A DNA stretch of 37,399 bases from Candidatus Wallbacteria bacterium. GTDB taxonomy: Bacteria > Muiribacteriota > JAQTZZ01. The notes below the pieces were generated by a model. That model was not told the DNA's origin and ran no database searches. It saw only the letters and a list, made by a program, of their open reading frames with translations. Below, piece by piece: positions 1 to 37,399 of the stretch (positions within the stretch are counted from its first letter, which is position 1; each line of letters starts with the position of its first letter). A program made the translations under genes and the position numbers. Location of the stretch: assembly GCA_028687545.1 (NCBI GenBank), contig JAQTZZ010000037.1:1-37399 (forward strand). The letters are read 5' to 3'.

Positions 1-228
1 TGAACATCACATTCGGACTGAGCTTACTGCGTTAACCAGCACGCGAATATGAGGTTGAAAGTTCACGGAACTCATAAACAGGTTTTGAAAGTTGTTTCCT
101 CTTGACAGGCAGGTCATCCATATGAGGAGGACAAAATCCTCACTTGACTCCTCTTTACTTTCCTATGCCTTACATTTCTGATAGAATCCATAAATCTATG
201 TTTCCAATCATTTTGTGAGGTCGATAAA

Positions 229-702
229 ATGTCGAAGCAGAAAAGCATCTCAAACCACAAAAACCTGCTGGCCTACTGCGGATTATACTGCGGTGCCTGC
301 AGCTTCAGGGTTGCTGTCCTGGAACAGGATAAGGAGCATCTCAGATTCATACCAGATCGTTACGACAAGTATAAAGACACTGATCTGTCCAAGACTGATC
401 TCTGCCCCGGCTGCAGGACTGAGCAGAGCCAGTGTGGCGGCTGCGGGATCCGCGACTGCTGCAGGGGAAAAAACCTGGAACACTGTGGATGCTGCGAATC
501 GTTTCCCTGCAAGCTGATAATGGAATTCAGCAGGGATGGAATGCCGCATCACCACGAAGTATTGGAAAATATCAAGCGTTTGAAACTTGGTTCCGACAAA
601 TGGCTGCAGGAAGAGCAGATGAAATGGACCTGCTCCTGCGGAGCCAGGCGTTCCTGGTACATTAAAAAATGCCCTAAATGCGGAGCTGACAGTTTGATCT
701 GA
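229..702 (+). CDS. DUF3795 family Cys-rich protein
   Basis: A 157-residue protein of unknown function. The N-terminal signature YCGLYCGACS (about residues 16-25) is the hallmark of DUF3795. More cysteine pairs follow: CPGC near residue 60, a dense cluster CGGCGIRDCC with CGCC near residues 70-90, and a C-terminal CSCG...CPKCG pair that looks like a small zinc ribbon. The protein probably binds metal (zinc or Fe-S); this follows from the cysteines and no reaction is known for the family. The ATG start is preceded by GTGAGG at a normal distance. No signal peptide or membrane segment is visible, so it should be cytoplasmic. The 228 bases upstream hold no gene that I can support. Confidence 0.8.
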   Translation: MSKQKSISNHKNLLAYCGLYCGACSFRVAVLEQDKEHLRFIPDRYDKYKDTDLSKTDLCPGCRTEQSQCGGCGIRDCCRGKNLEHCGCCESFPCKLIMEFSRDGMPHHHEVLENIKRLKLGSDKWLQEEQMKWTCSCGARRSWYIKKCPKCGADSLI

Positions 703-751
703 TCTGCTCCAGCAGTTAAAGCCACAGTCCGGCAATTCCGATAGATAGAGA

Positions 752-853
752 ATGAAGCAGCCGGATCAGCTGGAATTTTACGAGTATGAGAGTATTATCT
801 TCGTGGGTCTGATTCTCTTAAGTTTGCTGACTTATCTGCTCGATTACCTCTGA
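752..853 (+). CDS. possible 33-aa single-span membrane protein
   Basis: A short reading frame lies between the DUF3795 gene and the 3' end of rlmD. It would encode 33 residues: an acidic N-terminus (MKQPDQLEFYEYES) followed by one hydrophobic run of about 16 residues (IIFVGLILLSLLTYLL) and a short DYL end. That layout, a charged N-terminus plus one transmembrane helix, is common among real bacterial small proteins. The ribosome-binding site is weak (only a GATAGAGA stretch directly before the ATG), and its stop codon lies three bases before the end of the convergent rlmD gene. It may be cotranscribed with the DUF3795 gene. No family is recognised. The frame could be a chance one. Confidence 0.35.
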   Translation: MKQPDQLEFYEYESIIFVGLILLSLLTYLLDYL

Positions 854-856
854 AAA

Positions 857-2164
857 TTATTTTTCCTCTTGTCTGGTAAAATATCCCATCACTTCCACAT
901 GAAAAGTATGCGGGAACATGTCAAAAGGATACAGATAAACAAATCTATATCCCATCTCCGCAAGCTTCTGCGCATCCCTGATAAAAGTCGGTAACTGGCA
1001 GGAGATGTAGATGATGGTTTCCGGCTGAATTCGAATCAGCTGATGGAGTGTTTCCGGGGCCATTCCTTTGCGGGGAGGGTCGGTCACCACGAGGCCCGGA
1101 CGCCGGGCGAAGCTCAAGGCGGCAAGCCGCTTTCTCACTTTGCCTGTCAGAAATTTCACGTTCCTCGTCTGATTAAGTACGGCGTTCCGCTCAGCGAGCT
1201 GCACTGATTCAGGTTCTTGCTCGATCGCAGTAACCTGAGCGGAATTACGGGCCAGCAGAAAAGAAAAGGTGCCCAGCCCACAGTAAAGATCCAGTGACTG
1301 CTGATTTCTAGTGCTGTGAGTCAGCTCCATCCTTTCAAGCATCAGTTCCAGGATGAACGGATTGGTCTGGAAAAAACTGCCTGCTCCGATCAGGTACTCA
1401 AAATCCTGGATTTTTTCCCTGATGTATGGTTCGCCAACCAGGTTGTGCAGCCGCTCGTTTCTATCAATGAAATTGACGGACACCAGATTCAGTTTTTCAA
1501 AAGCCTGGGAATCAATCTCGATGATTTCATCGTTTTCCCCGAAATTACCGTGAAAAATGACCATGTTCTCATTATTCCCGCGTGAATTGCGGAGCGTGAT
1601 CTCTCTTAGTTTTTCTCTCCCGTTTCTGTTAAGAAGCCGCAGGACCAGCCTGAGAATTTCTTCGTTGATTTTCGGCTGGATCAGGCAGAAGTCCTTACCT
1701 TCCGGCATAGGCACGATACTGTTGGAATGCCTGGAAAAGAAACCCACTTTCCCATCCTGAACTGAATATTTCAGATTTACCTTGTGCCTGAACTCCCGCT
1801 CTGGAGAAGGGGTTATCTCGAAAATCTTGGGTTTTTCCTTGAAACTGCGGCCGACCATGTCATTGAGCAGCGCATTTTTGAAAAAAAGCTGACGCGTATA
1901 TTCAAGGCTCAGATAGTCGCAGCCTCCGCACATGGGAAAGGCCGGGCAGGGAGGTGCTTTACGGAACGGAGAAGGGCTGACTATTTTTCTGATTCTGGCA
2001 AATGCATAATTTTTTTTCAGCTCTGTGATTCCGGCTTCCAGGAGGTCCCCGGGGATACCTTCAGGAATGAAAATCGTGAATCCTTCCAGCTTTGCCAGCC
2101 CATAACCAAGATTGGCGAATTTCAGGACTTCCAGTTTCAGTCTGCTGCCGGTTGTGATTTCCAT
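857..2164 (-). CDS. rlmD: 23S rRNA (uracil-5-)-methyltransferase, RlmD/TrmA family
   Basis: SAM-dependent methylation of a uracil C5 in RNA, most likely 23S rRNA. The 435-residue protein has an N-terminal TRAM RNA-binding domain (about 1-62), then an Fe-S cysteine set C73-x5-C79-x2-C82 of the RlmD type with a further Cys near 158. The methyltransferase domain carries FFQTNP, the SAM-binding LDLYCGLGTF, TDPPRKG, the catalytic Cys in YISCQLPTF (C389) and the conserved HTFHVE near the C-terminus (E424, the family's general base). Length is normal. The exact target base cannot be read from sequence because RlmC, RlmD and TrmA are close paralogues. A good promoter ends only 6 bases before the ATG, so the mRNA is probably leaderless. 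Confidence 0.9.
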   Translation of the reverse strand: MEITTGSRLKLEVLKFANLGYGLAKLEGFTIFIPEGIPGDLLEAGITELKKNYAFARIRKIVSPSPFRKAPPCPAFPMCGGCDYLSLEYTRQLFFKNALLNDMVGRSFKEKPKIFEITPSPEREFRHKVNLKYSVQDGKVGFFSRHSNSIVPMPEGKDFCLIQPKINEEILRLVLRLLNRNGREKLREITLRNSRGNNENMVIFHGNFGENDEIIEIDSQAFEKLNLVSVNFIDRNERLHNLVGEPYIREKIQDFEYLIGAGSFFQTNPFILELMLERMELTHSTRNQQSLDLYCGLGTFSFLLARNSAQVTAIEQEPESVQLAERNAVLNQTRNVKFLTGKVRKRLAALSFARRPGLVVTDPPRKGMAPETLHQLIRIQPETIIYISCQLPTFIRDAQKLAEMGYRFVYLYPFDMFPHTFHVEVMGYFTRQEEK

Positions 2165-2170
2165 AAAACA

Positions 2171-2199
2171 ATATTAATTTACCTAAAAGCCTTGGTCAA
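2171..2199 (-). promoter_or_regulatory. sigma-70-type promoter of rlmD (probably leaderless)
   Basis: On the minus strand, TTGACC (2199-2194) and TAATAT (2176-2171) are separated by exactly 17 bases. Six bases (tgtttt) then separate the -10 from the rlmD ATG at 2164, so the expected transcription start coincides with the A of the start codon and there is no room for a Shine-Dalgarno sequence. Confidence 0.6.
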
Positions 2200-2222
2200 A
2201 CGAATTATTTTTGAGAGTCAAT

Positions 2223-2251
2223 TTGATTAGATTGTAATACTTTGATATTCT
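2223..2251 (+). promoter_or_regulatory. sigma-70-type promoter of the STAND gene
   Basis: TTGATT (2223-2228) and TATTCT (2246-2251) are separated by 17 bases. The expected start near 2258 gives a leader of about 43 bases before the GTG at 2301. It is divergent from the rlmD promoter, with only 23 bases between the two -35 boxes, so the two genes share one short control region. Confidence 0.55.
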
Positions 2252-2300
2252 GTATCTGGAAATGAATCGAATTATGTTGTTACTCAGCGAAGGTTAACAG

Positions 2301-5300
2301 GTGACTGAATCTGAAAGCAGATCCCCAAATGCTGATCAACAATTGAAGTTGCTGCTGAATTCAGAAGACGAAGCTGAACGCAAGCAAGCTATAGTTCAGC
2401 TGTCCCGAAACCCAAGACGGGAAAATTTCCTGATTCTGCAAAAAATCTCAGATTTCGATGAATCAGTTGAAGTGCGTTTTTATGCTAAAAAAGCCCTGAA
2501 TATTCTGAAAAGCAGAATCACGCCCAGATTGACCGAAAAAGAGACGAGTGCGATCGGAACTGCTGAAATCGGAAAATTCATAGCTGGAAACGTTGAAAAC
2601 GAACAGGCTGTTCAGATCATTCAATATATTGTCAACAATGATTTAAAAGAAACACTGCCTGGCTTGATCACTGTTTTAAATCGGGAAAAAGACCCGAATA
2701 TCATTTCCACCTTGTTGATTGCAATCGGCAAATTCGGAAGTGAGAAAGAGATTAAAATCATTAATCCGTTTCTTTCACATGAAATCCCTAGAATTAGAGC
2801 CAATGCAATAGACGCTCTGGAATTGATCGGCAGTGTACGGGCTTATCCTCTGGTGATTTCGAAGCTGGAGGATAATGACAACAGGGTAAGAGCAAATGCC
2901 GTACGATTCGTCAGGGAACTCGGCGGTGTGAACACTCAGAAAATATTACGTGCCATGGCGGGCTCTCCAGGGAGCGCGATGCGCGCTTCGGCAGCATATG
3001 CGTATCAGTTTTATCCGGCTGAGGAAAATGTTGATCCATTAGTTCTGCTCCTGGAAAGCAGTGAGGTCACAGTCCGCAACAATGCGCTCAAAACATTGTC
3101 GATTTTCAAAAGCAAAGGGATTAAAAAAGCGCAGAGAGTACTGAAAAAATTCGAACCTGTGGCTGAAATCAAAGCTGAAAGCATGGAAGGGGTTGAACCT
3201 GAAACAGAGAACAAAGCAGGAACATGGAGCAGCTTAAAAGAGGAATTAACTAATCCTGATCTGGGTAAAAGGTTGAAAGCGATCACAGAAGCCGTGGAAA
3301 AAGGCTCCTGTGGCGCGATATTGTCAGAGCATCTGGCAAAAGAAAAAGATGTGATGGTAATTGCCACAATTATCATCGGACTGGGGAAACTCCAGTACAA
3401 AAAAGCACTGCCAGTTCTGGTCGGTTATCTCAAGGCGGAAGACGGCCGCTGCCGCGCAAATGCAGTAGAGGCATTAAGACTGATCAATGATAAAGATAAT
3501 TTAAAAGAAATAATCCCACTTCTGAAAGATGAAAACAACCGGGTCAGGGCGAACGCGATCTTTGCATTAAAAAGAGAGAAAATCCCTGAAACATTCACTA
3601 CCCTGCTGGAGATGGTCAATTCTGAAGATATGCTGATGCAGCTGTCAGCGATTTATGTGATTATGAAACTTGAGGATCCCGATTATTATGAATTGTTAAT
3701 TGATCTTGGAAAATCAAGATATCCTGAAGTCTCAAAAAAATCACGCGACAGCATTAAAGAACTTGAAATTCAGGGCATAAAAGTAGAAGATAATGCAGCA
3801 GCCGCACGCTCAAACCGTGTGTTTAAGATGTTTACCATTTCGACATTCGACCTCAGGGAAGAGCTCAATGCACTTCAGTCAGGAGTTTATCCGAAGTTAA
3901 AAGCGCTCTGCCAGGAACATGGCTATCGTTTTGAAGTGTGCGACCTCGACTTTGGAATCTCTGATGGAGCAATTGATCAACAGACAATGAAGAGCCGCCT
4001 TGAAGAAATCAAGCGCTGCCAGGAAATCTCGCCTCCTCCGTATTTCCTCATACTGCTTGGGGATCGTTACGGAATTCGGCAGCTGCCTGCTGAGATCCCG
4101 GAAAGCGAATTCACAAAAATTGTGGATAAGTTCCTCCTGAAAAGAAAAAGCGGTGATTGCACTGATGAAGGCCTTAATCTGCTTGGTTCGTGGTACAAGC
4201 GCGACCTGAATGCTCTGTATCAAAAAGACCAGGATGCAAAACCTGAGTTTTTATGGATCCTGCAGCCTAGAACTGGAGAGTATCTTGATCAGAAAGTCTG
4301 GGAGAAGGTGGTGCAAAAGCTTTGCGAGCTGTTCAAACTGTTGACAGATGATTTCAAAGAAGACCGCCGCCTGTCTTACAATGCTTCAGCCGCTTCCCGG
4401 GAAATTATCGACTGTGCCTTGAAAATCCGGGATAAACAGAAACATCTGTTTTGTTTCCTGAGAAAAATCACAAATCTGGAAGAATTGATTAAAGACCTGA
4501 ATTCAGCAGACTCCAAAGCCAGGGATTTCATTGACACAAAAAACGATATCTTTGATCAGGACTCCCACGATTTATCTGTTGAGGTCCAGAACCAACTCTA
4601 TAAAACTGTTCCTCAAAACATATTCGAATACGAGGAAAAATGGGAAAACGGCAGGCTGACTGACGGTCAGGTCAGCAAATTATGCGCTGACGCTTATCAG
4701 GCTCTGTCCTCTGCAATCTCTGCTAAAATTACACCAGACACTGAACCAGGGTCTTTGGCTTCAGAGATCCGGAACCATGAAAACTTCCGCATTGACAGTG
4801 AGATGGACTTTACAGGCCGCACAGAATACCTGAAGTTTATTGCAGATTATCTGAAGCTTAAAGTTCATCAAAAATCACCTTTAGCGATTTACGGAAAGCC
4901 AGGCAGCGGGAAATCGGCCCTGATGGCACATGCGATTAAAAATGAGCTCCTCAGAATCAGTCATGGCGTGACTGCCAGGCAATCGACAGTACACCCCCGC
5001 AATGCTATGAAAGGGGATAATCCGAATCCCCAGATAATTTACCGCTTCCTGGGTACAACTCCTGACTCTTCAAACATCCGATCCATGCTGGAAAGTATCT
5101 GCCGCCAGATTGCACAACTTTACACTCTTGACGAAAATACGATCCCCAGTGATTATGATGGCCTTGAGAAAGCATTTCCGGAATTGCTAAAATCCGCTGT
5201 ACCTGCCAAACCGCTGATCATATTTTTAGACGCCCTGGATCAACTGTCAAACCAGGATGCATCTGAATTGAGGTGGCTGCCTGCTGAATTACCGGAAAAT

Positions 5301-7550
5301 GTCAGGCTGGTAGTTACTACATTGGATCCAAGCGGATTCGAATCTGATGTCAAAGTTCAAGCTGCTGCAGATGCTGACCAATACTTAGAAAACCTGAAAA
5401 ATAAAATCCCGGAAAGCAACATCAGGGAACTGGGTAAAATGTCCGGTTCTGACGGCAAAGCATTACTGGACTGCTGGCTGAATAAGGCAAACCGGCAATT
5501 GCTCGACTGGCAGGAAAAACTGATTCTGAAGAGATTCAAAAATAACGGCAACCTGTTTTACTTGAAAATTGCTTCTCTGGAAGCTGAACGCTGGAAATCG
5601 TATACCACAACTGAAGAGATAAAGTTAAGCTCTGATCTCACAGGCATTATCAGAGACATGTTCGAGCGTTTGTCATTGCCTTCGAATCATGGGAAAATGA
5701 TCGTTTCCAGCGTACTTGGTTATCTTGCCGCCTGCCGCAACGGTTCCGCTGAAGATGAACTGCTGGAAATTCTGGCATCTGATGAGGAACTCCATCAATA
5801 CATCTCTCAGGAAAACAGGTATCAGAAAATCCTGAAAATTCAAAGCTCAGATAGTAAAAAAGCCAGGAGCGAAATCTCTGCAGCGATCTGGAAACCGCTT
5901 TATTTCGATCTGGCTCCATATCTGACCGGGTGCATGGCCGAAGGAACATTTTTAATCAGATTTTCCAACAGGCAATTCAGCCAAGTGGCCAAAGAAATGT
6001 TTCTGACAGAATCCGTGAAAAAAAAACGGCATGCAGTGCTGGCCAAATATTTTTTGAGTCAACCTCACTACCTGGAAAAAGCTCTTGAATCTGAAAAACA
6101 CAATTCAGTAAGAACAGTCAATTTCAGGAAATGTACCGAACTCCCCTATCAGCTGAGGAAAGCCCGAATGTTCGCTGAAAGTGAAAAAAACTTAACAGAC
6201 CTTGATTTCATAGAAGCTAAAAACCGGGGAGGAATGACTCAGGATCTGATTCAGGATTATGATTTTCTGGGAGGGTGCAAAAGGCCTGATCCACCTGTCA
6301 GGACCGCCTGGCAGCATAACGGTATATTGGGTATCAATTGCGTGTTCTGCAATGCCTGGTTTGCAATTGGCGAACTGGAACTTGATACAGTGATCAGCTG
6401 CAGGCATTGCGGCTCCAAAATTAAACTCAATCTTTTCATCATCAATGCAAAGTGGGAACCTAAACCCCCGGATAATGACCGCATGATTAAATTAAAGGAT
6501 TCCAACGGGGAAAATACAGAGTATGATTTTTCTTCAGCTTTCCATGAATTAGAGGACTTTGTACGATCCAGTGCACTGATCCTCTCCAAAAAGCCCGAAT
6601 GCATCTATCAGGCCATCTGTAAACCGGGTAATAAGATGCTTTTAAAACCCGCCTGCAAACTCCCGAAATCATGTTTGATGACCTTTTTCGGGCATACTGA
6701 CTGGGCTCAGGCTTGTGGTTTTTCTCCTGACGGGAAACTTGTGGTTTCAGGTTCCGCAGATCGCACTTTAAAAATCTGGGATGCAGGCTCTGGACAACTG
6801 CTGACCACACTTACCGGGCATACCGGCGGGGTCAATTCCTGCTGCTTCTCTCCTGACGGGAGGCGGGTGGTTTCATGCTCAGATGATAACACTCTGAAGA
6901 TCTGGGACGTTTCCGGACAACCACTTTTCACACTTACCGGGCACACTCACTCAGTTACCTCCTGCTGCTTCTCTCCTGACGGAAAGCTGGTGGTTTCAAG
7001 TTCTTATGATCATACCCTGAAAATCTGGGATGCAGATTCAGGACAGCAGCTTTGCACTCTTTCCGGACATACCGGGGAGATTGATTCCTGCTGTTTCTCT
7101 CCTGATGGGAAGCGGGTAGTCTCAGGTTCCTGGGATCACACCTTGAAAATCTGGAATGCAGGCTCGAGCCAGGAACAGGCCGCACTTGCCGCTCACACCA
7201 ATGTGGTAACTTCCTGCTGTTTCTCCCCTGACGGGAAGCGGGTGGTTTCAGGCTCTTATGATCAAACCCTGATGATCTGGGATGCGGACTCAGGACAGCA
7301 GCTGGCTACACTTACCGGACATACCAGCGGATGTAAGTCCTGCGAGTTCTCGCCTGACGGGAAGAGAGTGGTCTCAGGTTCTAATGATAACACTCTGAAG
7401 ATCTGGGATGCGGCCACCTTTAAAGAACTGGCCACTCTTACGGGGCATGGAAGCCCGGTTAATTCCTGCAGGTTCTCGCCTGACGGGAATCGGGTGATAT
7501 CAGGCTCCAGTGATAACACCCTGAAAATCTGGGGTGCAGGCTCAAGTTGA
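2301..7550 (+). CDS. giant STAND protein: HEAT - TEP1/NWD-like domain - NACHT - zinc ribbon - WD40
   Basis: A 1749-residue multidomain protein starting at GTG, with AAGG 8 bases upstream. Residues about 20-500 are HEAT-like repeats with the recurring RVRANA(V/I) motif. Residues 508-603 resemble the DUF4062-like N-terminal domain of eukaryotic TEP1/NWD1/NPHP3 proteins (start FKMFTISTF, middle VCDLDFGI, end LLGDRYGIRQLPAEI). The NACHT NTPase follows, with Walker A GKPGSGKS at 865-872, then RFLGTT, Walker B IIFLDALDQL and a VVTTLD sensor strand. A CxxC/CxxC zinc ribbon has its cysteines at 1347, 1350, 1367 and 1370. Seven WD40 repeats fill 1464-1749. STAND proteins are switch-like ATPases that oligomerise when the repeat region senses a ligand. 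Role here is unknown; defence or signalling are both plausible. No signal peptide. It has its own promoter and sits alone between rlmD and a secreted protein gene. Confidence 0.85.
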   Translation: MTESESRSPNADQQLKLLLNSEDEAERKQAIVQLSRNPRRENFLILQKISDFDESVEVRFYAKKALNILKSRITPRLTEKETSAIGTAEIGKFIAGNVENEQAVQIIQYIVNNDLKETLPGLITVLNREKDPNIISTLLIAIGKFGSEKEIKIINPFLSHEIPRIRANAIDALELIGSVRAYPLVISKLEDNDNRVRANAVRFVRELGGVNTQKILRAMAGSPGSAMRASAAYAYQFYPAEENVDPLVLLLESSEVTVRNNALKTLSIFKSKGIKKAQRVLKKFEPVAEIKAESMEGVEPETENKAGTWSSLKEELTNPDLGKRLKAITEAVEKGSCGAILSEHLAKEKDVMVIATIIIGLGKLQYKKALPVLVGYLKAEDGRCRANAVEALRLINDKDNLKEIIPLLKDENNRVRANAIFALKREKIPETFTTLLEMVNSEDMLMQLSAIYVIMKLEDPDYYELLIDLGKSRYPEVSKKSRDSIKELEIQGIKVEDNAAAARSNRVFKMFTISTFDLREELNALQSGVYPKLKALCQEHGYRFEVCDLDFGISDGAIDQQTMKSRLEEIKRCQEISPPPYFLILLGDRYGIRQLPAEIPESEFTKIVDKFLLKRKSGDCTDEGLNLLGSWYKRDLNALYQKDQDAKPEFLWILQPRTGEYLDQKVWEKVVQKLCELFKLLTDDFKEDRRLSYNASAASREIIDCALKIRDKQKHLFCFLRKITNLEELIKDLNSADSKARDFIDTKNDIFDQDSHDLSVEVQNQLYKTVPQNIFEYEEKWENGRLTDGQVSKLCADAYQALSSAISAKITPDTEPGSLASEIRNHENFRIDSEMDFTGRTEYLKFIADYLKLKVHQKSPLAIYGKPGSGKSALMAHAIKNELLRISHGVTARQSTVHPRNAMKGDNPNPQIIYRFLGTTPDSSNIRSMLESICRQIAQLYTLDENTIPSDYDGLEKAFPELLKSAVPAKPLIIFLDALDQLSNQDASELRWLPAELPENVRLVVTTLDPSGFESDVKVQAAADADQYLENLKNKIPESNIRELGKMSGSDGKALLDCWLNKANRQLLDWQEKLILKRFKNNGNLFYLKIASLEAERWKSYTTTEEIKLSSDLTGIIRDMFERLSLPSNHGKMIVSSVLGYLAACRNGSAEDELLEILASDEELHQYISQENRYQKILKIQSSDSKKARSEISAAIWKPLYFDLAPYLTGCMAEGTFLIRFSNRQFSQVAKEMFLTESVKKKRHAVLAKYFLSQPHYLEKALESEKHNSVRTVNFRKCTELPYQLRKARMFAESEKNLTDLDFIEAKNRGGMTQDLIQDYDFLGGCKRPDPPVRTAWQHNGILGINCVFCNAWFAIGELELDTVISCRHCGSKIKLNLFIINAKWEPKPPDNDRMIKLKDSNGENTEYDFSSAFHELEDFVRSSALILSKKPECIYQAICKPGNKMLLKPACKLPKSCLMTFFGHTDWAQACGFSPDGKLVVSGSADRTLKIWDAGSGQLLTTLTGHTGGVNSCCFSPDGRRVVSCSDDNTLKIWDVSGQPLFTLTGHTHSVTSCCFSPDGKLVVSSSYDHTLKIWDADSGQQLCTLSGHTGEIDSCCFSPDGKRVVSGSWDHTLKIWNAGSSQEQAALAAHTNVVTSCCFSPDGKRVVSGSYDQTLMIWDADSGQQLATLTGHTSGCKSCEFSPDGKRVVSGSNDNTLKIWDAATFKELATLTGHGSPVNSCRFSPDGNRVISGSSDNTLKIWGAGSS
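6690..7550 (+). repeat. tandem WD40-coding repeats, seven units of about 126 bp
   Basis: Seven tandem units of 41 or 42 codons (the last cut to 35) encode GH...SCCFSPDGKRVVSGSxDxTLKIWDA-type blades. Unit starts fall at residues 1464, 1506, 1547, 1589, 1631, 1673 and 1715. The DNA itself is conserved between units (for example ttctc(t/g)cctgacggga recurs in most), which points to recent duplication or gene conversion. Confidence 0.9.
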
Positions 7551-7580
7551 GAGTTAGCCACACTTACCGATTTTACATAG
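7551..7580 (+). pseudogene. in-frame relic of a WD40 strand after the STAND stop codon
   Basis: Reading on through the TGA at 7548-7550 in the same frame gives ELATLTDFT followed by TAG. This matches the inter-blade sequence ELATLTGHG/GHT found inside the gene (end of blade 6). The WD40 array therefore once continued past the present stop. The TAG overlaps the AGGAGG ribosome-binding site of the next gene. Confidence 0.6.
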
Positions 7581-7591
7581 GAGGATGATTT

Positions 7592-9634
7592 TTGCCAGTT
7601 CTCCTTAAACTGAAAGCGGATTGGATTTTTTTCCAAATGCGCATAATGCTGCTCATTTTCATTTTACTACTGTTATCTAAGACCTTAGTGATTGCATCCA
7701 CCCATTCTGCCCAGCTGGAACAGATGCTTTCAGAACGCACTGCACCGGGGACGGACTGGGACCGGAAAGTTCAGGTCATCAGCTGCTCACCCCAGTCTGA
7801 GAATGCAGTCGGGACTTTGAAAATCACTCTGAACGGTCTTCTGAAATGTGATAAAACTGATCCTCAGAAACTTCACAGACAGGGAATGCTGTCAGTTCAG
7901 TGCCTTGACCTCTGCTCAGTCGACAGCCTGGAACTTGAAACATCTGGAACCGTCAATTTCGACCTGGTTTCAATCTGCAGCAGGGACCTCTATGGAAACC
8001 GCTCCGAACTGCCTGTTCCAATAAAAAAAGAGAGCGGCAGTCTGGTGACCATCCTCAATCCATTGTTCAGCGAATATCTGCTCAACCAGGCCGGAAAATA
8101 CATCAGATCAGGAGTCGATGCCGTCTGCCTGCTCAACACGGGTATCCTGGGATCGGCGGTTTCAACCCGACCTGGAAGCGCTGGTTTTTCGTCCTGCGAG
8201 ATCAGCGCGTTTGAACAGCATCTTCTGGAGATCGGATTTAAAAATCTGCGCGATTACGTGACTTCGGTCTGCTTCCATGACAGGTGGCCTACGGCGGAAG
8301 TCCTTTTAGAGCACTGCAGTCCAGGTACTGATGATGACTTTGAAGTCACCGGGTTCCTGCGTTCCACAGGAGAGGTTTACGCTCCGGCACGAGAAATCGT
8401 TTTCAATGAATACAGGAAAAATCTGGAAAACCTGTACTTTCGGGAAACCTGCTCCCTGATCGCTGAGATCAGAAAAATAGCCATAAAATCAGGCGGAAAC
8501 GTAAAAATCCTCGCATCCATCCCTGGTCTGGGCGGCCACACCGGAATTTCCCCGCTCCAGTCGCTGGTGTTTGCTCCGCTGCTGGACGGACTTATCTATG
8601 AACTGGATCTTCCGCTCCCTGCAGATCAGATGAAGTTTCATTTTCTCTCGCCCGGAAAATTCGCTGCTTCCTATAAACTGGGCCGGGCAGTAACAGATGG
8701 GATAAACGCAGCCCTGCCGGGTGAGATCTATCATCCGTATCTCTCAAGGCGGGGCAGTTACAGTAATTATCTGAAACTCATGTTTTGCGAGGCTGCTTCC
8801 TGTCAGAGCAGTCTGATCCTGCCTGATTTTCCCTCTCCTACTGCGGGATTTAACGGTCTGGAGCAATACACGGCTTTCGTGCGCGACAATCGCTGGATTT
8901 ATGAAGGCAGCACCTGCCGGAATCGGCTGGCGGTTTTATACTCCAATCAATCAGTGCTGCAGGATCCTGACGCCCATTTTTCCTATCTGGGAATCAGCCA
9001 GGCCCTCACAGAGCTTAATCTCCAGTTCGATACCATCTATAGCACAGACGAGCGTTTCAGCCGGGATGAGCTTCTTTTCCTGGGGTCCTATGAATGCCTG
9101 ATCGTTCCTTCCTCAGTCAGCCTCACTAAAAACCAGTATCAGGCTCTGCACGATTTCCTGCTCTCAGGAAAAAAAGTATTTTTTACCAATCTTAGAGAAG
9201 AGCGATTCAAGCATTTCAAGAATGCCTTGTCACTTCCTGATTTAGGTCTTTCCTATCTCGAGGGAGACAGAGCTGCAGCACTCCAGGAAATAAAGATGTC
9301 GCTCTGGGATGCTCCCAGGCCGTATCTGACGGTCTCAGCCCGGGATATCACCGTATTTCGTCATTTCAAGCCGGATCTGAACTCTCTTTGTGTGCATTTT
9401 TTGAATTATCAATACAACCCTGACTCCGACAGCTGTGCCTGCCGGAATTTTCTGCAGGCCGAGATCGAACTGCCGGATTACTTTTGTTCCTGCTGGAAAG
9501 TGGAATACTACAGGCCTGAAAGCCTGTTCCCTGAACCGCTTCCTTTCACCAGAGAGGGTAATCTCGTGAAATTCACACTTCCCTCGTTGAATCTTTATGG
9601 TGTGGCAGTGATCAGTCTGGTTCACTGTAAATGA
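7592..9634 (+). CDS. secreted protein with glycoside-hydrolase-like architecture
   Basis: 680 residues, starting at TTG with AGGAGG seven bases upstream (7579-7584), which decides this start. A hydrophobic segment at about 17-35 (MLLIFILLLLSKTLVIA) is a signal peptide or anchor. The C-terminal third (about 440-560) looks like the trimerisation/amidotransferase-like domain of GH42-type enzymes: RLAVLYSNQSV, then YECLIVPSSVSLTKNQYQAL and LLSGKKVFF. The middle (about 150-420) alternates strands and helices as a TIM barrel would, with a conserved-looking LIYELDLPLP strand. I cannot name catalytic residues, so activity on a sugar is inference. It lies 41 bases behind the STAND gene with no terminator between, so it may be cotranscribed. 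It is rich in cysteine. No terminator is visible downstream. Confidence 0.5.
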   Translation: MPVLLKLKADWIFFQMRIMLLIFILLLLSKTLVIASTHSAQLEQMLSERTAPGTDWDRKVQVISCSPQSENAVGTLKITLNGLLKCDKTDPQKLHRQGMLSVQCLDLCSVDSLELETSGTVNFDLVSICSRDLYGNRSELPVPIKKESGSLVTILNPLFSEYLLNQAGKYIRSGVDAVCLLNTGILGSAVSTRPGSAGFSSCEISAFEQHLLEIGFKNLRDYVTSVCFHDRWPTAEVLLEHCSPGTDDDFEVTGFLRSTGEVYAPAREIVFNEYRKNLENLYFRETCSLIAEIRKIAIKSGGNVKILASIPGLGGHTGISPLQSLVFAPLLDGLIYELDLPLPADQMKFHFLSPGKFAASYKLGRAVTDGINAALPGEIYHPYLSRRGSYSNYLKLMFCEAASCQSSLILPDFPSPTAGFNGLEQYTAFVRDNRWIYEGSTCRNRLAVLYSNQSVLQDPDAHFSYLGISQALTELNLQFDTIYSTDERFSRDELLFLGSYECLIVPSSVSLTKNQYQALHDFLLSGKKVFFTNLREERFKHFKNALSLPDLGLSYLEGDRAAALQEIKMSLWDAPRPYLTVSARDITVFRHFKPDLNSLCVHFLNYQYNPDSDSCACRNFLQAEIELPDYFCSCWKVEYYRPESLFPEPLPFTREGNLVKFTLPSLNLYGVAVISLVHCK

Positions 9635-9665
9635 TATTCAATACATCACTTACTCACCGCATGAA

Positions 9666-9697
9666 GTTGGTAAGTTAGTATGTTGGTAGGTTTGTAT
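9666..9697 (+). repeat. two imperfect 16-bp tandem repeats
   Basis: The units gttggtaagttagtat and gttggtaggtttgtat follow each other directly and differ at 2 of 16 positions. They fill most of the gap between two convergent genes. There is no hairpin and no T-run, so this is not a standard terminator. Confidence 0.6.
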
Positions 9698-9721
9698 GTA
9701 AGGAAACAATTCCGGGCATCT

Positions 9722-12070
9722 TTACAATTCAACAATCGTCTTCCCTTTTCCGCCTTCTCCAAGCGGTGCTTCGTAAAACCTCTTGACAGTTCTGTCTTCT
9801 CCGAGATAATCCCAGATAGCCCTCCGTAAAATCATTTCTCCCACTCCATGGATTATCTCTACTTTCCTGCCATCCACTGCCACGGCATCTGAAAGAAGGC
9901 TCCGGACCATTTCAATGGCTTCCTCGACCCTTTTCCCGCGTACATCCAGATTCCCCCGGAAAGACATTTTTTTCCGCAGCAATCCAGTGCCGTCGGAAAA
10001 ACCCAAAGGCTTATCCTTTTTCCCCAGTATTTCCAGCACATCGTTCCTTGCGCACTGGAACTTGAGATTCTCCACCAGCACATCCAGCATTTCTCCGCTG
10101 ATTCCCACTATCTCCCCGGGACTCGTTACATTCCTGATTTTTACCATCAGTCCTGTTTCCAGCTCCCGCGGGTGCGGGAGAACGTCGGCTTCCCTGCGCA
10201 ACTGTTCCCTGGCCTGTTTGACTTTTCCACGAAGAATATGTTCACCTTTACCTTTGCTTTCAGCCACAATTTCAAGCTCCAGTCTCAATTCTTCCAGCAC
10301 TCTGTCCAGTTCCACTTCCTTGCGGCTCATCAGATCTGCGATCCGTTTCTTCTCGGTTTTTTTAAGTTCCCCCAGTTCCTGCTCGAGTTTAAGTCTGAGT
10401 TCTTCCGCTTTTTTCAGCTCCAGGTCCTTTTCGCGCTCCATCTGTGCCAGATTGCTCAGTTTCTCCTTCAGTTCAGTGACTTTGGCCTGATAATCGATCA
10501 GATCCACTTCCAGGAGACTTTTGGCGCGGCTGACTATTTTAGCAGGCAGGCCGTATTTCTCGGCCATTACCAGTCCGAAAGAAAATCCGGGTTCTCCATA
10601 AATGATCCTGTATGTAGGTTCCAGGCTCAATATGTCAAAATGCAGCGAGGCATTGCAGATTTCAGCTCTCGTTTCCGCAAGCTCAATCACCTGCCTGTAA
10701 TGCGTCGTCACGACTGCCAGGCAGCCCCTGTCAGCCAGTTCCTCAAGCAGAGCACAGGACAGGGCTTGAGATTCATCCGGTGAAGACCCGGCCCCGATTT
10801 CATCGATCAGGACAAGGCTGTCGGCTGTAACCTTTTCAAGGATCTGCCTGATCCGCACCAGATGCGCGCTGAAAGTGGACAGACTGTTTTCAATGCTCTG
10901 CCTGTCCCCGATATCAATCAGCACTTCATCAAAAAAACCGAGTTCCGCCTGTTTCGCATTGACCGGAATGCCTGAAAGCCCAAGATAGGATTGAAGCCCG
11001 AATGTCTTGAGGGCTACAGTTTTTCCCCCGGCATTGGGTCCGGACAGCACCAGTATCTTGTATTTTTCGCCCAGATAAAGATTCTGGGGTACCGGATTCC
11101 CCTTGATCAGAGGATGTACTGCTTCCAGAAGTGTCACTCCCTTGCGGTCGGTCATCTGTGGAATCACGGCCTTCACCGACCACAGATAGGAGGTCAGCCC
11201 CTGAAGCAGTTCCCAGTAGGCAAGCAGTTCCTGGTTTCTGGCCAGTTCAGCCTGGTGACTCCTGAGATAATCAGTGAATTCAAGCAGAATCCTCCTGATT
11301 TCCCGCTCCTCAGACAGCTCAAGTTCCCGCAGGTTGTTGTTCATCTGAAGGGCTTCCAGCGGCTCCATGAATACGCTCTCCCTGCTTGCGGACTCGTCAT
11401 GGATCACACCCGGAAATTTATGCTTGAATTCTTTCTTCACCAGCACCACTTTACGGCCGTTGCGCACAGTGATGATCTTATCCTGGAACATGTCGGTAAA
11501 ATCATGATTGCGAAAATAATGCTGATAAAACTTTTCCAGTTCAGAAGAAAGGCTCCTGATTTCATTCCTGACCTGGCGAAGCTCAGGAGTGGCATCATCC
11601 CTCAGCTCTCCGTATTGATTCAGTAATCTGGAAAGCCGCTTGCTGATCTCTTCACCGATAAACAGTTCCGTAAAGGTGCAACGCAGCGCAGGATACTGTT
11701 CATTTTCGCGAAAAAAGCCCATGATCTCGCCGACCAGCCTGAAATTATCTCTAAGCACGGATAGATCACTCACTTCCAGCACGAAATTTCCAATTTCCAG
11801 ATTTTTCAACCCTTCGATCCGCCTGGCTGTGTTCTGCGTAACCCGCCCCTTTCCGGAAAACATGTCGCTCATTTCTGTCAGCCTGGAAAAGTGGGAGACC
11901 AGCTCAGCCCGCTCGAAAAATGGTTTGAGTTCGTCCAGATATGGATGAGTAATCTCGGCGCAATGCCGTTTGATCATCTCTATTACGCTGTCCACGCCAA
12001 GGTCGCGTTCCAGATCAGTGTGCACAATAACCTCGTCCTGCTTGTTCAATTTCAGGTAATTATAATCCAA
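9722..12070 (-). CDS. mutS2: MutS2 endonuclease/ATPase
   Basis: 782-residue MutS2. Members suppress homologous recombination, and in some bacteria act on collided or stalled ribosomes. Visible parts are the MutS core and clamp helices, Walker A GPNAGGKT (344-351), Walker B LVLIDEIGAGSS, a long Lys/Glu/Leu-rich coiled coil (about 520-640), and a C-terminal Smr domain (about 705-782) with the LDVRG and HGVG motifs of the Smr nuclease. The end GKTIVEL is typical. The TTG at 12070 has AGGA directly abutting it. The GTG at 12025 has GAGG at better spacing and would give 767 residues, beginning close to where MutS2 homologues normally start, so the true start may be there. It lies 29 bases behind queG on the same strand and is probably cotranscribed with it. 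Confidence 0.93.
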   Translation of the reverse strand: MDYNYLKLNKQDEVIVHTDLERDLGVDSVIEMIKRHCAEITHPYLDELKPFFERAELVSHFSRLTEMSDMFSGKGRVTQNTARRIEGLKNLEIGNFVLEVSDLSVLRDNFRLVGEIMGFFRENEQYPALRCTFTELFIGEEISKRLSRLLNQYGELRDDATPELRQVRNEIRSLSSELEKFYQHYFRNHDFTDMFQDKIITVRNGRKVVLVKKEFKHKFPGVIHDESASRESVFMEPLEALQMNNNLRELELSEEREIRRILLEFTDYLRSHQAELARNQELLAYWELLQGLTSYLWSVKAVIPQMTDRKGVTLLEAVHPLIKGNPVPQNLYLGEKYKILVLSGPNAGGKTVALKTFGLQSYLGLSGIPVNAKQAELGFFDEVLIDIGDRQSIENSLSTFSAHLVRIRQILEKVTADSLVLIDEIGAGSSPDESQALSCALLEELADRGCLAVVTTHYRQVIELAETRAEICNASLHFDILSLEPTYRIIYGEPGFSFGLVMAEKYGLPAKIVSRAKSLLEVDLIDYQAKVTELKEKLSNLAQMEREKDLELKKAEELRLKLEQELGELKKTEKKRIADLMSRKEVELDRVLEELRLELEIVAESKGKGEHILRGKVKQAREQLRREADVLPHPRELETGLMVKIRNVTSPGEIVGISGEMLDVLVENLKFQCARNDVLEILGKKDKPLGFSDGTGLLRKKMSFRGNLDVRGKRVEEAIEMVRSLLSDAVAVDGRKVEIIHGVGEMILRRAIWDYLGEDRTVKRFYEAPLGEGGKGKTIVEL

Positions 12071-12099
12071 TCCTGCGTGTTTGTCAGGGTTTTTTGACC

Positions 12100-13125
12100 T
12101 TATTTTCGTATGTTTTGAAGCCGTGCCATTGCCCAGTCACAGGCATCCATCATGATTTCGCAATCCCGGTTATCGGCAAATCTGCTGATTATTTCAAAGG
12201 CAGCAGGGCATTGAGAATTTCCCAGAGCTAAAACTGCATTCCTCTGCAATGCCTCTTTCTTGCGCCTCTGCCCGATCTGATTGGCACCATATACTTTTTG
12301 GAATTCTTCGTCACTCATTAAAAGGACTGCTTTCAAATCAACCGGAACTTCGATCGCACCCGGCAGATTCTGATGAGAATTGATTACACCTTTGTTAAAC
12401 GGGCAGACATAAAGGCAGATACTGCATCCGTAAAAGCGGTCACCCCAAATCGATTTAAGTTCGTCCGGAACTGATTTGAAATTCTCAGTCACTCCCTGCA
12501 GGCATTTGAATACATTGACCTGATAAGGGGCTTCGATTGCTCCGGTAGGGCAACTGTCGATGCATTTTCTGCAGCCTGATGCTTCGCAGGGGTTGGAAAG
12601 GGGCTCATCTCTTTCAATGAACAGATCTGTTACCAGAAGTCCCAGAACCACCCAGGCTCCAAATTCCCTGGTCATGATCACTCCGTTTCTTCCATACCAT
12701 CCCAGGCCGGCGCGGGCTGCGAATTCCTTTTCCCTGAGTTCCCCATAACAGCTCTGGCAATAAAATCCATGGCTTCCTGTTTCTTTTCCGATGAATTCGG
12801 CTAAAGTCTTAAGCTTATCTTCCAGAGCCTGGTAATAATCAGCATGAGTATATGGTGAAACACGTCCCTTCAACGGGACTGAAGGAGCAAACACTTTTTC
12901 GGTAAAGTAATTCAAGGCACCGACAATCACAGTTTGTGCGCCTGGCAGCTTGCCTTCAGGCGTACACTTTTTCCAGATCTTTCCGGGCGCGATGGGGAAG
13001 TAGCTGATACCGGCTCTTTTCGAAAGTTCAAGCTGAGTCCGTTCCAATACAGAGGCATCGGTAAAACCGATCTTGTCGATCTTGAGTTCTCCGGCTTTTT
13101 CGATGATCAGTTTTTTCAGATTCAT
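12100..13125 (-). CDS. queG: epoxyqueuosine reductase QueG
   Basis: Last step of queuosine synthesis, the reduction of epoxyqueuosine to queuosine in tRNA, using cobalamin and two 4Fe-4S clusters. The 341-residue protein has the QueG core AARAGLGWYGRNG, followed by two ferredoxin-like cysteine sets, CEASGCRKCIDSCPTG (about residue 180) and YGCSICLYVCPFN (about 235). The C-terminal HEAT-like segment (LQRNAVLALGN) is the part that contacts tRNA in known QueG. Length is typical. ATG start with an AGAAGAA stretch upstream. It is the first gene of a probable queG-mutS2 pair, divergent from the DUF2284-murG block. No other queuosine gene is in this window. Confidence 0.9.
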   Translation of the reverse strand: MNLKKLIIEKAGELKIDKIGFTDASVLERTQLELSKRAGISYFPIAPGKIWKKCTPEGKLPGAQTVIVGALNYFTEKVFAPSVPLKGRVSPYTHADYYQALEDKLKTLAEFIGKETGSHGFYCQSCYGELREKEFAARAGLGWYGRNGVIMTREFGAWVVLGLLVTDLFIERDEPLSNPCEASGCRKCIDSCPTGAIEAPYQVNVFKCLQGVTENFKSVPDELKSIWGDRFYGCSICLYVCPFNKGVINSHQNLPGAIEVPVDLKAVLLMSDEEFQKVYGANQIGQRRKKEALQRNAVLALGNSQCPAAFEIISRFADNRDCEIMMDACDWAMARLQNIRK

Positions 13126-13217
13126 TTCTTCTAATCTTACTCAAGTTTGGCTGATTTTCAAATCAATCACCTGTTAACTTAGCGGTGTGCCTGTATCTGA
13201 AGCTGTAGCTGTTTGAT

Positions 13218-13246
13218 TTGACATTCCTCAGTTAATTAATTAGCCT
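13218..13246 (+). promoter_or_regulatory. probable sigma-70-type promoter of the DUF2284-mur-fts block
   Basis: A perfect TTGACA (13218-13223) is followed after 17 bases by TAGCCT (13241-13246), which keeps the T1, A2 and T6 positions of a -10. This would start transcription about 20 bases before the DUF2284 ATG. The -10 is imperfect. Confidence 0.4.
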
Positions 13247-13272
13247 TTCAACATCCAATTTCAGGGGGAATC

Positions 13273-13776
13273 ATGGTAAAGGTATATTCCAAATTCCTGC
13301 TGCTTGCTAAAAAGCTGGGCGCGCAGAACGCCAAAATAATCAGGCCCGGCACTGTCAAAACCGCGGCCTGGGTCGGATTCAAGTGCAGATTCGGCTGCGG
13401 CGGGTATAATTCAAACCTCTGCTGCCCCCCGCATACACCTACTTATGATGAAACCCAGGCAGTCCTCTCATCTTACAAGACAGCCATGCTGATCCATTGC
13501 GGACCGGATTCACATCCCACCGAAATCGTGGTCAAGCTGGAACGGGAGATGTTCCTGGCCGGTTATTACAAAGCATTCGGGCTGGGAGCAGGTCCCTGCT
13601 TTGCCTGCCGTCCCTGCAATCTCAAAAAATGCATAAATCCGGAAACTTCCAGGCCTTCCCTGGAATCCTGCGGCATCGATGTGTACGAAACCGTCAGAAC
13701 CAACGGTTTTCCAATCAAAGTAGCGGAGCAGGAAAATTCAGAAGTCAACTACTATGGCCTGCTGCTGATCGAATGA
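13273..13776 (+). CDS. DUF2284 family metal-binding protein
   Basis: 167 residues of the DUF2284 family, predicted metal binders of unknown function. The cysteines form two groups: FKCRFGCGGYNSNLCCPP (about residues 37-54) and GPCFACRPCNLKKC (about 112-125), with one more in LESCGIDV. These spacings suggest one or two Fe-S clusters or zinc sites. ATG start with AGGGGG a few bases upstream. The stop codon overlaps the murG start in an ATGA arrangement, so translation of murG is likely coupled to this gene. Why a metal-binding protein leads a cell-wall operon is unclear. It may be an accident of operon fusion. Confidence 0.85.
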   Translation: MVKVYSKFLLLAKKLGAQNAKIIRPGTVKTAAWVGFKCRFGCGGYNSNLCCPPHTPTYDETQAVLSSYKTAMLIHCGPDSHPTEIVVKLEREMFLAGYYKAFGLGAGPCFACRPCNLKKCINPETSRPSLESCGIDVYETVRTNGFPIKVAEQENSEVNYYGLLLIE

Positions 13777-14843
13777 GCCATCCATCCGGAACCGTCATTA
13801 TCAGCGGAGGCGGCACTGGCGGGCACTTCTACCCTGCGCTTGCCATCGCAGGTTTTCTGCGTGACTCAGGATATGATGTCAGATACATCGGCGCAAAACG
13901 CGGGATTGAAGCTGAAAAATTAGCCAAAGCCCCTTTTCCCTGTTACTTTCTTAACGCCTTCGGCTGGAACAGAAAATTTCTGACCATTTTCAAGTCCATC
14001 TTTTTCCTGGTCTACAACATCTTTCTGTCTGCCATGATCATCCGGAAGGCTGATCCGGAGTTTGTGATCATCACAGGCGGCTATGCCTCGCTCTCCTCAG
14101 GGTTAGCTGCTGCGATCCTAGGCAGAAAACTCTATATCCAGGAACAGAATGCCTTTCCAGGACTCACCAACAGGATCCTCTATTTTGCGGCTGCAAAAAT
14201 TTTCCTCGGATTCCCCCTCTCCGCCTTCCCTTTTCCATTCAATCTGCATTCGGCAGCAAGCAAACTGATCCTGTCCTTCAATCCTGTCCGTCCTGAATTT
14301 CAGGAGGGTCCTTTCGAAAGACCGAAGCATGTTTTTTTTGTGGGCGGTTCTCAAGGCTCACAGGCTATCAACGATATTTTTCTCAGATCCAAAGAAATTC
14401 TTCTTTCCAGAGGCTATTCCATCACCCTGGCCTGCGGGATACGATACTACGATGCTTTCAAATCTCAGGCCTGCGACAAGATCACAGTCAAACCATATTC
14501 CGAGAAAATCTGGGAAGATCTCAGATCCTGCAGATTCGTGGTCAGCCGCTGCGGAGCGAGTTCACTGGCAGAGCTGATCCGCACTTCCACGGTTTCGGTA
14601 CTTGTCCCATACAGGATTTCCGCAAATAATCATCAGTGGCACAACGCCCAGGTTCTGGAGCGCCGGATGGCTGCCATCAGCGTGGACGAGTCAGAGCTCG
14701 ATAAAATTGACTGGATCTCTCTTTTCAACGGACTTGAGAGCAGGTATAATGAATACGCGAAAAACATCGCCGCTCTCCGGATGAAATCACTGGATCGGGA
14801 TTTTTTCCAAGTTTTTGTGGAAATTCTGGGCCTGAAGCCTTAA
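13773..14843 (+). CDS. murG: UDP-GlcNAc:lipid I N-acetylglucosaminyltransferase MurG
   Basis: Transfers GlcNAc from UDP-GlcNAc to lipid I to form lipid II on the inner face of the cytoplasmic membrane. The 356-residue protein shows the MurG hallmarks in order: the GGGTGGHFYPALAIA loop near the N-terminus, ITGGYASLSSGL, IQEQNAFPGLTNR (HEQN in most homologues), the GGSQGSQAIND loop at the start of the second GT-B domain, SRCGASSLAELI, and NNHQWHNAQVLE. I start it at the ATG overlapping the preceding stop codon (ATGA); the open frame runs upstream, but that part has no similarity to MurG. There is no clear Shine-Dalgarno sequence, in keeping with coupled translation. Confidence 0.93.
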   Translation: MSHPSGTVIISGGGTGGHFYPALAIAGFLRDSGYDVRYIGAKRGIEAEKLAKAPFPCYFLNAFGWNRKFLTIFKSIFFLVYNIFLSAMIIRKADPEFVIITGGYASLSSGLAAAILGRKLYIQEQNAFPGLTNRILYFAAAKIFLGFPLSAFPFPFNLHSAASKLILSFNPVRPEFQEGPFERPKHVFFVGGSQGSQAINDIFLRSKEILLSRGYSITLACGIRYYDAFKSQACDKITVKPYSEKIWEDLRSCRFVVSRCGASSLAELIRTSTVSVLVPYRISANNHQWHNAQVLERRMAAISVDESELDKIDWISLFNGLESRYNEYAKNIAALRMKSLDRDFFQVFVEILGLKP

Positions 14844-14882
14844 ATTTTAGATGCAATCAACTAAATTCGATTGGTGGTTAAA

Positions 14883-16262
14883 ATGCTGCAAGGAGTGAAA
14901 CACATCCATTTTATCGGTGTCGGTGGCTATGGCATGAGTGCTCTGGCTTTTCAGGCGTTGAGCAAAGGTCTCACAGTCACTGGTTCTGATCTCAAGCGAA
15001 ACAACCTTGTTCAGAAGCTCGAACCGCTGGGACTGAAATTTTTTCTCGGCCACAACGAAGGCAATCTTGTAGACCTGCAGATTGACATGGTGATCTTCTC
15101 CACTGCCATCAAAATGGACAATCCGGAACTGCATTACCTGAGAACCAAGGGAGTTCCGAGCCTTAGCCGCGGCGAAGCTCTAGGCCTGTTCTGCGCCGGA
15201 AAAAAAACCATCGCCATCGCAGGAACCCACGGTAAAACCACCACTACTTCCATGATTTCTCACATCCTGACTCATGCCAGATTTTCACCTACAGTGCTTG
15301 TGGGCGGGGAAATGCTTCTGGAAGATTCCAACGCCATAGCCGGCGACAGCGAATGGCTGGTGACGGAAGCGGACGAATCTGACGCCTCCTTTCTTTTCCT
15401 GAAACCATACATCTCGATTGTCACCAACATCGAAGAAGACCATATGGACTTCTATAAAAACAAAGCTGAGATCATCCGCAATTTCGAGAAATACATTTTC
15501 AGTACTTCAGATCTTTCAGTGCTGAATTTTGACGATCCGGCAATTTTCGAAAAATTCAGCAGCCTTGGAAAAAGAGTCAGTTTTTTTTCAGTCAAATCTG
15601 AAGATGCAGACTGGTTCGCTGGTGAGATCGAATTCCATGAATTTTCCTCATCATTCAGGCTTTTCTACCAGCACGCTCCAGTCGGACAGGTAAACCTGAT
15701 CATCCCTGGCCAGCACAATATTCAAAACGCACTGGCTGCAATTTCCGCAACCTCCAAAGCCGGTGTCTCTCTTCCGGTAATCATTGAGGCCCTGAGTACC
15801 TTCAAGGGTGTAGCGCGCAGAATTCAACTGCTGGCAGACAGGAACGGTATCAGAGTCTTTGACGACTATGCCCACCATCCCACGGAAATCAAAACAGTGC
15901 TTACAACTCTCCGGAAGAGCTATCCAGCTGAAAATCTGATCGCCGTTTTTCAACCACACCGCTTTTCGCGCTTCACCTATTTCCAGAAGCAGTTTCCTGA
16001 TGCACTGCTCCCTGCAGATCAAATCGTGGTCACCGGTATATACGGAGCAGGCGAAAAAAACACTGAAAACATTTCTTCAGAGATACTGATTCCGATTCTT
16101 GTGGAACATGGAAAGACCGCCATCTATTCTCAGAATGTTGAACAGCAGATTTTCGATTTTCATCACCGCCTGAAACGTGGAGATGTCATCGTAGCGCTGG
16201 GAGCCGGCAGCATCACTTATTTTGCGACAAAACTCGCAGAACTGGTGAACGGAAGCAACTGA
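14883..16262 (+). CDS. murC: UDP-N-acetylmuramate-L-alanine ligase MurC
   Basis: ATP-dependent addition of L-Ala to UDP-MurNAc in peptidoglycan precursor synthesis. The protein has 459 residues from the ATG at 14883, chosen over the in-frame TTG at 14871 because GGTGG sits just before it and because MLQGVKHIHFIGVGG is the normal MurC beginning. Motifs: IGVGGYGMSAL nucleotide fold, P-loop AGTHGKTTTT, TEADESD, NIEEDHMDFY, and the ligase C-domain motifs DDYAHHPTEI and FQPHRFSR. Length is normal. MurB, which usually follows MurC in this cluster, is absent; instead there are 142 bases with two palindromes before ftsQ. Confidence 0.95.
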   Translation: MLQGVKHIHFIGVGGYGMSALAFQALSKGLTVTGSDLKRNNLVQKLEPLGLKFFLGHNEGNLVDLQIDMVIFSTAIKMDNPELHYLRTKGVPSLSRGEALGLFCAGKKTIAIAGTHGKTTTTSMISHILTHARFSPTVLVGGEMLLEDSNAIAGDSEWLVTEADESDASFLFLKPYISIVTNIEEDHMDFYKNKAEIIRNFEKYIFSTSDLSVLNFDDPAIFEKFSSLGKRVSFFSVKSEDADWFAGEIEFHEFSSSFRLFYQHAPVGQVNLIIPGQHNIQNALAAISATSKAGVSLPVIIEALSTFKGVARRIQLLADRNGIRVFDDYAHHPTEIKTVLTTLRKSYPAENLIAVFQPHRFSRFTYFQKQFPDALLPADQIVVTGIYGAGEKNTENISSEILIPILVEHGKTAIYSQNVEQQIFDFHHRLKRGDVIVALGAGSITYFATKLAELVNGSN

Positions 16263-16264
16263 AA

Positions 16265-16347
16265 CATGGAACACTTTCAAAACCTCTCAATTTTCAGAAT
16301 TGACTTGTTCAACAGCTTTGCTGCCGGAGTTTTGCCAGTGTTCCATG
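16265..16347. repeat. long imperfect palindrome 1 (murC-ftsQ gap)
   Basis: The left arm 16265-16283 and right arm 16329-16347 pair over 19 bases with only two mismatched positions (catggaacact, two mismatches, caaaac). The loop of about 45 bases contains a smaller perfect stem, tcaatt/aattga. There is no T-run, so this is not a simple terminator. Confidence 0.75.
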
Positions 16348-16403
16348 AGCCTCTAACAAAATGTCATCCTGAACAGAGCCACTCTGCATTTTGTAAGAGG
16401 CTC
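16347..16403. repeat. long palindrome 2, sequestering the ftsQ ribosome-binding site
   Basis: The left arm 16347-16363 (gagcctctaacaaaatg) and right arm 16387-16403 pair over 17 bases with one mismatch around a 23-base loop. The right arm contains AGAGG (16396-16400), the only Shine-Dalgarno-like sequence before the ftsQ ATG at 16405. The loop begins tcatcctgaac, which recalls dispersed intergenic repeats known from other bacteria. It abuts palindrome 1. Confidence 0.75.
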
Positions 16404-16404
16404 A

Positions 16405-17196
16405 ATGGATAAAATCCTGTTTTTCAGCCAGCATCTTAAAAAAAAAAATCAGAAAAAATGGCAGCGTTTCTTCACTAATCTTGTCCGCATTTCATTCCTG
16501 GTTATCCTGATCGGGGTGATTTTCTTCGAACTTTATTACCTGGTTACCAGCACCAGCTACCTTGAAATCAAGCAAATCAAAGTTACAGGCAACAAGAAAA
16601 TCGACAGCCGCATCCTTTTGCGCACTGCGAACGTTTACCCAGGCATGAAATTCTATCGTCTGGATAAGAAAGCCACTATGACCCGTATCAAAAGCCTCGT
16701 CTGGGTCAAAAACGTCGGACTGGACTTTTCCAGCATGCGGGAACTGGATATCAGAATTGAGGAACGTAACCCTGAAGCCGTGGTCTTTTCCAACGATTAT
16801 TTTTACGAAGTGGACGCTGAAGGCGTGGTACTGGTAAAAGGCATCAAAAATATCGACGAATCCCTCGCCATCATCACCGGATTGAAACTGAACCACGAGT
16901 TTTTCGAAGGGGAAAGGATCGAAGACCGGAAATTCCTGCTGGCCATACAATGGATCGACAATCTGAAAAATTTCCTGCTGGAAGACATTTCAGAGATCAA
17001 TGTTGAGAATGAAATCAAAGTCTATTTTTTCACCATCAACGGTGTTAAAATATTTCCTGGAGAGTTTGTACGATTCAAGGAAAATTATCCCGTAGTGAAG
17101 AAAGAGCTGGAGCTGGCCAGTAAAATTAAAGCGAACATAGATTATATTGACATGAGATATGATAACGAAATAATCTATAAGTCATCCGAGAAGTAA
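16405..17196 (+). CDS. ftsQ: cell division protein FtsQ (DivIB-like)
   Basis: Bitopic divisome protein linking early and late division proteins through FtsB/FtsL. The 263-residue protein has a basic cytoplasmic tail (KKKNQKKWQR), one membrane helix at about 28-50 (ISFLVILIGVIFFELYYLV), and a periplasmic POTRA domain (about 53-122) with YLEIKQIKVTGNKKI and the typical ERNPEAVV end. The FtsQ beta domain follows. Length and position between murC and ftsA fit. The ribosome-binding site AGAGG lies in the arm of a hairpin, so its synthesis may be controlled at translation. The gap to ftsA is 13 bases. Confidence 0.88.
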   Translation: MDKILFFSQHLKKKNQKKWQRFFTNLVRISFLVILIGVIFFELYYLVTSTSYLEIKQIKVTGNKKIDSRILLRTANVYPGMKFYRLDKKATMTRIKSLVWVKNVGLDFSSMRELDIRIEERNPEAVVFSNDYFYEVDAEGVVLVKGIKNIDESLAIITGLKLNHEFFEGERIEDRKFLLAIQWIDNLKNFLLEDISEINVENEIKVYFFTINGVKIFPGEFVRFKENYPVVKKELELASKIKANIDYIDMRYDNEIIYKSSEK

Positions 17197-17209
17197 AAAG
17201 GAGGCTTGC

Positions 17210-18439
17210 TTGCCCCACGAAAATTTCATCGTCGCCCTGGATATCGGCGCTACCAAAGTCTGCCTCCTGATCGGAGAATGCAGCGAAGACAAGATCAAGA
17301 TCATTGGTAAGGCTAATTATCAGTCTCTTGGCATAAAAAAAGGGATTGTTGTTGATCTGGAAAAAACTATTTATTCCATAGAAGCCTGTATAGAAAAAGC
17401 CGAGAAAATGGCAGATGTAGCCATTGACAGCGCTTTCATTTCAATCGGAGGGCCTCATATCCAGTCTCTCAACAATAAAGGGCTGGTAGCTGTATCGGGT
17501 GCCATCCGCGAAATCAGCCAGGATGACATGGACCGCGTGATCGAGACAGCCAAGACTTCATTCCCCATGCCACCCAATCGAAAATGTCTGCATGTGCTGC
17601 CACGGGAATATACAATCGACGAGCAGGGTGGCATCCGGGACCCTCTGGGAATGGCCGGCACCAGGCTGGGAGTGGAACTTCATATCATCACCGGACTTTC
17701 CACTTCCATTCAGAATCTTTTGAAATGCGTGCATAGTGCAGGGGTTTCTGAGGAGGAACTGGTTTTTTCCGCCTATGCTTCTTCATTTGCGGTTTTGAAT
17801 GAAGATGAGAAGGAACTAGGTGTAGTCCTGATCGACATCGGAGGTGGAACAACCGGAGTCTCGATTTTCACCGGTGGCAGCATTATCTTCTCCACTGTAT
17901 TACCGCTTGGAGGCGAGCACGTTTCGAACGACATTGCCATCGGAATGCGGACACCTCTGGAAGAAGCTGAAAAGCTCAAAGTCAACAGGGGATTCGCCAT
18001 CGCAGAAGAAGTCGATCCGAACGAACAAATAGAAATATCCACGCCAGGTGGAGACGATGTCAACCTGGTGCACCGCAAAAAACTCTGCCAGATCATTCAA
18101 TGCAGGATGGAAGAGATTTTCAGCATGGCCAAGACCGTGATCCAGGAATCCGGATGCATCAGGAATCTCTCGAGCGGGGCAGTCCTTACCGGCGGTGGAT
18201 CTCTGCTCGCCGGCAACCAGCTGCTTGCCGAGAAAATTCTCGGGTTACCGGTCAGGCTTGGAAAACCAGGCAAGGACATCACCGGTATGAGCAGCGACAT
18301 AAACTCACCGATTTATTCGACCGCGATCGGACTGCTGAAATATGGTATGATCAGGCGCCAGGAATCCACCAAACAGCACTTGACATCTGGTTGGTTAGAA
18401 TTTATGATGAGTAAACTTAAAAAAATCTTATCTCCGTAA
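17210..18439 (+). CDS. ftsA: cell division protein FtsA
   Basis: Actin-like ATPase that tethers FtsZ to the membrane and recruits later division proteins. 409 residues, starting at TTG with a strong AAGGAGG five bases upstream. The actin-fold motifs are ALDIGATKVCLLIGE (phosphate 1), the SHS2/1C region (about 85-165), LIDIGGGTTGVSIF (phosphate 2) and LTGGGSLLAG (adenosine). The C-terminal WLEFMMSKLKKILSP is the amphipathic membrane-targeting helix. Tightly linked to ftsZ (15-base gap). Confidence 0.95.
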   Translation: MPHENFIVALDIGATKVCLLIGECSEDKIKIIGKANYQSLGIKKGIVVDLEKTIYSIEACIEKAEKMADVAIDSAFISIGGPHIQSLNNKGLVAVSGAIREISQDDMDRVIETAKTSFPMPPNRKCLHVLPREYTIDEQGGIRDPLGMAGTRLGVELHIITGLSTSIQNLLKCVHSAGVSEEELVFSAYASSFAVLNEDEKELGVVLIDIGGGTTGVSIFTGGSIIFSTVLPLGGEHVSNDIAIGMRTPLEEAEKLKVNRGFAIAEEVDPNEQIEISTPGGDDVNLVHRKKLCQIIQCRMEEIFSMAKTVIQESGCIRNLSSGAVLTGGGSLLAGNQLLAEKILGLPVRLGKPGKDITGMSSDINSPIYSTAIGLLKYGMIRRQESTKQHLTSGWLEFMMSKLKKILSP

Positions 18440-18454
18440 AATAAAGGAGGCTGA

Positions 18455-19522
18455 ATGTCGATGTTTGAGTTTGATGTATTGGAACACGCTCCAGATATTA
18501 AAGTAATTGGTGTAGGCGGCGGAGGATGCAATGCCGTCAACCGGATGATTCATGCCGACATTCAGGGCGTGGATTTCATCGCCATCAATACCGACTCCCA
18601 GGCTTTGACTCTTTCAAATGCCAAATATAAAGTCCACATCGGCGACAAGGTCACTAAAGGCCTTGGTGCAGGTGCCAACCCGGATATCGGCAGGAAAGCT
18701 GCCGAAGAAGATATCGATGAAATGAGAAAAAACATCGAAGGGGCAGACATGGTGTTCATCACCGCAGGAATGGGTGGCGGCACAGGCACAGGAGCTTCCC
18801 CGGTAATCGCACGTATCGCCAAGGAGTGTCAGGCACTGACTGTGGGAGTAGTTACCAAACCGTTCCTGTTCGAAGGAAAGAAGCGTATGGAACAGGCAGA
18901 CATCGGCATCAAGCAGCTCAAAGAGCAGGTCGATACAATCATCGTGATCCCCAATGAAAAACTTCTGCATGTCTGTGCTGCTGAAACCACGATGCTGGAA
19001 GCTTTCAAACTGGCTGATGACGTACTTCGCCAGGGAGTGCAGGGCATCACGGACCTGGTCACCAACCCGGGCGAGATCAATCTGGACTTCGCAGATGTGC
19101 GCACAATCATGACCAACGGCGGCGCAGCCCTGATGGGTATCGGCTCAGGCACCGGTGAAAACAGAGCCCAGATCGCCGCAGAAAATGCCATCAACAGCCC
19201 GCTGCTCGAAAACACAATTGAAGGCGCGAAGAGCATCCTGCTCAACATTACCGGCGGAATGGACCTCAAGATCCACGAAGTCAACAAGGCCTGCGAGATC
19301 ATCAAAGCCAACGCAGACCCCAACGTAAACCTGATCTTCGGATATACGGTCAACTCAGAGATGACCGACCAGGTGAAAGTGACAGTGGTTGCCACAGGTT
19401 TCTCCACGCAGGACATGCTGGAGCAGGCCAAGGACAGTGTCGTGAAAGAGCTGAAAGTCAAGGAAGGCTCCTCAAACGATTACGACATCCCGGCCTTCAT
19501 CAGGAAAAACAAACAGGCGTAA
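18455..19522 (+). CDS. ftsZ: cell division GTPase FtsZ
   Basis: Tubulin-like GTPase that forms the division ring. The 355-residue protein has [13 protein letters not shown], the tubulin signature [21 protein letters not shown], the T7-loop region with [16 protein letters not shown], and a short linker ending in the conserved tail DIPAFIRKN that binds FtsA. The tail shows that membrane anchoring goes through the ftsA product just upstream. ATG start with AGGAGG four bases away. Last gene of the block, followed by a strong hairpin terminator. Confidence 0.97.
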
Positions 19523-19545
19523 GCGGAAACGTTAATTCTAAGCAT

Positions 19546-19573
19546 AAAAAAGGGCGCGACATGCGCCCTTTTT
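19546..19573. terminator. bidirectional Rho-independent terminator after ftsZ
   Basis: GGGCGC/GCGCCC stem with a 5-base loop (gacat), flanked by an A-run on the left and a T-run on the right that also pair. It can stop ftsZ transcripts on the plus strand and those of the convergent hydrolase gene on the minus strand. Confidence 0.9.
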
Positions 19574-19607
19574 CATTACAGCTGAACTCGAAAATTCTGA
19601 AATGAAG

Positions 19608-20525
19608 TCACTTGCTGCCGAAGAAGACCCGCTCAAACTGGCCGCACCAGGCTGAGAAATGATCAGGCGCAGCCCAGAATCTAAGCCTGCCGTCCTCAAG
19701 CACCAGCGAGCCGCCGTATGGGTATGACTGGTTACCCACAGCCATGGCAATGTCATTATGATGTTTGTGAACGTATTCCATATAACCAGAAGTGTTGTGA
19801 ATAAAGCAGAACCTTACCTGCTTGAAGCGCTTTATGGCGCTGATATAGCCCTGTTTCATGGAATCGATCCCGTAGCAGAGCGAATCGCCGTCATTGATGC
19901 TTTTGAGGTGATTGTCCACGAACTCGCGCACCACTTCGTCCGTGTCATAGCGCTCGGCAAGCACGTTGAGCAGAGCATGATTCAGCCTGCCTCCTCCTGA
20001 AAGTGCAAACTGCTCGTACCTGAGATCATTCTTTCCAGTGGCTTTCTCGATCTGATTGAAAATCGAGATCAGCAGCATGCCGTTCTCGCCGCCCTGGAAA
20101 GCGGGCCAATACTTTTCCGGGCTCACAGGGTAAGCCACTATCGCGCCTTCACCTGACTTGAGCTTCTTTTCCATCCTGTTGCGGTCTTCTTCGGTTTTGA
20201 CTGAATAGTCTGACTGATGGTCTCCATGGAGGCAGATATAGACAGTCTTTATATTCTTGGCGTTTCCAAGCAGCCAGAGCCTGGTGTAATCTATGGCTGA
20301 TTCAGTGCCGTCAAAGATCACCTTCTGGCCGTCCACATATTTGAATGTGGTCTCAGGGTCCTGTACGTCCAGATCGATATGAGGGAAATAGATCGGTTCA
20401 GAGCTCGATTCCTGCCCGTATGAGGCAAGCTCGTCGTTTAAAATATCAGGTACACCTTCTTCAACCGCGCACCAGGCTGAAAATGCAATCGACAAAATGA
20501 ATATAACTGCATGGATTTTTCTCAT
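19608..20525 (-). CDS. exported alpha/beta-hydrolase-like protein
   Basis: 305 residues with a clear signal peptide (IHAVIFILSIAFSAWCA, cleavage near 20). The fold resembles alpha/beta hydrolases: a strand ending in VYICLHGD (about 95-102, a typical oxyanion-loop position), a nucleophile-elbow-like ALSGGGRLNHALL with Ser176, and a late Asp-His in AAPDHFSAW (H289) that could complete a triad. The substrate is unknown; an esterase, lipase or peptidase are all possible. ATG start with GGGGGAG upstream. The gene is divergent from the wall hydrolase gene, and its promoter carries the TTGTAACTGG element in three 10-base-spaced copies, which groups it with the other exported proteins here. Confidence 0.55.
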   Translation of the reverse strand: MRKIHAVIFILSIAFSAWCAVEEGVPDILNDELASYGQESSSEPIYFPHIDLDVQDPETTFKYVDGQKVIFDGTESAIDYTRLWLLGNAKNIKTVYICLHGDHQSDYSVKTEEDRNRMEKKLKSGEGAIVAYPVSPEKYWPAFQGGENGMLLISIFNQIEKATGKNDLRYEQFALSGGGRLNHALLNVLAERYDTDEVVREFVDNHLKSINDGDSLCYGIDSMKQGYISAIKRFKQVRFCFIHNTSGYMEYVHKHHNDIAMAVGNQSYPYGGSLVLEDGRLRFWAAPDHFSAWCGQFERVFFGSK

Positions 20526-20564
20526 TACTCCCCCAAAACTCTGAATATTATCGTACTGCTTTCC

Positions 20565-20620
20565 ATTCTAATGAAAATAATGGCCTGAAGCCAGTTACAA
20601 TTTGTTACAAGTTGTTACTA
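20565..20620 (-). promoter_or_regulatory. TTGTAACTGG-type promoter of the exported hydrolase gene
   Basis: On the minus strand three direct repeats (TTGTAAC-like cores at 20620-20614, 20610-20604 and 20600-20594, exact 10-base period; the first is TAGTAAC) end in TTGTAACTGG (20600-20591). After 20 bases comes the -10 TAGAAT (20570-20565). The start codon is about 33 bases beyond the expected transcript start. It occupies the left half of the 332-base divergent gap 20526-20857; the middle (20621-20746) holds nothing I can identify. Confidence 0.7.
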
Positions 20621-20746
20621 AAGTCAGAGCAGCCATTGAAATTCCATAATTGCTTGTTTCAGGTTATCTGTTTCTGCCTGAAAAAACGTCTGACTTTCTG
20701 CCTGGATCCGGTTGGTGATTAAGCTGGTGGAGTCCTGACCGACAAA

Positions 20747-20801
20747 TTGTAACCAATTGTAACAATTTGTAACTGGATTCATCCTGTATCTGTGTTAAAA
20801 T
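20747..20801 (+). promoter_or_regulatory. TTGTAACTGG-type promoter of the wall hydrolase gene
   Basis: Three perfect TTGTAAC repeats start at 20747, 20757 and 20767 (10-base period). The last one is extended to TTGTAACTGG (20767-20776). After 19 bases comes the -10 TAAAAT (20796-20801). The leader is about 50 bases and contains AAGTATAAGTA, also found in the clostripain leader. Confidence 0.75.
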
Positions 20802-20857
20802 GAATCTAAGCATGAAGTATAAGTATTAAAGTACGAAGTATTGTTGGGAGGATCGGC

Positions 20858-22249
20858 ATGGATAAGAATTTTGTGCTGCTTTGCTGCGTATTAATGTGCC
20901 TGTCAGTATTAAAGGCGAGTGAGTATGATTACAGGCAGGTCGTAGCTGAGGTGCTTGATAAGAGCGAAGCCTCACCTGAAGATGCCCAGCTCTGGGTATC
21001 TTATCTTCAGAAAGCCTCCAATGTAACTGTCGATGACACCCTGATCATGTTCCGCGAAGCTGCGGCTGAATTTTCAGTTCCGGAAATCCTTCTGGAAGCC
21101 ATCGGATACGTGGAGAACAACTGGACCCAGATCGGTCCCACGATCGACAGGGGCTGGGGCGTGATGCATCTCGTGGAAAACAACTACTGCGACACACTGG
21201 GCGAAGCAGCCAAGCTTCTCAATGTCGAGCGGCAGGTATTGAAGGACGATGCCAGGCAGAACATCCGCGGAGCAGCGGCACTGCTCGCTTTTTATGCAAA
21301 AGAGAGTGGAACCACTTCCTCCATCGAGGACTGGTTCCAGGCCGTTTCCAGATTCTCAGGCCTTATCAACCAGGATCTAAGGGATTATCAGGCATACAAT
21401 TACTTTACCATACTTAAAAATGGAATTGAGGAATTCAATATTTTCAATCAGAAAGTAGAAGTCAGAGCTAATCCTTCACTCGACCTTTCCAAAATCAGAC
21501 CCAGGAGCATGGACACCCGCGCCACCTCAGTAGATTATCCCGACGCCAAGGCTGCTTTCACCCCATATAATCATGTCGACGGCCGCAGCCACAGCATTGA
21601 TACCTGGGTTGTGCACTACATTTCCGAGGGCACTTACGCAGGAGCCATCTCCTGGTTCAACAATCCGGATGCCAAGGTCAGCGCCCACTTCTGCATCCGC
21701 CACACCGACGGTGAGATCACCCAGGTAGTGAAAGTCGGCGACACTGGCTGGCATTGCGGTGCGAGCAATGGTCAATCCAACAATCAACGCTCCATCGGCA
21801 TCGAGCACGAAGTCACAGTAGCCCATCCCGAATGGTGGGACAGTCAGCCCCAGTTGCAGGGATCGGCCAAACTCACCCGCTTTTTCTGCGATAAATACGG
21901 GATCCAGATCAGGCATGCCTTCCCCGGCATAGTCGGGCATAAGGAAATGCCGGGCTGCAATACCGACTGCCCTGCCAACTGCCCCTGGGACACTCTGATG
22001 GGATTGATCAAGGACAGTGGCTCCCCGGACCTCGCCCAGAAAGGAACAGTGAATACCGACGGCACCAATGTCCGCAAAGGTCCGGATACCAGTTATTCAG
22101 TGCTTATCACTCTGGACAAGGGCGCAGTAGTAACAATCATATCCAAGGAAGACCAATGGTATAAAGTGACACTTGCCGACAATCGCACAGGATACATCCA
22201 CGAATCCCTTTTGAACATCAGCGGAAAGGACTGGCAACCAGTCAGCTGA
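20858..22249 (+). CDS. exported peptidoglycan hydrolase: lysozyme-like - Amidase_2 - SH3
   Basis: 463 residues with signal peptide (NFVLLCCVLMCLSVLKA). The N-terminal part (about 60-190) resembles a lytic transglycosylase (SLT-like) domain: FSVPEILLEAIGYVENNW with candidate Glu86, then RGWGVMHL. An N-acetylmuramoyl-L-alanine amidase domain (Amidase_2, about 248-385) follows, with zinc ligand candidates H253 (WVVHY), H361 (VGHKEMPG) and a Cys or Asp in the CNTDCP stretch after it. The C-terminal SH3 domain (about 393-458; TNVRKGPDTSYSVL) should bind cell wall. It probably cleaves both glycan and peptide bonds of peptidoglycan outside the cytoplasm, either its own wall or that of other bacteria. 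ATG start with GGGAGG upstream. The promoter has three TTGTAAC repeats. Confidence 0.82.
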   Translation: MDKNFVLLCCVLMCLSVLKASEYDYRQVVAEVLDKSEASPEDAQLWVSYLQKASNVTVDDTLIMFREAAAEFSVPEILLEAIGYVENNWTQIGPTIDRGWGVMHLVENNYCDTLGEAAKLLNVERQVLKDDARQNIRGAAALLAFYAKESGTTSSIEDWFQAVSRFSGLINQDLRDYQAYNYFTILKNGIEEFNIFNQKVEVRANPSLDLSKIRPRSMDTRATSVDYPDAKAAFTPYNHVDGRSHSIDTWVVHYISEGTYAGAISWFNNPDAKVSAHFCIRHTDGEITQVVKVGDTGWHCGASNGQSNNQRSIGIEHEVTVAHPEWWDSQPQLQGSAKLTRFFCDKYGIQIRHAFPGIVGHKEMPGCNTDCPANCPWDTLMGLIKDSGSPDLAQKGTVNTDGTNVRKGPDTSYSVLITLDKGAVVTIISKEDQWYKVTLADNRTGYIHESLLNISGKDWQPVS

Positions 22250-22286
22250 TTTATTACCTAAGTCAGCAGTTTATAGCTGCAGTATT

Positions 22287-22322
22287 TTGTAACTGGAATC
22301 ATTCATTGATCCAAGGGATAAT
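22287..22322 (+). promoter_or_regulatory. TTGTAACTGG-type promoter of the 36-aa gene
   Basis: A single TTGTAACTGG (22287-22296) is followed after 20 bases by GATAAT (22317-22322). Upstream repeat copies are not evident. The leader is about 20 bases. Confidence 0.55.
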
Positions 22323-22348
22323 TCAGGAAAGAATTAACCGGAGGGTCT

Positions 22349-22459
22349 ATGAAGAAGAAAGTCGCTTTCTGGGGATTGATGATCGCTTCACTGCTCTATA
22401 TCGAACTCATGAATGGTCTTAAATTCAGGAGAAATCCATTGTATTCCCTGTCATGCTGA
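22349..22459 (+). CDS. small 36-aa membrane or secreted peptide
   Basis: Starts at ATG with GGAGGG close upstream. It begins MKKKVAFWGLMIASLLYIEL, three lysines then a hydrophobic run, which is either a single membrane helix with its N-terminus inside or a signal-like sequence. The tail is basic (KFRRN) and the last residue is Cys. What makes it credible is its own promoter of the TTGTAACTGG type, shared with the exported-enzyme genes around it. Only 11 bases separate its stop from that of the convergent C25-like protease gene. No family is recognised. Confidence 0.5.
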   Translation: MKKKVAFWGLMIASLLYIELMNGLKFRRNPLYSLSC

Positions 22460-22470
22460 ATCTGCATCCC

Positions 22471-23865
22471 TTAATCATCGATTCTGCAGTCAACGACAAT
22501 CCTCAGCAGTTCGCCTTTCCTGAAAGTCCTGCCCAGGGTATCAGCCAGGATGAAATTGTCGGTGACCTCGACAGTTTCGAAATCAGTTGATTTGATCTTC
22601 CAGTCTCTGATCCTGAAAGGAAGCAGAAATACAGGCGGCTTTGAATACTGGGGGTTAAATTTCAAGTCATTGTTCGTCTGCAGGCAGGCTGTGATTTCAC
22701 AGAAATCAGTTCCGGATTTTACTGTGGTCAATTTCATTTCATAATCAGGTGCAGCTACTTTCTTTACTCTGGCAGCCCAGGCCGGGTCGCCGTATAGCAC
22801 GGTGATTCCAAGGCAGCGTTCAGATTGAGCCTGCACCTCGCCTGTCCAGCAACTTTTCACAAGGTAGCGGGATGCCACCCGGTTCGCATAAACCGCCTCT
22901 GCGAAAGTGAATGCTCCCCTAAGGGTGGCGAAATAATTCCAGACCCCCCAGGCTGTGCAGTTCCGGTACTGCGGCTCGATATGCCCGTAAAACTGGTTGG
23001 CACCGTTGTGAATCCAGGACAAAGCCATGCATTCCATGGTCTTAGCAGGAATGTGAGCGATCAGGCAGTTGCCCGGACCATAATAGATCTTTGGATTCGT
23101 CGTGGTGATTTCGTAAGTGCAGTTGTTCAGATCAACTCCCTTAAGCCTTCCCCGATCAGCAGGTATAATCTTTCCATCTTTATATGCATATCCAAGTCTC
23201 CAGTCAAACTCAGTGGCATGCCCGCTCGTGACTATCACGTCGCAATCATTGTGATTCAGATATCTCACCCATTCGGCGGTCGTGTCCGCCGGGCCGGCAA
23301 CCGCTGCAGTGCTTTTTCCTTTTTCCTTAATGAATTTTGATCCCTGCACCCCTTCGTTGAAGGATACTCCAGACTCGATCCATGGGTCCATCCATCCGTT
23401 TCCCAGATGGGAAAGCTCCCTGCGAACTGTAAGAGGGCCTGCCTTGACTATGCGCAGTGCGTCGCGATAATCGTAACCTGTCAGGATCGCCCAGATTGCG
23501 TCATCGTATGGGTCATCATCAATGCTCTCCATCAGTCGGATGACGCTCTGAACATAATCCTCGTCGCAATGGTCGGGTCTGGTGATAAAACAGACATAAT
23601 ACGGCTTGTATGCGGAAAGTCCACGCTTCAGCGGCTGGCTCTTGTCAGCCGGTCCTTCAAACCAGAAGACTCTGGCATTGTACTTTGATTTCAGCTGGTT
23701 CAGCACAGAAAGCCAGCCTTCGGTGTCGCTGCCGGTATTGAATCCGCCGTTTTCCACGACAATCGCATACCTTCGCGCTTCGGTTCTGGCCTCAGCAGGT
23801 GAAAAGTTTAAAAGGATGGTCAATCCGGAAAATAAAACAAAACAGATTGATGCACATTTTGGCAT
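22471..23865 (-). CDS. exported caspase-fold (peptidase C25-like) protein
   Basis: 464 residues from the ATG at 23865, chosen over an in-frame GTG at 23877 because GTGAGG stands just before the ATG. The signal peptide is clear (ICFVLFSGLTILLNFSPAEA). The body resembles gingipain-type caspase folds: VIVTSGHATEF with candidate His216, a later strand GNCLIAHIP with candidate Cys267, and downstream WIHNGANQFYGHIEP and WGVWNYFATLRGAFTFAEA, which match the usual order of the family. Cysteine protease activity is inferred; the catalytic pair has not been aligned. A beta-rich C-terminal domain (about 370-464) is probably an immunoglobulin-like appendix. The gene lies 18 bases behind the STAND regulator on the same strand, so the two are probably one operon. 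Confidence 0.6.
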   Translation of the reverse strand: MPKCASICFVLFSGLTILLNFSPAEARTEARRYAIVVENGGFNTGSDTEGWLSVLNQLKSKYNARVFWFEGPADKSQPLKRGLSAYKPYYVCFITRPDHCDEDYVQSVIRLMESIDDDPYDDAIWAILTGYDYRDALRIVKAGPLTVRRELSHLGNGWMDPWIESGVSFNEGVQGSKFIKEKGKSTAAVAGPADTTAEWVRYLNHNDCDVIVTSGHATEFDWRLGYAYKDGKIIPADRGRLKGVDLNNCTYEITTTNPKIYYGPGNCLIAHIPAKTMECMALSWIHNGANQFYGHIEPQYRNCTAWGVWNYFATLRGAFTFAEAVYANRVASRYLVKSCWTGEVQAQSERCLGITVLYGDPAWAARVKKVAAPDYEMKLTTVKSGTDFCEITACLQTNNDLKFNPQYSKPPVFLLPFRIRDWKIKSTDFETVEVTDNFILADTLGRTFRKGELLRIVVDCRIDD

Positions 23866-23883
23866 ATTCAACCTCACTTTAGA

Positions 23884-26598
23884 TTAGCCGGCAGATTCAT
23901 CAGTATTTCCTGCAATGATAGGAAGAATCACGCAGAAATCCGTATGACTATTGAAATAGTAACAGGCCGGATCATTCGAGGAACGGATGAATCGTTCCAG
24001 TTTATTATCGCCCAGGCTTTTCCGTAATCTGGTAATGATCGCAGTCAATGTGGAACGGTCTTTGTCGAAATCATACTTGCGACCCCAGAGCTTTCTAAAA
24101 AGAGCTACCGGCTGGACTAAACGACCGGGTTTCACCACGAATTCGTATAAGAGGGGGACCTGTGTCTGTTTACCGAAAAAATTAACCCGCTTCCCGGAAA
24201 GCAGCAGTTCCTCTCCGGAATAATCAATGTAAATCTCATACTGTTCTTTTTTTTCTCTGATCCGTTTCAGTTCTGTCCGTCCGATCTCTTTATGTTTGAC
24301 CAGTCTGGTATGGAGAATGAATTCCTTCTTTTCAGGCGTAGAAAAGTTATCCAGAAACCAGTTGAATCCTTCCTCAATTTTATTTTTTCGTCTTTCCGGT
24401 TGCTCAGCAAGCAGTTTCTCGTATCGTGCGGTAGATTCGGAAATCAAGTCCTGATTTCCAACGAATTCCAATACCCGGATCTTAAGAAACAACACTTTGA
24501 TCAGGATGTCCTGATGCTGAGACCCGCAATATTCTTCAACTTGAGCCAGTAATTTCCCGGCTTCTTTCCATCTGCCCTGGAAAAGTTTGAGCTGTGAATA
24601 AATCAGCAGCAGCATGTTTTTACGCTCAGGATTGTTGAACTTCTCTAGAACTTCTAAGGCAACCTTCAGATGTTCTTCCGATTTTTCGTATTCCAGCAGG
24701 CCGAGATAAGCTTCTCCCGTGATTTCATTGAGAAATGACCGTTCGAATACCCAGTTGTTCCGCTCGATGAGGACTAAAGCTTTGCTTACAATCCTGATGG
24801 CTTTCTTGAATTCACGGAGATGATTGTAAATCAACCCCTTACCGGCATAGTTGTAAACCATGCCGTGAGGATTGCCGGTCTTCCGATTCAGGATCAGACT
24901 TTCAGAAAAGCAGTCGTCAGCTTTTGTAAAATCAGCCATCTGGATGTGAGCATTCCCTTTGTTTTGAAGTAGCAGGGCCAGTGACCCCAGAATATTGTGC
25001 CTGCGGTAAATCTCTTCAGCCAGGGAAAATTCCTCAAGCACGCCAGGATAATCCTCTTTATAGTAATGCAGCAGTCCATACCTGACATGAAAATTGGCTT
25101 CCAGTTGATCATCAACGCCTTTTTCCAACTCTAACTTAGCCTGCAGCATGCATTCTTCAGCTTTGCCCATGTCTCCAAGCTGTACATGGCACATCGCCAG
25201 GTCTATGAAAGCGTCCAGCCGCCTGCCTTCCGGGTGGCCGATCCTTAGGGTTTCGTTGTAATATTCAACTGCTTCCGGGTATTTGCTCTGATTAAAATAA
25301 ATCTTGGCACGCTGCAGAGCGGCAACTCCACTATGTTCCAACTGATCAACGACTTTCAGGGCTTCCTGATAGCGATGCCAGTAGATCAGGAATCCAGCCT
25401 TGCTTTGCAGAAGTTCCTGCCTGTAATGTGTTCCACAGAATTTCAGGGCATCTTCCAGCAACTGGTAAACACTTTCGGTCATGTCGCCGAGGGTCAGACG
25501 CTTGTCGCTTACCCGGGTCATCACTTCAGCAGCCATTCTAAGCTCTCCAGCCCTGTGAAAATGATAATAAGACTCGCACAATTCAGGTACTTTATCATTT
25601 CCAGCTCTAGCCAGATAATGTCCAACATCCTTGTGGATCTGAGCCAGCTGTGTAGGGCTCAACTGAGATCTGGCGTATTCGCGTATCAGGTCATGGACAT
25701 AAACTCCATTCCTGGCAGTTTCCAGGAGAAACTTGTCAGTCAGCCTTTTCTGTGCATTCCGGTGCCTTCGGCCTGAAAGAGACGGAAGTTCTACAGTATT
25801 GACTGGTATTCGCAGAACGGAAAGTGTTTTCAGAAGATCCTGTTCAGCCGGTTCTAGTGTTTCCCACAACAAATCGAGCAGATATTGACCCTGTTTTTCA
25901 CGGAATTCGCCGGACTGCCGCAGAAGTTCTTCAACATTGTGGCCACCTTCCACCAGGAGGCTGGCAAACAGCTTCAGCGAAAATGGATGTCCCTTGAATT
26001 CTTGAGTGATCCTGTGTTTCTGATCAGACGACATTTCTATCCCATGCAAATTCAGCATCTGTTCGAGCATTGAAAACGATTCTTCGATTTCCAGGCCATC
26101 CAGCAGGATTTCATTTGTGTCTGAGCGCCGATCAAGGTCAAGTGAGACGCGATTTCTGGAAGCGATGATCAGTTTTGCCCTTTGGAAAAGCTTCAGAGAA
26201 TACTCGATCAGCTGCAGCGAATTTTCATTTTCCACTAATTGGAAATCATCGATGCACAAAATCAAGGCATTGTCCTCGAGAATTTCGACGATTTTCTCCG
26301 GGGTATACCCGGTTTGAGACAGGTATTGCTTCTTTCCTGTCAATTGGATGATTTTCTGCAGAATGCTGGCCTGGAGGTCAGCCCACGTCCACCCGGACCG
26401 GCATGCTACCCAGATCAGTTTTTCCCCATAAGTTGCATTTTTTTTCAAGGAATTGGCAAAAGTCAGGACCAGTGCTGTTTTCCCCATTCCGGCGATCCCT
26501 GAGACCAGGGAAACCTTTTTTTCTGAAAAAAGGGAAGTCAGCCTGGCCAGTTCTTTTTTTCTACCGCAGAAACCGTGTGGTGCAGACGGTATCATCAT
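23884..26598 (-). CDS. STAND transcription regulator: NB-ARC - TPR - C-terminal OmpR-type winged helix
   Basis: 904 residues. The N-terminal NB-ARC-type NTPase has Walker A GIAGMGKT (34-41), Walker B ALILCIDDF, a KLIIASRN sensor strand, the GHPFSLKL motif and a winged-helix domain ending in VYVHDLIREYA. A long TPR region (about 340-740) follows, typical of a ligand- or partner-sensing arm. The C-terminal end (about 787-884) is a Trans_reg_C winged helix: KPGRLVQPVALFRKLWG, then ITRLRKSLGD and CYYFN. This resembles MalT/AfsR-type regulators in plan, but the DNA-binding domain is OmpR-like and at the C-terminus. It probably switches on transcription when the NTPase is activated. It precedes the C25-like protease and lies among five TTGTAACTGG promoters, its likely targets. 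Weak Shine-Dalgarno; probably leaderless. Confidence 0.82.
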   Translation of the reverse strand: MMIPSAPHGFCGRKKELARLTSLFSEKKVSLVSGIAGMGKTALVLTFANSLKKNATYGEKLIWVACRSGWTWADLQASILQKIIQLTGKKQYLSQTGYTPEKIVEILEDNALILCIDDFQLVENENSLQLIEYSLKLFQRAKLIIASRNRVSLDLDRRSDTNEILLDGLEIEESFSMLEQMLNLHGIEMSSDQKHRITQEFKGHPFSLKLFASLLVEGGHNVEELLRQSGEFREKQGQYLLDLLWETLEPAEQDLLKTLSVLRIPVNTVELPSLSGRRHRNAQKRLTDKFLLETARNGVYVHDLIREYARSQLSPTQLAQIHKDVGHYLARAGNDKVPELCESYYHFHRAGELRMAAEVMTRVSDKRLTLGDMTESVYQLLEDALKFCGTHYRQELLQSKAGFLIYWHRYQEALKVVDQLEHSGVAALQRAKIYFNQSKYPEAVEYYNETLRIGHPEGRRLDAFIDLAMCHVQLGDMGKAEECMLQAKLELEKGVDDQLEANFHVRYGLLHYYKEDYPGVLEEFSLAEEIYRRHNILGSLALLLQNKGNAHIQMADFTKADDCFSESLILNRKTGNPHGMVYNYAGKGLIYNHLREFKKAIRIVSKALVLIERNNWVFERSFLNEITGEAYLGLLEYEKSEEHLKVALEVLEKFNNPERKNMLLLIYSQLKLFQGRWKEAGKLLAQVEEYCGSQHQDILIKVLFLKIRVLEFVGNQDLISESTARYEKLLAEQPERRKNKIEEGFNWFLDNFSTPEKKEFILHTRLVKHKEIGRTELKRIREKKEQYEIYIDYSGEELLLSGKRVNFFGKQTQVPLLYEFVVKPGRLVQPVALFRKLWGRKYDFDKDRSTLTAIITRLRKSLGDNKLERFIRSSNDPACYYFNSHTDFCVILPIIAGNTDESAG

Positions 26599-26604
26599 GA
26601 CAGT

Positions 26605-26633
26605 ATTTTATTTCATTCTCAGTAAGAAGCCAA
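26605..26633 (-). promoter_or_regulatory. candidate promoter of the STAND regulator (leaderless geometry)
   Basis: On the minus strand TTGGCT (26633-26628) and TAAAAT (26610-26605) are 17 bases apart. Six bases (actgtc) separate the -10 from the ATG at 26598, the same geometry as at rlmD. It has no TTGTAAC element of its own orientation. Confidence 0.4.
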
Positions 26634-26667
26634 CATATTAATTTCCTATCAGTCCAAGTGCAGTAAT

Positions 26668-26702
26668 TTGTAACTGGAATCCACTGGTCATCAGATGATA
26701 AT
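26668..26702 (+). promoter_or_regulatory. TTGTAACTGG-type promoter of the 53-aa gene and secreted repeat protein
   Basis: A single TTGTAACTGG (26668-26677) is followed after 19 bases by GATAAT (26697-26702). It is divergent from the STAND regulator gene, whose candidate -35 lies only about 35 bases away, so a bound regulator could affect both. Confidence 0.6.
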
Positions 26703-26746
26703 AAATAATAACAGAAGAAAACAATCTCAAACTCAGCGGAGGAAAC

Positions 26747-26908
26747 ATGAGGAAGCTGGAAAAGAAAACTGCAAGTAACAAACAAGGATCCTATGAGAGG
26801 ATCAAAATTGTCTATTCGACACTTGACAGGAATTCGGAAAATTCCGTGAATGATGCCCAAAGCACTCCCTATTATGAAGAACGTTATATTCTGGTCAGGT
26901 GCAGGTAA
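26747..26908 (+). CDS. small 53-aa charged protein
   Basis: ATG start with a perfect GGAGG four bases upstream. The product begins MRKLEKKTASNKQGSYERIK and is rich in Lys, Arg, Glu and Tyr. It has no signal peptide or membrane segment, so it should stay in the cytoplasm unless exported otherwise. It is the first gene after the TTGTAACTGG promoter at 26668-26702 and is followed 44 bases later by a secreted protein in the same direction. Strong initiation signals and its place behind a shared promoter type support it as a real gene. No family is recognised. A chaperone, inhibitor or regulator for a neighbouring exported protein is possible but unsupported. Confidence 0.55.
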   Translation: MRKLEKKTASNKQGSYERIKIVYSTLDRNSENSVNDAQSTPYYEERYILVRCR

Positions 26909-26952
26909 TCAGTTCCAGCAAACTGAATTATTCAAAAACTTATGGAGGAGAA

Positions 26953-27810
26953 ATGTGTAACAGATTAATCTGTTGTGCAGCAGCGGTCCTGTTAATCTCA
27001 GGGCTAGCCCTGGCAGGGGAAGGCAGTTATTATGGAGTAGCTTATGTGAGCGTTCCCGCAGTATCTTCGGACGGATTTGACGCTTTCAGCATGAATGAAG
27101 CTACACAACTATGCAACAGTGCTGAAGAAGCCCAGGCTGCGGTAAAAAATCTCGAACAACGCTTGATCGACAAAGCCAGGAAAACCATGATGCTTACCTT
27201 AAAGGGAGACATGCTGTTCGACCATGGCACCATCGTTTCAGTCAACCAGGATGATAATCTGGAAAGGATCCAGTTGGAGAAGTTCAGCGGTGTCAATACA
27301 GTGACAATCTGGGACAAAGCACAGCCATACGAACAAGCCGGGCACTATGTCTATGTTTATGAAGCCAACGGACTTTACGGAACTTCCGCTGAAGCAGTCG
27401 CAGCAGCTGAAAAATCCGAGTGGATCGCTGTTTCCATGGCTATCGCAGCCGGAAAGTCCAAACTCGGACATCCGGACTGGAAAGACAGTCAGTTTTCCAG
27501 TCGCTGCGAGTATTCATTTAAAACCGTCCTGGTTTCTGAACATTACAGGGGATGGATCAAGGTTGCAGTCTGGTATAAAGACGAACCTGTCTATGCAGCA
27601 CAGTCAAACAACCGCTATAAAGTATATACATATTGTGCTCCAGGTACCTGGGAGACTGAAGATGAAGCTCTCCAGTCAGCCCATGATTTTACACAGCAGG
27701 CAGTCGCAGCGGCATTGTACCAGGGCGGAAAAGACCTGGGATGCGAGTGGGGCAGCGGGTATTACCTGCAGACTTCATGTCAGTATGGAGTAGAGACATT
27801 AAAAAAATGA
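26953..27810 (+). CDS. secreted protein of unknown function with internal repeats
   Basis: 285 residues from the ATG at 26953, which has GGAGGAG just upstream and opens a typical signal peptide (MCNRLICCAAAVLLISGLALA, cleavage near 21). An in-frame GTG further upstream lacks these signals. The mature protein has at least two related segments of about 45 residues: one starting YVYVYEANGLYGTSAEA and one starting YKVYTYCAPGTWETEDEA. Each has an aromatic strand followed by an Ala-rich helix and a Gly-containing end. The first third (SYYGVAYVSVP, then an Ala/Glu-rich helix) may be a third, diverged copy. I know no family for it. It ends at a clear terminator and is probably cotranscribed with the 53-aa gene. 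Confidence 0.7.
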   Translation: MCNRLICCAAAVLLISGLALAGEGSYYGVAYVSVPAVSSDGFDAFSMNEATQLCNSAEEAQAAVKNLEQRLIDKARKTMMLTLKGDMLFDHGTIVSVNQDDNLERIQLEKFSGVNTVTIWDKAQPYEQAGHYVYVYEANGLYGTSAEAVAAAEKSEWIAVSMAIAAGKSKLGHPDWKDSQFSSRCEYSFKTVLVSEHYRGWIKVAVWYKDEPVYAAQSNNRYKVYTYCAPGTWETEDEALQSAHDFTQQAVAAALYQGGKDLGCEWGSGYYLQTSCQYGVETLKK

Positions 27811-27837
27811 ATATAAATCCGTGAATCCTAACAATCC

Positions 27838-27866
27838 AAAAAGGCACCTGAAAAGGGTGCTTTTTT
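27838..27866 (+). terminator. Rho-independent terminator
   Basis: GGCACC/GGGTGC hairpin with a short loop, an A-run before and a six-T run after (27861-27866). It closes the transcript of the secreted repeat protein. Confidence 0.85.
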
Positions 27867-27980
27867 GATTGTACCTGTTTCAGCACTTTGACCGCTAACC
27901 AGGGATCGGCAGATTCTGAAACCGATTTGTAACATCATGTTCACAATTCCTATGGTTGACGCTCTTCCCAGTGTTACAAT

Positions 27981-28035
27981 TTGAAACAAATTGTAACAAA
28001 TTGTAACTGGTATTGCTGTGGAATAGCCATATAAT
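27981..28035 (+). promoter_or_regulatory. TTGTAACTGG-type promoter of the clostripain gene
   Basis: Three cores at 27981 (TTGAAAC), 27991 and 28001 (both TTGTAAC) have an exact 10-base period and end in TTGTAACTGG (28001-28010). After 19 bases comes a consensus TATAAT (28030-28035). An inverted GTTACAA-like copy lies at 27973-27979 and an isolated TTGTAAC at 27927. This is the strongest -10 of the five. Confidence 0.75.
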
Positions 28036-28041
28036 GGTAAG

Positions 28042-28179
28042 TAAGAATGAAGAAACTATTATAAAGGAGGGATATCGAGCGATAAGTTCTCAAGGATAAG
28101 TATAAGTACAAAAAGTAAGGGAGTCAGGACACACTCCCGAAAAAATGGTCCGTATTAAGTAACAAGGAGAGTAAGAAGT
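28042..28179 (+). other. long 5' leader of the clostripain gene
   Basis: About 138 bases separate the expected transcript start from the clostripain ATG. The leader holds AAAGGAGGG (28063-28071) with no ATG, GTG or TTG at a usable distance after it, the AAGTATAAGTA stretch shared with the wall hydrolase leader, and a small hairpin GGGAGT/ACTCCC (28119-28138). The true ribosome-binding site, AAGGAGAG, is near 28164. Together with 27867-27980 this makes a 313-base gap between terminator and gene; I see no coding frame in it. Confidence 0.45.
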
Positions 28180-29712
28180 ATGAAGCTCAGCATCGTATTC
28201 ATCTTAGCAATCGCTTTAATGGTCTCGTTCGTCAATCCAACAACAGCAGCAACCAAAAAACCCTGGACATTCATGGTCTACCTCGATGGCGACAACAACC
28301 TCGAACCATATGGCATCATGAACGTCAATCAGATGGAAAAAGTCGGTTCCACCGATGCCACCAATGTTGTAGTGCTCTTTGACAGGGCATCCGGATACGA
28401 TTCCACCAACGGCAACTGGACAGATTCCAGGATCATGTATATCACCAAAGACAATGACACCAGCATCATGAATTCCAAAGTCGTAAAGAATTGCGGCGAA
28501 CTTGACATGGGTTCCGGAAAAACCCTCACAGATTTCGTGCAGTACTGCAAGGACAATTATCCGGCCGAGCATTATTTTCTGACTCTCTGGAACCATGGCG
28601 CAGGCTGGAAAAAGAAAGGCGGAAATGATGTGATGAGGGGCGTCTGCTATGACGACCAGAGCGGCAATCATATGGACATGGCCTCAGTGGAAAACTCAAT
28701 GGTCGCCATTAAGGGCATACTCGGCCAGAAACTTGATGTGCTCGACTATGACGCCTGCCTGATGGCCATGCTCGAATGCAATTATCAGATCAAGGATACC
28801 GTGGATTACATGACTGCTTCCGAAGAAACCGAACCAGGCGACGGCAACCCATACGAGCTGATGCTCAACGGTCTGACCGCCAGCACAACTCCGGAGCAGT
28901 ATGCGATTCACATTGTTGATTCTTATAAAGAATATTATTCCAGCGGTTCTGAAGGTGTAACCAAGTCCGCAGTGGACCTTTCCAAAATCCAGGCTCTGAC
29001 CACTGCTGTGGCTGACGCTGCCAATGCCATGAACGGCAAGATCAGCGCTGTGAAGACTGCCATCACTACAGCCAGGAAGAGCGTGCAGGTCTTCTACGAT
29101 GCAGACTATGCGGATCTTTCCCACCTCTGCTCCACAATCAAAACCACTGACACCACAATCAAACCCAAGCTGGATGCAGTAGTTGCAGCGGTCAAGGCAG
29201 CAGTCATCAACAACTGCACAGTCGGCACTGCAATGAAGAACGCTACAGGAATCTCAATTTATTTCCCAAGTTCGAGCGGCAGCTATCTGACAAAGTATGA
29301 TGGTCTCTCATTCTGCACAGCCACAAAATGGAACAAATTCCTCTCAGCCTATTACAAAGGCTCCAGTGTCAGTGTGGAACCTGTAGCCGAAAACACCCCA
29401 GCCGAAACACCGAGCACCAGCGGCAGCTGGTGGGACAACTGGTTCGGCAGTTACACTGCTCTTCAGACAGAGAAGCTGAACCTGATCAATGCCGGCAGGC
29501 TTGAGGAAACCATGGCCATGACAATCGCCCAGAGGGATGCTCAGATGGTGGAAGAAGCCCGCTGCCAGATCGAGACAGCCATAGAGAACAACACCATTCA
29601 CCAGCTGATTGCCAACATCAGCAGCCTGAACGATGATCAGAAACTGGCGGTTGCCCCCGTAGTGGAAGAAATCAAAGCCCAGCTCATCATCGCCCAGTTA
29701 CAGAAACATTAA
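28180..29712 (+). CDS. exported clostripain-family (C11) cysteine protease
   Basis: 510 residues with signal peptide (LSIVFILAIALMVSFVNPTTA). The caspase-like C11 core follows at once: KPWTFMVYLDGDNNLE, catalytic His139 in LTLWNHGAGW, the RGVCYDD strand, and catalytic Cys193 in LDYDACLMAMLE, followed by the typical MTASEETEPGDGNPY. Family members cut after basic residues, often after self-processing. After the core (about 390) come a Pro/Thr/Ser linker and a helical C-terminal domain of about 100 residues, which is not part of clostripain. Secreted degradative or processing role. It has a TTGTAACTGG promoter, a long leader and a strong terminator, so it is a one-gene transcript. Confidence 0.88.
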   Translation: MKLSIVFILAIALMVSFVNPTTAATKKPWTFMVYLDGDNNLEPYGIMNVNQMEKVGSTDATNVVVLFDRASGYDSTNGNWTDSRIMYITKDNDTSIMNSKVVKNCGELDMGSGKTLTDFVQYCKDNYPAEHYFLTLWNHGAGWKKKGGNDVMRGVCYDDQSGNHMDMASVENSMVAIKGILGQKLDVLDYDACLMAMLECNYQIKDTVDYMTASEETEPGDGNPYELMLNGLTASTTPEQYAIHIVDSYKEYYSSGSEGVTKSAVDLSKIQALTTAVADAANAMNGKISAVKTAITTARKSVQVFYDADYADLSHLCSTIKTTDTTIKPKLDAVVAAVKAAVINNCTVGTAMKNATGISIYFPSSSGSYLTKYDGLSFCTATKWNKFLSAYYKGSSVSVEPVAENTPAETPSTSGSWWDNWFGSYTALQTEKLNLINAGRLEETMAMTIAQRDAQMVEEARCQIETAIENNTIHQLIANISSLNDDQKLAVAPVVEEIKAQLIIAQLQKH

Positions 29713-29731
29713 GTAATCTCATAAGTTACGT

Positions 29732-29761
29732 AAAAAAGTCCTGCTTTTGCAGGACTTTTTT
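29732..29761. terminator. strong Rho-independent terminator after the clostripain gene
   Basis: A perfect 13-bp stem (AAAAAAGTCCTGC with its complement) around a 4-base loop, ending in a T-run. It could also work on the minus strand because of the A-run. Confidence 0.92.
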
Positions 29762-29792
29762 CTTTGTTTGCGGTAATTATTAGGTTTTTTTC

Positions 29793-29821
29793 TTGACAGC
29801 TGAATCCTGCTGGATTAAAAT
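29793..29821 (+). promoter_or_regulatory. sigma-70 promoter of the tRNA cluster
   Basis: Perfect TTGACA (29793-29798), 17-base spacer, TAAAAT (29816-29821). The expected start lies a few bases before tRNA-Val. It is the only good promoter between the clostripain terminator and the PBP gene. Confidence 0.8.
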
Positions 29822-29833
29822 GTAACCTGCTTA

Positions 29834-29909
29834 GGGCGAATAGCTCAGTTGGGAGAGCATCGGCCTTACACGCCGGCGGTCGCAGGTTCAAACCCTGTTT
29901 CGCCCACCA
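29834..29909 (+). tRNA. tRNA-Val (anticodon TAC)
   Basis: A full cloverleaf with GGGCGAA acceptor and its complement TTCGCCC, anticodon loop CTTACAC giving TAC, T-loop TTCAAAC, and an encoded CCA end. Confidence 0.95.
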
Positions 29910-29919
29910 GAAGAATCAC

Positions 29920-29997
29920 GGAGCGGTGGTGTAGCCCGGTTAGCACATCGGCCTGTCACGCCGAAGGTCGCGAGTTCAAATCTCGTCCGCTCCGCCA
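29920..29997 (+). tRNA. tRNA-Asp (anticodon GTC)
   Basis: Acceptor GGAGCGG pairs with CCGCTCC. The anticodon loop CTGTCAC gives GTC, with G as discriminator and CCA encoded. It follows tRNA-Val by 10 bases. Confidence 0.95.
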
Positions 29998-30015
29998 TTT
30001 CTTATAGAATCAGGT

Positions 30016-30091
<76 letters not shown>

Positions 30092-30100
30092 TTCTCATAG

Positions 30101-30175
30101 GGCGGCATAGCCAAATTGGTAAGGCAAAGGACTGCAAATCCTTCAATCCCGGTTCGAGTCCGGGTGCCGCCTCCA
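30101..30175 (+). tRNA. tRNA-Cys (anticodon GCA)
   Basis: Acceptor GGCGGCA pairs with TGCCGCC. The anticodon loop CTGCAAA gives GCA, the discriminator is T (usual for Cys), and CCA is encoded. Only 16 bases separate it from the PBP start codon. Confidence 0.95.
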
Positions 30176-30191
30176 ATCAAAATCAAGACGA

Positions 30192-32375
30192 ATGAACAAA
30201 TTCATTTTCCGATTACTGCTCACCTTCACGATCCTGATCATATGTATTGCATCTGTTGTTATCGGAGCATTCATTGGTGTTTATCATTCCCTGGAACAGG
30301 AAATTCCGGACATCTCGATCGTAACTTATCAACCGCCTCTGAATTCGATGATTTACGACTGCAAAGGCAGAGTTATTACGGAACTGCACAATGGGGGTGA
30401 AAACCGTTCCGAAAAAGCCAGGCTTACCGACATTCCAGTCTACCTGTCAAATGCCGTGATTGCGATCGAAGATGAACGTTTCTGGAAACATCACGGAATC
30501 GATCCTTATGCAAACTTGAGAGCGATCTGGGTAGACATCATGAAAAAAACTGCCGCTCAAGGTGCTTCCACGATTTCCCAGCAGCTTGCCCGCAATGCAT
30601 TTCTCACCGCTGAAAAGACCATCGAACGCAAGATCAAGGAAGCGATCGTCGCCCTGAAGATCGAAAAGCTTTTTTCCAAGGAAGAGATCCTGGAGAATTA
30701 CCTGAATCAGATCTATTTCGGTCCTCAGGCTTACGGAATAGTATCAGCAGCCCGGACCTACTTCAATAAAACCCCGTCACAGCTCACTTTGCTGGAGTCG
30801 GCGGTGCTGGCTGGTCTGATCAGAAACCCATCCTATTACTCCCCTTATAAGAATCCCAGCCGTACTCTGCAGCGCGCCAAGCTGGTGCTGTCGAAAATGC
30901 TTGAGCAGAAGCTGATCACCTGGATGGATTATGAGAACGCCCTCAAACAACCCCTGCAGCTCAATTTTGAGAAAAAATTCCTTCCTCCTGCTCCCTATTT
31001 TGTGTTCGAATATCTGATGCCCCTTCTTACCAAGTCCTTTGACGAGAAAAAAATTCTTACAGGAGGCTGGAAGATTTATACCACGCTGGATTTGGATATC
31101 CAGCAATCTGCTGACGAAGCTTTCAGAAATGCGGAAATTTTCAAGGAACTCCACGATCTGCCTGACAACAGAATCGACGGTTGTCTGATCTGCCTGGAAA
31201 CATCCACATCCAAAATCAGAGCCATGGTGGGAGGAAAGAGTTATCTGGAATCCAAATTCAACCGGACTGTGATTGCACGCAGACAAATGGGATCTGCCTT
31301 CAAGCCTTTCATCTATCTGGCGGCAATGAATGCCCGCATCCCTCCGAACAAAATCGTGGATGACGAACCACATTCATATCCTGTCCCAGGAACCAACCAG
31401 ATCTGGTCACCGCACAATTATCAGGAAAAATATCATGGCCCAACCACTCTGATCGACGCCATTGTCGGATCATACAACATGGCCACGATTGAACTTCTCC
31501 GCCTGGTTGGATGCCAGCCTGTAATCGATATCGCCAGAAAACTTGGTCTGACCAGCAAACTTGAGGCAAGGCTTTCCATGGCTCTGGGCTCATATGAAGC
31601 CATCCCCCTTGAAATCGCCGAATGTTATGCCAGCATCGCCAGGATGGGAATCTCAAGCCCCTCCATCGGCATCGAGCGGGTGGAAGACAAGGACGGCAAC
31701 ATACTGCTGGAAAACAACTTCAAAGGACTGCAATCAGTCTCACCCCAAGCGTGTTACGTAATTGTGGACCTGATGAAAAAAGTCAATGAATTCGGCACAG
31801 GCACCACAGCCAGGCTGGACAACCATGTATCTGCAGGAAAGACCGGCACCACCGACAACTATACCAATGCCTGGTATTGCGGCATCACCCCCGAATTCAC
31901 TTTTGTTACTTACATAGGTTTTGATACTCCCATCCCTATGGGAGGCAACCGTTCAGGCGGCCATGTGGCAGCTCCGATTTTTAAGGATTTCATGGAAAAG
32001 GCACTGAAAAACTACCCGCCAAGCAACTTTCCACGCCCGGATGGAGTTGTTGATGTGATGATCTGTCGAAATTCCGGCCTGCTCGCAACCGAGAGCTGTC
32101 CCAGAAAAATCACTCAGGCCTTCCTCGCAGGGACAGAACCTGACAGCGAATGCTCAGAGCACGGTGAAGGAGCCTCAACTGTCGAAGAAAATGATGAAGA
32201 AGCACCCACTGAAGACTCTCCTGATTTCGATGAATACGACCAGCTGAAAAAGGGAACCGGAACTGAGACAGGTATCTCCCAAGATACCACTACCAGCAAC
32301 TCTGCCGGTGAAATCCCGAGCGGGGTTCAAGATGATGGCTCACAAAACGAAGATCAGGATAACGGTGGGTTTTAA
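30192..32375 (+). CDS. class A penicillin-binding protein (PBP1A type)
   Basis: Bifunctional peptidoglycan synthase, anchored in the cytoplasmic membrane and acting outside it. 727 residues with one N-terminal membrane helix (about 7-30). The glycosyltransferase domain (about 60-230) carries EDERFWKHHGID with catalytic Glu93, QGASTISQQLARN, KIKEAIVALKIE and NYLNQIYFG. The transpeptidase domain holds S368-AFK (RQMGSAFKPF), S427-Y-N429 and K550-T-G, so all three active-site motifs are intact. The last 75 residues are low-complexity and acidic (Glu, Asp, Thr, Ser). The ribosome-binding site is weak (AAGACGA), and no promoter separates it from the tRNAs, so it may rely on read-through from them. 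It converges on whiA with an 8-base gap and no visible terminator. Confidence 0.93.
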   Translation: MNKFIFRLLLTFTILIICIASVVIGAFIGVYHSLEQEIPDISIVTYQPPLNSMIYDCKGRVITELHNGGENRSEKARLTDIPVYLSNAVIAIEDERFWKHHGIDPYANLRAIWVDIMKKTAAQGASTISQQLARNAFLTAEKTIERKIKEAIVALKIEKLFSKEEILENYLNQIYFGPQAYGIVSAARTYFNKTPSQLTLLESAVLAGLIRNPSYYSPYKNPSRTLQRAKLVLSKMLEQKLITWMDYENALKQPLQLNFEKKFLPPAPYFVFEYLMPLLTKSFDEKKILTGGWKIYTTLDLDIQQSADEAFRNAEIFKELHDLPDNRIDGCLICLETSTSKIRAMVGGKSYLESKFNRTVIARRQMGSAFKPFIYLAAMNARIPPNKIVDDEPHSYPVPGTNQIWSPHNYQEKYHGPTTLIDAIVGSYNMATIELLRLVGCQPVIDIARKLGLTSKLEARLSMALGSYEAIPLEIAECYASIARMGISSPSIGIERVEDKDGNILLENNFKGLQSVSPQACYVIVDLMKKVNEFGTGTTARLDNHVSAGKTGTTDNYTNAWYCGITPEFTFVTYIGFDTPIPMGGNRSGGHVAAPIFKDFMEKALKNYPPSNFPRPDGVVDVMICRNSGLLATESCPRKITQAFLAGTEPDSECSEHGEGASTVEENDEEAPTEDSPDFDEYDQLKKGTGTETGISQDTTTSNSAGEIPSGVQDDGSQNEDQDNGGF

Positions 32376-32383
32376 AAAAACGT

Positions 32384-33331
32384 TCAGCTGACTTTCAAAT
32401 CAGTAATTTCCAGAAAAATGTTCCTGATTTCCCTGAAACAATGATTGAGTGAAGACTTTGTAAATTTACCTCCACTTTTTTCGGCAAGTTCAGAAAGGCT
32501 GAGGCAAGGGTTCCAAATCCTGAGCAGCGCGGCATCCTTCAGCCTTTTATTAATATTTTCCAGACCTATCCCGCTTTTAATGGCTTCAATCCAGTAAAGC
32601 TGTTTGCTTGAACTGGTCACAATTTTTTTTAGATTCCCTGTCTCGCAGTTGACAAGCCTGTTGGTCAGATTCTTGATTTCCATCATGATATTCCTGTCTT
32701 CCAGAAATAGAATGGAACGGTTGAGGGAAAATCCATCCAGAAATTTCTCAGCCACACTTTTACCTTTTCCCACCAACAGATACAGCTTCCTGAGCGTATA
32801 TATTTTCAGTAAAAGCCCCAGGTCTTCCCTGCCGATTTTTCTGATTCTGTTAAGCACGGCCCGGTCGTGGTGGAAAATTTCAATTGTAAACGGGGCCGAA
32901 AGCTGCAAAGTTCCGCAGAGGAGAAAAATCATGGCGAAGTAGTTCCTGCGGCAGCAGCCGGAGACAAGCGGCCGTTCCAGAGTTTCCGAGAGAATTTCAG
33001 CTGAAGGTACCTCTATTTCCAGGAAATAGGTGTTGTCTTTTTTCAAAGTGTTCTTGCGCCGGTAGCTGACAACTACCCGGCCCAGGTGCCGCTTCAAAAG
33101 TGGTGTCAGAAATTTCAGCACTTCAGGATTGCTGCTTTTCAGCTCCAGTTTAATTCCTTCCCGGTAATACTTGGCAAAGCCGATTGATTTAAGAGCCGCC
33201 TGGATCATGACTTGAGCGCAGCAAGCTGAGGATACAGCCGAAAGTGAATGCAGCAATTCCCGCTTTACTTCCGCAGAGCTGTCAAAACTTCTGTCATTTG
33301 GATCTGGTTTCCGCAATCTGTTACTACTCAT
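32384..33331 (-). CDS. whiA: WhiA-family DNA-binding protein
   Basis: WhiA proteins join a LAGLIDADG homing-endonuclease-like fold, without nuclease activity, to a C-terminal helix-turn-helix. They control sporulation or division genes in Gram-positive bacteria. Recognition here rests on the C-terminal half: TNRLVNCETGNLKK, a QLYWIEAIKSGIGLENI stretch, LLRIWNPCLSLSELAEKSGGK and SLNHCFREI, which match WhiA motif by motif, and on AEVKRELL near the N-terminus. The central part is diverged. I start at the ATG (315 residues); the open frame extends to a TTG at 33364 directly after the TPR gene's stop, which would add 11 residues. It is the last gene of the recJ-apt-HEAT-TPR operon. Confidence 0.85.
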   Translation of the reverse strand: MSSNRLRKPDPNDRSFDSSAEVKRELLHSLSAVSSACCAQVMIQAALKSIGFAKYYREGIKLELKSSNPEVLKFLTPLLKRHLGRVVVSYRRKNTLKKDNTYFLEIEVPSAEILSETLERPLVSGCCRRNYFAMIFLLCGTLQLSAPFTIEIFHHDRAVLNRIRKIGREDLGLLLKIYTLRKLYLLVGKGKSVAEKFLDGFSLNRSILFLEDRNIMMEIKNLTNRLVNCETGNLKKIVTSSSKQLYWIEAIKSGIGLENINKRLKDAALLRIWNPCLSLSELAEKSGGKFTKSSLNHCFREIRNIFLEITDLKVS

Positions 33332-33364
33332 TATCTGGACTGATTCCTGTGGAACATGTGCCAA

Positions 33365-34543
33365 TCAACTGCCGGATTTTAAACTCCCATGTCTTTCACA
33401 TTTCCAGACGCTCCGGTCAGGCTGATACTCAAAACCCTGAGGGCACAGAATTCTTGCTTCAGGGCAGAGCTGGCTTTCAAGAGCTTCCTTGGTCGGAATT
33501 TTTTCAGGTGTCTTCAGCCTGAATAAAAAATCTGCTGCAATCAGAACCCTCTGATTCTCGTAACAGATCTGCCTGCTTCTTTCCATATATGCGTTCTTGA
33601 TTTCAGGAATGTAATAAAAAACAGCCGGTTCAACTTCATCGTCCTGTGTCAGGACTCTATCACCGCTCTGCCTGCTGGTTGAAATGTCGATGACAGTCTG
33701 AAGTTCACGCTCTGTAAAATAAGCAAGGTCTTTGAGAGTAACCTTGTTCTGGTAATTCTTGACTTCATTGAGAAGCGCAAAACCAAGATTCAGCAGAGAA
33801 TTCTGATAATACCCGTTTAAGAAGTCATAAACCTGCCTGATCTGGTCTGGGTCCGGATTTTTCAGCAGAGCCTGGCTGTCCAGCAGCGACAGATAGTTTT
33901 TAGCGCCCTCGTAGTCTTCCCATTTTTCAAGTATTTTTACCACTCCAATATAAGCTGAGATGAAATCCGGATCTTTCTTCAGAACAGATTTGAAGGAGTC
34001 GAGGGCTTCCCTCTTTTTCCCTAGATGCAGAAAATTGAGTCCGATCAGATAGTCCAGCGAGGTTCTGTTCACACCGCCTTTCAAAGCTTTTTCAAACCAG
34101 CTCTGCGCTTTCTGATAATTCTCCTGATAATAATAAGATTCACCCATACTGGCAAAATACTCAGGGTTGTCGGGAGACAGTTCCAGAGCCCGGACAATCA
34201 GGCTCTGCCCGATTGAATCAGCAATGTGCTGGCGGATCAGAAGCAATCCGAGATTATTCAGGGCTTCACAGTAGTCAGGGATTATTTCAAGTGCTTTCTC
34301 GTATGAGGCCTTGGCATCAGAATATTTCTTGAGTTTTTCCTGACAGAGACCGATATTGTTAAGTATTTCAGGGGACTGGGGACAGAGGTCGCGCGCCTGT
34401 AAAAAATTAAACAGTGAGTCCTCATACTTACTTTCCTTGTAATACTCCCGCCCCAGATTGAAATAATTTTCCAGAAGATCCCTGGTAAACCCGGGTGCTG
34501 CTAGAAGTAGACACCACACTACTAGAATCTTAAGTGTGTTCAC
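33365..34543 (-). CDS. exported TPR-repeat protein
   Basis: 392 residues from the GTG at 34543, chosen because it opens a good signal peptide (NTLKILVVWCLLLAAPGFT). The in-frame ATG at 34588 would put 15 residues, including several charged ones, before it. TPR motifs run from about residue 25 to 230 (for example NNIGLCQEKLKKYSDAKASY and ALNNLGLLL). The rest is helical, and the C-terminus has CPEARILCPQGFEYQPD...WKCERHG, a CP-x-G-x-x-Y...C-x-x-HG pattern that recalls the ends of pilin-like proteins in some environmental phyla. Probably a scaffold on the outer side of the cytoplasmic membrane. It overlaps the upstream HEAT gene by 14 bases. Confidence 0.72.
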   Translation of the reverse strand: MNTLKILVVWCLLLAAPGFTRDLLENYFNLGREYYKESKYEDSLFNFLQARDLCPQSPEILNNIGLCQEKLKKYSDAKASYEKALEIIPDYCEALNNLGLLLIRQHIADSIGQSLIVRALELSPDNPEYFASMGESYYYQENYQKAQSWFEKALKGGVNRTSLDYLIGLNFLHLGKKREALDSFKSVLKKDPDFISAYIGVVKILEKWEDYEGAKNYLSLLDSQALLKNPDPDQIRQVYDFLNGYYQNSLLNLGFALLNEVKNYQNKVTLKDLAYFTERELQTVIDISTSRQSGDRVLTQDDEVEPAVFYYIPEIKNAYMERSRQICYENQRVLIAADFLFRLKTPEKIPTKEALESQLCPEARILCPQGFEYQPDRSVWKCERHGSLKSGS

Positions 34544-35483
34544 GGATCTTTTCAATGGCAGCCTCTGCTTCCAGGCGGATTTCACCATTCGGATGCTGGA
34601 GATATTTTACGATCTGGCCCAGCGATTTTTCATTGCCGATTTCTCCGATGGCTATGATCAGCTCCTTGAGATGCTCGTCAGTCTCTTTATTTTCGGAAAT
34701 TCTTTTGTAAATAGCCGGCAGCGCTTCTTCACCGATTTTTTTCAATGCTTCGATCGCGTTACGATTCACAACCCAGAACTGGTCTCCGATCACAGCCACC
34801 AGTTCTCCTATCGCTGATTTTTCCTTCAGCTCACCAAGCACCCAGCAGGCGGAAGCCCGCATCCATTCGTTCCTGTCTTTCAGCATTCCTCTCAACAGTT
34901 CCACGGATTTTTCCCGGTCGAAGCGTGAGAGGGTCTTGGCTGCATTAGCCCTGATTCTGTTGCTGGTATCCCTGAAGAACGGGGAGATAATCGGCAAAAT
35001 CTCGGTATCTCCAATCAAATCCAGTGCTTCGATGGCATTTGCCCTTACCCGTTCGTCGGCATCCTTTAGATAAATTGCGATCATAGGTACGTGTGACTTG
35101 TTTCCAAGCTGGCCCAGTACCATGATGGCAGTGGCCCGAACCCGTATGTCCTTCTCGTCCTGCATGAATTGTATGAGATAGTCCACGCACCGCTTGTCAC
35201 CAATTTTCCCCAGTGATTCCAAGATCTGGAGTCGAATCAGCGGATTCGGATCTGCAAAGGACTGAATCAGCTGATCAATGGATTTCGCTGATTTCACCTT
35301 CCCCAGAGCTTTTATCGCCATATAGCGGACATTCTCATTTCTGTCATCCAGGCATCCGATGAGCAGGTCTTCTACGACATACGCAGGGAAAAACTGCAGT
35401 TCCTGCAGGGCCAGAAAACGCTTTTCCCACTCTTTGGACTTCAGGTCAAGCTTGTATTCATCAAGGCTTTTATAATCTACCAT
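34530..35483 (-). CDS. HEAT-repeat protein
   Basis: 317 residues made almost wholly of about eight HEAT repeats of 30-32 residues (RVRATAIMVLGQLGNKSHV, RVRANAIEALDLIGDTEI and so on), PBS-lyase-like in character. No signal peptide, so cytoplasmic. Such solenoids act as protein-binding scaffolds; no partner can be named. The repeats are close to those at the N-terminus of the STAND protein (RVRANA motif). ATG start with GGAG upstream. The gene sits between apt and the TPR gene with short or negative spacing, as part of one operon. Confidence 0.85.
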   Translation of the reverse strand: MVDYKSLDEYKLDLKSKEWEKRFLALQELQFFPAYVVEDLLIGCLDDRNENVRYMAIKALGKVKSAKSIDQLIQSFADPNPLIRLQILESLGKIGDKRCVDYLIQFMQDEKDIRVRATAIMVLGQLGNKSHVPMIAIYLKDADERVRANAIEALDLIGDTEILPIISPFFRDTSNRIRANAAKTLSRFDREKSVELLRGMLKDRNEWMRASACWVLGELKEKSAIGELVAVIGDQFWVVNRNAIEALKKIGEEALPAIYKRISENKETDEHLKELIIAIGEIGNEKSLGQIVKYLQHPNGEIRLEAEAAIEKIREHT

Positions 35484-35495
35484 GACATCTCCAGG

Positions 35496-36008
35496 TTAAT
35501 AAGTGATAAAGCTCTTTACGGGTGCGGTGAGCTTTTTTCTGCCGTTAAGAAATCCGAGTTCGATCAGGAAGAGATGGGTGACCGGTGTGGCGCAGAGTTT
35601 TTTCACCAGGCTCTCTATCGCTTCGGCTGTCCCTCCGGTTGCCAGCAGATCGTCGATGATTGCGACTCTCTGCCCGATCTTCAAGGCATCCTTGTGAATG
35701 CAGATCGTATCCTGCCCGTACTCCAGGTCATAGGTGACGCAAACCGTTTCAGACGGAAGTTTCCCGGCCTTTCGGACAGGTATGAACGGTACGCCAAGCT
35801 GTACTGAAAGTGGAGCTCCAAAGATGAAACCTCTTGATTCCGCAGCCACAATCGCCTCTATCTTGAATTCATTTAAATATGATTTCATCTTGCGGATTAC
35901 CTGCCGAAACACCAGGGGATTGGAAAGCAGCGGAGTGATGTCTTTAAAAATGATACCCTTTTTAGGAAAATCCGGGACATCACGGATCGATTTTTTCCAC
36001 TTTTCCAT
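35496..36008 (-). CDS. apt: adenine phosphoribosyltransferase
   Basis: Converts adenine and PRPP to AMP and pyrophosphate (purine salvage, cytoplasm). 170 residues from the ATG at 36008, preceded by a strong GGAGGT; this start gives the usual Apt length, while an upstream ATG at 36026 lacks such a site. Motifs: RDVPDFPKKGIIFKDITPLL, VVAAESRGFIFGAPL, and the PRPP loop VAIIDDLLATGGTAEA. The start lies inside recJ (29-base overlap), so translation is probably coupled. A recJ-apt neighbourhood is familiar from other bacteria. Confidence 0.95.
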   Translation of the reverse strand: MEKWKKSIRDVPDFPKKGIIFKDITPLLSNPLVFRQVIRKMKSYLNEFKIEAIVAAESRGFIFGAPLSVQLGVPFIPVRKAGKLPSETVCVTYDLEYGQDTICIHKDALKIGQRVAIIDDLLATGGTAEAIESLVKKLCATPVTHLFLIELGFLNGRKKLTAPVKSFITY

Positions 36009-37399
36009 CTTCACCTCCGAAATCAAAAGTTTGATTGAAATTGATATCTTTAATCTTCAGTTGAACGCTTGTTTCATTCTGGAATCGGTTCAATGAAAGG
36101 CTGTAGGCAAGATTGATCGACTGTGCTGGCGAATAAAGTTTCTCATAAAAATTCTGCAGGTTGAATCCGATGCAGTTCAATTGTCTGCCGTTCTTCTTCA
36201 CTCTGAGCTTCAGATGTTTCTTGTTGTTGCCGACCAGGGAACTTTCCAGAACTGAAATGTCGTTGGTGACAAAAACAGGTTGCTGATTCTTCATGCCGAA
36301 AGGTGCCAGCGCTTCCAGTGATTGAATCAGCTCTTCGTTGATCTCGTTAAAATCGAGTTCGCTGTCAACCTGCAGATTAGGGAAAGGTACTTCCCCGCCT
36401 AATCTTTCAGCAACCAGCTCCTGAAATTTGGTTTTGAAAGTCTCTATGTTTTCCCTTTTAATCGTGAAACCTGCAGCCATTTCGTGCCCGCCGAATTTTT
36501 CCAGCAGATCAGAGCAGAGAGAAAGTTCCCTGTGGAGTGGAAAACCGTCGATCGAACGGGCAGACGCCCTGCCAATCTCTGAGTCGAAGGAGATGAGAAC
36601 CACAGGTCTGTAAAATTTTTCCTTGAGCTTGGAAGTCACTATCCCGATCACGCCTGCATGCCAGTCTTTTGAATAAAGCACTAAACCGGCTTCGTTCTGC
36701 AGATTGTCTTTGATAATGATCTGCTCAGCCTCACGCATAATGTCAAGCTCTATCTTCTGGCGGCGGCGGTTGATTTCGTCAAGCCTCCTGGCGAGAAAAG
36801 CTGCCTCTTCCTTGTTTTCCGTGGTCAGGAGCCTGACAGCCAGTTTAGGGTCGTCGATCCTCCCGCAGGCATTAATCCTGGGCGCCATTATGAAGGCCAC
36901 GTCGCTGGAATCGATGTCACCGGGAGAGAGCCCAGAGATCTTGATCAGGGCACTGACGCCGACATTATCGGTTTTTTTAAGTTTTTTTAATCCATACCTG
37001 GCAATGATCCTGTTTTCCCCGGTCAGAGGAACTATGTCGGCGATCGTGCCGAGTGCGACAAGATCAAGGTTGTTGTAAATATAATGGTCTGAAAAGTTGA
37101 AATCCTTCAGGAGTTTCTGGAAGAGTTTGAAAGCCACGCCCACTCCGGAGAGAAACTTGTAGGGGTATTTTTCGTCAGGACGTTTCGGATTAAGCACCGC
37201 CACAGCCGGCGGAAGCACGTCGAGGGGTTCGTGATGATCTGTAATGATCACGTCAATTCCCAGTTCTTTGGCAAACCTGACTTCTTCGACATTGGAGATC
37301 CCGCAGTCCACGGTAATGATCAGGTCATACACTGTCTGTTTCAATCTCTTGATTGAATCAATGTTCAGGCCGTAACCCATGCACTGGCGCTCAAGAATA
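35980..37399 (-). CDS. recJ: single-stranded-DNA exonuclease RecJ (5' end outside window)
   Basis: 5'-3' exonuclease on single-stranded DNA in recombination and mismatch repair. The reading frame is open to the window edge at 37399, and the first visible residues (ILERQC, then MGYGLN) correspond to the middle of the DHH domain, so the start codon lies outside. Visible parts: VDCGISN, the DHH motif ITDHHEP, GTIADIVPLTGENR, the DHHA1 domain with HAGVIGIV, GRASARSIDGFPLH and FGGHEMAAGF, and the C-terminal OB-fold region. It overlaps apt by 29 bases and leads the minus-strand operon as seen here. Confidence 0.93.
   Translation of the reverse strand, partial: ILERQCMGYGLNIDSIKRLKQTVYDLIITVDCGISNVEEVRFAKELGIDVIITDHHEPLDVLPPAVAVLNPKRPDEKYPYKFLSGVGVAFKLFQKLLKDFNFSDHYIYNNLDLVALGTIADIVPLTGENRIIARYGLKKLKKTDNVGVSALIKISGLSPGDIDSSDVAFIMAPRINACGRIDDPKLAVRLLTTENKEEAAFLARRLDEINRRRQKIELDIMREAEQIIIKDNLQNEAGLVLYSKDWHAGVIGIVTSKLKEKFYRPVVLISFDSEIGRASARSIDGFPLHRELSLCSDLLEKFGGHEMAAGFTIKRENIETFKTKFQELVAERLGGEVPFPNLQVDSELDFNEINEELIQSLEALAPFGMKNQQPVFVTNDISVLESSLVGNNKKHLKLRVKKNGRQLNCIGFNLQNFYEKLYSPAQSINLAYSLSLNRFQNETSVQLKIKDINFNQTFDFGGEDGKVEKIDP

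What the first reader, a model, noticed from the sequence alone, without database searches (positions are those of the whole stretch)
2301..7550. Bacterial HEAT-TEP1/NWD-like-NACHT-Zn ribbon-WD40 protein
Residues 508-603 and the NACHT region resemble eukaryotic TEP1/NWD1/NPHP3 proteins in motif order: a TISTF start, a DLDFGI turn, an LLGDRYG strand, RFLGTT and LDALDQL. In front are about 500 residues of HEAT repeats; behind are a CxxC/CxxC ribbon and a seven-blade propeller. Two different solenoid or propeller sensors around one switch is unusual. The protein may be an anti-phage or self-recognition STAND, or a signalling hub. It bears on the bacterial origin of NWD-type NLR proteins.
Basis: partly seen in the sequence, partly recalled or inferred. 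Interest (0 to 1): 0.75.

Follow-up and report, generated by a model that had tools for sequence, protein, structure and literature searches.

The report
HEAT-fronted bacterial TEP1/NWD-like STAND receptor
The window encodes one giant bacterial protein that joins a HEAT-repeat scaffold to a TIR-like (DUF4062) enzyme domain, an APAF-1-like ATPase switch and a WD40 sensor, the same core order as the human proteins NWD1 and TEP1; a sister gene in the same genome has the same front and switch with a TPR sensor instead, and the window copy's enzyme domain looks partly decayed.

Summary
ORF 2301-7550 (1749 aa) is HEAT (12-497), DUF4062/TIR-like domain (about 505-740, with a ~95-aa insert), NACHT-winged-helix STAND core (836-1330), zinc ribbon (1347-1371) and seven WD40 units (1459-1745). 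DUF4062 was recently shown to be a TIR-like NADase in the antiphage system Swarozyc and in human TEP1 (PMC13174449). TEP1's catalytic E1008 aligns to E701, and the RYG Arg (R976) is kept. But the window copy breaks 26 of about 105 near-invariant columns of its subfamily, 19 in the TIR-like part, including DLRWG, so its enzyme activity is doubtful. A paralogue in the same genome shares HEAT-TIR-NACHT (62%) but ends in TPRs. DUF4062-NACHT-WD40 without HEAT occurs in many bacterial phyla and one Lokiarchaeota MAG, so the core order is not new. The HEAT front is a ~485-residue module found on other proteins of this phylum; it met DUF4062-NACHT on two separate branches there. The gene is patchy (HEAT-fused form in 2 of 39 phylum genomes) and sits among rlmD, mutS2 and queG, not in a defence island. 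New variant of a known kind: probably a sensor-triggered abortive or signalling STAND; trigger and output are untested.

The parts
2301..7550 (+). Whole gene, 1749 aa, GTG start, AAGG about 10 bases upstream
   Evidence: Open frame without stops
2334..3791 (+). HEAT module, residues 12-497
   Evidence: HEAT_2 1.7e-40; 70% identical to the paralogue and 33-43% to N-termini of other phylum proteins over the whole module, with the same ends
3813..4520 (+). DUF4062 / TIR-like domain, residues about 505-740, including an insert
   Evidence: Profile to TEP1 TIR 11gz 4.8e-8; AlphaFold model pLDDT 87
4086..4370 (+). Insert of about 95 residues (596-690) between RYG and the catalytic helix, shared by 25 homologues
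   Evidence: Alignments; helices and strands in the model
4401..4403 (+). E701, equivalent of TEP1 catalytic E1008
   Evidence: Invariant column; TEP1 numbering checked at four residues
4806..5330 (+). NACHT ATPase, residues 836-1010; Walker A 865-872, Walker B 972-982
   Evidence: NPHP3_N 4.4e-10; APAF-1 1z6t by profile 2.7e-8
5331..6290 (+). Winged-helix and helical STAND arm, residues 1011-1330
   Evidence: HTH_NWD1 4e-4, APAF1_C 4e-4; model pLDDT 87.5 matching APAF-1 Z 16.9 and a TPR STAND 6mfv Z 19.5
6339..6413 (+). Zinc ribbon, two CxxC pairs, residues 1347-1371
   Evidence: Homologous ribbons in L084, L085, L099, L128
6675..7535 (+). Seven WD40 units, residues 1459-1745; 126-bp repeats
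   Evidence: WD40 4.3e-90, 7 stretches; tandem repeat period 126

Best explanation
It is a STAND receptor. The C-terminal WD40 propeller (TPRs in the sister protein) binds an unknown ligand and holds the NACHT switch shut; ligand lets the NACHT ring assemble and brings the TIR-like DUF4062 domains together, which in active family members cleaves NAD+. The HEAT module in front is a phylum-specific scaffold that docks to a partner shared by both sister proteins. Shown here: domains, order, the paralogue with a swapped sensor, conserved E701 and Walker motifs, APAF-1-like model. Inferred: ligand, ring, NADase or its loss, HEAT partner, and the purpose (abortive defence or internal-state signalling). 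In the window copy the TIR-like domain has probably lost or weakened its activity, so its main output may run through HEAT.
For: APAF-1 is the best solved match of the NACHT profile (2.7e-8), and the model aligns to full-length APAF-1 over 393 residues (Z 16.9), to a bacterial TPR STAND (Z 19.5) and to Avs3 (Z 13.7). The DUF4062 profile finds the TEP1 TIR structure, and E701 aligns with E1008. TEP1 and KpSwz are NADases needing this Glu (PMC13174449). The paralogue keeps HEAT (69%), TIR and NACHT but has TPRs. Window-only versus paralogue-only changes at conserved columns: TIR 24:7 (p 0.003), HEAT 12:13, NACHT 8:6.
Against: No ligand, partner or activity is known. R550, W551, R522, S513 and T698 of the family signature are lost, so the NADase step may not operate. 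The difference in change ratio between TIR and NACHT plus arm is not significant (p 0.29). Foldseek gave no significant hit for the TIR-like model, and its best VIA match, TIR-STING, is only Z 8.9. The surroundings are not a defence island.
Confidence: 0.6

Rival explanations
1. A fully active antiphage NADase of the Swarozyc/TEP1 kind: the propeller senses a phage protein, NACHT assembly activates the TIR-like domain, NAD+ is depleted and the cell dies.
For: E701 and R589 kept; patchy distribution; other DUF4062 proteins do this (PMC13174449); 4 of 81 homologue neighbours carry TIR_2.
Against: DLRWG and other invariant residues lost in this copy; human NWD1, NWD2 and NPHP3 were inactive in the same assay (PMC13174449); housekeeping neighbours.
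Confidence: 0.2
2. A housekeeping or developmental signalling hub: it reads an internal cue and passes it to other HEAT proteins, such as the cyclase-HEAT protein beside the paralogue.
For: The HEAT module is shared with non-STAND proteins (WG repeats, TM/coiled coil); the gene after the paralogue is Guanylate_cyc plus HEAT; chromosomal neighbours.
Against: HEAT-fused form in only 2 of 39 phylum genomes; none found in the nearest relative G001.
Confidence: 0.15
3. A decaying gene: the window copy is redundant to the paralogue and is drifting.
For: Longer end branch than the paralogue (0.44 vs 0.26); 26 breaks of conserved columns against 0-10 in other members.
Against: 1749 codons open; Walker motifs, HEAT (12:13 changes) and the WD40 units intact.
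Confidence: 0.05

Closest known systems
Human TEP1 (DUF4062-NACHT-WD40, vault NADase)
   Same: DUF4062 next to NACHT, then WD40; catalytic Glu aligned; RYG Arg kept
   Different: No TROVE/vWA found; ~95-aa insert; HEAT front; R908 equivalent missing; DLRWG lost in this copy
Human NWD1/NWD2 and NPHP3
   Same: Same order (WD40 in NWD1 and NWD2; TPR in NPHP3, from general knowledge), mirrored by the window gene and its paralogue; Pfam NPHP3_N, NPHP3 and HTH_NWD1 hits; those human proteins were inactive as NADases
Swarozyc (KpSwz) antiphage DUF4062
   Same: Same TIR-like domain family
   Different: Swarozyc is described with a winged AUX domain that binds phage portal, without NACHT, HEAT or propeller
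Prokaryotic DUF4062-NACHT-WD40 proteins (L098, L099, L084, L128, L089)
   Same: Same subfamily with insert, NACHT, WD40, sometimes the same zinc ribbon; 36-45% identity to the paralogue's core
   Different: DUF4062 is at the very N-terminus, no HEAT seen; SAT[EH]QE or similar and DLRWG intact
APAF-1
   Same: STAND core and WD40 sensor; best solved match
   Different: CARD in place of TIR-like; no HEAT

Membership tests
STAND / NACHT NLR-like ATPase | Walker A and B and STAND winged-helix arm | tested here: met
   GKPGSGKS 865, LIIFLDALDQL 972; NPHP3_N 40.4 bits over cut-off 24.8; model matches APAF-1 Z 16.9, 6mfv Z 19.5
STAND / NACHT NLR-like ATPase | Ligand-driven oligomerisation | not testable with these tools
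   Needs protein
DUF4062 TIR-like NADase | Pfam DUF4062 score over the curated cut-off | tested here: not met
   19.6-22.1 bits against 24.7; paralogue 49-52 bits passes. Related by profile and tree, but divergent
DUF4062 TIR-like NADase | Catalytic Glu (TEP1 E1008) | tested here: met
   E701, invariant column
DUF4062 TIR-like NADase | Active-site Arg residues R976 and R908 of TEP1 | tested here: inconclusive
   R976 equivalent R589 kept; R908 position deleted here and mostly S, N, A, E or D in the insert subfamily
DUF4062 TIR-like NADase | DLRWG motif, invariant in 25 homologues | tested here: not met
   DLDFG in the window copy
DUF4062 TIR-like NADase | NAD+ hydrolysis | not testable with these tools
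   Needs assay
TEP1/NWD family | DUF4062-NACHT-helical-WD40 order | tested here: met
TEP1/NWD family | TROVE and vWA domains of TEP1 | tested here: not met
   No such hits in segment scans; HEAT in that place
TEP1/NWD family | Common descent with animal NWD1/NPHP3 to the exclusion of other bacteria | not testable with these tools
   No eukaryotic sequences held
Swarozyc | DUF4062 followed by the portal-binding winged AUX domain | tested here: inconclusive
   DUF4062 is followed by a linker and NACHT instead; no AUX profile was at hand
Avs / bNACHT defence families | Match to PADLOC models | tested here: inconclusive
   Only HEAT-ARM_XIII on the WD40 part and weak mad8 and WGR hits; fold match to Avs3 Z 13.7 is the shared STAND core

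The most novel reading that the evidence does not exclude
The two sister proteins form a matched pair: one catalytic (TPR sensor, near-intact TIR-like domain) and one pseudo-enzyme (WD40 sensor, decayed TIR-like domain) that co-assemble or compete through their shared HEAT module, a bacterial counterpart of paired plant NLRs and of the inactive NWD1/NPHP3 class.
Probability: 0.12. Interest if true: 0.75.

Novelty: new variant of a known kind. Interest (0 to 1): 0.48.

Why it matters
DUF4062 was only just shown to be a TIR-like NADase, tying antiphage defence to human TEP1. This locus and its homologues show the human-like layouts (DUF4062-NACHT-WD40 and DUF4062-NACHT-TPR) in bacteria and one Lokiarchaeota MAG, and a natural experiment: one genome, one chassis, two sensors, one TIR-like domain near intact and one eroded. 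That makes the question of why NWD1/NWD2/NPHP3 lack NADase activity, and what such STANDs do without it, testable in bacterial proteins. The HEAT front offers a lineage-specific way to look for the downstream partner.

Tried and rejected
MADS hits in PADLOC (mad2 on rlmD, mad8 on the P-loop): rejected, the first is RlmD by NCBIfam, the second a generic P-loop hit. Defence-island reading of the window: no support. Phage copies: none found; plasmids: two distant DUF4062 proteins only. First genome-contig scan with a two-sequence alignment found nothing; a six-sequence one gave 263 relatives. Reading the catalytic Glu as E603 in PESEF was considered and dropped: the alignment with 25 homologues puts SATxQE at 696-701. 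An rlmD-mutS2 empty-site test in the nearest relative failed, as mutS2 lies at a contig end and no rlmD was found there. Foldseek of the TIR-like model gave no significant PDB or viral hit; its best VIA rows (TIR-STING Z 8.9) stand little above unrelated folds, so the TIR assignment rests on sequence.

Full report
Observation. The frame 2301-7550 is open for 1749 codons from GTG, with AAGG upstream. Pfam gives HEAT repeats over the first 500 residues, the NPHP3_N form of NACHT above cut-off, sub-threshold NPHP3, DUF4062, HTH_NWD1 and APAF1_C matches in the expected order, and seven WD40 stretches. The DUF4062 match alone is weak, but the paralogue scores 3e-13 and a profile of the two finds the crystal structure of the human TEP1 TIR-like domain, 11gz, at 4.8e-8.

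What DUF4062 is. A 2026 preprint (PMC13174449, read) shows DUF4062 to be a TIR-like NADase: in bacteria the antiphage system Swarozyc (E97), in man TEP1 (E1008; R908 and R976 also matter). NWD1, NWD2 and NPHP3 were inactive in their assay. I checked the numbering of 11gz at R908, R954, R976 and E1008. Aligned with homologues, TEP1 E1008 (SVTEME) corresponds to SATEQE in the subfamily, SAVAQE in the paralogue and SAASRE in the window protein, that is E701; R976 corresponds to R589. A ~95-residue insert lies between them, so the TIR-like unit ends near residue 740. A 26-sequence AlphaFold model is confident (pLDDT 87) and alternates strands and helices, with E701 in the helix that follows the insert.

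Switch and sensor. The NACHT profile's best solved match is APAF-1 (2.7e-8). The model of 822-1380 (pLDDT 87.5) aligns to a bacterial TPR STAND (Z 19.5), APAF-1 (16.9), Avs3 (13.7) and NLRC4 (12.9). Both sensors, WD40 here and TPR in the paralogue, are 126-bp repeats. Between WD40 blades the varying residues are mainly positions 6, 7, 9, 25, 27 and 35-38 of the 42; by my own mapping these overlap the hypervariable sites of fungal HNWD receptors (10, 11, 12, 14, 30, 32, 39 in PMC12222747), but blade identity (63% aa over five blades) is below the over 80% reported for those. The ribbon is homologous to ribbons in L084 (same place, before the propeller), L099 and L128 (C-terminal) and L085 (end of a short frame).

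Paralogue. G000:C2 holds a 1595-aa protein 62% identical over HEAT-TIR-NACHT (69% in HEAT, 64% in the first part of TIR, 62% in NACHT), ending in TPRs. The two form a clade with full support inside the insert subfamily. Next to it is a cyclase-HEAT protein.

Homologues. A genome scan gave 263 relatives, 79 loci kept. The insert subfamily spans Acidobacteriota, Chloroflexota, Planctomycetota, Armatimonadota, Thermodesulfobacteriota, Gemmatimonadota, Actinomycetota and others, and one Lokiarchaeota MAG. All begin at or near DUF4062; most end in WD40, one in TPRs; my HEAT search found no HEAT front, though that local profile was weak. A second, insert-less subfamily (SVTxLE) mostly carries TPRs. 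P0004, of another family in the same phylum, has HEAT-DUF4062-NACHT-WD40 but belongs to this second subfamily, so HEAT met the chassis at least twice in this phylum.

HEAT front. The ~485-residue module is shared end to end (33-43%) with N-termini of phylum proteins that carry WG repeats, further HEAT, or a membrane helix with coiled coil. It is therefore a phylum scaffold and not part of the STAND family proper. That it is the best conserved part between the paralogues suggests a common partner (inference).

Erosion of the TIR-like part. Of about 105 near-invariant columns in 25 homologues the window protein breaks 26 and the paralogue 9; the others, scored leave-one-out on 88-94 columns, break 0-10. 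Nineteen of the 26 lie in 507-716 (S513I, R522L, R550D, W551F, W592I, T698A, G705C and others); E701, R589 and the Walker motifs stay. At columns conserved in most homologues, window-only against paralogue-only changes are 24:7 in residues 500-740 (p 0.003), 8:6 in NACHT, 14:6 in the helical arm and 12:13 in HEAT; TIR against HEAT p 0.03, TIR against NACHT plus arm p 0.29. So the asymmetry in the TIR part is clear, but it is not proven to exceed that of the rest of the STAND core.

Setting. Neighbours are rlmD, an unassigned protein with a signal-like start, mutS2 and queG, then cell-wall and division genes. No defence system was found near the window gene or the paralogue. Around 23 homologue loci, 81 neighbours gave scattered hits only, among them four TIR_2 proteins. 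In the 39 phylum genomes DUF4062-NACHT proteins occur in eight and the HEAT-fused form in two; none was found in the nearest relative, G001. The gene is accessory.

Verdict. A real STAND receptor of TEP1/NWD-like layout with a phylum-specific HEAT front: a new variant of a known kind. Mechanism by analogy: sensor release, NACHT assembly, TIR-like activation. For this copy the last step is doubtful. The origin claim for eukaryotic NWD proteins remains open.

Noticed in passing
window 23887-26598 (-) and 28180-29712 (+): An NB-ARC-TPR protein with a C-terminal DNA-binding winged helix lies 1.6 kb from a clostripain-family (C11, caspase-like clan) protease: a second STAND and a possible protease output in the same window.
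   Followed up: no
window 7592-9634 (+): 680-aa protein directly downstream with a signal-like N-terminus and no Pfam, NCBIfam or PADLOC match.
   Followed up: partly
L040:15933-19001: Guanylate/adenylate cyclase domain fused to HEAT repeats directly after the paralogue; match to the Pycsar cyclase model at 1.3e-9.
   Followed up: partly
L066:5526-11355 (CP069395.1, Chloroflexota plasmid): A DUF4062-NACHT-WD40 protein flanked on both sides by small HEAT-repeat proteins.
   Followed up: no
L089:9025-13275: Lokiarchaeota MAG with a DUF4062 (SVTHQE)-NACHT-WD40 protein; contamination not excluded.
   Followed up: no
L162:6046-8529, L074, L165: Phylum proteins joining the same HEAT module to WG repeats: a lineage-specific HEAT family of unknown role.
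   Followed up: partly

What the first reader, a model, noticed from the sequence alone, without database searches (positions are those of the whole stretch)
20565..28035. Five promoters share an undescribed TTGTAACTGG element at fixed distance from the -10
TTGTAACTGG occurs at 20600-20591 (minus), 20767-20776, 22287-22296, 26668-26677 and 28001-28010. Each time a good -10 (TAGAAT, TAAAAT, GATAAT, GATAAT, TATAAT) follows after 20, 19, 20, 19 and 19 bases. None has a TTGACA-like -35; the TGG end of the element falls where a -35 would be. All five serve exported or very small proteins. Fixed spacing on both strands is hard to explain by chance and fits an activator that replaces the -35. I found no other full copy in the window. 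This defines a candidate regulon for secreted enzymes.
Basis: partly seen in the sequence, partly recalled or inferred. Interest (0 to 1): 0.88.

Follow-up and report, generated by a model that had tools for sequence, protein, structure and literature searches.

The report
Activator-type promoters of a secretome regulon
The repeated TTGTAACTGG is real: it is the inner half of a direct-repeat activator site at a fixed distance from the promoter's -10 box, found before about 20 exported-protein genes and a small RNA, and it probably belongs to a family of some 26 related STAND-type regulators, many of which sit beside exported-protein genes carrying a differently lettered version of the same promoter.

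Summary
Observation confirmed: all five copies, spacings and -10 boxes are as stated. The genome (4.54 Mb) has 30 exact copies. Twenty-five are intergenic: 20 of 24 tested have a -10 at 19/20 nt (shuffles: mean 1.4), and 21 of 25 precede a signal-peptide gene. The 5 copies inside genes look like chance.

The element is part of a larger promoter: half-site TGYARCA, then TTGTAAC 10 bp on (direct repeat), a weak -35 (TKGAWT), 16-17 bp, and the -10. It recurs in the one other genome held of its family, not detectably elsewhere in the phylum. Three copies drive an undescribed small RNA; the relative has two more behind the same promoter.

New: the genome holds 26 paralogous ~900-aa STAND (NB-ARC)-TPR proteins with a C-terminal OmpR-type winged helix; one lies in the window, 70 bp from a site. 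Exported neighbours of several paralogs carry the same promoter geometry with other half-sites, and similar winged helices go with similar operators.

Best reading: a STAND activator family with co-diverged direct-repeat operators, TTGTAACTGG being its global version. Binding is untested; which paralog reads TTGTAAC is a guess (best candidate: the C15 paralog).

The parts
20565..20620 (-). P1: half-sites TAGTAAC (20620-20614), TTGTAAC (20610-20604), TTGTAAC (20600-20594); weak -35 TGGCTT (20593-20588); -10 TAGAAT (20570-20565)
19608..20525 (-). P1 target: 305-aa protein with signal peptide, no Pfam or NCBIfam match
20747..20801 (+). P2: three TTGTAAC half-sites every 10 bp (20747, 20757, 20767); weak -35 TGGATT (20774-20779); -10 TAAAAT (20796-20801)
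20858..22249 (+). P2 target: exported Amidase_2 plus SH3 protein, 463 aa
22277..22322 (+). P3: half-site CTGCAGT (22277-22283), TTGTAAC (22287-22293), weak -35 TGGAAT (22294-22299), -10 GATAAT (22317-22322)
22349..22459 (+). P3 target: 36-aa ORF with basic N-terminus and hydrophobic stretch (MKKKVAFWGLMIASLLYIELMNGLKFRRNPLYSLSC); coding status unproven
   Evidence: sequence
26658..26702 (+). P4: half-site GTGCAGT (26658-26664), TTGTAAC (26668-26674), weak -35 TGGAAT (26675-26680), -10 GATAAT (26697-26702); starts 70 bp from the divergent STAND gene
26953..27810 (+). P4 target: 285-aa protein with signal peptide, behind a 53-aa ORF (from about 26747)
27981..28035 (+). P5: half-sites TTGAAAC (27981), TTGTAAC (27991), TTGTAAC (28001); weak -35 TGGTAT (28008-28013); -10 TATAAT (28030-28035)
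28180..29712 (+). P5 target: exported clostripain-family (Peptidase_C11) protein, 510 aa
23884..26598 (-). STAND regulator, 904 aa: NB-ARC (residues 26-234), TPR (about 422-726), C-terminal Trans_reg_C winged helix (812-872); one of 26 paralogs; candidate activator

Best explanation
TTGTAACTGG is the proximal half-site (TTGTAAC) plus the first bases of a weak -35 hexamer (TKGAWT) in a class-II-type activator promoter: half-site TGYARCA or TTGTAAC, TTGTAAC 10 bp later on the same DNA face, the weak -35, 16-17 bp, and a sigma-70-type -10. Winged-helix domains would bind the direct repeat side by side and hold RNA polymerase at the weak -35. The binder most likely belongs to the lineage's expanded family of STAND (NB-ARC)-TPR-wHTH proteins, which by analogy would be switched by a ligand and ATP and would turn on exported proteins (C11, C1 and S41 peptidases, an amidase, many unknowns) and a small RNA. 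Other paralogs appear to use the same layout with their own half-site for adjacent exported genes. Shown from sequence: regulon, geometry, small-RNA linkage, paralog family, neighbour operators. Inferred: binding, activation, signal, and which paralog reads TTGTAAC. Best candidate is the C15 paralog, with four TGTAAC half-sites upstream of its own start and one of only two paralog groups with an ortholog above 50% identity in the relative; the window's own paralog is second.
For: Regulon, spacing and exported targets. Same promoter in the relative before exported genes. Small RNA behind the promoter in both genera, 5 of 5 copies. Twenty-six STAND-wHTH paralogs; expansion and promoter are both confined to this family among 40 phylum genomes. 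TTGTAACTGG sites 35, 70 and 113 bp from three STAND genes (expected 0.06 within 200 bp). Same geometry with other half-sites beside other paralogs; period-10 repeats with a -10 in 8 of 40 STAND-flank exported promoters against 0-2 at other periods. The TTGCNGC operator occurs exactly twice in the genome, both beside sister STAND genes. TTGAAACANATTGTTCCTTG occurs 6 times in two genera, all on contigs with STAND genes. wHTH similarity correlates with neighbour-promoter similarity (Mantel p 0.001; 0.005 without homologous neighbours); tree.
Against: No binding or expression data. Most TTGTAACTGG sites are far from any STAND gene, and several paralogs have no recognisable operator nearby. The Mantel correlation is weak (r 0.16-0.20). 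The 15 operators were picked by eye. Only two genomes carry the system, so phyletic co-occurrence is weak evidence. Four ordinary OmpR-family response regulators exist in the genome.
Confidence: 0.68

Rival explanations
1. A classical OmpR-family response regulator (WalR/VicR-like or OmpR-like) reads the TTGTAAC repeats and runs the secretome regulon; the STAND proteins use only their own local operators or are unrelated.
For: TGTAAC fits the WalR/VicR half-site TGTWAH (PMC4168254), WalR regulons are rich in exported wall enzymes, and the genome has four OmpR-type response regulators.
Against: WalR half-sites repeat every 11 bp, here every 10. No tandem TGTAAC lies in the 3.2-kb stretches around the four response regulators, whereas sites lie 35-113 bp from three STAND genes. 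Related operators with the same geometry flank other STAND paralogs.
Confidence: 0.22
2. The conserved block is not an activator site but a repressor operator or a variant core promoter read by a special sigma factor.
For: The block overlaps the -35 region and is rigidly spaced; no protein is known to bind it.
Against: The -10 is of the ordinary sigma-70 type, the -35 is weak (3-4 of 6 matches), and half-sites repeat up to three times upstream in 10-bp steps, which a sigma site does not explain. A site directly upstream of a weak -35 is the usual place of a class II activator (general knowledge).
Confidence: 0.07
3. The copies spread by recent duplication of promoter-gene cassettes, and the shared element is only residual ancestry.
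For: Several targets are paralogous peptidases; two small-RNA loci (C25, C69) are near-identical.
Against: Target proteins are largely of different families or unknown; flanking promoter DNA differs while element and spacing stay; the pattern holds in another genus.
Confidence: 0.03

Closest known systems
AfsR and other large SARP regulators of Streptomyces (PMC10936776)
   Same: STAND-type NTPase (NOD) plus TPR plus OmpR-type wHTH in one large protein; direct-repeat operator; promoter with a poor -35 that needs the activator.
   Different: AfsR has its wHTH at the N-terminus with a BTA domain; here the wHTH is C-terminal and no BTA domain is found. SARP repeats are 11 or 22 bp apart with the 3' repeat 8 bp from the -10 and the box centred at -29.5; here 10 bp apart, 22-23 bp from the -10, centred near -43 by position.
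WalR/VicR regulons (TGTWAH-N5-TGTWAH; PMC4168254)
   Same: TGTAAC fits the half-site; OmpR-family wHTH; targets rich in exported enzymes.
   Different: 10-bp instead of 11-bp period; additional paralog-specific half-sites; linked to STAND proteins instead of a two-component pair.
MalT and other STAND transcription activators (general knowledge)
   Same: STAND ATPase, TPR-like sensor and C-terminal DNA-binding domain in a ~900-aa activator.
   Different: MalT has a LuxR-type HTH; here an OmpR-type wHTH, in 26 paralogs with diverged operators.
PhoB/OmpR class II promoters (general knowledge)
   Same: Tandem direct-repeat wHTH sites abutting or replacing a weak -35.
   Different: No receiver domain; the regulator would be a STAND ATPase; different half-sites.

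Membership tests
SARP / AfsR | N-terminal OmpR-type wHTH followed by a BTA domain | tested here: not met
   wHTH is C-terminal (residues 812-872) and no BTA domain is listed in Pfam scans
SARP / AfsR | Direct repeats 11 or 22 bp apart, 3' repeat 8 bp from the -10 | tested here: not met
   repeats are 10 bp apart, 22-23 bp from the -10; definition from PMC10936776
SARP / AfsR | NOD and TPR domains on the same protein (large SARPs) | tested here: met
   NB-ARC and TPR in the same protein
STAND ATPases | NB-ARC/NACHT-type P-loop ATPase with helical-repeat sensor and effector domain | tested here: met
   NB-ARC E=1.6e-14, TPR_12 7.5e-15, Trans_reg_C 2.5e-7; archaeal STAND PH0952 is the best PDB sequence match
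WalR/VicR regulon | TGTWAH-N5-TGTWAH, 11-bp period | tested here: not met
   half-site letters fit, period is 10 bp (definition)
WalR/VicR regulon | Reader is a WalR-type response regulator paired with WalK | tested here: inconclusive
   four OmpR-type regulators exist, none with tandem TGTAAC nearby
Class II activator promoters (sigma-70) | Activator site directly upstream of or overlapping a weak -35, fixed distance to the -10 | tested here: met
   20 of 24 sites with a -10 at 19/20 nt; weak -35 at 16-17 bp
Class II activator promoters (sigma-70) | Activator-dependent transcription with contact to sigma region 4 or alpha-CTD | not testable with these tools
   needs in vitro transcription or a structure

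The most novel reading that the evidence does not exclude
A bacterial lineage has expanded one STAND (NLR-like) activator architecture into about 26 parallel regulators whose winged helices and direct-repeat operators co-diverged within a fixed promoter layout, so that each senses its own cue and switches on its own secreted proteins, with one member running a global secreted-peptidase regulon that includes a small RNA.
Probability: 0.5. Interest if true: 0.87.

Novelty: new variant of a known kind. Interest (0 to 1): 0.78.

Why it matters
It gives an uncultured lineage a readable regulatory code: a promoter layout that predicts part of its secretome and a small RNA. It also offers a natural set of paralogous activator-operator pairs for asking how winged-helix specificity diverges and how NLR-like ATPases control transcription. 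The half-site assignments can be tested directly in a laboratory strain.

Tried and rejected
Small-RNA targets: complementarity to its invariant core in 5' leaders is not above shuffles (5 genes with 10 or more nt against a mean of 1.9, maximum 12), so no target is claimed. An anti-phage role for the STAND proteins was considered: PADLOC gives nothing for the window protein and only generic TPR matches for C15. TTGTAACTTG as a bare 10-mer is not enriched (12 and 10 copies against reversed controls of 16 and 18); only its promoter context is informative. The 20/20 match between C82 and C71 promoters in the Mantel table is a separate repeated element. Searches of the open literature showed no description of such a family; most subscription papers are not held.

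Full report
OBSERVATION. The window holds exactly five TTGTAACTGG at the stated places and strands, each followed after 19 or 20 nt by the stated -10 hexamer. The whole genome (G000, 4.54 Mb; the window is contig 37) has 30 exact copies against 6 of the reversed control. Five lie inside ORFs and none of those has a -10 at 19/20. Of 24 non-redundant intergenic copies 20 do (12 at 20 nt, 8 at 19); letter shuffles give mean 1.4 and maximum 8 in 20,000. Twenty-one of 25 intergenic copies precede a gene with a signal-peptide-like N-terminus; the baseline is 15 of 55 in unselected stretches, with a crude predictor.

ANATOMY. Aligned on the 10-mer, conservation continues: TGCAGCA or TGTAACA exactly 10 bp upstream, and A(A/T)T downstream. 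The unit is a direct repeat of heptamers, up to three copies (P2: TTGTAAC-CAA-TTGTAAC-AAT-TTGTAAC). The TGGAWT that follows lies 16-17 bp from the -10, the place of a -35, and matches TTGACA weakly. In the relative G001 the sister form TTGTAACTTG often reads TTGTAAC-TTGACC, a better -35. So the element is an inner half-site plus a degenerate -35, with the operator centred near -43: class II geometry (inference from positions). TTGTAACTTG as a bare 10-mer is not enriched, but 9 of its 12 G000 copies precede exported genes.

TARGETS. Clostripain-family C11 peptidases (three), papain-like C1 peptidases (three), an S41 peptidase, an amidase and many unknown exported proteins. Three intergenic copies (C25, C38, C69) have no ORF: they precede a 115-121-nt putative RNA with a C-rich hairpin loop and an intrinsic terminator, without an Rfam match above gathering score. 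A covariance model of it finds those three copies and two in G001, again directly behind TTGTAACAAATTGTAACTGG promoters. All five share the 22-nt core ACCTGTAGTCCACTTATACTCT; the terminator stems differ in sequence yet, by eye, stay paired.

CONSERVATION. The promoter model finds 11 matches (E up to 0.1) in G001, the only other genome of the family held; of seven read out, six precede exported genes or the small RNA. The weak matches in farther relatives that were read out lie inside ORFs.

REGULATOR FAMILY. The window gene 23884-26598(-) is NB-ARC, TPR and C-terminal Trans_reg_C. The profile of its winged helix matches SaeR, PcoR, PhoB and others in the PDB. The genome has 26 such paralogs (some truncated or cut by contig ends) besides four ordinary response regulators. 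G001 has nine; other phylum members have none to four, weaker. Most paralogs lie beside signal-peptide genes. TTGTAACTGG sites fall 35, 70 and 113 bp from three of them (expected 0.06 within 200 bp).

CO-DIVERGED OPERATORS. Promoters of exported neighbours of other paralogs show the same layout with other letters: TTGCTGC/TTGCCGC/TTGCAACTTC (C1:90880, C48 and C10, one clade); ATGAAACAGG/ATGAAGCAGA/ATGAAACTTC (C98, similar at C91); TTGAAACANATTGTTCCTTG (C82 and its G001 ortholog C500); ATACAACCTGATACAACT (both sides of C46); ATGATACGCC (C71). All fifteen listed have a -10-like hexamer at 19/20 nt, in thirteen the best within 10-30 nt, but they were chosen by eye. Blind checks: period-10 repeats with a -10 in 8 of 40 STAND-flank exported promoters against 0-2 at periods 7-9 and 11-13; the TTGCNGC operator exactly twice genome-wide, both beside sister STAND genes; TTGAAACANATTGTTCCTTG six times in two genera with up to two mismatches, all on STAND-bearing contigs, some more than 1 kb from the gene; Mantel p 0.001, or 0.005 without homologous neighbours, r 0.16-0.20. 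The wHTH tree groups paralogs that share operators. Paralogs with TTGTAAC nearby (C37, C29:17961, C60:14032, C1:118921, C15) fall in one weakly supported half of that tree.

WHICH ONE READS TTGTAAC. Unknown. C15 is the best guess: four TGTAAC half-sites lie upstream of its own start, and it has an ortholog at 53% identity in G001. Only the C82 group is as conserved, and it has another operator. The window's paralog, 70 bp from P4 and amid five sites, is second. A response regulator remains possible.

MECHANISM BY ANALOGY. AfsR, a SARP with NOD and TPR domains, activates a poor promoter through direct repeats overlapping the -35 (PMC10936776). Domain order, the missing BTA domain, repeat period and position differ, so this is not a SARP. 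The half-site fits the WalR/VicR letters but not their spacing (PMC4168254).

VERDICT. Real, and stronger than claimed: a regulon for exported proteins plus a small RNA, most probably run by a STAND-wHTH activator family with co-diverged operators. Binding, activation and signal remain untested.

Noticed in passing
G000 C25:54745-54861, C38:14981-15098, C69:4588-4702; G001 C125:6533-6636, C414:1793-1857: Putative small RNA with an invariant 22-nt core ACCTGTAGTCCACTTATACTCT and an intrinsic terminator, each copy behind a TTGTAACTGG promoter; no Rfam family.
   Followed up: partly
window about 26598-26620 and 30 other STAND genes: STAND genes look leaderless: 25 of 31 have a -10-like hexamer 6-7 nt before an in-frame ATG, against 0 of 62 for out-of-frame ATG controls.
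   Followed up: partly
L110 and L120 (contigs C82 and C71), upstream of exported genes at C82:9389 and C71:8423: A repeated element TGTCAAATGTATAGACCCGGTACA stands upstream of two unrelated exported genes beside STAND genes.
   Followed up: no
window 2301-7550: 1749-aa ORF that by eye holds HEAT-like repeats, a P-loop ATPase region and WD40-type repeats: another STAND-like giant; not scanned.
   Followed up: no
window 29834-30172: Four tRNA genes in a row on the + strand, next to the clostripain gene.
   Followed up: no
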